IMG/VR virus record: IMGVR_UViG_3300010391_000059
Coordinates: 1 to 44,933 of that record
Origin: a virus
DNA length: 44,933 nt
Reading direction: 5' to 3' (one strand)
The notes beneath the pieces were generated by a model. The model saw nothing but the letters and a program-made list of their open reading frames with translations, was not told the DNA's origin and searched no databases. Shown here piece after piece: positions 1-44,933 of this stretch. The translations under genes were made by a program, and so were the position numbers. The stretch's first letter is position 1, and every line of letters begins with the position of its first letter.

Positions 1-99
1 CCGGGGGCCAAGGATTCATGGATCCGCGTTACTTCTGCGTATGGAATATCGCGGTAGCGCGTGCGGATCAGCATCAGTTCAACCCCAGCGCGTAGTATC
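1..99. repeat. Terminal direct repeat, left copy
   Basis: Bases 1-99 are identical to 44835-44933. The unit lies inside minus-strand coding sequence (end of one small gene, start of the next), and the two halves join into a continuous operon. A repeat of exactly 99 bases is most simply the k-mer overlap left when an assembler closes a circle; a true packaged terminal repeat is possible but less likely. Confidence 0.95.
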
Positions 100-238
100 G
101 CGTGGCCCGAAAGGGACGCTCGGTCCCGACGAGGTTCCAGGAGAAGACTGCAACGCCTCGGTTCCCGCGCCAGTGCCATTCCGCTCTAATCGTGAAGAGC
201 TCGACATCAAAGAGCAAGCTCAGTTCCCAAGGATGCAT
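74..238 (-). CDS. Small hypothetical protein (54 aa), leftward operon
   Basis: I do not recognise this protein. It is rich in aromatic residues and arginine (WHWRGNRG, SWNLVG) and has no signal or membrane segment. The ATG at 236-238 lies inside the 3' end of the preceding gene (32-bp overlap), and its own TGA (74-76) overlaps the ATG of the next gene as TGATG. This stop/start coupling across the circular junction is the main support for it being real. The ribosome site is poor (an AGGGAG placed rather far upstream), so translation is probably coupled to the upstream gene. Confidence 0.55.
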   Translation of the reverse strand: MHPWELSLLFDVELFTIRAEWHWRGNRGVAVFSWNLVGTERPFRATRYYALGLN

Positions 239-401
239 GAGGGGGGTTCTTCTCCCTGGGGCGATTCCAGTATGGCGAGAAACACTGGGGGCACCGGATG
301 GGGAGAGCGGCCGTGCGGGGATACCAATCATGGCCGCAGCGAAGGCACAGGCAAAGGCGGATGATTTTCCTTGGCTCCGGCGTGTGCTTTGTGTCGCTCA
401 T
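207..401 (-). CDS. Small zinc-ribbon protein (64 aa)
   Basis: Two CxxC pairs (CLRCG near residue 19 and CPQC near residue 38) flank a short loop ending SPYWNRPR. This is the layout of small phage zinc-ribbon proteins often encoded in accessory operons; the cysteines probably bind one zinc. The function is unknown; a protein- or nucleic-acid-binding adaptor is the usual guess. I chose the start MSDTKHT at 399-401 because GAGAGGAG lies about 9 nt upstream and the ATG overlaps the previous stop as ATGA. The longer upstream reading frame lacks a ribosome site. Confidence 0.75.
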   Translation of the reverse strand: MSDTKHTPEPRKIIRLCLCLRCGHDWYPRTAALPIRCPQCFSPYWNRPREKNPPHASLGTELAL

Positions 402-565
402 TTCGGTTGCTCCTCTCCATATTCTGCTACGATCTTCTTGCAGAGGCGCAAGAGCTTCATCTGTGCGTTCTGTTCCTCCTGGGATATATTTTCTTCCCAA
501 TTCTCAAAGCAATCCCGCAGGTCCTGGAGTGTATTACTGAATCGGCCGTAGGCCATATTAGCCAT
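398..565 (-). CDS. Small acidic helical protein (55 aa)
   Basis: Unrecognised protein beginning MANMAYGRF and ending VAEYGEEQPK, with alternating charged and hydrophobic residues that suggest one or two amphipathic helices. It was found by reading the minus strand: ATG at 563-565 with GAAGGAG 8 nt upstream, TGA at 398-400 overlapping the next ATG (ATGA). Its start overlaps the end of the preceding gene. The conserved spacing and ribosome site argue for a real gene although it is short. Confidence 0.7.
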   Translation of the reverse strand: MANMAYGRFSNTLQDLRDCFENWEENISQEEQNAQMKLLRLCKKIVAEYGEEQPK

Positions 566-830
566 TGGGTTGCTCCTTCCGCATTAGCAACAACCATGCA
601 GCGACCTTTGCGGGCGTGCCACAAGCTGCACCGGGAATCTCATTGTAGACGTAGCAGCAGATATGGAACAGCGTCTCGCAGTTTTCTTCATCCGCCCGGC
701 TGAAAGCCGCCGACAAATTGTTGCTTAGAACGGCAGTCAGGAAGTGCCCTACTGGCCAGTGCTTATCGGCGTAGTCCCGGAGCGCCTGCCGGATGTCAGG
801 GCGGATAAGATCGTAGTTAGGAATTGGCAT
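558..830 (-). CDS. Phage hypothetical protein (90 aa)
   Basis: Begins MPIPNYDLIRPDI; contains HWPVGHFLTAVLSNNLSAAF, then a Cys-rich middle and a C-terminal helix. Its layout (a short leader, a G/P-rich turn, then a helix with the LSNNL segment) resembles a small protein common in phage early operons whose function is unknown. The start at 828-830 was chosen for AAAGGAG 8 nt upstream. It overlaps the preceding gene by 14 bp and the following one by 8 bp, as expected in one leftward operon. Confidence 0.72.
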   Translation of the reverse strand: MPIPNYDLIRPDIRQALRDYADKHWPVGHFLTAVLSNNLSAAFSRADEENCETLFHICCYVYNEIPGAACGTPAKVAAWLLLMRKEQPNG

Positions 831-1110
831 TGGTTGGCTCCTTTCCATCGGCCAGCGCCAGGGCTGTTTTATCATGGTCCGCCAAGATGCCCCTGAAGCT
901 GATAAAGGCGCTACCGCAAGACGCACACTTTACCTCGCTGTCATGCCGTATCACAATGGCGTCTGGCTCTAGCGCCGCCAGCATCCGGCGGGCCAGCAAA
1001 GAAGCCTCTGCTATATGAGATTCATTGTCGTCAGCACCAGCTCCGAGCCTTTTACAGACCCATTCTGCCAACTCCCATTCGGATAACAAGTCCAGTTTGA
1101 TTTCGTTCAT
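817..1110 (-). CDS. Hypothetical protein with a single CxxC knuckle (97 aa)
   Basis: Begins MNEIKLDLLSEWELAEWVCKRL and carries CASCGSAF in the C-terminal half. Only one CxxC pair is visible, so zinc binding would need dimerisation or other ligands. Residues 10-55 look helical. ATG at 1108-1110 overlaps the preceding stop codon and has AGGGAAG upstream. No family recognised. Confidence 0.68.
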   Translation of the reverse strand: MNEIKLDLLSEWELAEWVCKRLGAGADDNESHIAEASLLARRMLAALEPDAIVIRHDSEVKCASCGSAFISFRGILADHDKTALALADGKEPTNANS

Positions 1111-1304
1111 CGGCTTCCCTGCTTTCTGCCTTTTGGCTGTTGAACTTTGCCCTCGACTAGGCTTACTCCCAGAACCCAAGCATCCGCGCCTAGACGCTCG
1201 GGATCTGTCTCCCCCGCAAAGCGATAGCCCCGCGCCTTGAGCCGGCCCATTTCCATGAGCAACAACCCACGGTCGTAGTCAGTTACTTTGCGGAGGATTG
1301 TCAT
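1107..1304 (-). CDS. Hypothetical protein (65 aa)
   Basis: Begins MTILRKVTDYDRGLLLMEMG and ends in a basic tail (QQPKGRKQGSR). The start at 1302-1304 overlaps the previous gene's stop, with a GAAGG about 15 nt upstream, so coupling to the upstream gene is likely. Not recognised; no membrane segment or cysteine motif. Confidence 0.65.
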   Translation of the reverse strand: MTILRKVTDYDRGLLLMEMGRLKARGYRFAGETDPERLGADAWVLGVSLVEGKVQQPKGRKQGSR

Positions 1305-1522
1305 TGCTTTTGGCTGCCTTCGTCGTCTGCGATCTGTCGCCGCAGGTGCCGTTCCGTCGCCGCGTCCATCAGCTCTCCACCGTGCTCCCTGCCGTAGCAA
1401 CCGCAACTGGAATGCCCCGGCTTGCTCGGGCGGTGTCCGCAATCAGCGTAAACGCCGCCCGTGATCACCCAAACCTGCTTCTCATAGTCGAACAGGGGGT
1501 ACTCGATGATCTTGGTTTCCAT
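1301..1522 (-). CDS. First gene of leftward operon, Cys/His-containing protein (73 aa)
   Basis: METKIIEYPLFDYEKQVW at the start, then DCGHRP and SSCGCYGREHGGE, a Cys/His cluster that could bind a metal. It has an excellent ribosome site (GAGGAGG 6-7 nt before the ATG at 1520-1522) and lies about 30 bp downstream of a good sigma70-like promoter, so it heads the leftward operon. Function unknown; in this position proteins often modify the host or control lysogeny, but nothing in the sequence shows that. Confidence 0.72.
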   Translation of the reverse strand: METKIIEYPLFDYEKQVWVITGGVYADCGHRPSKPGHSSCGCYGREHGGELMDAATERHLRRQIADDEGSQKQ

Positions 1523-1554
1523 TTGGCCTCCTCTAGTTAGGTTTTACTGGCGCC

Positions 1555-1582
1555 ATCATACAGTGCCCGCATACAGTGTCAA
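1555..1582 (-). promoter_or_regulatory. Sigma70-like promoter of the leftward operon
   Basis: On the minus strand TTGACA (1577-1582) is followed after 16 bp by TATGAT (1555-1560), 5/6 to consensus. Transcription should start near 1548, about 26 bp before the ATG at 1522. Upstream of the -35 the minus strand reads TAGGACCGCG, the same sequence that follows the operator at the 3355 promoter, so the promoters share an upstream element. Confidence 0.75.
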
Positions 1583-1614
1583 GTACCAATTCGCGGTCCT
1601 ACCTCAAATTGTGC

Positions 1615-1671
1615 CTTTAGTACCGTACTCATAGTGGTACTAGGCCCATGCGGACCTGTGGGTACTAGGAC
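1615..1671. promoter_or_regulatory. Cluster of three operator-like sites
   Basis: Three copies of the GTACTAGGAC-type near-palindrome: a degenerate inverted copy at 1615-1624, GTACTAGGCC at 1637-1646 and GTACTAGGAC at 1662-1671. Their centres are 22 and 25 bp apart, a spacing like that of tandem phage operators. TAGTACC (1618-1624) and GGTACTA (1636-1642) form an exact inverted repeat. The cluster lies 33-90 bp upstream of the leftward -35 box. The likely ligand is the Xre-type protein encoded at 36383, by inference from the shared motif next to its own gene. Confidence 0.6.
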
Positions 1672-1714
1672 TGGCGCAACAAAAGCGAATAGCCAAGAAA
1701 TAGTGTGCTGCCAT

Positions 1715-1756
1715 ATTCCCTTTCCGGGGAATTCTTGATACACTTCCCCTAGGGAA
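1715..1756. repeat. Pair of TTCCC/GGGAA inverted repeats
   Basis: ATTCCC-N6-GGGAAT (1715-1732) and TTCCCCTAGGGAA (1744-1756) lie about 27 bp apart between the operator cluster and the transposase remnant. They are unrelated to the GTACTAGGAC motif. They could be a second regulator's binding sites or remains of the insertion; nothing decides between these. Confidence 0.4.
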
Positions 1757-1800
1757 TACGAGCCAAGGCGCGCCCACGCCGCAAGCTGGTTCCTGAACGG

Positions 1801-2007
1801 TTAATTTTGCGCTGACAGCGCAGTCTTGAGCATCAATCGCTTTCCGCTTGTCAGCTTCAAGGCGATAACTGCCCGCTCCATGTCGGGCAGTTTGCGGACG
1901 TTGTACCTCCAATCAAATTCCCTCAGATACTGCCCCAGGTATTTCTTGCTCCAATGGGAGAATGGTGGGTTTGTCAAGCAGATAATTCCGAAGAAATAGC
2001 TTGACAA
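1801..2007 (-). pseudogene. C-terminal remnant of an IS1595/ISXO2-type transposase
   Basis: The frame contains SKKYLGQYLREFDWRYNVRK, then ERAVIALKLTSGKRLMLKT. This matches the end of ISXO2-like transposases (SKKHL..Y..EFdFRYN.R followed by ..EGKRL). The catalytic DDE/N residues and the N-terminal zinc-binding part are absent, and the frame opens only after a TAG near 2030, so about three quarters of the usual transposase is missing. The only start is TTG at 2005-2007 with no clear ribosome site. It is a decayed insertion or a captured host fragment. Family assignment is fairly sure; expression is doubtful. Confidence 0.65.
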
Positions 2008-2578
2008 GCGCCTCGTGAGCTTGACATCCTAAAACCACCATGCGGTGGCGGGCGGGGAGGAGTGGGGCGGGTACAACTTACTCTTTCTTCTGTTCGCTTA
2101 TTTCTCTTCACGGTCCCCCATTTCATTTTGTAGACTTCTCCCCCTTTCAGAACGCTGGCGGTTACTTCGCTCTTTCTTGCGGGTCCCCTTCGGGCATTCA
2201 GTCCTTTGGGCATGTCGGGATGGGTTAGCGGGGCGCGCGCTTCTGGCGCCGGGGGTATTGAGCCTGGAGGTGGAGCAGGTCGGCGCCGGCCCGGGGAGCC
2301 CGATGCTTGCTGGGCCAAGGGGCCGCAGACCATAGCAGTCTACGGCCCCCAGGGCTATGTTGTTGACCTGGCACAAGATACTAGAACGACGCGCGCCAAC
2401 CACGTTTACTTTCTCTTTTTCTTCGCTTCCTGTTCCGCTTTCCCCCCTCCCCCCAGCTACACCAGGCCATCAGGAGACCGGGGTACAGGGCCGGAGGTCG
2501 GCGCTGTCGCCGGGTACCCTGCGTGGTCCCTCCATCTTCGCACCCATAAAGGGCCGCAGAAAAAAAACAGGAGAAAAA
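2008..2578. other. 570-bp stretch without a convincing gene
   Basis: No frame here has both a plausible ribosome site and protein-like composition. Visible structure: two pyrimidine-rich tracts on the plus strand (about 2079-2152 and 2404-2460) that begin alike (TTACTCTTTCTTC and TTACTTTCTC); a hairpin at 2319-2349 (GGGGCCG/CGGCCCC, 7 bp plus 4 bp inside after one mismatch) without a following T run; and GGTACC-type inverted repeats near 2484 and 2513. It may be insertion debris or a structured leader. A weak minus-strand frame starting near 2123 with AGGGGGAG upstream overlaps the transposase remnant and is not supported. Confidence 0.5.
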
Positions 2579-2636
2579 ATTGTGAGTACTAGGACCGTTG
2601 GATTTGGTTGACAGCGAAAAGTAGCGGGCACAAAGT
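2579..2636 (+). promoter_or_regulatory. Operator plus promoter for the early rightward genes
   Basis: ATTGTGAGTACTAGGACCG at 2579-2597 is followed, 11 bp after the GTACTAGGAC core, by TTGACA (2608-2613). At 17-bp spacing the -10 is CAAAGT (2631-2636), only 3/6 to consensus, so the promoter may be weak or need activation. The same operator and 11-bp spacing recur at 3326-3360. Confidence 0.6.
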
Positions 2637-2663
2637 AGGTAGGGGTAGGATGGAAGGAGGAAC

Positions 2664-2912
2664 ATGGCGAAGAAGAAAACAGCGACGACCTCAGTTTACG
2701 CGCCGGGGAGTCCCCAGGAGGAGTACGAGCGGATGGAGGCGACGGCGACGCAGTTACGGGCGGAGATTGCGAAGATTCAGAATGATCTCCGAGTGGGCCG
2801 GGGAGAGAACGAGCGGCTGTTCAAGGAGAATCTGCGCCTAGTGGAAGAGAACCGCAGATTGCGCAGCCAAATGACGAAGGCGGCCGACACGCCCATGGGG
2901 ACCGCGCCATAA
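2664..2912 (+). CDS. Small coiled-coil protein (82 aa)
   Basis: Begins MAKKKTATTSVYAPGSPQEEYERME; residues about 18-70 are a continuous charged helix with heptad-like leucines (ENLRLVEENRRLRSQM), so a coiled coil is predicted. It has a strong ribosome site (GGAAGGAGG) and is the first gene after the operator-linked promoter. No family recognised. The helical design could serve dimeric DNA or protein binding; this is inference only. Confidence 0.75.
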   Translation: MAKKKTATTSVYAPGSPQEEYERMEATATQLRAEIAKIQNDLRVGRGENERLFKENLRLVEENRRLRSQMTKAADTPMGTAP

Positions 2913-2932
2913 GATTCTCGGCGAGTAAATGA

Positions 2933-3358
2933 GTGAACTTGAAAGTCCATTTCAGTTCCGCTACGGATCGCTGGGCCACTCCGCAGGAGGTTTATAGCCG
3001 ACTGGATGCCGAGTTCCATTTTGATTTTGACCCATGCCCGATTGATGGCCAGAGTGACGGGCTCGCGCGGCTGCTGGTGCCTTGGGGCGGGAAAAGGGTT
3101 TTTTGTAATCCTCCCTATGGCCCCGGGATAGCCAAGTGGCTGGAACGTCATTGGGAGGCGGAGGTGGCGGTTTATCTGTTGCCGGCCAGAACTGATACGG
3201 CATGGTTCCATGAACTTGTTCTGACATTTGCCAAAGAGATCCGCTTCATTCGCGGAAGGCTGAAATTCGGCGATGCCAAGAGTGGAGCGCCATTCCCGAG
3301 CATGATTGTGGTTTATGAAAAGGAGATTGTAAGTACTAGGACCGCGTATTTTCCTTGA
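2933..3358 (+). CDS. Phage Dam-type DNA N6-adenine methyltransferase (141 aa)
   Basis: This matches the phage DNA N-6-adenine-methyltransferase family: DRWATPQEVYSRLDAEF at the start, FDFDPCP, the catalytic NPPYG near residues 59-63, then LLPARTDTAWFHE, FIRGRLKFG and APFPSMIVV, all in family order and at the usual length. It transfers a methyl group from S-adenosylmethionine to adenine, probably protecting phage DNA from restriction or marking it for replication control. The start is GTG at 2933 with no good ribosome site, so translation may depend on the gene upstream. Its last codons overlap the operator and -35 box of the next promoter. Confidence 0.9.
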   Translation: MNLKVHFSSATDRWATPQEVYSRLDAEFHFDFDPCPIDGQSDGLARLLVPWGGKRVFCNPPYGPGIAKWLERHWEAEVAVYLLPARTDTAWFHELVLTFAKEIRFIRGRLKFGDAKSGAPFPSMIVVYEKEIVSTRTAYFP

Positions 3359-3383
3359 CACGGAAATGCGGCCAGCATAGGAT
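3326..3383 (+). promoter_or_regulatory. Operator plus sigma70-like promoter of the replication operon
   Basis: Operator ATTGTAAGTACTAGGACCG (3326-3344), then 11 bp after the core TTGACA (3355-3360), then 17 bp, then TAGGAT (3378-3383). The start point would be near 3390, giving a leader of about 108 nt before the replication gene. The operator centre falls near -51, which would suit an activator or a repressor acting through looping better than simple promoter occlusion. Confidence 0.75.
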
Positions 3384-3392
3384 TTCGAGCGA

Positions 3393-3490
3393 CCCGGCAA
3401 GTTCACAGTTCACCTCCTGGGCTGCCGGGACCTCGCGGTAGGGGCGAGGAGTTGCCTAACCCAATTCTTCGCCCTCGCCTGGTTAGGGGG
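3393..3490 (+). promoter_or_regulatory. Structured leader RNA with alternative stems over a Shine-Dalgarno site
   Basis: Exact complementary blocks: CCCGGCA (3393-3399) with TGCCGGG (3423-3429). CCTCGC (3431-3436) can pair with GCGAGG (3444-3449), while GGCGAGG (3443-3449) can instead pair with CCTCGCC (3473-3479). CCTAACC (3455-3461) pairs with GGTTAGG (3481-3487), which overlaps the AGGGGG ribosome site (3485-3490) of the TTG start at 3498. The first-hairpin loop also holds CACCTCC, an anti-Shine-Dalgarno-like word. The set allows two exclusive folds, or a pseudoknot, and could control translation of the replication gene. No known riboswitch class recognised. Confidence 0.55.
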
Positions 3491-3497
3491 CTTCCGA

Positions 3498-4265
3498 TTG
3501 GCAGATCAAGGTCTTTGGTACAAACTCTGGTGCTCCGCGGTAGACGATCCTGACTTAGACAACCTCGACATTACAGACTTTGGCCGGTGGTGTAAGCTGG
3601 GGGCTTTCACAAAACGCCACGGGAACGAAGGCGAACTCCAGATTTCGGCTCCCTCCAGGGGGCTCTGCGCAAAATTCCAAGTTGCCGATTTCGATGAGTT
3701 GATTGCCGCAATAAAGCGGCTGCCACATGTAAATGAGAGGAGGGCAAAAGACGATGTTACAGGCGTAACGGTCGTAACCGTTACATTCACTAACTGGTCG
3801 TATTATCAAGGAGATAACAGCCTCCAGCGAGTTCGCAAATTTAGGCAGGCTGTAACGGCTAAGAGGAGAGGAGAAGAGAAGAGAAGAGAACAGAAGAGAA
3901 GAGAGTCTTCTTCCCCTACCCCTTCTTCACCAGAAGGGGACCCAAAGAAGCCGGATTTACTTTCTCCAGAATGGCTCGTGAAGTTCTACAACGAATCGGC
4001 GCCGAAAGAATGCCCCCCAGTGAAAAGCCTGAGTGAAAAACGGCGGCTGAAAGCGAAAAAATACCTCCGGGCGTTCCCCCAACAACCGTGGTGGCAAGAG
4101 ACGTTCGCAAACCTGACGCGCTCCCGCTTCCTGCGCGGCCTGAAAAACAACCCTGGCCATGAAAGTTTTGTGGCCGATTTCGACTGGCTCCTGTCGGTTG
4201 GAAAAGACGGGACGGAAAATTGCGTGAAGGTGCATGATGGCAAATATACCGATCCAAAAGATTGA
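3498..4265 (+). CDS. Putative replisome organiser / helicase-loading replication protein (255 aa)
   Basis: The N-terminal half (MADQGLWYKLWCSAVDDPDL, DFGRWCKLGAFTKRHG) looks like a winged-helix phage replication protein. A low-complexity basic/serine linker follows (about residues 122-150, KRRGEEKRREQKRRESSS), then a conserved-looking C-terminal part ending FDWLLSVGKDGTENCVKVHDGKY, typical of phage proteins that bind the origin and deliver helicase. The helicase gene starts inside its 3' end (32-bp overlap), which fits that role. The start is TTG at 3498 with AGGGGG 7 nt upstream; this site lies in the structured leader. The purine-rich linker DNA (3861-3906) could be origin-like, but iterons are not clear. 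Confidence 0.7.
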   Translation: MADQGLWYKLWCSAVDDPDLDNLDITDFGRWCKLGAFTKRHGNEGELQISAPSRGLCAKFQVADFDELIAAIKRLPHVNERRAKDDVTGVTVVTVTFTNWSYYQGDNSLQRVRKFRQAVTAKRRGEEKRREQKRRESSSPTPSSPEGDPKKPDLLSPEWLVKFYNESAPKECPPVKSLSEKRRLKAKKYLRAFPQQPWWQETFANLTRSRFLRGLKNNPGHESFVADFDWLLSVGKDGTENCVKVHDGKYTDPKD

Positions 4266-5586
4266 GCTGCCACACAGCGTGGAAGCCGAGCGCGCCGTCC
4301 TGGGGGTAATCCTGCTCTCGAATGGGGGCCTCTACCCGGATGTTGCAGCGCTTCTTCAGGCAGATGATTTTTTCTTGCCCTCTCATCGGGTGATCTTTCG
4401 GCGCATGGGGGGAATGCGCGGCCCGATAGACCTGGTAACGCTCGCAAACGCCCTAGCCGTCAGAAGCGAGCTTGCTACTATCGGCGGCGCCACTTATCTT
4501 TCGAGCCTAACGGACGGCTTCCCGAAAATTGCCAATGCGGACTACTACGTGGAATTGCTGAAAGGCAAGAGCGGACTGCGGAAACTCGCCGCAGCAGGGC
4601 AAAGTTTGATGACGAGGTCGCTCGAATCCGAAGAATCCCCGGAACAGATTCTCGCAGAAGCCCAGCGCAGCCTGAGTACGTTGGCCCAGGCCGGCGGCGG
4701 CGGATTTGTGTCCGTGCCGGAAGTGATTGAATCGCAATTCGGCTCGGTCGAAGCCCTGTTTCAGCCGGGCGAGAAAGCCTCCGGCATAGAGACGGGCTTC
4801 CGGGCGCTTGACCGGACGATTCTTGGATTACGGGAAGAAGAACTCGTGATTCTCGCCGGAAGACCCGGCATGGGTAAGACAGCTCTGGCTCTGAATATTG
4901 CCGCGCACGTTGCGAAACACGATGGTGCCGTTGGGATTTTCAGTCTGGAGATGACCTCTCGGGCGCTGCTGGTTCGTTTGCTCTGTTCGGAAGCCAGAGT
5001 GAACTCGCATCGCTGGGCGGCTGGCTTTGCGACCTCCGAGGATCGCCAACGCCTAGGGCAGGCGGCCGGGATGCTCGCAACGAAGGCACTCTTTTTCGAC
5101 GACGGCTGCGATCTTCGGCCCGAAATCATGGCGGCGCGCGCCAAGGGGCACAAGCAAAGACACGGCTTGAGCTTGCTCATCGTGGACTATCTGCAACTGA
5201 TGGCTCCCGGAGGGCACAGGCATGAATCCCGCACGCAGGAAATTTCCTATATTTCGCGCGCCATGAAAGAGATGGCGCGCGAGTTGAAGGTGCCCGTGCT
5301 GGCCGTCTCGCAACTCAATCGCGCCCAGGAAGAACGTGGCGGATGCCCACGCCTCTCCGACTTGCGCGAGAGCGGACAGATCGAGCAGGACGCTGATGTG
5401 GTGTTGTTTCTCTGGCGCGAAGAAAGCCGTGGCCATAGCCATCCAGCGCGCCAAAGTGGCGAGAGCGAGAAACCGGCGGACGACAAGACGGTGAAATTGA
5501 CGGTGGCAAAGCAGCGCAATGGCCCGGTGGGAAGTTTCAGTCTGGTTTTCTTGAAGGAATTTTGCCGGTTTGAAGAATGCGAGTGA
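4234..5586 (+). CDS. dnaB: Replicative DnaB-family helicase (450 aa)
   Basis: Complete DnaB layout. The N-terminal domain starts HSVEAERAVLGVIL (about residues 14-28). The RecA-like motor has Walker A GRPGMGKTA (about 208-216), FSLEMTS, Walker B LLIVDYLQLM (about 313-322), SQLNRAQEERGG and LRESGQIEQDADVVLFL. It unwinds DNA as a hexamer at the phage fork and should interact with host primase. Two adjacent ATGs (4234, 4237) are possible starts, with GAAGG about 10 nt before. It overlaps the replication-protein gene by 32 bp, so the two are translated together. Confidence 0.95.
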   Translation: MMANIPIQKIELPHSVEAERAVLGVILLSNGGLYPDVAALLQADDFFLPSHRVIFRRMGGMRGPIDLVTLANALAVRSELATIGGATYLSSLTDGFPKIANADYYVELLKGKSGLRKLAAAGQSLMTRSLESEESPEQILAEAQRSLSTLAQAGGGGFVSVPEVIESQFGSVEALFQPGEKASGIETGFRALDRTILGLREEELVILAGRPGMGKTALALNIAAHVAKHDGAVGIFSLEMTSRALLVRLLCSEARVNSHRWAAGFATSEDRQRLGQAAGMLATKALFFDDGCDLRPEIMAARAKGHKQRHGLSLLIVDYLQLMAPGGHRHESRTQEISYISRAMKEMARELKVPVLAVSQLNRAQEERGGCPRLSDLRESGQIEQDADVVLFLWREESRGHSHPARQSGESEKPADDKTVKLTVAKQRNGPVGSFSLVFLKEFCRFEECE

Positions 5587-5609
5587 GCGTCAAGGAGGTC
5601 ACGCGCAAA

Positions 5610-6269
5610 ATGGCTCACGAAACGATTCAGGCTTATCCGCTCCAGTGGCCGGCTGGCTGGCGACGCTGCCGCAGTCGCATCGAGGCCCGGTTCCATCGCC
5701 GGGGGAATCCACAGGGGGAGCATGGCTGGCGGCCGAAGCAGGACCTCACCGTTGCCGACGCCCTCCAGCGCGTGCTAGACGAATTATGGGCGATGGGGTT
5801 TGACCGGGATGGCATTGCCATTTCCACGAACGTCAAGCTCCGCCTCGACGGGCTACCACGTTCGACCGCCGGTGAACCGCAGGACCCCGGCGCGGCGGTC
5901 TATTGGCGCAACGGGAAGAGGGGGATCCGCTGCATGGCGGTTGACCGCTATGACCGCGTGGCGGACAACTTGGCGGCAATCGCTGCTACTCTGGGAGCGA
6001 TGCGGGCGATTGAGCGGCATGGCGGCGCCGAAATATTGGACCGGGCCTTTGCCGGGTTCAAAGCCCTGCCAGCGCCGGAACAGTGGTTTCAAGTTTTGGG
6101 GCTGGACTCCCAGGACGTCACCGAGGAACAGATTCAAGAGGCTTACTACCAGAAGGCTAAAGAGTCTCACCCCGATTTGCCAAGCGGAGACCCAACCGCC
6201 ATGGCGCGGATCAACGCCGCCCGCGACCGCGGGCTGGAGGAGGTACGAGACCATGCACGAATGTCCTGA
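5610..6269 (+). CDS. Phage J-domain protein (219 aa)
   Basis: The C-terminal third is a J-domain: WFQVLGLDSQDVTEEQIQEAY, then the HPD tripeptide (KESHPDLPSGDP, about residue 186) that stimulates Hsp70 ATPase. The N-terminal part (LQWPAGWRR, IAISTNVKLRLDGLPRS, RYDRVADNLAAIAATL) is a domain known from phage J proteins but of unknown function. Encoded directly after DnaB, it probably recruits host DnaK to remodel the initiation complex, as host DnaJ does for lambda P; this is inference. I moved the start to 5610 because AAGGAGG lies 11 nt upstream; the ATG at 5577 lacks a site. Confidence 0.85.
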   Translation: MAHETIQAYPLQWPAGWRRCRSRIEARFHRRGNPQGEHGWRPKQDLTVADALQRVLDELWAMGFDRDGIAISTNVKLRLDGLPRSTAGEPQDPGAAVYWRNGKRGIRCMAVDRYDRVADNLAAIAATLGAMRAIERHGGAEILDRAFAGFKALPAPEQWFQVLGLDSQDVTEEQIQEAYYQKAKESHPDLPSGDPTAMARINAARDRGLEEVRDHARMS

Positions 6270-6372
6270 GTGCCAAGAAGATTGCGATTGCGTAATGCTA
6301 GGAGGGGTCTGCCAGCATAACTGTGAGGAATCCGATAGGGAGCCGGAAGACCCTGGCGAGTACGACGAATGA
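6253..6372 (+). CDS. Very small Cys-rich acidic protein (39 aa)
   Basis: Sequence begins MHECPECQEDCDC and has six cysteines and two histidines in the first 24 residues, then an acidic tail (SDREPEDPGEYDE). A single zinc site is likely. GGAGG lies about 10 nt before the ATG at 6253. It overlaps the J-protein gene by 17 bp and its stop overlaps the rusA start as ATGA. Role unknown. Confidence 0.7.
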   Translation: MHECPECQEDCDCVMLGGVCQHNCEESDREPEDPGEYDE

Positions 6373-6740
6373 ACGCGCCGGAGAAAAGCGTGTGGTTCGT
6401 GGTTCCGCTCGTACCGCCCTCGGGGAACCACTACAAAAAGCCTGTTCGTCGCGGGGACTTTCTCGGATTCTACCTGACGAAAGAGGCGAAGGCGTTCAAA
6501 GAGGCTGTCTGGGTCTGCGCAGCGCACCGTTGGGTTGATGCCAAGCGTTTCCAGGTTTCCGTCGTGGTGTATTTGGCGAAGAAACAGCGTGGCGACTTCG
6601 ACAATTTCTGGAAACTCATCCTGGACGGCCTCGAAGACTCCAAGGTGATTTACTCGGACGCTGCGGTGATGAAGGGGACGCTCGAAAAGCGTCGGGATCG
6701 AGCGAATCCGAGAACGGAGATTCTAATTGAGGCATTTTGA
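6369..6740 (+). CDS. rusA: RusA-family Holliday junction resolvase (123 aa)
   Basis: RusA-type features in order: PPSGNHYKK near the start, YLTKEAKAFKEAV, the acidic active-site stretch GDFDNFWKLILDGL (about residues 74-87), VIYSDAAV and the closing PRTEILI. Length is normal for the family. It cuts four-way junctions formed during recombination or replication so that DNA can be packaged. It starts at an ATGA overlap with the Cys-rich gene and ends the early operon. Confidence 0.92.
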   Translation: MNAPEKSVWFVVPLVPPSGNHYKKPVRRGDFLGFYLTKEAKAFKEAVWVCAAHRWVDAKRFQVSVVVYLAKKQRGDFDNFWKLILDGLEDSKVIYSDAAVMKGTLEKRRDRANPRTEILIEAF

Positions 6741-6772
6741 CTTCTTAAGCGGCTTGCGGGAGGGCTCGCTTT

Positions 6773-6813
6773 GGCGCGGAAACGGCCCTGGGTTCGACTT
6801 TCAAGGCCGCGCC
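6773..6813 (+). other. GC-rich hairpin after rusA
   Basis: GGCGCGG (6773-6779) and CCGCGCC (6807-6813) form an exact 7-bp stem around a 27-nt loop, in the 225-bp gap between early and late genes. There is no strong T run after it, so it is only a weak candidate for a terminator. A GGTTCGA in the loop resembles a tRNA T-loop but no tRNA fold surrounds it. Confidence 0.35.
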
Positions 6814-6873
6814 CGGCCCTTTCCTCCAGTCCGAGATTCCAGTCGCTCCTGGGGCAACCTCGTGAGATTTCCC

Positions 6874-6903
6874 TTGACAAGCCGCTCCGACCCAGCGTAC
6901 AGA
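6874..6903 (+). promoter_or_regulatory. Candidate late promoter
   Basis: TTGACA (6874-6879) followed after 18 bp by TACAGA (6898-6903), about 55 bp before the first gene of the packaging block. No GTACTAGGAC operator lies nearby, unlike the early promoters. The -10 is poor, so confidence is moderate. Confidence 0.5.
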
Positions 6904-6964
6904 TAGGCCGATAGCCCCTGGGAACGTTCCTGGGAATCCGGCAACCGGAATTCGATGGGCAGAG

Positions 6965-7297
6965 TTGTCTAAAATTCAGGTTCGGATCGAAAACGGCCTG
7001 CGGTCATACACTTCCCTGAGATCAGCAAAAGAAAAAGTGGCTCGCGGTCTTGCTGCCTGGATCGCCTATGGCGCTGCCATCCGCATGGTGGCAGAGCGCG
7101 AGCGCGTGGTCGAGCATCAGGAGATTGCGGCCCAACGCCGGGACGCTTCCTACTGGCGCGAGATCGAGCGGCAGCGCGGCGGCGCTGAAGGCTCACTCTG
7201 TTTCAACATGGTCGTCCGCGCCACGCCGCCGACCGAGCACGGCGGCCCCCAGGGGATTGTCTCCGTGTGCTTTGAACCCGTTGTGAAACATGCCTGA
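6965..7297 (+). CDS. Hypothetical protein before terminase (110 aa)
   Basis: Basic, mostly helical protein (KEKVARGLAAWIAYGAAIRMVAERERVVEHQEIAAQRRD) with a more beta-like C-terminus ending IVSVCFEPVVKHA. The start is TTG at 6965; its ribosome site is weak. It overlaps the next gene by 8 bp. Not recognised; its place directly before the small terminase subunit suggests a packaging or regulatory accessory. Confidence 0.6.
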   Translation: MSKIQVRIENGLRSYTSLRSAKEKVARGLAAWIAYGAAIRMVAERERVVEHQEIAAQRRDASYWREIERQRGGAEGSLCFNMVVRATPPTEHGGPQGIVSVCFEPVVKHA

Positions 7298-7877
7298 GAA
7301 ACCACGGCCCACAAAGCGTCGCGCCTACAAGCGCGTGCGCGACAGCGCCGCCTACCTCGAGTGGCGCGAGCACAAAATGGCCGCGTTACTCGAAGTGAAA
7401 GAAGGCAAGTCCGTTCTGGCCGTCGCAAAGAAATACGGGTTCACGCCCCGCAATCTTTTCCGCTGGCAGTTTGCCGATGAAGGGCGCAGACGGAGCATCG
7501 CTGCTCGCGCCGCAGAAATTGCCGATGGCAAAATGATCGAGAACAAAATCAACGAGGCTTCCGAAGCGCTTTCCGACGGTCTCGCCCACAACGAAGATTA
7601 CAACCGCGGCAGACTCGGTCTCGGCGCGCTGGAGAAGCTGGTCCCAGACTTCCAGAAGGGCGCAGCCCTGCCTCCCGGAGCAACCCAAAACAATTTCTTC
7701 TTTTCGAACGATGAACAAGCCAGACGATTCTTCGAACTCGAACGCAGAGCCAAAGAGCAGCGGCTTATCGGCGCGCCAGTTAGCGAGCCAACGGCTTTCG
7801 GAAGCCCAAGCGACGATTCTAGGCCGGATCAAGAGCGATGCCCTGTGGTGGCTCCGCAACGCGACGAAAACCTATGA
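7290..7877 (+). CDS. Putative terminase small subunit (195 aa)
   Basis: An N-terminal basic region and a helix-turn-helix (KSVLAVAKKYGFTPRNLFRWQF, about residues 40-61) are followed by helices and a C-terminal tail. This is the usual layout of small terminase subunits, which bind the packaging site and present DNA to the large subunit. Its place just before the large-subunit gene supports the call. The large-subunit frame starts 167 bp before this gene ends, an unusually long overlap, so either this gene's tail or the next gene's start may be imperfect. Confidence 0.65.
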   Translation: MPEKPRPTKRRAYKRVRDSAAYLEWREHKMAALLEVKEGKSVLAVAKKYGFTPRNLFRWQFADEGRRRSIAARAAEIADGKMIENKINEASEALSDGLAHNEDYNRGRLGLGALEKLVPDFQKGAALPPGATQNNFFFSNDEQARRFFELERRAKEQRLIGAPVSEPTAFGSPSDDSRPDQERCPVVAPQRDENL

Positions 7878-8475
7878 CCCGCATTGGGCGGAGCACGGCT
7901 TCGAGTCGCCCTACAATCCCTTCCCGCAACACGAATACCTCGATTACGTCTTCGATTTTCTCAAGCCGGAGCGCGAGGTCTCGATCCAGTGGGTTCGAGA
8001 CCGGCTGCCCGCCGACCCATGGCGCGGTGCCCGCGAGCGCATCATCGAGAAATCGCGGACGATGCTTGGGACTTGGGCGTGCGTCGGGTTCTTTACTCAC
8101 GCCGCAATCACCGTTCCGGGGCGGGAATTTCTTTTCCAGAGCCAAACCGCAGAGAAGGCGGAAGAATTGATCTCGATGGCGAAAACGCTTTGGTTCCAGC
8201 AAGACGACTGGCTGAAAAGGGAATTCCCGCTGGATCGTCGTCTTGACGATCTGCCGCGAGATTTGATCCGATGGAAAAACGCCTCGCGGATCGTCGGAAT
8301 CCCCAGCGACCCGGACAAAGTGCGGTCGTATCACCCGACCGGGATGCTCATCGACGAAGCGGCATTCATCAGCGAGTTCAAGCGCAACCGCGAGACGGCG
8401 ATCCCGGCGTGTAAAGTGCTCGTGATGCTTTCGAGCGCCGGGCCTAGTGAGTTCGGCGACTTTATCTGTAACTGA
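7711..8475 (+). CDS. terL: Terminase large subunit, ATPase part (254 aa)
   Basis: Carries the motor half of TerL: a deviant Walker A region (EKSRTMLGTWACVGFF), FLFQSQTAEKAEELI, the Walker B GMLIDEAAFI and the coupling motif LVMLSSAGPSEFGDF near its end. The nuclease half is encoded by the next frame, which begins 2 nt after this stop (TGAAAATG). Intact TerL proteins of this type run straight on from the coupling motif, so this is a split or frameshifted gene. The ATG at 7711 lies inside the small-subunit gene and has no good ribosome site. Confidence 0.85.
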   Translation: MNKPDDSSNSNAEPKSSGLSARQLASQRLSEAQATILGRIKSDALWWLRNATKTYDPHWAEHGFESPYNPFPQHEYLDYVFDFLKPEREVSIQWVRDRLPADPWRGARERIIEKSRTMLGTWACVGFFTHAAITVPGREFLFQSQTAEKAEELISMAKTLWFQQDDWLKREFPLDRRLDDLPRDLIRWKNASRIVGIPSDPDKVRSYHPTGMLIDEAAFISEFKRNRETAIPACKVLVMLSSAGPSEFGDFICN

Positions 8476-8477
8476 AA

Positions 8478-9503
8478 ATGCCTAATGGCCTTTCGATTCG
8501 CAGCAACTCAAAGAAAATCCCGATTCTTCGGCTCCACTACTCCGCGCATCCGCAACGCGATGCGGCTTGGGTTGCGGAAGAAAAACCGAAGTATTCCGAG
8601 GCCATGTGGCAGCAGGAGCAGGAGATTGACTACTCTGCTGCGGGCGGGGAGCGGGTCTTGCGCGCACTGCTCGAACGGCGCTGGGAAGAAATCGTCATCA
8701 CCGATCCGAAGTGGGAGGCTGATCCCGGATGGGCTTACGGCAACGGGCTGGACTACGGGAAAGCTCATCCTTGCGCGTTCGAGCCTTGCGCGATGGACTT
8801 CACGGGATGCCGGTACGCGCTTGCGGAAAGCTATCACTCCGGTCTGACGCCTAAAGAAAATATGGCCCACATCAAAACCATGCGGCTGCCGTGCGTCGAG
8901 GAAAATGGCGCGAACCCCTTGGCGATCATGAAGGCGCTGGGAACTTTCTGCGATCCCTCGATGGGATACACGAACGTCGCCTCCGAAGATAAATTCACGA
9001 GCTATACGGCGCTGTTTGCCTCTGCGGGGATGCCGCGCGTCCAACTCGGAATTCGCGGCCACGACCAGAATTTGCTCGCGCAGATCATTGACGCCTGGAA
9101 CCAACCGGACCCCATGTTCAAAATCGTCTGCCGCAATATGCCGTTCCCGTGCGATCCCGGTTCCATGAAGAAGCGCGAAGGGACCTACGAGCAAGGCTGC
9201 CCGAACCTGCTTTGGGAGCTGCTGAATTTGAGGCGGAACGAGAACACAGCGGTTCGGGAAGAAAAAGTAGGTCCCTCGGAAGGGTTGGTGGACAAAGACA
9301 ACGACGGTTGGGACGCGCTGAAATACTGGTGGACGAGCCAGACCGCGACTCCGCAAATCTCCGAGAACGTGGCGTGGCGGCAACAAGTGCATAAGATTCG
9401 GGAGAAACATCCCGACATGGACCTGAACTCGCTCTCCATGCATCAGCAGCGCTGGGAGCGCGAGCGGAAACGGAAAAGGGAGGCGGTGCTCTCATGGAGA
9501 TAG
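8478..9503 (+). CDS. terL: Terminase large subunit, nuclease part (341 aa)
   Basis: Continues the TerL reading: KKIPILRLHYSAHPQRD, KYSEAMWQQEQEIDYSAAGGERV, then the RNase H-like nuclease domain with a first catalytic Asp in NGLDYGKAHPC and later acidic residues (CDPSMGY; KDNDGWDALKYW). It cuts concatemeric DNA at the start and end of packaging. The frame is offset from the ATPase half; one base removed or added near 8470 would fuse them. Re-initiation at this ATG, 2 nt past the upstream stop, is also possible, giving a two-protein motor. Confidence 0.85.
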   Translation: MPNGLSIRSNSKKIPILRLHYSAHPQRDAAWVAEEKPKYSEAMWQQEQEIDYSAAGGERVLRALLERRWEEIVITDPKWEADPGWAYGNGLDYGKAHPCAFEPCAMDFTGCRYALAESYHSGLTPKENMAHIKTMRLPCVEENGANPLAIMKALGTFCDPSMGYTNVASEDKFTSYTALFASAGMPRVQLGIRGHDQNLLAQIIDAWNQPDPMFKIVCRNMPFPCDPGSMKKREGTYEQGCPNLLWELLNLRRNENTAVREEKVGPSEGLVDKDNDGWDALKYWWTSQTATPQISENVAWRQQVHKIREKHPDMDLNSLSMHQQRWERERKRKREAVLSWR

Positions 9504-9775
9504 CCCTGGGCCTTCTGCAGGTCGGTTTGCTGATTGCCCTGCTTGTGATTCTCTGGCGCGGGCCCATCCCGCAGGCACAGACTACGGTTCCGAAGCACGG
9601 CGGGCTCTTCCAAAAACTGGCAGAAAGAATCTCGCCTCGGTCGCAGGCGCAGCCGGGATCAAGTTCTTTCCGCGAGCGGATGTCGCCGCAGGAATTCGCA
9701 GATCACGCGGAGCGCCGCTACATCGAAATCCGGCAGAAAGAAGAAAGCGAAAAGGAGAAGGCCAACGCCCGCTAA
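9494..9775 (+). CDS. Small membrane-anchored protein (93 aa)
   Basis: One N-terminal hydrophobic helix (ALGLLQVGLLIALLVILW, residues 4-21) followed by a soluble charged part ending in a Glu/Lys-rich helix (EIRQKEESEKEKANAR). It has a good ribosome site (AAGGGAGG) and overlaps the terminase end by 10 bp. No family recognised. A membrane protein between terminase and portal is unusual; a lysis or head-assembly accessory role cannot be decided. Confidence 0.65.
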   Translation: MEIALGLLQVGLLIALLVILWRGPIPQAQTTVPKHGGLFQKLAERISPRSQAQPGSSSFRERMSPQEFADHAERRYIEIRQKEESEKEKANAR

Positions 9776-9794
9776 ATCAGCAGCCCAGCAAATT

Positions 9795-9977
9795 ATGATG
9801 GCCATTGCGGAGCACGCGCCGGAAAAGCTGTACGAAAGAAACAGGGGCGTCCTCTCGATGGAGAAGGAACAGATGCACGACTTCGCCTCGACGAAGCGAA
9901 AAGGCTTGCCGATGCACGCCAACGCCAAGAACTTTCTCCGGCGCAACAAGCGCAGAAAAGGAGTCCGCCATGGCTAA
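9795..9977 (+). CDS. Small basic structural-region protein with NFLRR tail motif (60 aa)
   Basis: Contains AIAEHAPEKLYERNRGVLSM, HDFASTKRKGLPMH and a basic C-terminus KNFLRRNKRRKG. The DFAST..KGLP block is common in small proteins encoded near terminase and portal genes. The annotated ATG pair at 9795/9798 lacks a ribosome site. The frame runs on upstream as TPAKSAAQQI, which fits the family's N-terminus, with AAAGGAG exactly 7 nt before an ACG at 9765, so the true start may be that ACG. Confidence 0.7.
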   Translation: MMAIAEHAPEKLYERNRGVLSMEKEQMHDFASTKRKGLPMHANAKNFLRRNKRRKGVRHG

Positions 9978-10296
9978 GCGAGAAGGGGGAACCTACGAGC
10001 GTCAGCGCGAATACGAATCGCGCCAAGAGGAATCCATTCGGCAGAAACGCATGGAAGACGCGGACGTATGGCAAGGAAAACTCCAAGCCGAATTCAACGA
10101 GCGCACCGCGCCGCAACGACAGAGGCGTTTGACGGCAGCGCGAGAGGCTGCGCAAGCAAAGAAGCGCGGCGTTCCGTTCTACGAGCACGGCGGAAAAGTC
10201 AAAGAGACAGGCCCCGCGTTTTTGCATAAGGGCGAGAGAGTTGTCCCGGCCAAAAACTTCCTGCGACGGAAGAAACGGGCGAAAAGGAGTTATTGA
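9970..10296 (+). CDS. Small structural-region protein, second with NFLRR motif (108 aa)
   Basis: MAKREGGTYERQREYESRQ opens a charged helical N-terminal half. The C-terminal part reads FYEHGGKVKETGPAFLHKGERVV, a block widespread in small phage head-region proteins, then AKNFLRRKKRAKRSY. I chose the ATG at 9970 because AAAAGGAG stands 8-9 nt upstream. Its tail repeats the NFLRR of the genes on both sides in different codons. Confidence 0.75.
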   Translation: MAKREGGTYERQREYESRQEESIRQKRMEDADVWQGKLQAEFNERTAPQRQRRLTAAREAAQAKKRGVPFYEHGGKVKETGPAFLHKGERVVPAKNFLRRKKRAKRSY

Positions 10297-10297
10297 G

Positions 10298-10531
10298 ATG
10301 GCGCGGCTGACATACGAGAAAAGAGAATCGTTGCCCGGCAAAAGTTTCGTCTTTCGTAAAGCGCGGAAATATCCAATCGAGGACGAAGCCCACGGCAGAT
10401 CGGCATTGCAGCGAGTTTCGCAGTTTGGTTCCTCCGAAGAAAAAGCTACCGTGCGCGCCGCTGTCAAGCGCAAATTCCCCGGCATCGCCCAATCCAAAGG
10501 CAAAGCCCGCAATTTTCTGAGACGATCTTGA
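10298..10531 (+). CDS. Small structural-region protein, third with NFLRR motif (77 aa)
   Basis: MARLTYEKRESLPGKSF, then KYPIEDEAHGRSALQRVSQFGS and RAAVKRKFPGI. This is the layout of a small family (YPI.D..HA..AL.RV) seen in many phages and of unknown function. It ends KARNFLRRS. The start at 10298 has AAAAGGAG upstream. Its stop overlaps the portal start (TTGA). Lys/Arg content suggests contact with DNA or an acidic partner. Confidence 0.78.
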   Translation: MARLTYEKRESLPGKSFVFRKARKYPIEDEAHGRSALQRVSQFGSSEEKATVRAAVKRKFPGIAQSKGKARNFLRRS

Positions 10532-12666
10532 AACCAGAAAAAGACATCGCAGACTTCTTCCGAACTTACCGCGACCGGGTGATGGACCAGACCCGCCAAC
10601 AGCGGTACGCCGTCATCAAGCGCGTCAGCCTGGCGCGCGGCTTGCTCAAAGGCGAGCCGGTGGATTGGTACGATGGGGTGGGCTGGCGCTGGCGGGCGGC
10701 GGAAGAGTTCCCCGAATACAGCAAAGAAACTGCGCCGCGTTACCGCCGTCACATCAACATCTACCAAGCCGCCTGGCAAATCCTCAATGGCGCGCTTCAC
10801 ACGGCGGGCGTGCCCGGCTCCGTCTTCATCCCGCAAAACGAAAAGCAGGAGATGGACAAGGCCGCAGCGCGCATTGCCAAGCCGATCATAGACTACGAGC
10901 GCAGCGTGATTGACTACTCCGATTTGTGGCAACGGCTTTTCCAGAAATTCTTTACCGACGGCCCGGCGGTGCTTTACGCGCGACACGTCCGCGACGGCGC
11001 GCGATGGGGCTACCGCACGGAACGGCGGGAAGTGGAAACTCCCTACCGCGTACGGGAAGCCGGCTACGACTGCTTCATGTGCGGCGACTTCACTCAGCCC
11101 GGCATGACCCAGCGGGGCGAATTGGGCGGCATCTTCTGTCCGAAGTGTGGCGACCCGATGCACGCCGAGAACTACGCGGAGCCGATTGACAAAATGCTCA
11201 ACGAGGTCCAGGAACAGAAAGTTCCCAAGGGCCGCGAGATGGTGGAGATTTTCGGCCTTCTGGAATCGCCGCTGCCTTGGTGGGTCGGGAAACTCGAAAA
11301 CTGCCCATACGTTCCGATCATCACGGACGTTCAGAGAGAGTACATCATTCGGGCATTCACGGATTCGGAAGACGAGCTTCGCGGCGTGGGCCAGACGGAA
11401 GAAATTCGGGAACAATTGGCGCGGCAAAGAGCGAAATCACCGCAGTACGGCGCGCCCGACGCCAGCACCGAACTATTCTTTGAATATGGCCGCTGGTGGT
11501 TTCAACCGGAAGTTTTCTATAGCGAGACGGACAGGGGCAAGAGGCGCGAGATGCTGGCGGAATACGGCCAGGGCGCCTTTGTGCAGTTTGCCGGGGACAT
11601 TTGCCTGGACGCCGTGGACGAGGCTGTTGCAGACCACATCGAAATCGCGCGACCCTTGCCTGGAGACGGGATGCACACGCCGTCCCTGGGGCAGAATGGC
11701 GTGCCCATCCAACTTGCAGTGGACACGGCATTCAATCTGCAATTGGAAGGCGTGGAGTATGCGGCCTTCGGCCCCGTGCTTGTGAATTCGCTGTTGATGA
11801 ATCCCGAGGCGCTGCAAGGTAAAAAGCCGGAACCGTTTCAGGTTATACCGGTCCTGGTCCCACCTGGAATGAATTTGCGCGATGCCGTCTACCAGGTTGA
11901 GGTCAAAGACATCAGCGCGTCGGTTCAATCGCTCATCGAGCAATCATTCCGGTGGATGGAGCATTTGGTAGGGGCGACTGCGGCCTTGGCGGGCGCTGCG
12001 ATGAAGAATGCCCGCACAGCCGAGCAATACGCCACGGCGAAGAATCAGGCGCTCCAGCGGCTTGCGCCGCCCTACGAGAATGCCAAACGCTCCCTGGCAA
12101 AGATTGATGAGATCCTGGTTCATGAGGTTCTAAAAAACCGCAGCGACGAAGAATTGAAGGAGATTGTTGCAGGGCGCATGGACCGCACAATGATGGAGAC
12201 GCTACTGGCCCCGCGCCAGGGCCGCATCTTCGCGCGAGCGGAGCAGTCCGAGTCTGTCCCGCAGACCTGGGGGCAGAAACAGGCGGCCATTTCCGAGTTG
12301 CTGCAAAGCCAGAACCCGCTCGTTCAGAGGTGGATTGGAGACCCCAACAACGCGGAGTTGATATTCCGGGCCAAGGGCTTGCCCGAGTTGACGGTGGGGC
12401 AGGACATGAAGGGGAAGATGGAGATGCTGCTGCCGTTGCTTCTCCAGGGCGCGCCCATCCCATTCGATTCCGTTATGGACGATCCGGTAGTCGCAACGAG
12501 TTTTTTGAGGAAGTGGGCCGCGACGCCGGAAGGTTTTGCAGCCCAGCGGGAAAACCAAACAGGTTTTATGAATGTTCGCAGGTACGTCGAGGAAGCTGCG
12601 ATAACCATGGTTCCGCCGCAGCCGGGACCCGCGCCAGGGCAGGGACAACCTGCAATGACGCGCTGA
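10528..12666 (+). CDS. Portal protein with zinc-ribbon insertion (712 aa)
   Basis: Position (after terminase, before scaffold and capsid), length and the aromatic/helical N-terminus (YRRHINIYQAAWQILNGALHTAGVP) fit a portal, the 12-subunit ring through which DNA enters and leaves. Residues about 190-225 contain CFMCGDF and CPKCGDPM, a zinc ribbon inserted in the wing region. The clip/crown-like C-terminal part (EQSFRWMEHLVGATAALAGAAMKNARTAEQYATAK) matches portals of short-tailed phages. It starts at TTG 10528 overlapping the previous stop. The zinc ribbon is not typical of the best-studied portals. Confidence 0.82.
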   Translation: MKPEKDIADFFRTYRDRVMDQTRQQRYAVIKRVSLARGLLKGEPVDWYDGVGWRWRAAEEFPEYSKETAPRYRRHINIYQAAWQILNGALHTAGVPGSVFIPQNEKQEMDKAAARIAKPIIDYERSVIDYSDLWQRLFQKFFTDGPAVLYARHVRDGARWGYRTERREVETPYRVREAGYDCFMCGDFTQPGMTQRGELGGIFCPKCGDPMHAENYAEPIDKMLNEVQEQKVPKGREMVEIFGLLESPLPWWVGKLENCPYVPIITDVQREYIIRAFTDSEDELRGVGQTEEIREQLARQRAKSPQYGAPDASTELFFEYGRWWFQPEVFYSETDRGKRREMLAEYGQGAFVQFAGDICLDAVDEAVADHIEIARPLPGDGMHTPSLGQNGVPIQLAVDTAFNLQLEGVEYAAFGPVLVNSLLMNPEALQGKKPEPFQVIPVLVPPGMNLRDAVYQVEVKDISASVQSLIEQSFRWMEHLVGATAALAGAAMKNARTAEQYATAKNQALQRLAPPYENAKRSLAKIDEILVHEVLKNRSDEELKEIVAGRMDRTMMETLLAPRQGRIFARAEQSESVPQTWGQKQAAISELLQSQNPLVQRWIGDPNNAELIFRAKGLPELTVGQDMKGKMEMLLPLLLQGAPIPFDSVMDDPVVATSFLRKWAATPEGFAAQRENQTGFMNVRRYVEEAAITMVPPQPGPAPGQGQPAMTR

Positions 12667-12685
12667 GTAAAGGAGAATCGTTTCG

Positions 12686-13816
12686 ATGGCAGAGAACGAT
12701 CAGGACGTAGCAGTAGTGGAAGAGGTGGACGCTTCCCAGGGTTCGTCCGACCCGAATCAAGCCACGCCCGCAAAAGAAGCCGACATAGAATCGGGGCAAG
12801 GCCCGAAAAAACCTAGTCAGGAACCGGCTCCTCCTGGCGAATCCGGCAAACCACCCAAAGAAGGTCCAGTACCTTATGCGCGCTTCAAAGAGGCGCAGGA
12901 GGAGCGGACGCAGTTCAAATCCCTCTTAGAGGAATTTGCGAAGCATGGGCTGGAAACGCCGGAGCATGCGGAGGTTTTACGCAGTGAGGTGGATCGTCTG
13001 GGAACTCAGATCGGCAGCTACGAGGATGCTTGCAGTAAGGGGCAGATATTCAACTTGGTAGCGGAGCATTACCCGCAAATCTACCAGGACCATTGCGTGA
13101 GCATCCTGAGTCAGTTGCTCGAAGCCTTCAGCTCGTCGTTCCGCAAAAGAAACGACGACGAGGGCAGAGTGCTCTCGGAAGCGGCGGACACGATGTTGGA
13201 AATGACGCGCCGCAACGCGCAGCAATCTCCCCGCCGAACGGCGCGGGAAGATCCCGAGAGGGAATCCCTGGCTTCGGAAAGGCAGGAGTATTTCGACGAG
13301 AGGATTCAGACGGAAGTGGATAGCCGCCTCGCCGCAAAGATCAACGCACTTCCCATCGTTCAGGAACTGCAATTCAAGGACGATGCCCAACGCCAATTTT
13401 TCACCGACCAGATACTCGAACAGCTTGGCGCAACGCTCGACAACGACGAAGTATTTGCCAGAGAGAACAAGAGACTCCAAGATCCCAAGCGCGGCTTTGG
13501 ACGCGACCAGCAAAAAGACGTAGCGGAGCTTCATGTCCGTTACGGAACGATGGCTGGCCGGCTGGAGCGCGCGGTGGCCCACACGATCACCCTTCTGAAC
13601 CTTGCCCGCAAATCACCCCACGCGGCCGGGAAAGGCCCGAATGGGCAGGGAACGGAAAGGCGCGAAGTGGGCGCGGAAGGCGCGGCGGCAACAGGCGGCA
13701 GCGTCCCGATAGACGCGAAGCAGCGCATCCGCGAAGAGTTGATGCAGGGAGGCTTGCGAGGGTCTGCGCTGATGAAGGAGTTCATGGCTCGGGTTCGAAA
13801 GATGGCGACGGGATGA
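12686..13816 (+). CDS. Putative scaffolding protein (376 aa)
   Basis: Acidic, Pro/Glu-rich N-terminus (VVEEVDASQGSSDPNQ), long charged helical middle and a basic C-terminus ending MKEFMARVRKMATG. Placed directly before the capsid gene, it has the composition of a scaffolding protein that shapes the procapsid and then leaves. It has a strong ribosome site (AAAGGAG). No sequence motif proves the call. Confidence 0.7.
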   Translation: MAENDQDVAVVEEVDASQGSSDPNQATPAKEADIESGQGPKKPSQEPAPPGESGKPPKEGPVPYARFKEAQEERTQFKSLLEEFAKHGLETPEHAEVLRSEVDRLGTQIGSYEDACSKGQIFNLVAEHYPQIYQDHCVSILSQLLEAFSSSFRKRNDDEGRVLSEAADTMLEMTRRNAQQSPRRTAREDPERESLASERQEYFDERIQTEVDSRLAAKINALPIVQELQFKDDAQRQFFTDQILEQLGATLDNDEVFARENKRLQDPKRGFGRDQQKDVAELHVRYGTMAGRLERAVAHTITLLNLARKSPHAAGKGPNGQGTERREVGAEGAAATGGSVPIDAKQRIREELMQGGLRGSALMKEFMARVRKMATG

Positions 13817-13835
13817 AGCTCAAAAGGAGAGCCAG

Positions 13836-15119
13836 ATGGCACTATCAGACATTTCCGATCTGTTGAAGGAGCAGTACAGCGCCGACTTGCCCGGAGTATT
13901 CACGATGGGCCACGCCGTGGTTGACAGATTCCTTCAAGCAGAGAAAATCCCAGCCAACACGCGCGCAGTCGTATTCGGACTGAAAGTAGCCCCCGGCGGC
14001 GACTTCAAGGGCATCAGTTTCGACGACGGCGCATACCCCAAAGGCAACCAGATGACGGCCAAGAAAGGAACCGTTTCTTCGATTGGCCTCACCATCGGTT
14101 ACAACGTCACGCAACTCACCCAGTTTGCCGCCAAGAACACGAAGCTGGCAATTCGGCCGGTTTTTGAAGACCAAGTGGCAGAGTCCCTGGGGAACTTCAA
14201 GCTCTGGCTGGAATGCTTGGTGAATGCGGCCTCGAACGACGGCGTTCTGGACAGCCTGCTGAGCCTGTCAGCCGGATCAACCTACAACCTCAACCCCGCA
14301 GGAACCTCCGGACAGCCCTATGGCGGCTACCTGCTGATTCCTGGCGGGAAGTACGACATCTACGACGCCGCAACGCTGCTCCTGAAGCGCGCGAACGGTC
14401 CGTATCAGATTAACGCGGACGGCGGGCTGGACAACCGGCCTGGGGATGTAACCCCGCAAGTAACTTTGGGAGCAGCCATCACGGGCTACGTGGCGGATGA
14501 CCGCGTAGTCGCCCAAGGCCTCGTGAACGCTTCGATCAACTCTCTTTCGACCCACCTCTCCAGTTCCACCTCGGGCAGTTGGCAGGGAATCCTGCGCACC
14601 AAGCCCTACGCCAGGGCACAGTCGGTGGACGCTGCCGGCGCCACGCTCGACGCTCCGCTAATGCGCACGCTCCTGCACGCGATCCGCAAGTTCTCCGGGG
14701 AAGCGGACGATTCGACTGGCAGCTTGGTCCCGTACATGTCCTACGAGCAGTACCGGAATTACCAAAACGCGGCGCAGGACATTGCTCAGATCATCATCGG
14801 AGGCGTTGGCCCCACGGCGGTCAACAAGAAATTCGACCTGATGATGGGCAAGGGGCAAATCGAGGGCCGGGAAATCCTCATCGGAAACCACTGCGATCCA
14901 ACGAAGGCGTTCTTCATTGATTTCAGCAAATTCCGGTGGGTGGTGACCAGGGAGATCGGGTTCGAGAAAAACGTCGGCGGAGAAATCTTCTTCCGGCCGG
15001 CCGACCCGACGCTGGGCACGCACTTGGCCTCGACGAGCTGGTACATCAACTACATGTGCAATCTCGCGGCGATTGACGTCACACGGCAGGGCGTGATCGA
15101 GACGCTGGCGCTGCCGTAA
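13836..15119 (+). CDS. Major capsid protein (427 aa)
   Basis: Length, position after the scaffold, and an alternating alpha/beta pattern with long hydrophobic stretches (AVVFGLKVAPGGDFKGISF, AQIIIGGVGPTAVNKKFDLMMG, TSWYINYMCNLAAIDVTRQG) fit an HK97-fold capsid of a short-tailed phage (P22 coat or N4-like class). It begins MALSDISDLLKEQYSADLPG after AAAAGGAG. No proteolytic delta domain is visible, in keeping with use of a separate scaffold. Confidence 0.82.
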   Translation: MALSDISDLLKEQYSADLPGVFTMGHAVVDRFLQAEKIPANTRAVVFGLKVAPGGDFKGISFDDGAYPKGNQMTAKKGTVSSIGLTIGYNVTQLTQFAAKNTKLAIRPVFEDQVAESLGNFKLWLECLVNAASNDGVLDSLLSLSAGSTYNLNPAGTSGQPYGGYLLIPGGKYDIYDAATLLLKRANGPYQINADGGLDNRPGDVTPQVTLGAAITGYVADDRVVAQGLVNASINSLSTHLSSSTSGSWQGILRTKPYARAQSVDAAGATLDAPLMRTLLHAIRKFSGEADDSTGSLVPYMSYEQYRNYQNAAQDIAQIIIGGVGPTAVNKKFDLMMGKGQIEGREILIGNHCDPTKAFFIDFSKFRWVVTREIGFEKNVGGEIFFRPADPTLGTHLASTSWYINYMCNLAAIDVTRQGVIETLALP

Positions 15120-15125
15120 AGACGC

Positions 15126-15782
15126 ATGTACCTGCTTCGCTATGAGGGTGGCTGGCATGAAGTTAGCGCCCGCCACCCTGAATCTTTCACTGTACTGGCT
15201 CCGCCGGGGCTGCAACGCATCTGCCGCATCTTCGGCGGGGCCAGGAATCACTATGGCGATCCGCTGTTTCGCCTCGTGCTCGTGAGTTCCCGGTACACGA
15301 TCTCAGGGGGCAGAATTGTGGTTGTCCGCAACAGCAACGGGAACATTACTGAAACCGCCGCCAAAGAAGTTTTTCTGCCCCGCTATCACGTTCCGCCGCC
15401 TTACTTCGGCACTTACGCGCTGGAAATGTGGCATCCTGTCGAATGGTGGTTCAGGAACGGCTACGCAGGCAATTCCGCGATGGATTACGACGGCGCCGGC
15501 AACGGACTTCATCAACTGGAACCGATCTGGGACGATGGCGGCTTTGAAGCGATTTGGAATGGCCCGGGAACGCCTTTCGTCTTCACCAGAGATGTTTCTA
15601 CGGACTTGGTGCGCTGGGGAATCTACATTGCGCAGCTTTTCCTCAGCTTGAAAGCGGACGAACTGGCCCTGGCAAAGCTCGAGCAGCACATCCAGCAGGA
15701 AGCGGACGACCGCAAAGCAACGCGGGAAGCAGTGCGAGCCAGAAGGGGCACGCTGCCGGGGCCGATGGTCGCCGTGGCTTAA
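15126..15782 (+). CDS. Hypothetical structural protein (218 aa)
   Basis: Aromatic, beta-rich N-terminal half (FTVLAPPGLQRICRIFGG, RLVLVSSRYTISGGRIVVVRN), then a helical C-terminal tail (LAKLEQHIQQEADDRKATREAV). It starts 6 bp after the capsid stop without an obvious ribosome site, so it is probably translationally coupled. A minor head or head-completion protein is likely from position only. Confidence 0.65.
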   Translation: MYLLRYEGGWHEVSARHPESFTVLAPPGLQRICRIFGGARNHYGDPLFRLVLVSSRYTISGGRIVVVRNSNGNITETAAKEVFLPRYHVPPPYFGTYALEMWHPVEWWFRNGYAGNSAMDYDGAGNGLHQLEPIWDDGGFEAIWNGPGTPFVFTRDVSTDLVRWGIYIAQLFLSLKADELALAKLEQHIQQEADDRKATREAVRARRGTLPGPMVAVA

Positions 15783-15804
15783 TTTGTGAACCGAAGGGAG
15801 AACA

Positions 15805-16581
15805 ATGGCTACAGGAAGGGTTCTTTGCGTGGGTTCGGGTAATACACTGACGAACGGCCCGACCCGCTACAACAACGAAAACGGAAGGATTTACCACTAT
15901 GCCCCGCCAGGAGTGATCCATCACTACCGCGCGGAGGAGCAGGTGGTATTGCTCGAAAGCAGCAATTGCGCGGCGGACAGCCCGCTGGCGCAGAGGTTTA
16001 AGTGGGTGCCGGATTCGCCGGTCCAGGTTGGCTTCGGGCTTGTGATTGTGGACGACTTCCTCATCAACAGGCTCAAGGACAGGGTCCTCCCACTTGATCA
16101 GGCGCTGGACAACGAAATGGAACTCGTGCCGTCTATGGGGCATGAGCGCGCCAACGATTTTGCCCACAACTGGAAGCAATACGGCGCCCTCCTGATTAAG
16201 GGCGCGCTGGCTACGGAAGAGGAAATGGACCGCGCGAAGAACTATCGCCGAACCTACGCGGAGAAGCGCCTGACCGAGGTCATCGACGCGCAAACCAGAC
16301 GGCGGCAAGGTTCCAAAGAAGGCATCAAGGTTGGCTTTGACCTGTCAGATAGGGCGTGGGCTGCGGAGTTCGGCGTGGCGCTGATTGGCACGACCGAGTT
16401 GCTGCCACGTCTGGCGCAGGAAAAGGCGGAAACGAGTGAGGATAATTCTCGCGTGCCCTGTCCGCGCTGCGCAGAACTGATCCGGCCGCAAGCACGCGTC
16501 TGCCACTACTGTGGCGCGAAATTCGCAAAGCCGGTGCTGGAACTCCTAACGGCCCCGGCGGGAATGGAGGCAACGCAGTGA
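15805..16581 (+). CDS. Hypothetical structural protein with C-terminal zinc ribbon (258 aa)
   Basis: Mixed N-terminal domain (GRIYHYAPPGVIHHYRAEEQVVLLES), a helical middle, and a clear C-terminal zinc ribbon CPRCAEL ... CHYCGAKF (about residues 213-236). It has a strong ribosome site (AAGGGAGAACA before the ATG). Its stop overlaps the next start. It could link head proteins to a nucleic acid or partner; function unknown. Confidence 0.68.
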   Translation: MATGRVLCVGSGNTLTNGPTRYNNENGRIYHYAPPGVIHHYRAEEQVVLLESSNCAADSPLAQRFKWVPDSPVQVGFGLVIVDDFLINRLKDRVLPLDQALDNEMELVPSMGHERANDFAHNWKQYGALLIKGALATEEEMDRAKNYRRTYAEKRLTEVIDAQTRRRQGSKEGIKVGFDLSDRAWAAEFGVALIGTTELLPRLAQEKAETSEDNSRVPCPRCAELIRPQARVCHYCGAKFAKPVLELLTAPAGMEATQ

Positions 16582-18011
16582 AGAAACTCCTGTTCTGGCT
16601 CGCGCTGTTCGCCTGCCCGTTCTGGGCGATGGCGCAGCAGTCCACCTGCTTTGACACCACGCTCTCGACTACAGGCCGGACGCAATTGAAACTGCCTGGG
16701 TCGGCAGACGGATACATGGGGAATTTCGGCTCCGTCCGGCTCGCATATCGAACCACCGGCTTGCCTACGGGAGTCAATGTTGACTTTGAAGCCGGGAATT
16801 GGCCTGCGGCAACCGTCACACCTTTTGCGAAGGTTTCCAATTTGACAGACACGACCAGCGCAGAAGGCACGATTGCGGGAGGCTACCGCTTCTACTTTGT
16901 GAATGTGGATATCCTCTCGGGGGGGACTTCGCCGAAGATCATTGTAACAACCTGTCCCCACAGTTCCGCGTTCTCGATAGCCAGCTTTGCAACCGCTCCG
17001 ACCATTTCAACCTTCACCGCCGGTTCCATTATTTTCGCAGGAACCGGCGGCTTGCTCTCCCAGGACAATACGAATTTGTTTTGGGATAACACCTTGAAAA
17101 CCTTGTTCAGTGGGCCGCAAACAGGTTATTTCCCATTGGCTGGTGCCGTCTTGAATGGCCGAGCAGTAAATCCTTCGGCGTCAGCCATTGGAGCACAGGG
17201 ATTAGCTGAAGACACGGGTACGCAAACGATCTGGGGGATGTCTGCTGCCGTGGCGTCTCGCAATACTGCTGGAACCAGAGTGGCAGGTTACGGTATAGAG
17301 GCTCATCAAGAATTGAACGGGGTAGGAGGAGCGGTCACAGACCTAGATTCCTTCTTCGCCAGCACTTCTTTTCAGAATGGCACGGCCACAACCTCAAATG
17401 GTCTGCGCATTCAAACCCCGGTAAAAACTGGCGGAACTATTACGACCCGGAACGGCATTTTAGTGGAATCGCAAACTGGCGGGGCAACTAATTATGCCAT
17501 CCAAACGCAGGGGGGCACGGTTGGGTTGAACGGCAACATCTCGTTTCAAATTGCACTGAACAACGTACACCGAGGAATTTGGTGGAATGCGGAGTCGGAT
17601 TGCAGTGTGGGTTGTTTCTACCGAGATTTCACTACCGGGAATATTCTTCTTACTCCTCAGGGGAATTTTGTTATAACTCAGAATAAGATACAATCCCCAG
17701 CATATACTACGGCGACGAACTGCGCAGATAGCGCGGGCGCGGCGGCGTGCGGGGCCGCGGCAGCAGGGGCTGTGGTCATAGACGCAGCCGCGACGACAGT
17801 GGTCGTGAGCACCACGGCGGTAACAGCCAACAGCCGCATCTTCATCCAGGAAGCGCCATATCTGGCGACAGAGTTTTCTATTACTTGCAACACGACGACC
17901 GGAAGGCTTTATACCGTTACGGCCCTGACTGCGGCGACCTCATTCACCATTACCGCGAGCGCGGCTCCGACGACGAATCCAGCGTGTCTGAATTATTGGG
18001 TGGTGAACTAA
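16578..18011 (+). CDS. Exported fibre-like protein with Sec signal peptide (477 aa)
   Basis: MKKLLFWLALFACPFWAMAQQ is a textbook Sec signal peptide with cleavage expected after AMA. The mature part is Ser/Thr/Ala/Gly-rich and beta-like. The last about 110 residues (NCADSAGAAACGAAAAGAV ... PACLNYWVVN) form a small repeat-like domain with paired cysteines that recurs at the ends of fibre-like proteins in environmental phages. The gene lies amid head/tail genes, so a tail fibre or accessory receptor protein is expected, yet a signal peptide is odd for a virion part assembled in the cytoplasm. Confidence 0.7.
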   Translation: MKKLLFWLALFACPFWAMAQQSTCFDTTLSTTGRTQLKLPGSADGYMGNFGSVRLAYRTTGLPTGVNVDFEAGNWPAATVTPFAKVSNLTDTTSAEGTIAGGYRFYFVNVDILSGGTSPKIIVTTCPHSSAFSIASFATAPTISTFTAGSIIFAGTGGLLSQDNTNLFWDNTLKTLFSGPQTGYFPLAGAVLNGRAVNPSASAIGAQGLAEDTGTQTIWGMSAAVASRNTAGTRVAGYGIEAHQELNGVGGAVTDLDSFFASTSFQNGTATTSNGLRIQTPVKTGGTITTRNGILVESQTGGATNYAIQTQGGTVGLNGNISFQIALNNVHRGIWWNAESDCSVGCFYRDFTTGNILLTPQGNFVITQNKIQSPAYTTATNCADSAGAAACGAAAAGAVVIDAAATTVVVSTTAVTANSRIFIQEAPYLATEFSITCNTTTGRLYTVTALTAATSFTITASAAPTTNPACLNYWVVN

Positions 18012-18012
18012 C

Positions 18013-18861
18013 ATGAGAAGATTTTTCATTTTACTTCTTTTCCAGGCTCTCTTGCTTGCCCAGAATGATCCTGCGGGGCAAATGCTTCCGCGTGGCACTT
18101 CCCTTCCTTCAACGTGTGAGAAGGGTTCCTTCTACAACCTATACGTAGCCACAGAAGCCCGGCTTTATATCTGTCAGTCCGATAATGTTTGGCAGATGCG
18201 CCATATCATCAAGAGTGCTACGCCCCCAACTACCTGCGCGGCTAACTTCGACCTTTATTTGGATATGGACGCCACTCCCGCTGGACAGCAATTATTCGTC
18301 TGCAACGCGACTGGCGACGGATGGAACAAGGTGGGAGATGGCGGAGGAGCGGGAGGCGGGATCACGACTCTGAATACGTTGACTGCCGATCCGCAGACCT
18401 TTGCGACAGGCACCAGCGGAACGGACTTCGGGATCTCGTCAGCTACGAGCACTCATACCTTCAACATCCCGTCCTCCTCCTCCGTGAATCGTGGATTGTT
18501 GACTTCGGCTGATTGGACGACGTTCAACGGCAAGGGCTCGAGCGTCAGCGGCACTGCGAACGAGGTTAGCTCTACCGGGGGGGGCGACACCGGTCATTGG
18601 CATCCCGGCGCAGATCAATCTGTCCGGGAAAGAGATCATCGGCGGCGGGACGCCTTTGAAGTTCGAGGGACTTACGGACGACAATATCTACAGCAATATC
18701 GTCATCACCGACCCGACGGTGAGCAGCAAGAACTTCACCATCCCCAGCGCCGACAGCGTAGCCGTCCAACCACTGGCTTGCGGAGGCACGGACAAGGTAT
18801 CCGCAGTGTCTACTTTGGGCGTTGTCACTTGCACGGCCGATCAGGGAGGGGCTGGCGGTGA
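18013..18861 (+). CDS. Tail-fibre-like protein, 5' part broken by a G8 tract (282 aa as read)
   Basis: Signal-peptide-like start (MRRFFILLLFQALLLAQ), a cysteine-containing N-terminal domain (YICQSDNVWQ, LFVCNATGDGW), then fibre repeat sequence GGGITTLNTLTADPQTF and SSVNRGLLTSADWTTFNGK. After the G8 tract at 18577-18584 the frame turns into low-quality Arg/His-rich sequence, while the next frame carries on naturally as VIGIPAQINLSGKEIIGG. With seven Gs the two frames fuse into one protein of 938 residues ending at 20830. The last about 93 residues read in this frame are therefore probably not native. Confidence 0.7.
   Translation: MRRFFILLLFQALLLAQNDPAGQMLPRGTSLPSTCEKGSFYNLYVATEARLYICQSDNVWQMRHIIKSATPPTTCAANFDLYLDMDATPAGQQLFVCNATGDGWNKVGDGGGAGGGITTLNTLTADPQTFATGTSGTDFGISSATSTHTFNIPSSSSVNRGLLTSADWTTFNGKGSSVSGTANEVSSTGGGDTGHWHPGADQSVRERDHRRRDAFEVRGTYGRQYLQQYRHHRPDGEQQELHHPQRRQRSRPTTGLRRHGQGIRSVYFGRCHLHGRSGRGWR
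18577..18584 (+). repeat. G8 homopolymer at the fibre-gene frameshift
   Basis: Eight consecutive G residues sit exactly where the fibre reading frame breaks. Loss of one G (or gain of two) restores an uninterrupted fibre. Such tracts change length by slipped-strand pairing, but they are also common sites of sequencing error. Confidence 0.75.
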
Positions 18862-20830
18862 CTCGATGGAGGTGGAGGACGGCGATAACCTCGGCACGTT
18901 CACGGCCATCGCCACAACCGGGCGCTTCGAGGATTCCGGCGACATCAACTTCGTCAACACCGCGAATGATATTTCCGCCCTGGTAAGAGCGAACGCCGTG
19001 GCGCTCACGGACGACACGACCGGAAACTACGTGGCCACAATTACCGCCGGGGCCGGACTGACTGGCGACGCCACGACGGAAGGCTCCACGCCGACATTAG
19101 CGACAGCGAGCGGGGAAGCGAATTTTCTTGCGAGTGGGGCGCTTACGTGCGGGGCGGCGACTCAGGGCAAAACTCAGGTCCACACCACGCCGCTGCAATA
19201 CTGCGATAACGCCGGGACGCCTGCGCTTCAGTACGCCGCCTACGGGGACTCCTCCGGCAAGGCCAACATCGCCCTGGACCTCCAGGCGGGCTCGGAAGTG
19301 GTAGGCGATGCAGAGGTGGTCAACACTCTCACGCTGGACAACATCACCCAGATCACGACTCGCTCGCACACGAACCTGTCAGACATTGGAACCAACAGCC
19401 ACGCCACGATTGACACCCACATTGGGGCGACGGCGGCACACGGAGCAACTGGCGCGGTGATGGGGACCACCAACGCGCAATCGCCGACCAACAAGACACT
19501 GGACGCAGGAATCGCCACCACGACACATGCGGCGGGGGCGAATTTCCTGCAAGCGGTGCGACATGCCACGGACTGCACAGCGATTACGGACGGCCTCGAT
19601 GGAGAGTTCTGCTACGAGAAGGACTCCAACCGCAACTTCATGTGTGAGCCGACTGCCGGAGGTTGCGATACGGCGGCGGAGTGGATTGATACCACACCTT
19701 CGGGCGGGGGCATTACCACGCTGAACACGCAGACCGGGGCGACGCAGACCTTCTCCAAGGTGGATGATACCAATGTAACGCTGGCTATAACCTCTGCCAC
19801 GAACAACCATGAATTCGCGCTGGGCTGGGCGGGCACGCTGGCGGCGGGGCGACTCAACGCCAATGTCGTTCAGGCTGTCACGAACGATACGAATGTCACC
19901 GGTTCCATCGCTACCCAGAACCTTACGCTGGGCTGGGCGGGGATTCTCGGTTCGGCCAGGGGCGGGACCGGAAATGGCTTCACGCTCTTTAGCGGCCCGG
20001 CGACTACCGAGAAAACCTTTACGCTGCCGAACGCCTCAGCCACGATCTTGACAACGAATGCCCTAGTGACTGGCGCGCAAGGAGGAACCAACAACGGCTT
20101 CTTCGAGGTAACGGGTCCGGCGACTACGCTGAAGAGCTTCACCTACCCGAACGCCAGCGCGACGGTGCTTACCACCAATGCGGCGGTCACTGTGGCCCAG
20201 GGCGGCAGCGGAGCGACCACTCTCACCGGGCTGCTCCAGGGCACCGGCACTTCAGCGTTTACGGCAATCACGGATTCTGCCGTGGTGGGGGCGATCCTGC
20301 GCGTCACCGGGGTAAGCACCTATGCCTGGGGTCCGCTGAACCTAGCCGACATAGACGCCACGACGGGCACTCTGAATACTGCCAGCAGCGTAGGAGATGC
20401 GGCGCTGGCTACCGGAGCTGTGGACGGTGGACTCGGTGGCGAGATTGCCGACGGAACAGTGGACTCGAATGATTTGGCGACGGCGAACAAGACCATCACC
20501 AAGGACATCAATATCTTCGCTCCCGCGACCGGGGACACCAACAAGGTTCAAATCTACTGGCCCGCCGCTGCAACGCTCGGAGAGGTGGAGTGCTCGATTG
20601 ACGCGGGCACTTCGGTGACGATCCAGTTAGACGAGCGGGCCATCGCCACCCCGAACACGGCGGGCGTCAATAGCCTGACTGCATCTTTGGTTTGCGACAC
20701 CGATTCGCAGAGCACTACATCTTTCAGCGATGCGGGGATCGCATCTCAGGTGCCGCATAACTTGCAAATCACAGGTGTCGTCGGAACGGTTGGCGTGGTG
20801 CGAATCCATATCATCGCGGCGGTGAATTGA
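18656..20830 (+). CDS. Tail-fibre-like protein, 3' part (724 aa as read)
   Basis: Continues the broken fibre: KFEGLTDDNIYSNIVITDP, ADSVAVQPLACGGTDKVS, then long Ala/Thr/Gly-rich beta repeats. Two units of about 40 residues (GGTGNGFTLFSGPATTEKTF and GGTNNGFFEVTGPATTLKSF, each followed by PNASATxLTTNA) lie between 19955 and 20200. The segment GGGITTLNTQTGATQTF near 19707 repeats one in the 5' part, so the whole is built of fibre repeats. The TTG start at 18656 is only where the open frame first allows one; natural translation probably comes through from 18013. The C-terminal domain probably binds the receptor. Confidence 0.72.
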   Translation: MKFEGLTDDNIYSNIVITDPTVSSKNFTIPSADSVAVQPLACGGTDKVSAVSTLGVVTCTADQGGAGGDSMEVEDGDNLGTFTAIATTGRFEDSGDINFVNTANDISALVRANAVALTDDTTGNYVATITAGAGLTGDATTEGSTPTLATASGEANFLASGALTCGAATQGKTQVHTTPLQYCDNAGTPALQYAAYGDSSGKANIALDLQAGSEVVGDAEVVNTLTLDNITQITTRSHTNLSDIGTNSHATIDTHIGATAAHGATGAVMGTTNAQSPTNKTLDAGIATTTHAAGANFLQAVRHATDCTAITDGLDGEFCYEKDSNRNFMCEPTAGGCDTAAEWIDTTPSGGGITTLNTQTGATQTFSKVDDTNVTLAITSATNNHEFALGWAGTLAAGRLNANVVQAVTNDTNVTGSIATQNLTLGWAGILGSARGGTGNGFTLFSGPATTEKTFTLPNASATILTTNALVTGAQGGTNNGFFEVTGPATTLKSFTYPNASATVLTTNAAVTVAQGGSGATTLTGLLQGTGTSAFTAITDSAVVGAILRVTGVSTYAWGPLNLADIDATTGTLNTASSVGDAALATGAVDGGLGGEIADGTVDSNDLATANKTITKDINIFAPATGDTNKVQIYWPAAATLGEVECSIDAGTSVTIQLDERAIATPNTAGVNSLTASLVCDTDSQSTTSFSDAGIASQVPHNLQITGVVGTVGVVRIHIIAAVN

Positions 20831-21630
20831 TGCGCAGATTACTTAATCTTCTTTTCGCTCTACTCCTGGCCGCACCTTGCTGGGGGGCTTGGGCCAGCAT
20901 TGGCAGTTTGCTCACAGCACAAAGCAAAGTCTCCGAGGCTACGAAGGTATTCAACTTCTCCGCCACATGCGAAGCGGGCAACGTCTGTGTCTGCGCGGTC
21001 GCCGCCGATAACGATGGCGATGGGGTGGCGAATGACATCAACCTAATCACGGATGCTGTGGGCAATACCTGGGTAGAAGCGGCGGAGAACGAATGGGACC
21101 CAGGAGCGGCCAATGCGGGTGTGAGCGCGAGCACGCAGTACACGGTCCCGACAACGAACATTACCACGGCGACCAACGTAACAATGAATCTGGCGTCGGC
21201 CAGAACCGCCAAGGCCATAACTTGTTGGGAATACACCATTGGAGCGGGAAACGTGGTTTCCGTCGTCTGCAAATTTGAAGGTGGTGGTACAGGTGTCGCC
21301 GGAACTGACAGTTGCGCCGCATCGAGCGGCAATCGGGAGCATTTGGCGGTGATGGGAGTGGGGCTTGAATTTCCAGATGCGACGTGCACGGGCCAGGTCA
21401 GCAGTACGTGTTTTACGATTACCAGTTCCAACACTACAGGTGGTGGCAATGCCAGCAATATGGCAGCAAAAGGGGCATTCCTGATACAAACCAGCGCGAC
21501 GCCACAGGCCGGAATGAGTTACACGGAAAGTAGTTCCGATTTTTCCGTAGCGTTTGCAGCGATGGATGAGGATGCGCCCGCCGCCAGCACGCACCAAGTC
21601 ATCATCAGCCGACTGATGGAGAGCAAATGA
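20830..21630 (+). CDS. Exported Cys-containing fibre-associated protein (266 aa)
   Basis: MRRLLNLLFALLLAAPCWG is a signal peptide with cleavage likely near WGAWA. The mature protein is Thr/Ser/Ala-rich with several cysteines (CEAGNVCVCAVAADNDGDG, CTGQVSSTCF) that would form disulphides outside the cytoplasm. It starts at a TGATG overlap with the fibre gene, so it is made with it. It could be a fibre chaperone, a fibre tip or a surface protein of the lysogen or infected cell; the sequence does not decide. Confidence 0.68.
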   Translation: MRRLLNLLFALLLAAPCWGAWASIGSLLTAQSKVSEATKVFNFSATCEAGNVCVCAVAADNDGDGVANDINLITDAVGNTWVEAAENEWDPGAANAGVSASTQYTVPTTNITTATNVTMNLASARTAKAITCWEYTIGAGNVVSVVCKFEGGGTGVAGTDSCAASSGNREHLAVMGVGLEFPDATCTGQVSSTCFTITSSNTTGGGNASNMAAKGAFLIQTSATPQAGMSYTESSSDFSVAFAAMDEDAPAASTHQVIISRLMESK

Positions 21631-21758
21631 GGCGGCTGCGGAGACTGTTCGGTCCGCTGGGCTGGATCATCCTGGTGGCATTCCTCTGCGCGGCGATGGT
21701 CGGCGGTTACATGCTCTGGCAGGTTTGGAGCGCGTTCAACGGAGTCCGATTCAAATGA
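21627..21758 (+). CDS. Single-span membrane miniprotein (43 aa)
   Basis: MRRLRRLFGPLGW, then a hydrophobic helix (IILVAFLCAAMVGGYMLW) and a short tail VWSAFNGVRFK. Positive N-terminus and one span. It starts at an ATGA overlap and ends at another ATGA overlap with the next gene. A pinholin-like or membrane-anchor role is possible, but it is far from the lysis genes. Confidence 0.62.
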   Translation: MRRLRRLFGPLGWIILVAFLCAAMVGGYMLWQVWSAFNGVRFK

Positions 21759-21982
21759 AGCTCATCACAGCAATCCTGATGGTCATAGTGCTGGCATTTG
21801 TGGTCCTGACGTTATCGCTATTGCCGGCGAAGGGCCAAGTGGAGCCGAAGGGAGTGGAGGCTTGTCAGCGCCCGTTCCTGTCCTGCCGTCGGGAGGGTAC
21901 GCCGATTGACCTGCGCTGCGACACCTGGGAGAAATACGCGAAGTGCCTGGAAAGCGGCGGTTGCCGTGAGGGAACAAAATGA
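21755..21982 (+). CDS. Small membrane/exported Cys-rich protein (75 aa)
   Basis: MKLITAILMVIVLAFVVLTLSLLPAK is a membrane anchor or uncleaved signal. The outside part carries five cysteines (CQRPFLSCRREG, RCDTWEKYAKCLESGGC), which suggests disulphides in the periplasm. Start and stop overlap both neighbours by 4 bp. Its twin arrangement with the preceding one-span gene suggests a membrane pair. Confidence 0.62.
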   Translation: MKLITAILMVIVLAFVVLTLSLLPAKGQVEPKGVEACQRPFLSCRREGTPIDLRCDTWEKYAKCLESGGCREGTK

Positions 21983-22662
21983 GCGAGATAGCTACTAGAA
22001 CATTCGCGCAAGCCTTCGCGGACGCCAGAGGCATTGCCTGGCTGAATGAGTCAGACACGACGGAGTACAGCGACGCCAAGTTGCTGCCTGTTGCCGCTTT
22101 CGTCGTCGGCGAGATTCAGGATGAGTTCGCAAAACACTCTCTGCCGAAACACGAGACGACAACGCAGGCCGTCAGTTACGTGGCGAACGCCAGCAGCATT
22201 GTTCTGACCGGCATCACAGATTTTGGCTCGCCGCTCGAAATTTGGGAGAAGGCTACAGCGGGCGACGAGTGGACTCCAATGGCTCAAGTCGGGAGGCTGG
22301 TGGCTCCGCCGCAGCAAGCGCCTTCCGTGCTTGGTGAGTGGGAGTGGTCCGACGGCGTGCTTAAGGTGAACCCCTGCACTGCGGCACGGAGTCTTCTGAT
22401 TCGCTACCGGCGCACCTTGGCATACGCCGTGGCCGGAGCAATGCCGGGGGAAGAATACTATTGGGCCATCGTAGCGGGTGTGGCGCACTACGCTTGCATG
22501 GGCACGGAGCGCAGCGGCCAGGCAGACAGGTTTGAACGGAAGTATCAGAAACGGATTCTGGATGCGTTGATAATCGCGGTGAAAGATCGCCAGGCGATCT
22601 CCATCCGCCCAACGCCCAGCGGTGCGGTGGGAGCAAGACGAATTACCATCGCTTCTTCGTAA
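21979..22662 (+). CDS. Head-tail connector / tail adaptor-like protein (227 aa)
   Basis: Helical protein beginning MSEIATRTFAQAFADARGIAW with a C-terminal helical region (YYWAIVAGVAHYACMGTERSG, FERKYQKRILDALI). Length and helix pattern resemble adaptors of short-tailed phages that join portal to tail (P22 gp4-like). The position before tailspike and tail-hub genes supports this. Assignment is by architecture, not by a diagnostic motif. Confidence 0.55.
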   Translation: MSEIATRTFAQAFADARGIAWLNESDTTEYSDAKLLPVAAFVVGEIQDEFAKHSLPKHETTTQAVSYVANASSIVLTGITDFGSPLEIWEKATAGDEWTPMAQVGRLVAPPQQAPSVLGEWEWSDGVLKVNPCTAARSLLIRYRRTLAYAVAGAMPGEEYYWAIVAGVAHYACMGTERSGQADRFERKYQKRILDALIIAVKDRQAISIRPTPSGAVGARRITIASS

Positions 22663-22718
22663 CCCTTTCCCCTCCGCGAAAGACCGAAGGGCCGAACTAC
22701 CAATTTGGAGGATAGAAA

Positions 22719-23690
22719 ATGGCATACCCAGAAGTAAGTCCGGGCAGGATCATGCTCCCGAACATCACGAGGGCTCTGCTTCCTTTGATGGGCGGATATC
22801 AAAGTGCTTCGGGAAGCAACCGCTACCCTTTCTTCGTGAACCCACGCGCATTCGTTCAGGGCACTGAAATCGGTGGCGACGATTCCAGAGACGGCAGAAG
22901 CGTGAAAGGCGCCTTCAAGACACTCCAGAAAGCAATTGACATGTGCAAAGACGATGTGGGAGACCGAATCATCGTGATTCGGGGAACCCACAACGTCACC
23001 ACGCCGGTCCTTTTCAACAAGCTGGGGATCATCGTACAGACGATGGACATTGGCTACAACTCCTACAGCCGGGGTGAGCGATTCAACGTCAACAACGACA
23101 CCGGAGTTGCTGGGATCATCTCGCAGCCCTGCCGGATCATGGGGATGGGATTCCAGGGAGGCGATGCCACGAAAGCATCTCTGGAATTCGGAGTCGGCAG
23201 CGGGTTCGCGGGCAACTGGATTCACCTGTCCCAGTGCTGCTTCACGAACTTCAACAACGCGAAGTACGCCATCAGCGGCGACTCAAACGACTACTGCTGC
23301 ATCGAGGAGTGCGATTTCGACGGCACAATCAACGGCGTAACCGGCGGGGCGAACACCTTCGATGCTGGCATCCTGGCAAAGCAGCAGCACTACTTGAAGG
23401 TGCTGAATTGCCGGTTTCGTGGCTGCACCTATGCCATCGAACACGCCGAGGGGAACGCCCCCAACAACGCTGCGGTCCACTGGAATCAGGAGTTTGAGTA
23501 TGCTCACAACAAGGTGCTAGACGGCCTGAAGTTCCTGAACGCTGGCTCCATCGTGGTGATGACAACCCAGAAGGGCCTGGTCGCAGACAACTGGTTCAGC
23601 ACGGCGACCAACGCGACGACCTACAGCGACACAGTGGCGAATCTCCAGACTGTCTCGATGCAGTTCTCGGACAATCACTACAAGGAGTAA
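22719..23690 (+). CDS. Beta-helix tailspike-like protein (323 aa)
   Basis: After a short head-binding part (NPRAFVQGTEIGGDDSRDGRSVKGAFKTLQKAIDMC) the protein shows right-handed beta-helix rungs (RIIVIRGTHNVTTPV, QPCRIMGMGFQGG, YCCIEECDFDG, LKVLNCRFRGCTYAIEHAEG), the pectate-lyase fold of phage tailspikes that cleave or bind surface glycans. It is short for such a spike. It has a strong ribosome site (GGAGGATAG). A terminator-like hairpin follows it. Confidence 0.75.
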   Translation: MAYPEVSPGRIMLPNITRALLPLMGGYQSASGSNRYPFFVNPRAFVQGTEIGGDDSRDGRSVKGAFKTLQKAIDMCKDDVGDRIIVIRGTHNVTTPVLFNKLGIIVQTMDIGYNSYSRGERFNVNNDTGVAGIISQPCRIMGMGFQGGDATKASLEFGVGSGFAGNWIHLSQCCFTNFNNAKYAISGDSNDYCCIEECDFDGTINGVTGGANTFDAGILAKQQHYLKVLNCRFRGCTYAIEHAEGNAPNNAAVHWNQEFEYAHNKVLDGLKFLNAGSIVVMTTQKGLVADNWFSTATNATTYSDTVANLQTVSMQFSDNHYKE

Positions 23691-23713
23691 TCGCTTTCCC
23701 GCGCGCCACGGGC

Positions 23714-23759
23714 GGCTGGCTGGGGCTCTACCTTCTCTCCCCCAGCTAGCCCATCTTTT
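23714..23759 (+). terminator. Rho-independent terminator after the tailspike
   Basis: A 12-bp stem GGCTGGCTGGGG (23714-23725) with CCCCAGCTAGCC (23740-23751), one G-U pair, 14-nt loop, followed by ATCTTTT. It lies in the 75-bp gap before the tail-hub gene and would reduce read-through within the late operon. Confidence 0.7.
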
Positions 23760-23764
23760 GAGCG

Positions 23765-25582
23765 ATGCCGGTCTACGACGGTTTCCGCCCACAGGTAATC
23801 GAAGAGTTCATGGGGCTGTACACAACGCTCCGCGCCCAGGATTGTCCCCCCAACTACGCTCCTGTCTGCAATAACGCCGCCTTTGACTCTGGTGGCGTGG
23901 ACTCTCGACCCGGCACTGCGGCCGGCTTTGATCTTGGCGGGGGAACCGATGTCCTGCACGCAGAGAAGATCACGGTAGCCGACACGGATTACTACCTCTT
24001 CCTGATGCAGGACAACAAACTCTACTACTCCACGGGCGGAGCGCGAACGCTGGTGGTGGACCCTGGAGGGACGCCAACGCACTTCCAGGCAATCGTCTAC
24101 GGCGCTTTGGTTTTCCTGTTCTTCTCAGACGGCAACTACGGCGTAACCGAAGCGCGGGTCTGGAGCATCTCCGGGGGGTGGGTAGACCGTATCACGATTA
24201 TCCCAGCCGCTATTGGGACGATGGCGGCGGCAAATGGCGCGGCAGGTGAGGTTACAGCTGGCGTCCACAAACTCAAAGTTGTTTTCGTCACGAGAAGCGG
24301 GTTTGAGTCTTCCCCCACGACAGGGGTCGTGAGTTACACTGCGCCGGGCGCGCTGAAAATCAGCTTGACCAACGTTCCACTCTGGGTAGCGGGCGCGGGC
24401 CATGTGGACGCCGAATGCACCAAGCGTCTCATCATAATGACCGAGGCTGGCCTGGACAAATACTTCCTGGCGCTGACGATCAGCGACAACACCACGGCCA
24501 CCGGCACGGTTGATATTGCCGACGAGACCTTGCGGGAAGAGCGCGACTTCACAAACCACTTCCAGTATACCTCGCCGATGCCATCCCTCTCTACCGGGCG
24601 CATCTTCCACGAGCGGCTGATTGCCAACGGCAATTCGGCGGCGGGCACGATGAGTTACGTTTCCGAGTTGACCTCGCCGCAGAGTTTCCGGGGAGACACG
24701 GGCTTCCTCGACATCAAACACGATGACGGCTTCCGGCTGGTGCAGACCTTCCAGATGCGCGAGGTGTTCTATTTCATCAAGACACTCGGCATCTACGCCA
24801 CGCACGACAACGGCTTGGAGCCGAATTCCTGGCCTCTGATGGTGGTTTCGGAGGATGTGGGCACGACCTCGATCTCCGGGGTGAGCCACCAATCTGACGA
24901 AGATTTTGTCATCATTGCGGAGTTTCGCGGGCTGTATCTCTTCACTGGCGCGCCGCCCCGCAAAATCAGCCACGACATTCAGCCGACCTGGGACACCGTG
25001 AACATCGCCCAACTCAAGGAGAGCAAAGTCTACATTGACACTGTGGCCCGTCGGATTCTCTTTCTGACTCCGACGGGATCAGCTACCCGGCCAGACAAAG
25101 TTTTTGTGGTGGACTACAACGACGGCTGGGCCAAGACGAAGTGGTCGGTGTGGTACACCAACGGAACGGCGTGGAGGGCGTTCATCGTGGACTACCCCGA
25201 CATCTTCATTGCGACGGCGGCGAGCACGGTGAGGAAGTTCTCGGAGTCCGCAATTACGGACAACGGCACAGCGATTGACTACGCCAATCGGCAGGGCATT
25301 TTGGAGCCAGCAGTGGTGGGAATGAATCTGTTTGGCGGCTTCGACATGCATGTTACCGGCAGCGGCACGCTGAACCTGAAAGCCTACGGCCCGGACGGAA
25401 CGCTGCTGCAAACGTTCACTGGCTTTACCTTGGCGACAGCGCCAGAGAAAGACCTGTTCCGAAGGATGAACATTCGAAAGGAGCGTATTTTTCTGGAATT
25501 CTCGCACAACGACGCGGCGGCGGCGTCGAAGATCAGCAGACTCGTCGTCTTCGCGAAGGGAGACGGGATTCGCGCCTACTGA
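23765..25582 (+). CDS. Tail hub / beta-propeller-like tail protein (605 aa)
   Basis: Long all-beta protein with repeated YxxLFL/VFLF-type strands (YYLFLMQDNKLYYSTGG, ALVFLFFSDGNYG, FVIIAEFRGLYLFTGAPP, RILFLTPTGS). The pattern resembles the propeller-like hub or stabilisation proteins of P22/T7-like tails. The C-terminal beta domain ends FAKGDGIRAY. The start at 23765 has a weak ribosome site. It is probably a component of the short tail; identity is by architecture. Confidence 0.65.
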   Translation: MPVYDGFRPQVIEEFMGLYTTLRAQDCPPNYAPVCNNAAFDSGGVDSRPGTAAGFDLGGGTDVLHAEKITVADTDYYLFLMQDNKLYYSTGGARTLVVDPGGTPTHFQAIVYGALVFLFFSDGNYGVTEARVWSISGGWVDRITIIPAAIGTMAAANGAAGEVTAGVHKLKVVFVTRSGFESSPTTGVVSYTAPGALKISLTNVPLWVAGAGHVDAECTKRLIIMTEAGLDKYFLALTISDNTTATGTVDIADETLREERDFTNHFQYTSPMPSLSTGRIFHERLIANGNSAAGTMSYVSELTSPQSFRGDTGFLDIKHDDGFRLVQTFQMREVFYFIKTLGIYATHDNGLEPNSWPLMVVSEDVGTTSISGVSHQSDEDFVIIAEFRGLYLFTGAPPRKISHDIQPTWDTVNIAQLKESKVYIDTVARRILFLTPTGSATRPDKVFVVDYNDGWAKTKWSVWYTNGTAWRAFIVDYPDIFIATAASTVRKFSESAITDNGTAIDYANRQGILEPAVVGMNLFGGFDMHVTGSGTLNLKAYGPDGTLLQTFTGFTLATAPEKDLFRRMNIRKERIFLEFSHNDAAAASKISRLVVFAKGDGIRAY

Positions 25583-25583
25583 G

Positions 25584-26006
25584 ATGGCTGAAACAAGGGA
25601 TTTCCGCAAATTCGGCCCGGAATTGAACCACTTCAAAAACTACTTCAGGGATTTATCTGTTCAGATGGAAGAGGTCAGGGGCCGCTTAAAGCTCAACGGC
25701 CCGCCGCTGGGAGATTTCCCACAGGCTTATGAGTTGCTTTGGAGGATGCTGGAACAGCAAGGCATCCTCAAGACGCAAGCCATCGTTTTGGTCGAAGAGA
25801 TTCCCTTGGGCGCGATTGATGGCGCCAACACGAAGTTTTCCATCTCTTTTACGCCCCGAACCGATGCTTGGTTCATCCTGACCTATAACGGCTTGGAGCA
25901 GGAGCAGGGAACTGGAAGGGACTTCACGCTGGCGGGGACCGCGATCACAATGGCTGCCGCTCCAAGGACTCTCGGAAGGCTGAAAGTGAGGTACGTGAAA
26001 GCGTGA
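25584..26006 (+). CDS. Small tail protein (140 aa)
   Basis: N-terminal helices (LNHFKNYFRDLSVQMEEVRGR) followed by a beta domain VLVEEIPLGAIDGANTKFSISF, WFILTYNGLEQEQGTGRDFTLAG. The latter is a recurring module in phage structural proteins where a short strand motif ('DG.NT.F') precedes an NGL turn. It lies between the hub and an exported protein; function unknown. Confidence 0.65.
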   Translation: MAETRDFRKFGPELNHFKNYFRDLSVQMEEVRGRLKLNGPPLGDFPQAYELLWRMLEQQGILKTQAIVLVEEIPLGAIDGANTKFSISFTPRTDAWFILTYNGLEQEQGTGRDFTLAGTAITMAAAPRTLGRLKVRYVKA

Positions 26007-27370
26007 GGACAAGGCATTATCTGGTGGCGCTGGCCGTGGGCCTGACTTTGGGGGCAGCGGCGCTATTCTCGCAGAACAAGATCAATCTGATTGACCAGAT
26101 CAAGCAGGCCATCTCCGGGGTGAGTCCCATCGCGGTGCTGTTGACCGATTCGGTGTTCACCATCTCCTGCAACAACTGTAACGCCGACGCGCCATCTCCG
26201 ACCGCCTTTGGGAACATGGTGGGCGGGCTTATGGGCGCTGTGGCCACCACGCAGTTTCTCCCGCCGGCTTCGGGCGGCTCTGCCACTTTCCTGAATGCGC
26301 CCATCTCGGTTGCGGGATACGCTCGGAATCTTTCCGTCTATCTGACCGCTACTGCGGCGAATGGGTCTGTGGCGCGCTTTGGGCACGACCCGAACAACGC
26401 GCTGCACGTGAACGCAGCCAATCGCTCCGGGGTGACGGTCTTCAGCGGCCAGGCGCAAGCCTCTTACACTGATGGTGTGGGCTTTGATCGGCTGGAGGTG
26501 GGGACGTACTACAACGTCCGTTCGGTGCGCGAGGGAGCGACGGCTACTAGCGTTTTTGGCGGTTGGTCAGCCGAGTTTGTGCCGGACGGCACAGCGGCTC
26601 CGCTGATTGGGCTACGGGGCGCTACCGTGGCCGCAGCGACGACAACCTACTTTGGGATGGTCGGAAACGCTGCGGTCAGTGCGACGCAAGGCAACGTTGG
26701 GCTTCCGGTTCCTTTCAGCATGACGCTATCGCGCTTCTGCGTGACAACCGCCTCAGCGCAGCCAGGCACCGGAACGCTCGTTCTGACGGTGATGGACAGC
26801 GGTGTGGCCACTTTGCTTGCCATCACCGTCCCGGCAGGCGCTCCGATTGGCATCTACTGCGAGCTGGTGAACACTGCGTCGCTCACTGGCGCTACCGACT
26901 GGACCGCCATCCAGGTCGTCAACAACGCGCCTGCCTCGGTTTCCGCAAACATCCAGATCTGGGGCATTGGCCAAGCGGCTGCCACGGGGACCAAGTGGGA
27001 AGTCTGCATTCCCGTGGCGGTAGGCTTTGGAGCGGGCACGACGAACTACCTGACGCTTTTGGAGGGGACGAACACTACCACGGAAGTCAACGCGACCGCG
27101 CCCTTCCCGATTGCCGCTGCCACGGCTACTGGTTTTTATGTCTATGTGGGGACGGCGGGGGGTGTCGGAACATCCACCGTGCTGACCATACGGGAAAACT
27201 TGGCTGGCTCTGCCATGACGGCGACCGTTCCCGCAGCGACTACCGGCATCGTTACGGGCGCTGGGACGCTGAATTTGGTCCAAGGTGAGACGCTTTCGCT
27301 CGAAATCGCCCAGACCGGAGCTGGCGGAGCGTTCATTGGCGGAGCGTGCTTCTCGATTGTGAAACCATAG
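26003..27370 (+). CDS. Exported beta-rich protein with signal peptide (455 aa)
   Basis: GTG start overlapping the previous stop (GTGA). The N-terminus MRTRHYLVALAVGLTLGAAALFSQ is a signal peptide or membrane anchor. The mature part is Ala/Thr/Gly-rich beta sequence with two similar blocks (GLPVPFSMTLSRFCVTTASAQPGTGTLVLTV; FPIAAATATGFYVYVGTAGG), suggesting repeated jelly-roll-like domains. It is the fourth signal-bearing protein in the virion block. Role unknown. Confidence 0.65.
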   Translation: MRTRHYLVALAVGLTLGAAALFSQNKINLIDQIKQAISGVSPIAVLLTDSVFTISCNNCNADAPSPTAFGNMVGGLMGAVATTQFLPPASGGSATFLNAPISVAGYARNLSVYLTATAANGSVARFGHDPNNALHVNAANRSGVTVFSGQAQASYTDGVGFDRLEVGTYYNVRSVREGATATSVFGGWSAEFVPDGTAAPLIGLRGATVAAATTTYFGMVGNAAVSATQGNVGLPVPFSMTLSRFCVTTASAQPGTGTLVLTVMDSGVATLLAITVPAGAPIGIYCELVNTASLTGATDWTAIQVVNNAPASVSANIQIWGIGQAAATGTKWEVCIPVAVGFGAGTTNYLTLLEGTNTTTEVNATAPFPIAAATATGFYVYVGTAGGVGTSTVLTIRENLAGSAMTATVPAATTGIVTGAGTLNLVQGETLSLEIAQTGAGGAFIGGACFSIVKP

Positions 27371-27379
27371 GAGGCGATT

Positions 27380-28429
27380 ATGCCTTTTGGCTCGACAATA
27401 GTACCAGGATCGAATCAGGTCGGCGGCGTAGTGTTTCAGGACCAAGCGGACGGCCTGACGAAGGCAGGATATCAAGTCAGGCCCGTTGGCCCCGACCCTT
27501 GGGGGCGGATGCAGTACCAGGTTATGAGTGCGCCAGGCGGAGGTGGTGGCGGGGGTCTCGGAGGGCTGCCAGGGCCGCTCTATCCGACCAGCCGAACCAC
27601 ACAGAGGGGCATAACCAGCGGCACGATGAATCAGACGACTGAGAACGCACTGAATGAGGCGATCAACGCGCTTCAAACGCGGCAACTCCCGCCAGAGGCT
27701 CGAGCGCAACTCCAGGACCTCATTGGACGCCTGATGGGACGCAGTGAATTCGGGTACAGCCCGGAGGAGCGGGCAGCGATGGAGATCAGCCCGGAGGAGG
27801 AAGCTGGAATTATCGGTGTGGCGCAACGGCCAGTGCGCGGAGTGATGGACCGCTCCCAGGACGAACTCCTGCGGGCGGCGGCCGCGCGGGGGAACTACGC
27901 CCCAGGCTTGAACGCTACGCTGGAGCGCATCCAACAGGAAGCGGGGCGGCAATCTTCGGAGGCGGCGCTGGGGGCGCGGCTGGGAGTCCAGACCCAGCGC
28001 CGGGCGGCGACGCAAGCGATAGCGCAAGCGCGCTTGGGCGAGCAGGGCCAGATCAACGCTTTGATAGCGCAGATTCTGGGCAACTATCCAGAATACACGG
28101 GGACCTCTGAACAGACTAGGACCGCAACGGAGGCGGGCACCACAACGGGCACCACAAGTGGAACATCCGGGGAAACAACGGAGGTCAGCACCCCGGCTGG
28201 CGGAGTTGGAGGTGGTGGCTTGGGCGGTGGCGGGACTGGGGTAGGAGGAGGCCCTGGCGGCGTTCCCAGAACCGGAGTCATGCCTAAGCGTCAGCCAGCG
28301 CCCAGCGCACCCGCTGCGCCCAGTGGCCCCGGTGGTTGGGGAGGCGGAGCGGCGCCCGCACCGTCTTCGCAGCGCGGCTGGGGCGGCAACTTGAAGAACA
28401 ACCCGCTGTTCGCATCGTTCTTACCATGA
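27380..28429 (+). CDS. Internal virion / ejection-like protein (349 aa)
   Basis: A helical middle (TENALNEAINALQTRQLPPEARAQLQDLIGRLMG; SSEAALGARLGVQTQRRAATQAIAQA) precedes a very Gly/Thr/Pro-rich tail (GGVGGGGLGGGG). Its helix-plus-flexible-tail design and place before two further such proteins resemble ejection proteins of short-tailed phages, which leave the capsid with the DNA. Ribosome site TAGGAGG. Confidence 0.6.
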   Translation: MPFGSTIVPGSNQVGGVVFQDQADGLTKAGYQVRPVGPDPWGRMQYQVMSAPGGGGGGGLGGLPGPLYPTSRTTQRGITSGTMNQTTENALNEAINALQTRQLPPEARAQLQDLIGRLMGRSEFGYSPEERAAMEISPEEEAGIIGVAQRPVRGVMDRSQDELLRAAAARGNYAPGLNATLERIQQEAGRQSSEAALGARLGVQTQRRAATQAIAQARLGEQGQINALIAQILGNYPEYTGTSEQTRTATEAGTTTGTTSGTSGETTEVSTPAGGVGGGGLGGGGTGVGGGPGGVPRTGVMPKRQPAPSAPAAPSGPGGWGGGAAPAPSSQRGWGGNLKNNPLFASFLP

Positions 28430-28451
28430 GCTGAGTCGGAGGGAGGCGTTT

Positions 28452-29342
28452 ATGGGAATGAGTCCACTGCCATACGGATTGAGGCCAGATACGCGGCTGC
28501 TGCCGGGCCGCGATCCTGGGAACCTCTACCTGACAAATCCCATGGGGGTGCTCCCCGAGGAATTGACGGCCCCACTGCCACCTTACGCCCAGTTTGGCCG
28601 GGAGCCAGGAGCGCGGCCCTACGATCCAGCAAGGGCGGCCCGATCACTCGAGATCGTCAAACAAGGGATGCTGCCAGACACGCTGCGCCCAGGGACCTAC
28701 ATCTCGCCAGAGCAGCAAGGAATGCGCGCGCGCGCGCAAGCCGCCCAGCAGATCATCGAGGAATTGGCGGCAGCGGCAGGACAGCCCGAGTACCAGCCGC
28801 CAAGTACAGAAGGTCCGGGGTACGCTCGCGGCTCGACGCAGGGCTTGGCAATGCTGGCGCAACAATTGAACCAGCCGATTTACCCGGAAACGCCACCGCC
28901 TCCTCCGCCAATTGCAGCGGCGCAGCCAGAGTCGTTCACTCTCCGCGCAGGCGAAACGCGGTTTGGCCCTACCGGGCAGGAAATTGCCAGAGCGGAAGCT
29001 CCTCCAGCGCAGGCTCGCACACTCTACGAGCGGCTGGGGCCAGAAGGCTATAACCAAATGCTGCGTGAGGCAGCCAAGGCTCGGAACCTGACGCCGCAGG
29101 TGACGGAAGACCTTGTCAACGACATTGCGCGGCGCGTGGACGCGATGGAATTGACGCCGCAGCAGGGGATCGCGCTGATGGGCGGAGCTAAGAACGCCCC
29201 GCAGTTGGCGGGGGCGCTTGCGGCTCAGACCCCGAGCAAGCAGGCCACCAGGCAGCAAGTCCAGGCGTTTGCGGACCAAGAGGGCATTCCCCTAGAAGCT
29301 GCGGAGGTTGAATTCCAGGCAGCAGGCTACACGATTCTCTGA
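28452..29342 (+). CDS. Internal virion / ejection-like protein (296 aa)
   Basis: Proline- and glutamine-rich protein (ETPPPPPPIAAAQPESF) with a C-terminal helical part (GYNQMLREAAKARNLTPQ, VQAFADQEGIPLEAAEVEF). The last about 25 residues resemble a small helix-turn region. Ribosome site GGGAGG; the stop overlaps the start of the giant gene (TGATG), so the two are co-translated. Confidence 0.58.
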   Translation: MGMSPLPYGLRPDTRLLPGRDPGNLYLTNPMGVLPEELTAPLPPYAQFGREPGARPYDPARAARSLEIVKQGMLPDTLRPGTYISPEQQGMRARAQAAQQIIEELAAAAGQPEYQPPSTEGPGYARGSTQGLAMLAQQLNQPIYPETPPPPPPIAAAQPESFTLRAGETRFGPTGQEIARAEAPPAQARTLYERLGPEGYNQMLREAAKARNLTPQVTEDLVNDIARRVDAMELTPQQGIALMGGAKNAPQLAGALAAQTPSKQATRQQVQAFADQEGIPLEAAEVEFQAAGYTIL

Positions 29343-32300
29343 TGGCGACGCGAGTTGACGATTTCATGGCGGGGCAGCAACTAGCAGCACCTCGTAACCG
29401 CGTGGACGATTTCATGGCCCTAGAACAGACGCCGCCCGCAGCCAGCCGGGTAGATAAATTCATGGCTGGGAAAATCGCAGCCCCGGCGAAGCCGCACATC
29501 GGTCAGCGTGCGCAGGCTGCCACGCAACGGTTTTTGCAGACAGACCCTATCTCGCGCGTGCTCGGAGCCGTGGCCCCCAGGTTAGCGCCAATCAGCCAGC
29601 AGATGGGCCTCCCAACGGCTACGGAAGTCGCACAGCGGCATCTCCCGGAGCCAGGCCAACCATTTACGCCTAAGGGCATAGCAAAGCAGGCAGTCGGCGT
29701 GGCTGGCAGGGCTGCGGCGGGGGTCATAGATTTCCTCCAGAGCCCGGCGGGACTGGCAGCGACAGCGGCCACTATTGCCTCTGGGGGAGCAGCGGCTCCA
29801 GCGCTCGTGAAGTTTGGTTTTTTGCCTACGATGGGGGCAGAGACCGTAGTTGCCGGGAAAGAATTTCTCCAGAAGCCCACGCCGGAGAATGCGGAGCGGT
29901 TTTTCACTACAGGGGCCGTTACCGCCCTGGTGGGCACGCAAGCCGTCCCAAAACCAATCCCGCCAGCACCGCGTCCCGCACCCGCTTTTGAGTTTGGCGT
30001 CCGGCGTCCCGAAGGGCCTTACGGACGGGTTCTATACGAGCCGCCCGCAGTTGGCGAGGATATTGTCGCTGAGGTCTTGCGGCGCCAGCCCAGCGGAACA
30101 GCTCCGCTGCCGAGAAATCTTCGTCCGCAAGAACCTCCGCCCGAAGCCGCTATTCCTCCGCGCCCAGTAACGCCGCAGCCGGTTCCCGCGATACAGCCGG
30201 CTGCGGCCCCTCCACCGCAAGGAGAATTTACCGCAGAAGCGATCGCTGCCCCCAAGCCGATTACCCCTCTGGCCAAGCCACCAGCGCAGCCAGCGCCAAA
30301 AGCTGAGGTTCCAGTGGGCCCCTACGCGGCAGTCAAGGGGAACCTGGGCAAGGAAATCGCCCTCCTGGAAAAGGAAGTTGAACGGCTCACCCCAGGCAAA
30401 ATTGCCGAAGTGCGTCAAATGGCTCAAGAGGGTGAGTACGCCCCGGAAACGTACAGAGACACGCTAAACTTTGAATTAAAGAGAATTCGGACAAAAGGAG
30501 TCTACCCGACTCGAGAAGCAAAGACCGTAACTCCGGTCGAACTTTCCGAACATCAGATGCGTAACATCGTCGAGACGGCTGGCGGGAAGTGGCGCGGCGT
30601 CCAAAAGGGTTTCGGAGAAATCGGAGACTCAGCCCTATTCGACGATCCGCAGACCGGCTCGACACTTGCGGTTCCGTTGGATCGCCTCACGGAAGCAACC
30701 GTGCTGGAAAAGATGGTGGAATCTCGGAAGAAGTTTGCAGAGCCAGCAGAACCCGGAGTCACCCCAGAGGCTCCTGCCGAACGCCGCCTGGAAGTGCCTC
30801 GCACGCAGACCTTTGACACTTGGCTGCAAGACACCTACAACCTGACGCACGATAGGCTAATGGCTCTCCCGGCTGAAGAACAGGCCAACATTCGGGCCGA
30901 CTTCAACCGCGATCGTCGCTGGCACGCGCCCCAAATAGCCGAGCGGATGATTCAGGAGCGCAGAACGGGCGCCGGACTTGCGCCGGAAGGCCTAGGCGAG
31001 CGGCGGGAGCCACGCGATTATGCGGTAGAAGCAGATGTCTTTGCTGAACAGGCTCGTGAGGGATTGGCCCGCGTGGAGGCGGCACAGCCGCAATTTGAAC
31101 GCCATTTAGCGGAAGGTCGTGCTGCTAATGCTAGGTTTGGTGGTGGGATTGAACGCTATGTGGAGGCAAGTAGGAAACTTGCGGGTGAAAGGCGTAGAGC
31201 AATTGACGTAACGGCTGAAGTGGTAGAGGAGCGTCCAGAAAGGCTTATAGCAGAAGTACGGCAACCGATTGTTGGCATCCGAGGGCGAGAGACGCTGGTG
31301 GACACGGAAACAGCGCAGCATCCGGCAGTGTACAAGCTCGTGGAACTGGACGAGTTGGAGGCTTCCCACAACGCCATGACGTTCGAAGAGAATCCACGCT
31401 ATCCCAAGGGCGTCCAGGAACGGGATTACCGGGGCAGCAAGGAAGCCCAGCAGCAAGTGATTCAGAGCGCCCAGAACTTCAAGCCCGAGCGCATCGCCAA
31501 CACCGATCCGACGCATGTGAATGGCCCTCCGATGACCGATCCGACTGGCTTAGTGTTGGGCGGCAATGGGCGAGTGATGATCCTCAAGCGGGCATACGAT
31601 CAACTAGGCAAGGGGGAGGACTACAAAGCCTACCTGCGGGAACACGCCCAAGAATTCGGTCTCGATCCAGCGCAGATTGACGCTTTGGAGAAGCCAGTCT
31701 TAGTACGGGAGATGACAGCCGCGCCCAGCGGGGTTGAGGGGATGCGGCGGATTGGCAAAGAGTTGAATGCGCCGGTTACGAAAGCCCTTGGCTTGGAAGA
31801 GGCTGCGGTTAGTGCCGGGAAGAATCTCAGCAAGGCGAGTGCAGATCGGATTGCGAACGAACTTGCCAAGCTCGGAGAAGATTCGACTCTGCGGCAGGTC
31901 TTCGACGCGAACCCCAAAATGATCCGCGAGGTGCTGGCCGAAGACGCCATGATTGCTGAAACCGAAAGGGCGAAATACTTTACCCCCGAGGGCTTGCTGA
32001 CTTCCGCCGGAAAAGATTTTGTAGAGAAGGCTTTTCTCGGGAGTGTCATTGACGATGTGCCAACTCTGCGGGCGTTGCCGAAAAGCCTTGTGGCAAAGCT
32101 CGAACGGTCCATCCCGGCGCTGATGGAACTAAAAAACCGCACAGACGACTGGAACATCATCGGTGACGTCAAGGAAGCTGGGAAGCTCATCGCCTCCGCG
32201 CAAGCTCGCGGCGTGAAACTATCCGACATGCTGGCGCAAGGCGGCCTTTTCGGTGAAGTGCCAGCACGAGTCGGCCAACTTGCAGAATTGCTTTCACGCA

Positions 32301-35032
32301 AGCCTACGGAGGTCGCCGCGACGCTACGCGAGTTTGCCAATGCTGCCCGCGCAGACGTGCCAAGCCAGGGCCGCATGTTCTTCCAGCGAGAGACGCCGGT
32401 GGCGGCTTGGAACCGGATCGTCGAACTGCGGCTGGAGCAATGGCGCTTAGGAGAGAAGATCAACAAGCGGTTTGGGGAGATGGCCTCTGGCGGTACGCTC
32501 CAGGCTGAACTCGATCCGACAATTCTGGCGGACTTGGCGAAGTTGGGAGCGGTGATTATTGAGCGCGGCGTGCGAGACTTCGGGGCTTGGTCGAAAGAGA
32601 TGGTCAGCAACGTAGGGGAGCGCATCCGACCGCACCTCAAGGAACTCTGGGAAGCAGCGCGAACAATGGGGCCAACGGTGCGGCTGGAGCGCAAACTGGA
32701 AACCGTCGAGCAAATGCTGGCTCGCCTATCCTTACCAGCGCGCACGATTCTTGCCGAAGGTGAGAAGACGTTTGAACGTGGGACGGTGCGGCGTGAAATT
32801 CGAGAAGAATTCTACGGGGCAGAGCGACCCGGCTACGAACAAACCTACGAGCGGAAGATTTCCGTGGCCGACGTGGACCGAGCGCGCAACGCCCTCAGGG
32901 ACGCTCACGATACCGCAGTTCATTGGATGCAAAGCGCTCAGTCCATGGGGGACGACATCGCTACGGCAGTGGGCCGGTCTGCCGTGGACTACCTGAATCA
33001 AGCCAGCCGCCTTTTCAAGGAAACCGGGACAGCGGGAGGGCGGATTCTCCAATCGCTCCAGAGAAAACAGCGCCCAGAAGCCGGATTACCGCGAGAAGAA
33101 GCGGCTCCGGGATTGGGGGCTGGCGCGGGCCAAGGCAAAGGCCCCGGAGTTGGACCTGGCAAAGGCGGCGCCCCAGGCACCTCGTTGCCCGAACTGATGG
33201 AGCAGGCGCGGGCGCTGGTGGCGCAAGCCAGCTCGCAACTGCGCGGGGTGCGGACGATTCGCCAGCGGGAGCCTGTAACAACCGGACTCATCAATGCCGT
33301 TCGTGAGCGTCGCTGGCCGGACGCTGCGCGATACGCCGTGGATCAACTGCGGCTGAATCTCTTATCCGTGGGTTCCTGGACATTGGACGCGATCGGGAAC
33401 GCAAGCGAGATGGGCCCGCAGGCCATGGCTGGCTTGGGGCATGATCTCGTTTACACAACCCGAAGCGGACAGGTGAGTTTCCCCGCCGTGCGAGGCTTCG
33501 TAGAAGCGGTGAGGAATCGCTGGCGCGAGCGACGCATTCCGATGGACCAGGAAATTGAGGCAGCGTTCGGACGGACAGCGGGCGGCGAACGCTTTGGCCG
33601 GGTTCCGACAGGCGAGCGCCGGAGGCTCACGATGCGTGAGCGACTGGAGCGGCCCGGTGCATTCACATACAGAACTACGAAGGCAAGTGCGGCCTTCGAC
33701 ATCCTGCAAGGTGCCCCGCTGTACGCGAAGAGTGCGATGGACATGGGCGCGAAGCGGCTCGTGGCGACAGCAACGATCTTCCGCGACGCAATCAAGGCGG
33801 CCGATTCCATGAGGCTCGAAGGCGCCCGTCGGCAGACGTTCATCAAACAATTCTTCGAACGACTGCCGGAAGCCACGCGCGAAGAGGCAAACCGTGAAGG
33901 CAATAAGGCGGGATTCAATCGGCCGCTATCGCAGCTCGAAGAACGCTGGGCCGCCTCCACGGTAGGCAGGCTTGTCGTGGACGCCTTCGGGCGCTGGCCG
34001 TTTCAGTTCACCCGCTGGGCTGGCGAAATGCTGGGCTACAATCGCCCGCTGTTTGAGAAGTTGCGTGCCGGGAAAGCAACGCCCGAGGAGATTGGAGCCT
34101 ACGTCGCCAAGACCGCTACCGGATACGGCGGGCTGCTACTGCTCGACTCATTGCTCTACGACCGCACGGATTTCAATTCGATGGAGTACGTTACTGAAAA
34201 CGGCGACCGCGTGCGCATTTCTGGCAGGGAGCCGCTGGCGACCGGGCTATGGTTCTTGGCGCTCGTGAAGGGCGATACCGATAAAGCGGCGGCGGCATTG
34301 CGGTACGCTTCAATCCCTGCGGCAAGGCTTTTTACCGGGGAGGGCGGTCTGGCGACCAGCACTTTCAAGGCGTTCTACCAGGCAGCGCAGAACCCGCAGA
34401 ACGATCCGCGCGCGCTTCGCCGGGAGCTCTCCACGCAGTTCAACAAAGCCATCCCAGGACAGGCGTTACTGAGCACGCTGAAAACTCTTTTCGACCAAAC
34501 CATCCGCGAGGGGCCTGGGGCGAACCTGCCGGTAATTTCCAGAGCTTTACCGGCGCGCATCAAGCCTACCACGGGAGAGCCGCAGCGCCCGACACAACGT
34601 ATTCCTGGCACAGAAACGGAACTGCCCTCGATCCAAGGGACGCCTATTCCTGGCATGGTCCGCGTAACCGATCCAGTTGAGCGGCTTTTGACGCGCTACA
34701 GCCTGATGGTTTACAGGGGCTTGCGGCAACCGATTGCCGGATTCCCGCCAGGCGAAGTTCCGCCCGAATATCGCAGAGAGTGGGAAAGCGAGCTTGGCAA
34801 AGAACGGAAACGGCTGCTCACGCCGATGGCGCAAAGACTGGGGCGCGGGGAATTGGAACGGCTGCCGGATGAAAGTATGCGCAAACGCATCCAGACGCTC
34901 GACGCTATGGCGGCGCGTATCGCCACGATGCGCGTAAGCCGTGCGCATGGCGGCGTTCCCAAGCTCACCGAAAGACGGCCGACGTTCAGGGAGAGGGCTG
35001 GGCCGGAAATCTACCAACCGGAGGCGCGATAG
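29342..35032 (+). CDS. Giant polyvalent ejection protein with DdrB/ParB-like domain (1896 aa)
   Basis: The N-terminus holds three exact-period repeats RVD[DK]FMA (residues 4-10, 20-26, 36-42), then a Pro/Ala-rich linker and hydrophobic helices (about 130-175). Residues about 640-800 match the DdrB-like ParB domain of polyvalent phage proteins: VYKLVELDELEASHNAM, FKPERIANTDPTHVNGP, TGLVLGGNGRVMIL. The remaining about 1,000 residues are mostly helical with a hydrophobic patch near TGYGGLLLLDSLLY. Such proteins are packaged and ejected with the DNA and may act as nucleases or defence blockers in the new host. The ParB-like call is confident; activity is not shown. Confidence 0.8.
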   Translation: MATRVDDFMAGQQLAAPRNRVDDFMALEQTPPAASRVDKFMAGKIAAPAKPHIGQRAQAATQRFLQTDPISRVLGAVAPRLAPISQQMGLPTATEVAQRHLPEPGQPFTPKGIAKQAVGVAGRAAAGVIDFLQSPAGLAATAATIASGGAAAPALVKFGFLPTMGAETVVAGKEFLQKPTPENAERFFTTGAVTALVGTQAVPKPIPPAPRPAPAFEFGVRRPEGPYGRVLYEPPAVGEDIVAEVLRRQPSGTAPLPRNLRPQEPPPEAAIPPRPVTPQPVPAIQPAAAPPPQGEFTAEAIAAPKPITPLAKPPAQPAPKAEVPVGPYAAVKGNLGKEIALLEKEVERLTPGKIAEVRQMAQEGEYAPETYRDTLNFELKRIRTKGVYPTREAKTVTPVELSEHQMRNIVETAGGKWRGVQKGFGEIGDSALFDDPQTGSTLAVPLDRLTEATVLEKMVESRKKFAEPAEPGVTPEAPAERRLEVPRTQTFDTWLQDTYNLTHDRLMALPAEEQANIRADFNRDRRWHAPQIAERMIQERRTGAGLAPEGLGERREPRDYAVEADVFAEQAREGLARVEAAQPQFERHLAEGRAANARFGGGIERYVEASRKLAGERRRAIDVTAEVVEERPERLIAEVRQPIVGIRGRETLVDTETAQHPAVYKLVELDELEASHNAMTFEENPRYPKGVQERDYRGSKEAQQQVIQSAQNFKPERIANTDPTHVNGPPMTDPTGLVLGGNGRVMILKRAYDQLGKGEDYKAYLREHAQEFGLDPAQIDALEKPVLVREMTAAPSGVEGMRRIGKELNAPVTKALGLEEAAVSAGKNLSKASADRIANELAKLGEDSTLRQVFDANPKMIREVLAEDAMIAETERAKYFTPEGLLTSAGKDFVEKAFLGSVIDDVPTLRALPKSLVAKLERSIPALMELKNRTDDWNIIGDVKEAGKLIASAQARGVKLSDMLAQGGLFGEVPARVGQLAELLSRKPTEVAATLREFANAARADVPSQGRMFFQRETPVAAWNRIVELRLEQWRLGEKINKRFGEMASGGTLQAELDPTILADLAKLGAVIIERGVRDFGAWSKEMVSNVGERIRPHLKELWEAARTMGPTVRLERKLETVEQMLARLSLPARTILAEGEKTFERGTVRREIREEFYGAERPGYEQTYERKISVADVDRARNALRDAHDTAVHWMQSAQSMGDDIATAVGRSAVDYLNQASRLFKETGTAGGRILQSLQRKQRPEAGLPREEAAPGLGAGAGQGKGPGVGPGKGGAPGTSLPELMEQARALVAQASSQLRGVRTIRQREPVTTGLINAVRERRWPDAARYAVDQLRLNLLSVGSWTLDAIGNASEMGPQAMAGLGHDLVYTTRSGQVSFPAVRGFVEAVRNRWRERRIPMDQEIEAAFGRTAGGERFGRVPTGERRRLTMRERLERPGAFTYRTTKASAAFDILQGAPLYAKSAMDMGAKRLVATATIFRDAIKAADSMRLEGARRQTFIKQFFERLPEATREEANREGNKAGFNRPLSQLEERWAASTVGRLVVDAFGRWPFQFTRWAGEMLGYNRPLFEKLRAGKATPEEIGAYVAKTATGYGGLLLLDSLLYDRTDFNSMEYVTENGDRVRISGREPLATGLWFLALVKGDTDKAAAALRYASIPAARLFTGEGGLATSTFKAFYQAAQNPQNDPRALRRELSTQFNKAIPGQALLSTLKTLFDQTIREGPGANLPVISRALPARIKPTTGEPQRPTQRIPGTETELPSIQGTPIPGMVRVTDPVERLLTRYSLMVYRGLRQPIAGFPPGEVPPEYRREWESELGKERKRLLTPMAQRLGRGELERLPDESMRKRIQTLDAMAARIATMRVSRAHGGVPKLTERRPTFRERAGPEIYQPEAR
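29351..29467 (+). repeat. Three 48-bp-period peptide repeats RVD(D/K)FMA
   Basis: Starting at 29351, 29399 and 29447, each unit encodes RVDDFMA or RVDKFMA with an exact 16-codon period. The intervening residues and codons differ, so the peptide rather than the DNA is conserved. Confidence 0.85.
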
Positions 35033-35332
35033 ATGCAGGGAGAGCTGTCTGGCTTGGCGGAGTTGGCAAAGGCGTTGGGGCCTTATGGGGCAGTGATTGT
35101 CTATTTGCTCTGGAGGGATGTCGTTCAGCCAATTCGCAGCCGGCGGAACGGCAAGACTAATTCCAACGGGAAAACCGCCTACGCTACCGAGGCCGACGTA
35201 GGACGTTTGGCAACCAGCTTCCGAGAGTATCGCGCAAAGTCCGAGGAGAATGATGTCGAGATCAGGGAGCGGCTTGTGCGCGTGGAAACCTTGCTGGAAG
35301 CGGACGGACACCACCACGGGAGGAATCCATGA
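35033..35332 (+). CDS. Holin-like / membrane-anchored coiled-coil protein (99 aa)
   Basis: One N-terminal hydrophobic segment (YGAVIVYLLWRDVV, about residues 18-31) then a basic stretch and a C-terminal helix (SFREYRAKSEENDVEIRERLVRVETLLE). This layout is common in small lysis-cassette membrane proteins. It begins directly after the giant gene's TAG. Confidence 0.6.
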   Translation: MQGELSGLAELAKALGPYGAVIVYLLWRDVVQPIRSRRNGKTNSNGKTAYATEADVGRLATSFREYRAKSEENDVEIRERLVRVETLLEADGHHHGRNP

Positions 35333-35356
35333 AGATGGCAAAAGAGGAACAACGAA

Positions 35357-35632
35357 ATGAATTGGCTTGAGCGATTCTTCTTGAAACGGGTTTTCAGTTG
35401 GCTCTGCAAGAGGCTCGACGGCCACAAGACGAAGCTCGGCGGCGCTGGTCAAATTCTCGCTGGCCTTTCCTTTATCGCAATGGGGATTTCCGAAGGGAGT
35501 TACGAGAAGACCATTGCCGGTTTCGCCCTTGCTGGGCATGGCCTGAAAGATATTGGCTTGGCCGGGAAGTTCGAGAAACAGACGGCCGCACTGGCCGTCT
35601 CGGATGAAGAAAAACGGAGGCTTCTACCATGA
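35357..35632 (+). CDS. Holin-like protein (91 aa)
   Basis: Two moderately hydrophobic helices (GGAGQILAGLSFIAMGISEG and KTIAGFALAGHGLKDIGLAG) with charged ends. The layout is found in small phage proteins encoded just before endolysin; a holin or a related membrane protein is likely. It overlaps the next gene by 4 bp. Confidence 0.6.
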   Translation: MNWLERFFLKRVFSWLCKRLDGHKTKLGGAGQILAGLSFIAMGISEGSYEKTIAGFALAGHGLKDIGLAGKFEKQTAALAVSDEEKRRLLP

Positions 35633-35883
35633 CGACAGATCAAAAGATTGACATTATTTACAGATTGCTGACTGGGGCCAGATTCCGCTCCACCAATGGC
35701 GCGAACGAGCTTAAGATTCTCTCGGAAGGCACCGGCTCTTGGTTCCCTCACGGACCGACAGGCAGGAAATTCCGGGTCGGGACGAAGGCGCAAAATGAGG
35801 CTGGAACCTACGTGAAGCTAGAGGACGACGGTAACTGGAGTTCGTACCCTGTCATTGAAGCGATCCTGCCCCTGACGGAGTAG
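35629..35883 (+). CDS. Small hypothetical protein of the lysis region (84 aa)
   Basis: Soluble, begins MTTDQKIDIIYRLLTG and is beta-like after that (GTGSWFPHGPTGRKFRVG; YVKLEDDGNWSSYPVIEAILPL). No family recognised. It sits between the holin-like and endolysin genes with 4-bp and 2-bp junctions, so it belongs to the lysis operon. Confidence 0.65.
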   Translation: MTTDQKIDIIYRLLTGARFRSTNGANELKILSEGTGSWFPHGPTGRKFRVGTKAQNEAGTYVKLEDDGNWSSYPVIEAILPLTE

Positions 35884-35885
35884 CC

Positions 35886-36314
35886 ATGGGCCGATCCCTT
35901 GATGATCTTTGTTCCTGCATCCGTCCGCAATTTGACACCTTCCTGAAACGTGCCGCCGAAGAACTTGGCTTCGTAATGATCGTGGTCGGGACCGGACGCA
36001 CGCAGAAAAAACAGTCAGAGAACATCGCTAACTTGGTTTCCTTCACCGTTGCTTCCAAGCATCTTCCGCAACCTGTTTGCCATAAATCCCATGCTGGCGA
36101 CGTTGTTCCGCAACACCTTTCCATCAAGAAACGTTGGGCACCGGAAGACCCCGACTGGCTCCGTCTCGGGCTTCTCGGAGAAGACTGCGGCCTGCGCTGG
36201 GGCGGACGCTGGGCCGGTAACTGGCACCGGGACGGCGATCCGCACAGCAGAGAGCCGGACTGCCCGCACTTCGACGTTGCAGTAATTCACCCACCCCCAG
36301 CCCCACAGTCCTAG
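35886..36314 (+). CDS. M15-family peptidase endolysin (142 aa)
   Basis: The zinc-peptidase pattern of L-Ala-D-Glu/VanY-type phage lysins is present: GTGRTQKKQ, a His/Asp block in VCHKSHAGDVVP (about 64-74), WAPEDPDWLRLGLLGEDCGLRWGGRW, and the closing CPHFDVA with the last zinc histidine (about 128). It cleaves the peptide part of the cell wall. Length is normal. Its end overlaps the operator at 36306-36324. Confidence 0.87.
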   Translation: MGRSLDDLCSCIRPQFDTFLKRAAEELGFVMIVVGTGRTQKKQSENIANLVSFTVASKHLPQPVCHKSHAGDVVPQHLSIKKRWAPEDPDWLRLGLLGEDCGLRWGGRWAGNWHRDGDPHSREPDCPHFDVAVIHPPPAPQS

Positions 36315-36324
36315 TACCTACAAT
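36306..36324 (-). promoter_or_regulatory. Operator next to the repressor gene
   Basis: Minus-strand ATTGTAGGTACTAGGACTG matches the operators at 2579 and 3326 at 17 of 19 or better. It lies about 70 bp upstream of the predicted start of the Xre-type gene, in the opposite orientation, and overlaps the last codons of the endolysin gene. Confidence 0.7.
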
Positions 36325-36347
36325 CTTACGATCAGCAGGATAAAACC

Positions 36348-36376
36348 TTGACAATGAGGTTGCGCCTGATTAGTCT
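36348..36376 (+). promoter_or_regulatory. Promoter of the repressor gene, apparently leaderless
   Basis: TTGACA (36348-36353), 17 bp, TAGTCT (36371-36376). The expected start point, about 7 nt later, falls on or next to the ATG at 36383. No Shine-Dalgarno sequence precedes that ATG, so the mRNA would be leaderless, as with lambda cI made from PRM. Confidence 0.65.
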
Positions 36377-36382
36377 GCGTCT

Positions 36383-36577
36383 ATGACACGGACAACGAAC
36401 TTGGGGAAATCGCTGGCGCTTTACCGCGTTACTCGCGGGATCACGCTGCAGACAATGGCGCTGGAAATGTCTATTGATGCGGCCACGCTGTCGCGGATCG
36501 AGCGCGGCGGTCAGCCGGACACTACCAACCTGCTGAAGCTGTGGACGTGGCTGATGCGGGATGAAGGAATGAAATGA
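36383..36577 (+). CDS. Xre-family HTH regulator, probable phage repressor (64 aa)
   Basis: A bare Xre helix-turn-helix: LGKSLALYRVTRGITLQTMALEMSIDAATLSRIERG (about residues 7-43), with the recognition helix in ATLSRIERG and a short C-terminal helix. There is no cleavage or dimerisation domain, so it resembles Cro or a minimal repressor. The nearby operator and the same motif at the early promoters suggest it binds GTACTAGGAC; this is inference. It is followed by an ATGA overlap. Confidence 0.82.
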   Translation: MTRTTNLGKSLALYRVTRGITLQTMALEMSIDAATLSRIERGGQPDTTNLLKLWTWLMRDEGMK

Positions 36578-36963
36578 AGTTTGAAATCAAGGCTCGATAC
36601 GATGGCCCGGTACTATTTTCGGTTGAGGCGGAATCGCTGAAACTCGCAGTCGAAGCCGCCGTCAGAGCGAAAGCCAACCTGCGCGGGAGCGACCTGCGCG
36701 GGGCGATAATCGCACCAAAAGTCAGAATCGCCCGCTCTCCTCTGCAAATCTTGGGCCTGTGTTATCCAGTGATTATCTGGGATGAACACATGAAGATCGG
36801 CTGCGAGTTCCATGGCCTTGCAGAGTGGAAGGCTTTCAGTGACGAGCAGATTTCCAGCATGGGCCCAAGCAACGCTCTGACTTTCTGGCGGGCGCACAAG
36901 GATGGTTTATTTGCCATTGCGGAAAGCGATGGTCGCGGCACGCAGGTGGAGTTCGTGAAATGA
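36574..36963 (+). CDS. Phage protein with short pentapeptide-like segment (129 aa)
   Basis: The N-terminal part MKFEIKARYDGPVLFSVEAESLKLAVEAAVRAKANLRGSDLRGA ends in two pentapeptide-type units (ANLRG, SDLRG). The C-terminal domain KIGCEFHGLAEWKAF, ALTFWRAHKD belongs to a phage family where the number of pentapeptide units varies. Function unknown. It overlaps the repressor gene by 4 bp. Confidence 0.75.
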   Translation: MKFEIKARYDGPVLFSVEAESLKLAVEAAVRAKANLRGSDLRGAIIAPKVRIARSPLQILGLCYPVIIWDEHMKIGCEFHGLAEWKAFSDEQISSMGPSNALTFWRAHKDGLFAIAESDGRGTQVEFVK

Positions 36964-37178
36964 GCAGCACGGCGATTCCGCTGCGGCAGGCAAGAATCTG
37001 CTTGGATTGCGATGTCCTTACCGACGACTTGTTCCGCTGTCCCGGCTGCGGTGGCAAGGTTCTCTTCCCGCTGGAATGCTGGCTGGGGAAACTTTCCGGG
37101 GCGAAGACGGAACTGACCGTCGCGGACAAGAAGCTGCTGAAAGAGATGGGAGTATCGAGCGGAGAGAGCCGACCATGA
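36960..37178 (+). CDS. Small zinc-ribbon protein (72 aa)
   Basis: CLDCDVLTDDLFRCPGCGGKV (residues about 14-34) is a compact zinc ribbon; the rest is a helical tail (VADKKLLKEMGV). It starts and ends in ATGA overlaps. No function recognised. Confidence 0.72.
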   Translation: MSSTAIPLRQARICLDCDVLTDDLFRCPGCGGKVLFPLECWLGKLSGAKTELTVADKKLLKEMGVSSGESRP

Positions 37179-37351
37179 CAGATAGAATCCGCAGCTCCAT
37201 CTGTGGGCCGGATGGGATGCACCCCGCTCATTGCCTCGGAAAAGGGGCATGCATTCACTGCGGCCGGAAACGTTTCAAGGGGCATGTGCCTTCCCGGTGC
37301 GCACTTTGCAACTGGGACAAGAAGCAGCCCAAGAGAGCGAAACAGCGGTAA
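37175..37351 (+). CDS. Small Cys/His zinc-binding protein (58 aa)
   Basis: Cys and His residues in ICGPDGMHPAHC, ACIHCGRK and RCALCNWD would make one or two zinc sites. The tail is basic (KKQPKRAKQR). I took the ATG at 37175, which overlaps the previous stop as ATGA, rather than a longer frame without support. Role unknown. Confidence 0.7.
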   Translation: MTDRIRSSICGPDGMHPAHCLGKGACIHCGRKRFKGHVPSRCALCNWDKKQPKRAKQR

Positions 37352-37355
37352 GCTG

Positions 37356-37455
37356 ACGAGTTCCTGGCGACCAGCAGCGCCGGAACGCCTCGCCGGGTGG
37401 CGACAGACCCGGACTCTGGCGGCTCGCGGGCCAGCTCCCGTGCTAGCCCGCGAGC
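37356..37455 (+). other. Three consecutive strong stem-loops between genes
   Basis: Stem 1: GTTCC/GGAAC plus GGCG/CGCC with one bulged T (37360-37386). Stem 2: CCGGGT/ACCCGG (37393-37412). Stem 3: GCTCGCGGGC/GCCCGCGAGC, exact 10 bp (37422-37455). None is followed by a T run, so they are not a simple terminator. They end 7 nt before the AAAGGAG of the next gene. A small RNA or a structured leader is possible. Confidence 0.5.
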
Positions 37456-37473
37456 GACCTAAAGGAGCGGCCA

Positions 37474-37755
37474 ATGGGAGTAAAGGAAATCCAGGAAGTG
37501 CTGAAAGCGTACCTTGGCAGCGCCGAAACGTATCGGATAAGATTTCGCGGTGAGCCCTTTCTTTTGATCGGCTCCATTAAAGACGGCAGGCCGTGGGAGG
37601 GAGCAATAGCTCGCCAACAGGACTTCGACGAGTTCAACGATTCGTTTGCACACCTGTATGAAAATGGGACTATTCTTCGGCGGGGTAAACAAATCGGCAG
37701 CCGGGAGGATATCGCTATGGAGGAGGGGGGAACGGCATTAGGCGATGGACTTTGA
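37474..37755 (+). CDS. Hypothetical protein (93 aa)
   Basis: Begins MGVKEIQEVLKAYLGSAETYRIRFRGEPFLLIG, mixed alpha/beta, no cysteine motif or membrane segment. Good ribosome site (AAAGGAG). It overlaps the exonuclease gene by 11 bp, so it may be expressed with the recombination genes. Confidence 0.65.
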   Translation: MGVKEIQEVLKAYLGSAETYRIRFRGEPFLLIGSIKDGRPWEGAIARQQDFDEFNDSFAHLYENGTILRRGKQIGSREDIAMEEGGTALGDGL

Positions 37756-38695
37756 AACCGAGCACCGGACGATGTTGGGCGGATCAGACGCCGCCTCCTT
37801 GCTGAACGAGGGCTGGGGCTGCAAGCGGCGGCTACACTATCAGAAGCGCGGGACGCCGGAGGATTTCCCCTACAGCCCGGCGGTGTTCGAAAGAGGCAAG
37901 GTCCTGGAGCCGGTGGCAGCCAAGATGTACAAGAAGGCTACCGGACGCAAACTGATCAGGCCGCGCGTGGTACGTCGCCACAAAGACCATGCATACCTCG
38001 CGGTGCACGCCGACAGGTTCATCGAGCACCCGCAGCTTCAGGTTCCTGGGCCGCTGGAAATCAAAACCATGCGGCGGGAAGAGTTTTTGCGAACGAAGCG
38101 GGGCGGGCTACGCCCGGACTACATTCTGCAACTCCAATGGGCCATGATGGTGACACGCTTTCTGTGGGGCAGCTTCGCTATTCTGTGGCCGGACGGCTGG
38201 GAATTGCTGTGGTTCGACGTGGCCCGAGACGAAGAGCTTTGCCAAAGGCTGTTCGAGGCCGGCGTGGAGGAGTGGCCCAGGATCGAGAACGGCCCCTTGC
38301 CTGAGCCGCTGCCAGCCAAAGACCCTCGCTGCCGGGCCTGCCCATTCCGTATAACCTGCCGCGGGGCAGAGTTGGCGGCCCTGGAAGCCCAGGAAGTCGG
38401 CGAAGAAGGGGAAATGGTGCGGGACTCTTCCCTGGCCTTGCTGGTGGCCGAATACAACGAGCGGCGGGCAATTGTGGAAGAGGCTCAAGAGCTTTTCGAT
38501 GAGACGAAAGGGGCACTGAAGGTCGGCGTCGGAGACCGGAAGCGCGTGGACTCAGGCGTCGGCCGGGTGTACTCGTGGCAGGGGCGGCCAGGGAAGCGGA
38601 TCAGCCCGGAACTGGTAAGGCAGAAGCACCCAGAGATTTTGCCGGAGGTGGAGGTTCCTAGCGCAGGGCGGGAGTTTTTCAGGGTGTTTTCGTGA
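37745..38695 (+). CDS. YqaJ-like recombination exonuclease with Fe-S-type cysteines (316 aa)
   Basis: PD-(D/E)xK nuclease of the YqaJ/Cas4 type: LGGSDAASLLNEGWGCKRRL, LAVHADRFIEHP with the catalytic Asp (about 86), GPLEIKTM with ExK (about 104-106), YILQLQWAMMV. A CRACPFRITC cluster (about 197-206), with an earlier Cys in GWGCKRR, is arranged as in Cas4/AddB-type Fe-S sites. It chews 5' ends to give single-stranded DNA for the RecT-like protein encoded two genes later. Confidence 0.85.
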   Translation: MDFETEHRTMLGGSDAASLLNEGWGCKRRLHYQKRGTPEDFPYSPAVFERGKVLEPVAAKMYKKATGRKLIRPRVVRRHKDHAYLAVHADRFIEHPQLQVPGPLEIKTMRREEFLRTKRGGLRPDYILQLQWAMMVTRFLWGSFAILWPDGWELLWFDVARDEELCQRLFEAGVEEWPRIENGPLPEPLPAKDPRCRACPFRITCRGAELAALEAQEVGEEGEMVRDSSLALLVAEYNERRAIVEEAQELFDETKGALKVGVGDRKRVDSGVGRVYSWQGRPGKRISPELVRQKHPEILPEVEVPSAGREFFRVFS

Positions 38696-38970
38696 GAATA
38701 ACATATCCTTACGGAGTGAACAGCGTCCAAGAGGCCCTGGACAAAACTTTGCCTGGTGGCTTCGTCGTAATTGGTACGGATCAGTCGCCTGGGGAACCTG
38801 CTTGCCTGGTAATAAAAGAAGTCCAGGTTTTCCCTGGGCTCCAATGGGAAGTTAGGCTCATTTATGTTCTGGATGATCTAGAATTGGCGCAGCAATATGT
38901 GCGCGATCAACCCGGGGATTTTTCCAGATATACGATCTGTGAGATTTTGGAAACAAGGATAAAGTCATAG
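38692..38970 (+). CDS. Hypothetical protein between exonuclease and annealing protein (92 aa)
   Basis: GTG start overlapping the previous stop (GTGA). Beta-like N-terminus (GGFVVIGTDQSPG; VRLIYVLDDLELAQQYV) and helical end. Not recognised. Its base composition is slightly more AT-rich than its neighbours. Confidence 0.6.
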   Translation: MRITYPYGVNSVQEALDKTLPGGFVVIGTDQSPGEPACLVIKEVQVFPGLQWEVRLIYVLDDLELAQQYVRDQPGDFSRYTICEILETRIKS

Positions 38971-38978
38971 GAGGTCTG

Positions 38979-40127
38979 ATGGCACAGGAAAACGAAGCAC
39001 TTAGCCGAATGCCGCTAAGCGGCGAAGAGCAAGAGATGCGCGAGTTGGCTTTGCCGGAGCCGCAATTCGCGCTGGCAAAGGAAGTGGCTCCGTCCGGTAT
39101 AGCGGCGGCGGCCATTCAGGAAATTCAGGCTGCGGTAATCTTGGCGAAGCGCTTCCCGCGAGACGAAGACGGCGCGTTCCAGAAGATCATCAAATCCATG
39201 CGACGTCCCAAGATGGCGGAGATGGCCACCTACGAATACCCCAGGGGCGGGCAAACGATCTCCGGCCCGAGCATCTATCTGATGCGGGAGATGGCGCGCT
39301 GTTGGGGCAACTGTCGGAGCGGCTTCGTGATCATCGCGCAGGACCCGGAAAACGTGAACCTGCGGGCTTACGCCTGGGACATGGAGACGAACCGAGCGCA
39401 GTCCCAAGACGCTACGGTGCGGAAACTGATTCAGCGGAAACAAAAGGACGGCTCCACAAAATGGGTCATCCCCGACGAGCGCGATCTGCGCGAGCTTGTG
39501 AACAACATCGGAGCGCGCGCGGAGCGCAACTGCATTCGAGCGATCATGCGGCCCGACTATATCGAGGACGCCGTAGCGATGGCGAACGAGACGCTGGAGA
39601 ACCAAGCGGCAGAAGATCCCGAAGGCCAGAAAAAGAATATCCTCGTGGCGTTTGGGGAGATCAACATAAGCTCGGAGATGCTTGTGGAGTTCCTGGGGCA
39701 TCCACTGGGCCAGGCATCGCCAGCCGAAATCACCAAGCTGCGGAACATCTTCAAGACGATTCGGGCCGGGGAGAAAAACTGGATTGATTACGCCCCTGGG
39801 CAGAGTGCGGAACAAACGCAGGAGAAAACGGCCCGAAAGACCGCAGCGAAGACGGAGGCGCTGAAAGGCCGCATCGCCACGGAACGGCAGAGAAAAAAGA
39901 AAGCGGCACCGGAGCCGGAGGCGTCCGCGCAGGATGATCGGCCGGGTCTGAGTGAGCAGAACTTCAAGACGGCGATGGCGGGCTTCCGGGAGAGTAAGCC
40001 TGATCTGGTCCGCAACGTAATGCAAGAGTGTGGCTACCACTCGGAGTTTGCCATGCCGGATAGCGATTCGGAGCGCGCCCGAGTCTGCGAAGCGGTGGAA
40101 GTTGCAATCGCGGCCGGCAAGCCTTGA
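38979..40127 (+). CDS. RecT/Erf-like single-strand annealing protein (382 aa)
   Basis: The central domain shows AEMATYEYPRGGQTISGPSIYLMREMARCWGN, AYAWDMETNRAQS and WVIPDERDLRELVNNIGARAERNCI, a set found in phage single-strand annealing proteins beside YqaJ nucleases. The C-terminal part is Lys/Ala-rich linker (KTARKTAAKTEALKGR) then a small helical domain. Together with the exonuclease it forms a two-component recombination system for replication and circularisation. Ribosome site TAGGAGG. Confidence 0.8.
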   Translation: MAQENEALSRMPLSGEEQEMRELALPEPQFALAKEVAPSGIAAAAIQEIQAAVILAKRFPRDEDGAFQKIIKSMRRPKMAEMATYEYPRGGQTISGPSIYLMREMARCWGNCRSGFVIIAQDPENVNLRAYAWDMETNRAQSQDATVRKLIQRKQKDGSTKWVIPDERDLRELVNNIGARAERNCIRAIMRPDYIEDAVAMANETLENQAAEDPEGQKKNILVAFGEINISSEMLVEFLGHPLGQASPAEITKLRNIFKTIRAGEKNWIDYAPGQSAEQTQEKTARKTAAKTEALKGRIATERQRKKKAAPEPEASAQDDRPGLSEQNFKTAMAGFRESKPDLVRNVMQECGYHSEFAMPDSDSERARVCEAVEVAIAAGKP

Positions 40128-40155
40128 AATCCAGCAAGCGGCAAAGGAGTGAGCA

Positions 40156-40383
40156 ATGCAGTGGATACTCAAGACTGCAGGTCAGCGGTGGGAGCAGGAA
40201 GCCAGCACTTTTCAAGACGCTATCAGAATCGCATGGAAGAAGCGTCCACCCAAATCAGTCGGCTTTCTAGTGGAAGGATCGCTCGCCACAAATGCGAGCG
40301 AGGCAACTACGCTTTACACAACGGGAGAAAAGGCTTTGGGGCGGGCTGGATTCTCGGTTGAGGAACGGACTGCTCCAAAGTAG
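40156..40383 (+). CDS. Hypothetical protein (75 aa)
   Basis: Starts MQWILKTAGQRWEQEASTFQDAI; aromatic N-terminus, beta-like middle, no motif. AAAGGAG stands 7-8 nt before the ATG at 40156. Unknown. Confidence 0.6.
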   Translation: MQWILKTAGQRWEQEASTFQDAIRIAWKKRPPKSVGFLVEGSLATNASEATTLYTTGEKALGRAGFSVEERTAPK

Positions 40384-40389
40384 TGAGGC

Positions 40390-40704
40390 ATGAAGGAAAC
40401 ACATCCATTCGTTCAGTATTGCGGGCGCCGCTCCGCCTGTGATGAAGGGCTGCGATACGTGAAGCGTTTCCGTTCGCCGGGAGAATGGTGGGAGCGCGGC
40501 ACTATTGCACGGTATATGGCGTGGTTGGTGGTGGCGATAAGTACGAATGAACCTGGGCAGTGGTACTCGGCTGTTGGATGGAAGCGGCTGGAGAAGCAGT
40601 TGCGAGCGGAGCTTGGCGGCGTAGGTCTAGACTATGACGGCCCGTCTGCGGGCGAGATACGCCGGCTGATCCCGCAATGTCCGTGGAAGCGCGGGAAGAA
40701 ATGA
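40390..40704 (+). CDS. Hypothetical protein (104 aa)
   Basis: The segment ACDEGLRYVKRFRSPGEWWERG followed by ARYMAWLVVAIS is like a small domain seen in many phage proteins ('ACxEALxWV...TLxEAWxxCxRGDWMxWL'). It ends WKRGKK. Function unknown. Confidence 0.6.
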   Translation: MKETHPFVQYCGRRSACDEGLRYVKRFRSPGEWWERGTIARYMAWLVVAISTNEPGQWYSAVGWKRLEKQLRAELGGVGLDYDGPSAGEIRRLIPQCPWKRGKK

Positions 40705-40763
40705 CATCGCCGGTCGCGGGACCGGTAGCAAGTTGGCCCCATCTTAAAGCGGGAGGAGAACAA

Positions 40764-41018
40764 ATGTCCGTACAAACTGTTACGCGGGCCGTCCAGGTCA
40801 ACGTCTGTGATGAGTGTAGTGCTGAGAACGAACACTTGGACAGGTGCGGAATTTGCCGGAAAGACAAATGCACTGCGCACATGGCCTACTCCTTCGATGA
40901 CCTTTACCGCCATTCACCACAAGCCAGAGTTTGGGGACAAGGTCGTCACGTCTGCAAAGAGTGTGCTGGCACCAAGGTTGGGACTATCGGTGCACTCCTG
41001 GATTTGATGTTGGCGTGA
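40764..41018 (+). CDS. Multi-cysteine zinc-finger protein (84 aa)
   Basis: MSVQTVTRAVQVNVCDECSAEN, RCGICRKDKCTAH and VCKECAGTKV give seven Cys and two His in a treble-clef or double-ribbon arrangement. The start at 40764 was chosen for GGGAGGAG upstream. Unknown role. Confidence 0.7.
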   Translation: MSVQTVTRAVQVNVCDECSAENEHLDRCGICRKDKCTAHMAYSFDDLYRHSPQARVWGQGRHVCKECAGTKVGTIGALLDLMLA

Positions 41019-41053
41019 AGAAGGCCCGCAAGCGGCGGAGGAAAGGAGGGAAG

Positions 41054-41242
41054 ATGATGGGCAAAGAAACAAGGCCGCACCCGGCTACAGTCCTAAGAGT
41101 TGCGATCTCAAAGACTTTGGACGGTGAGAGTGATTATATGCAGATCATGTCAGCCGATTCAATTCCGGATCCATTTTCCGTCAACATCATTCTTGTGGGA
41201 ACCATTATCGTTGATGACAGGAGAACCGCAGGCCAAAAGTGA
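41054..41242 (+). CDS. Hypothetical protein (62 aa)
   Basis: Start MMGKETRPHPATVLRVAISK with AAAGGAGG upstream (second ATG at 41057 is an alternative). A hydrophobic beta-like end (VNIILVGTIIVDD). It overlaps the next gene (GTGA). Unknown. Confidence 0.58.
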   Translation: MMGKETRPHPATVLRVAISKTLDGESDYMQIMSADSIPDPFSVNIILVGTIIVDDRRTAGQK

Positions 41243-41964
41243 TCTTCCTCGCATCCCTTCCCGCATTCCGGCACGTTACCCAGCGGCTCTTGCCGCGCCA
41301 TCTAACGCCCGCGCAGATCGTGGAGCGGATCAACAGGATTCACGGCAACGCCGCGAACGGTACGATCCACGACAAGGTGGTCGCGCTGTGGAAGATGGAG
41401 GCGTTGGGGGCGCGGCTGGGGATGCTTGGCGAAGCCGGGCTTGGTCCCGAAGCGATCATCGGCTCTGGCTGCGCCGGGCCTGAGATTGTCATGGTTGGCT
41501 ATGGGGCAGGCGAAGTAGCGGCAAGGGGCTTCAACGCCGAGTACCTCCAATACCTATTTGGAGCCAAGGTTTTCCCGGAAGAAATCGCTTATGCCTGGGA
41601 AGGCGTCGGCCACATGCTGGCCCTGCAATACTTCCCACTGCACCGCTGGCTGCTGGGGCTGCCCAAGGTGGTGTGCAATTGGCGCGGCGGTCCTGAAGCA
41701 AATAGGACGTTCTTTGAACTTTGGGCCAATGATCGCGTCAAATACGGGTATCAGCGAATGATGTACCTATGCTTAGGACGTAAGGAATGGCTGAACCGTG
41801 GTGGTGCCCAGTTCGCCCACGCGATGATTCGGCATCGGGAGTGGGGCAAGCTATACTTGCGCGCTGAAGGCACTGGTTTTGAAGAAAAGCCGCTGCCGGG
41901 AGAGGCCGCCGCAAAAGAGTTCTTGAATAAGGTTTGGCCGGATGGAGGGGAAGGACGCCGATGA
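41239..41964 (+). CDS. Hypothetical protein (241 aa), family not recognised
   Basis: GTG start overlapping the previous stop. Helical, with many Gly/Ala residues (GLGPEAIIGSGCAGPEIVMVGYGAGEVAARGF) and aromatic clusters (FFELWANDRVKYGYQRMMYLCLG). It is the largest unassigned gene in the right arm. It has no signal peptide, though VVCNWRGG and long hydrophobic-aromatic stretches suggest a well-packed enzyme-like core. No motif assigned. Confidence 0.62.
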   Translation: MIFLASLPAFRHVTQRLLPRHLTPAQIVERINRIHGNAANGTIHDKVVALWKMEALGARLGMLGEAGLGPEAIIGSGCAGPEIVMVGYGAGEVAARGFNAEYLQYLFGAKVFPEEIAYAWEGVGHMLALQYFPLHRWLLGLPKVVCNWRGGPEANRTFFELWANDRVKYGYQRMMYLCLGRKEWLNRGGAQFAHAMIRHREWGKLYLRAEGTGFEEKPLPGEAAAKEFLNKVWPDGGEGRR

Positions 41965-42125
41965 TCCAAGCAGTTATGCAGACTAAATTCTTCAGGATCA
42001 TCGCCGATGATAATCTGCCGAAATCCGAGATCTGGTTCGTCTCAGCGAAGAATTGGTTAATACTGAATCTGGAGACCGGGCAATACCGCTACGTGGAGGA
42101 TGTTGATGGCCGACGAGCCAAGTGA
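41961..42125 (+). CDS. Hypothetical protein (54 aa)
   Basis: MIQAVMQTKFFRIIADDNLPKSEIWFVS at the start, then NLETGQYRYVEDVDG: a small beta protein. The start at 41961 overlaps the previous stop (ATGA). Unknown. Confidence 0.6.
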   Translation: MIQAVMQTKFFRIIADDNLPKSEIWFVSAKNWLILNLETGQYRYVEDVDGRRAK

Positions 42126-42336
42126 GAAATGCGGGACGTGCAAAGGGGAAGGAGGCATTTGGCAGAAGAGTGCCAATGGCGCATGGATTACCGGGTACTG
42201 GACCTGCCCATCTTGCAAAGGCACGGGGCGCAGGCCCAGGAAAACCCAAGAAAACCAAAAATTCCCCAATCCCAAACCAAAGACTCCCATAGGCCAAGTA
42301 ATCCAAAGTGGGCGTGTCCCACCCGGGGACAACTGA
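42106..42336 (+). CDS. DnaJ-type CxxCxGxG zinc-finger protein (76 aa)
   Basis: Two CxxCxGxG-like motifs (CGTCKGEGG and CPSCKGTGR) as in the cysteine-rich domain of DnaJ, but with no J-domain. The tail is basic and Pro-rich (KFPNPKPKTP). GTGGAGG lies 6 nt before the chosen ATG at 42106. Probably a small metal-binding protein; partner unknown. Confidence 0.68.
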   Translation: MADEPSEKCGTCKGEGGIWQKSANGAWITGYWTCPSCKGTGRRPRKTQENQKFPNPKPKTPIGQVIQSGRVPPGDN

Positions 42337-42345
42337 GGATTACGA

Positions 42346-42483
42346 ATGGGAGCAATTCAAAATGGACTTCAAACCCTTCTTACAGAGCATGCCCCGGCGC
42401 GAATCAACGAGCCTTTGCTGGCGTCCGTCCGGTGCCGATGGCTTCTGAAGGGGACTTATATACATGACTCCAGCGGATCGTAA
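42346..42483 (+). CDS. Possible small gene (45 aa)
   Basis: Begins MGAIQNGLQTLLTEHAPARI; TGAGGA lies 7 nt upstream and its TAA is directly followed by the next ATG. Its 3' end overlaps the 27-bp inverted repeat (42450-42476), so part of the sequence may be constrained by that repeat rather than by protein. Confidence 0.45.
   Translation: MGAIQNGLQTLLTEHAPARINEPLLASVRCRWLLKGTYIHDSSGS
42450..42476 (+). repeat. Imperfect 27-bp inverted repeat, left copy
   Basis: GGGGACTTATATACATGACT and the next bases CCAGCGG recur inverted at 43022-43048 with two mismatches. The core is AT-rich (ACTTATATACAT) in GC-rich DNA. Confidence 0.75.
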
Positions 42484-42783
42484 ATGAGAGAAACCTATTG
42501 CGACTATCACGGCTTCCGGGATTTGTGCTGCGCATTTGAAAGGAAGAAGCAAATGGGTAATAAGACAAAAGGACTCTACGAGAAGTTCAAGGTTGAGAGA
42601 ACCGACGGGAAGTCGGAACCGGGCCAAAAACACCACAGATGCCATTACTTCGTCCTCGATCTGACCCACGATTTATTCGGCAGAATCGCAGCCGCAGCTT
42701 ACGCGAATGCTTGTGAAGATGAGTACCCACTGCTTGCTGCTGATCTATGGAAATGGTTGAAAGAGAGGAAGCACAATGGCTGA
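42484..42783 (+). CDS. Hypothetical protein within the inverted-repeat segment (99 aa)
   Basis: MRETYCDYHGFRDLCCAFERKK at the start has a Cys/His group; the rest is soluble (HHRCHYFVLDLTHDLFGRIAAAAYANAC, YPLLAADLWKWLKERKH). This resembles a small phage protein whose C-terminal helix follows a conserved YFVLD..HD segment. It overlaps the next gene by 8 bp. Confidence 0.68.
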   Translation: MRETYCDYHGFRDLCCAFERKKQMGNKTKGLYEKFKVERTDGKSEPGQKHHRCHYFVLDLTHDLFGRIAAAAYANACEDEYPLLAADLWKWLKERKHNG

Positions 42784-43033
42784 ATTTATTCGGTTTGTGG
42801 ACACGGGATACCTTGGCAAAACGAAGCGCTGGCTTGTGGAGAACAAGCGACCCGAGCAGCCTGTTGGGACGATTTCTTGGTATGGACCTTGGCGGTAGTA
42901 TTGCTTTTTCCCGCTGCCAAACACGGGTTACAGTGCTGGTTGTCTCGGGGATATTACGGAGTTTTGCGCTCGGCAGACTAACGATCATCGCTTTGCGAAT
43001 GGGAGAGTCGGCCCAAAGCAGCCGGTGGAGTGA
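42776..43033 (+). pseudogene. Small phage protein interrupted by an in-frame amber codon
   Basis: From ATG 42776 the frame reads MAEFIRFVDTGYLGKTKRWL ... GTISWYGPWR, then TAG (42896-42898), then continues naturally as YCFFPLPNTGYSAGCLGDI ... GPKQPVE to TGA 43031-43033. The intact family I recall has WRQYCF at this place, so a CAG-to-TAG change is likely. Other genes of this phage end in TAG (for instance the giant ejection protein), so the code is not reassigned. Either the gene is knocked out, or the codon is read by a suppressor tRNA, or there is a sequence error. Confidence 0.65.
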
Positions 43034-43048
43034 TGTATATAAGTCCCC
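43022..43048 (-). repeat. Imperfect 27-bp inverted repeat, right copy
   Basis: Reverse complement of 42450-42476 with two mismatches (GGGGACTTATATACATCACT, then CCACCGG). It overlaps the stop of the amber-interrupted gene. The two copies bound 599 bp. Confidence 0.75.
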
Positions 43049-43117
43049 ATTATTTCCCTTTGCCATAAATTAGGCTTAATTATGTCTTAATTCTGTTTAG
43101 GCCAAAGGAAAATTAAA
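43049..43117 (+). promoter_or_regulatory. AT-rich leader before the metalloprotease gene
   Basis: Strikingly AT-rich 69 bp (TAAATTAGGCTTAATTATG, then TCTTAATTCTGTTTAGGCC) in a GC-rich genome, with the word TTAGGC/TTTAGGC twice, 25-26 bp apart. The ribosome site is AAAGGAA. It probably contains the promoter and possibly operator sites of the protease gene, but I cannot assign -35/-10 boxes. It holds no GTACTAGGAC motif. Confidence 0.45.
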
Positions 43118-43753
43118 ATGAGAATCATCGTAATCCTACTTTTCTGTTGCAGCCTCGCGGTCGCTTGCGACATCCCGAGGAACGTGACAATCCATTCTGC
43201 CAACCCCTGCGCGACCTGGGCGCGGCTCACTCGAGCGTGGGAAGAAGCCAACAAGAAAATGTGGCTCTACGGCTACTGGCTCGAAGCGCCAACCGGACGG
43301 GCCAATCCCTATCGGTTCAGGGCCATCGAAGATGCCGGTTCTTTGGTGGTTTATGAACATCCCGGCGCAAGTTTCCAGGAAGGAGGCCGCGTTTGGGGGG
43401 CGTACTTCCGGGCATATCCTACGGAGATTCACTTTGCCGCCGGCTACACGGTGGACGGGGAACTTTGGGACCCGCTGCCGCACGAGGTCGGGCACTGGCT
43501 ATGGTGGCTTGAGCGAGACCGTTACGGGGCGCGCTACGTCGAGCTGGGCCATGGCACGCCAGACGACCCTTACTACCAGCTCTATAAGGCTTTCGGAAAC
43601 ATCCTGTACTGTCCGCACCCGTCTGTTTACGGTTGCCGAACTGTGGCTGAAACGGAAGAAGGTCCCCCGTGGGTGCAGGCTGCGCCTTACGAAACTCAAA
43701 GATCCGTGGAAATTGAAGCAGGTGGGGCAGCGATTTTTGAAGGAGCGCCATGA
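43118..43753 (+). CDS. Secreted HEXXH zinc metalloprotease-like protein (211 aa)
   Basis: MRIIVILLFCCSLAVACDIP is a signal peptide with cleavage at AVA|C; the Cys could also be lipidated, though the lipobox is imperfect. HEVGHW (residues 122-127) is the zinc-binding HExxH of metallopeptidases, with a later His in ELGHGTP as a possible third ligand. The fold has Trp/Tyr-rich strands (WLYGYWLEAP, VWGAYFRAYPTEIHFAAGY). Next to the integrase and with its own AT-rich leader, it looks like a lysogenic-conversion gene. Substrate unknown. Confidence 0.72.
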   Translation: MRIIVILLFCCSLAVACDIPRNVTIHSANPCATWARLTRAWEEANKKMWLYGYWLEAPTGRANPYRFRAIEDAGSLVVYEHPGASFQEGGRVWGAYFRAYPTEIHFAAGYTVDGELWDPLPHEVGHWLWWLERDRYGARYVELGHGTPDDPYYQLYKAFGNILYCPHPSVYGCRTVAETEEGPPWVQAAPYETQRSVEIEAGGAAIFEGAP

Positions 43754-44589
43754 GGGCGAAAACTCCCAATCTGTCTGACGCTCGGGTTCGCTGGGTCGCG
43801 CATCTCGAAAGCCTGGGTAGGGCGTCGCGCACGCTTAGCAAATACGATGCGGTGCTACGGGCGCTCGATAGATTCCTAGGAACGCCGGTGACTCTTGCGC
43901 GGGTCACGCGCCAGGATGTCGAGCGATTCTGCCTGTGCTATGGCGCGCCTGCCAGCGCCACCAAAGTCAAGCGGGCAGAGATTGTCCGGCAGTTTTTTTC
44001 GTGGGCGCAAGCGCAGGGCTGGACTGTGAAGAACCCGGCCGCTGGGCTTGAGGCCCCGAAAGCTCACTCCAGGCCGATCGTACCACTGACGCCGGAACAG
44101 ATTGAGGCCCTGCTCGAGAAACTGGCGTCGCCGAACGGCCACGCCTCCCTCGCCTGCTACGCACTGGTGGAAGTCATGGCCGCAACGGGCCTTCGGCTCG
44201 GCGATGCGCTCCGGGTCGCGCCTGAGATGGTTCACGATGGGCAACTCTGGCTCCGCACCGAGAAAACCGGCGCCGATCTGGTCATCGCTCTCCCCGAACG
44301 GCTGCTGCCCAATGTCGCTCTCATCCAAAGCTGGGTTGCTGGCAGGAACCAGCGGACCGTTGTCCGAAAAGTTCAAAGGCGGCTGAAAAGGGCCTTCGTT
44401 GACGCCAGGCTGCCCCTGGCTACGCCGCACACCCTCCGCCATACCAGGGCATCCGTTCTAGCCTCTCGGGGGGCTTCTACGCAGGAAATAGCGTGGTGTT
44501 TGGGAATCTCCGCGGCGACGGCAGAGCGGACTTACGTGCATTTGACACAAGCGGCAAGAGAACGCGTGGCGCAACTCCAGGCTGGCTAA
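43750..44589 (+). CDS. int: Tyrosine-recombinase integrase (279 aa)
   Basis: Catalytic residues of the Xer/lambda-Int class are all visible: Arg149 in TGLRLGD, Lys172 in TEKTGAD, His227 and Arg230 in HTLRH and the nucleophile Tyr262 in ERTYVHL. The N-terminal SAM-like core-binding domain (RVRWVAHLESLGRASRTLSKYDAVLRAL) is present. There is no arm-binding domain, so it resembles a simple XerC/D-like integrase. It integrates the circular genome into the host chromosome. It overlaps the protease gene (ATGA). I see no clear attP; there is no tRNA-like sequence nearby. Confidence 0.93.
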   Translation: MRAKTPNLSDARVRWVAHLESLGRASRTLSKYDAVLRALDRFLGTPVTLARVTRQDVERFCLCYGAPASATKVKRAEIVRQFFSWAQAQGWTVKNPAAGLEAPKAHSRPIVPLTPEQIEALLEKLASPNGHASLACYALVEVMAATGLRLGDALRVAPEMVHDGQLWLRTEKTGADLVIALPERLLPNVALIQSWVAGRNQRTVVRKVQRRLKRAFVDARLPLATPHTLRHTRASVLASRGASTQEIAWCLGISAATAERTYVHLTQAARERVAQLQAG

Positions 44590-44693
44590 TCCCCGATTTC
44601 GGCCAGGTGGCAGCAGATCCAGCCCCCTCGCCGCACCGGCTTCCCATCCAGTTCGACTACACGATAACACGGCTGTCCGCACCAATTGGGCAC
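44586..44693 (-). CDS. Possible small Cys-rich protein ending the leftward operon (35 aa)
   Basis: From GTG 44691-44693 the minus strand reads VPNWCGQPCYRVVELDGKPV, RRGGWICCHLAEIGD. Four cysteines and one histidine suggest a zinc site. Its TAG overlaps the integrase TAA on the other strand. The ribosome site is weak and the start uncertain, but the composition is protein-like and it follows the coupled operon. Confidence 0.42.
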   Translation of the reverse strand: MPNWCGQPCYRVVELDGKPVRRGGWICCHLAEIGD

Positions 44694-44707
44694 GCCTGGT
44701 GGTGTCT

Positions 44708-44908
44708 CTATGACGTTGAGCAGGGAGATGTGACGGCTCCGTGCATAACCAGCCTGACGAGAAGGTGGTTACGCGAAAAGATGTGACACGGAATGAAGGC
44801 CCCACGCTGTTTCGTTTCCCAGAAACCCTCGTTGCCGGGGGCCAAGGATTCATGGATCCGCGTTACTTCTGCGTATGGAATATCGCGGTAGCGCGTGCGG
44901 ATCAGCAT
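44708..44908 (-). CDS. Hypothetical protein starting in the terminal repeat (66 aa)
   Basis: MLIRTRYRDIPYAEVTRIHESLAPGNEG at the start. ATG at 44906-44908 equals 72-74 on the left copy, where it overlaps the TGA of the preceding operon gene as TGATG. The gene therefore exists across the circle junction. Unknown function; a Cys/His end (FIPCHIFSRNHLL) is visible. Confidence 0.6.
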   Translation of the reverse strand: MLIRTRYRDIPYAEVTRIHESLAPGNEGFWETKQRGAFIPCHIFSRNHLLVRLVMHGAVTSPCSTS

Positions 44909-44933
44909 CAGTTCAACCCCAGCGCGTAGTATC
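44835..44933. repeat. Terminal direct repeat, right copy
   Basis: Identical to 1-99; see the left copy. Unique genome length after removing one copy is 44,834 bp. Confidence 0.95.

Follow-up and report, generated by a model that had tools for sequence, protein, structure and literature searches.

Three consecutive small genes of an uncultured phage, here designated A, B, and C, encode otherwise unrelated proteins that carry the same C-terminal peptide, A[KR]NFLRR. The genes are located between the large terminase gene and the probable portal gene of the window (i.e. the whole stretch of DNA analyzed), a 44.9-kb phage contig from a virus record with a G+C content of 58.7%. The shared tail is real and non-random, lies far outside the observed background, and is unexplained by known families. 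Its upkeep is at the level of the peptide and not of the DNA. As a tentative explanation, to which we give slightly less than an even chance, A, B, and C would be minor virion proteins with a common C-terminal docking tail for one site of the head, portal, or tail connector.

A Common C Terminus in Three Adjacent Proteins

The coordinates, reading frames, tails, and codons of the three genes were as claimed in the initial annotation, which had described three neighboring proteins ending in NFLRR with differing codons (Table 1). All three were called as genes by a codon-usage gene caller. A and B resembled each other most closely, with seven identical residues in a row (AKNFLRR) plus most of AKNFLRRxKRxK. 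Beyond NFLRR, A continued with NKRRKGVRHG and B with KKRAKRSY, whereas C had only NFLRRS. The distal basic residues (RKG in A and AKRS in B) overlap the AAAAGGAG Shine-Dalgarno sequence of the respective next gene and are explained by it; therefore, only AKNFLRR is in need of explanation. Strong Shine-Dalgarno sequences were seen for genes B and C. None was evident for gene A, which may be translationally coupled. The N termini of A, B, and C were unlike, and their bodies were unrelated outside the tail, as had also been maintained. No further copy of NFLRR was present in the six frames of the window.

Table 1. Genes and sequence elements in the terminase-portal region of the window
Feature	Position	Strand	Description
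Large terminase	7711..9503	+	two ORFs, 7711-8475 and 8478-9503, each matching phrog_2
Gene A, 60 aa, pI 11.0	9795..9977	+	shortened DUF3008-like (KEQMHDFASTKRKGLP), end HANAKNFLRRNKRRKGVRHG
A tail AKNFLRR	9924..9944	+	GCC AAG AAC TTT CTC CGG CGC
NFLRR block of A	9930-9944	+	AACTTTCTCCGGCGC
Shine-Dalgarno of gene B, AAAAGGAG	9956..9963	+	inside end of gene A
Gene B, 108 aa, pI 10.5	9970..10296	+	charged N-terminal part, then HGGKVKETGPAFLHKGERVVPA, tail AKNFLRRKKRAKRSY; end ...VVPAKNFLRRKKRAKRSY
B tail AKNFLRR	10249..10269	+	GCC AAA AAC TTC CTG CGA CGG
NFLRR block of B	10255-10269	+	AACTTCCTGCGACGG
Shine-Dalgarno of gene C, AAAAGGAG	10282..10289	+	inside end of gene B
Gene C, 77 aa, pI 11.2	10298..10531	+	DUF6582/phrog_16160 family, tail extension SKGKARNFLRRS
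C tail ARNFLRR	10505..10525	+	GCC CGC AAT TTT CTG AGA CGA
NFLRR block of C	10511-10525	+	AATTTTCTGAGACGA
Probable portal gene, 712 aa	10528..12666	+	TTG start overlaps stop of C

When the three 20-residue tails were shuffled with preservation of their composition, a 5-mer common to all of them arose in 1 of 300,000 shuffles. Adjacent same-strand triples were taken from codon-usage gene calls on the window and other phage records. Among 910 such triples in 36 phage records, the window trio was the only one sharing more than three residues at the tail, and not one of the other 909 shared even 4 residues.

In pairwise comparison, 4-5 of the 15 bases of the NFLRR block differed, and one codon in five was identical, as against the 1.9 of five expected from independent codon draws. 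The codon match was no higher than under independent choice; therefore, nothing in it points to recent copying, and the peptide itself was retained. The initial annotation had read the codon differences in the same way. It was calculated that an unconstrained 15-base block with 4-5 differences retains its peptide in 0.06-0.5% of cases, a figure that overstates the case because the block was picked for identity and its differences are synonymous by construction. Folding did not reveal RNA structure at the tails (z 0.1 to 1.3).

Families of A, B, and C and Distribution of the Tail

C matched the profile of phrog_16160 (E 1e-11) and was 41-64% identical to 17 homologues; it has the conserved core FxxP...YPI.D..HARNAL.R.SQ....VRAAVKRKFP.I. 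Its match to Pfam PF20223 reached 23.7 bits and stayed below the cut-off of 27.3. The predicted model of C (pLDDT 74) consisted of three helices and a disordered tail, and no significant fold match to it was found in the PDB. For A, the C-terminal third alone matched DUF3008 (PF11450), at 22.9 bits and below the cut-off of 24, and A was devoid of the AQQ part of the N-terminal KSKAQQ region of DUF3008, which suggests a DUF3008-like protein and not a member of the family. B matched phrog_15478 with an E value of 0.0035, and its HGGKVKETGPAFLHKGERVVPA segment resembled a module that certain tape-measure proteins carry close to their end; no family was assigned to B, and no homologue of it was found. 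Membership of B in phrog_831 was considered and rejected (hhalign probability 0.1%, no phrog_831 match in the profile search). The bodies of the three proteins are unrelated; therefore, the tail is an end that was added to three different kinds of protein.

According to the initial annotation, homologues from related phages without the tail would refute the idea of a common tag. The tail was absent from all 102 homologues of C (22 from IMG/VR and 80 bacterial or archaeal) and from all three homologues of A, a result that speaks against a family-wide tag but not against a lineage-specific one. In L038, a homologue of A is encoded directly beside a homologue of C; the pairing of A and C thus recurs without the tail. 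Close relatives of the phage were found neither in IMG/VR with portal, capsid, and B queries nor in INPHARED with portal, A, and B queries. Scans of IMG/VR with the patterns KGE-xx-PxxNFL and AKNFLRR[KN]K returned unrelated or chance matches only. Judged from the sequences compared, the tail was added in this phage lineage and is restricted to it.

Genomic Setting

The product of the gene downstream of C is probably the portal protein, as indicated by its place after the large terminase gene and by homologues in Acidobacteria prophages. These homologues in Acidobacteria genomes were 21-27% identical to it across the whole protein, one of them had a sub-threshold P22_portal match, and the small genes upstream of them differed from A, B, and C. 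The AlphaFold model of the probable portal (pLDDT 33) was too poor to be used for an assignment by fold. A zinc-ribbon-like CxxC...CxxC motif (C182, C185, C204, and C207) was common to the probable portal and its homologue in L024. The scaffold-like gene at 12686-13816 encodes a protein ending in KEFMARVRKMATG; its resemblance to KNFLRR was too weak for use.

The two terminase ORFs lie in different frames, with a TGA at 8473-8475 and then an ATG at 8478; a frameshift, a split gene, or a sequencing error could underlie this arrangement. No tape-measure gene was recognized in the window, and the phage may therefore be short-tailed. Positions 29342-35032 encode a protein of 1896 residues that combines a ddrB-like ParB domain with a DarB-like segment; it is probably one of the large polyvalent proteins carried in virions.

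Shared C Termini in Other Phages

Peptides of at least 5 residues common to neighboring proteins, i.e. those encoded within six genes of each other, were counted in 49 phage records comprising 1707 genes. Thirteen neighbor pairs shared a 5-mer at the C terminus, compared with 2 at the N terminus and 2 and 1 at internal positions. The excess persisted when the window was left out of the first 36 records, with 7 C-terminal pairs, compared with 3 in three equally large controls (p 0.003). Each phage with a shared tail has its own peptide sequence. The shared C terminus was [VI]SN[KR]VAEKHG in G014 and FSKLG[RS]K in G010. Two neighbors share SIGRKIL in L024/G022, and L024 carries a homologue of the portal gene of the window. 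In G023 (L139 12286-13933), the portal protein (PF12236) and the product of the next small gene have the C-terminal ELQEAMT in common, and the corresponding block contains the Shine-Dalgarno-like CAGGAGG. A second tail shared by three proteins was found in an unrelated phage, G440 (L168, minus strand; 2525-2815, 4953-6407, and 6435-6791), where an AAA ATPase (PF00004) and two small unrelated neighbors end exactly in LRKIN[VI], again with differing codons. Three small genes of G018 (L138, minus strand; 5533-5703, 6136-6354, and 7364-7618) end in VAS[ML]S[DE]V, for which the DNA was nearly identical (23/24 bases, GTTGCATCxxTGTCGGAxGTTGxG). In G018, the shared tail thus probably reflects a DNA element that is repeated at the ends of genes.

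Taken together, C-terminal tail sharing is suggestive of a general pattern among phage neighbors. It is no more than suggestive because pairs within a cluster are not independent and some have causes other than docking: the HTVC010P proteins are paralogues, the tail of G023 overlaps a Shine-Dalgarno sequence, and that of G018 is a DNA repeat.

Two further cases were noted in passing. Neighbors in G441 (L171 11310-13053) share an N-terminal KKxILxEEISKMRSMMGL, which recalls head-targeting propeptides. In G442 (L173 1367-3739), a Pam3 gp34-like protein ends in DDSIPF (an SSB-like tip), and the adjacent protein, which has a TOTE-type primase domain, ends in TSIPF.

A Proposed Docking Tail and Alternative Explanations

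According to the tentative docking explanation, A, B, and C would be small, basic, minor proteins of the virion whose genes immediately precede the portal gene, and the A[KR]NFLRR tail would bring each of them to the same binding site in the head, portal, or tail-connector assembly. The extra lysine and arginine residues of A and B might assist the tail, and the differing bodies might do other jobs, e.g. contact DNA or neighboring head proteins. It is inferred that the proteins would be present in the virion and that their tails would have a common partner, for which a head, portal, or connector component is the candidate; the initial annotation had suggested portal, procapsid, or terminase. 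In favor of docking, A, B, and C are of small size and strongly basic (60-108 aa, pI 10.5-11.2), with genes lying between terL and the probable portal gene. Elsewhere, small genes immediately preceding a portal gene specify conserved or shared C termini (phrog_831 and L024), and in G023 the portal protein itself is one of the sharers. The non-random peptide, its upkeep in spite of differing codons, the lack of RNA structure, the example of T7 gp7.3, and the excess of C-terminal over N-terminal and internal sharing likewise favor docking. The lack of the tail in homologues of A and C and the failure to find a close relative in IMG/VR and INPHARED count against docking, as do the rejection of B as a phrog_831 member and the other causes of some shared tails in the survey. 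The initial annotation had envisaged a role in docking, which for small basic pre-portal proteins has a good precedent in T7 gp7.3 (PMC11784390). The tag does not, however, characterize the families to which these proteins are related.

A different origin of the peptide is somewhat unlikely but is the main alternative. Recombination at short sequences of gene ends might have introduced small genes serially into the interval between terL and the portal gene, each bringing the same 3' end (tail, Shine-Dalgarno sequence, and next start), so that the peptide would be a by-product and the tails would have drifted since. It fits this proposal that adjacent genes share C-terminal and not N-terminal peptides, that A and B also have AAAAGGAG and ATGGC after the tail in common, and that Cluster O mycobacteriophages offer a precedent (PMC4351075). 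Neutral drift, however, would seldom leave an identical peptide with so few identical codons, and the searches revealed no relative in which the site is empty. The tags may well have arisen by copying of gene ends and come under selection later, and in this form the proposal is compatible with docking.

That the tail was kept for binding of DNA or RNA rather than for protein docking, as a basic peptide that is protamine-like or serves the packaged DNA, appears quite unlikely. The ends of A and B are rich in lysine and arginine (NKRRKG and KKRAKR), the pI values of the three proteins are high, and in T7 gp7.3 the DNA end is contacted by K84 and K85, where the docking loop begins (PMC11784390). 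The exactly kept part, however, is NFLRR including Asn-Phe-Leu and not just the basic residues, and C has nothing beyond NFLRRS.

A signal at the level of DNA or RNA (repeat, operator, Shine-Dalgarno sequence, or translational-coupling element) that happens to be read three times in the same frame is highly improbable. The tails do precede the starts of B and C by 40 and 43 bases, the Shine-Dalgarno sequence of the following gene accounts for the distal residues of A and B, and G018 demonstrates that such an effect exists. Most synonymous sites of NFLRR differ, however, and these codon differences largely refute the idea; moreover, the distance to the portal start is 17 and not 40 bases, and no RNA fold was found. 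Chance or convergence among short basic C termini is scarcely credible in view of the shuffles and the triples, even though many phage genes have basic ends of low complexity and a reader seeking oddities had chosen the window out of many.

The docking explanation can be extended to a phage-specific C-terminal "zip code" in many phages. An identical short tail would recruit unrelated small proteins of a cluster to one partner, and new small genes would join by acquiring the tail; NFLRR, LRKIN[VI], SIGRKIL, [VI]SN[KR]VAEKHG, and FSKLG[RS]K would be cases of it. We regard this generalization as unlikely. Next to their terminase and portal genes, phages have numerous tiny genes to which no function is assigned. 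If a common tail tells which of these act at one place in the particle, function could be assigned from the sequence of one genome, without homologues. The excess of shared tails among neighbors can be checked in every sequenced phage. With a ready-made docking peptide for the C terminus, proteins could also be loaded into phage heads in a simple way.

Comparison with Known Systems

The view that no system of this kind has been described was too strong, since T7 gp7.3, the capsid targeting sequence of T4, and the phrog_831 proteins with their KTLLG tails are closely comparable. In T7, gp7.3 and gp6.7 are encoded upstream of portal gene 8, with gp7.3 just before it. Only the C-terminal loop of gp7.3 (residues 84-98 of 99) is ordered in the virion; it is anchored to two adjacent nozzle subunits, and the basic remainder of the protein runs along the DNA (PMC11784390). 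gp6.7 likewise bridges portal and core (PMC11784390). Small ORFs at the same place in Peru-2 were suggested to act in the same way, and the product of one was detected in virions at low abundance (PMC13320782). A, B, and C are also small, basic, and encoded directly upstream of a (probable) portal gene. No relation in sequence to gp7.3 or gp6.7 was seen, and a single T7 protein carries the docking loop, compared with three tailed proteins in the window.

The phrog_831 proteins (HTVC010P, epsilon15, and others) are small pre-portal proteins with the pattern ILTGxxG...KTLLG. Like A, B, and C, they are encoded directly upstream of the portal gene, and they are best conserved at the C terminus. 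They are members of one homologous family of unknown function, however, with two copies side by side as paralogues in HTVC010P, whereas A, B, and C are unrelated. The likeness between KNFLRR and KTLLG extends to only two or three residues, which counts against docking. The pattern [KR]x[FILM]L[GRKS] occurred in 10/26 cases near portals versus 10/1025, a ratio inflated by family members and obtained with a pattern fitted post hoc; it was set aside as proof.

In T4, a capsid targeting sequence is present in IPI, IPII, IPIII, and Alt, and ten residues suffice for IPIII (PMC9026906). There too, a short peptide sends different small proteins into the head. The T4 sequence is an N-terminal propeptide that acts via the prohead core, whereas the peptide of the window is C-terminal, with no cleavage known. 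A targeting sequence of the T4 type was rejected for the window on account of this position and the unlike N termini of A, B, and C.

In Cluster O mycobacteriophages, a 17-bp repeat flanks gene 14 of Corndog and is single in relatives, where it lies at the gene junction; most of the differences between the left repeat at gene 60 of YungJamal and its Corndog counterpart are synonymous (PMC4351075). There, as would hold for the window under gene-end copying, neighboring small genes are bounded by copies of one gene-end sequence; in Cluster O, however, the repeat is visible as DNA, and relatives have the empty site, neither of which was seen here. The docking of small portal-proximal proteins by their C termini is already known from T7; what is new in the window is that three unrelated neighbors carry the same tail.
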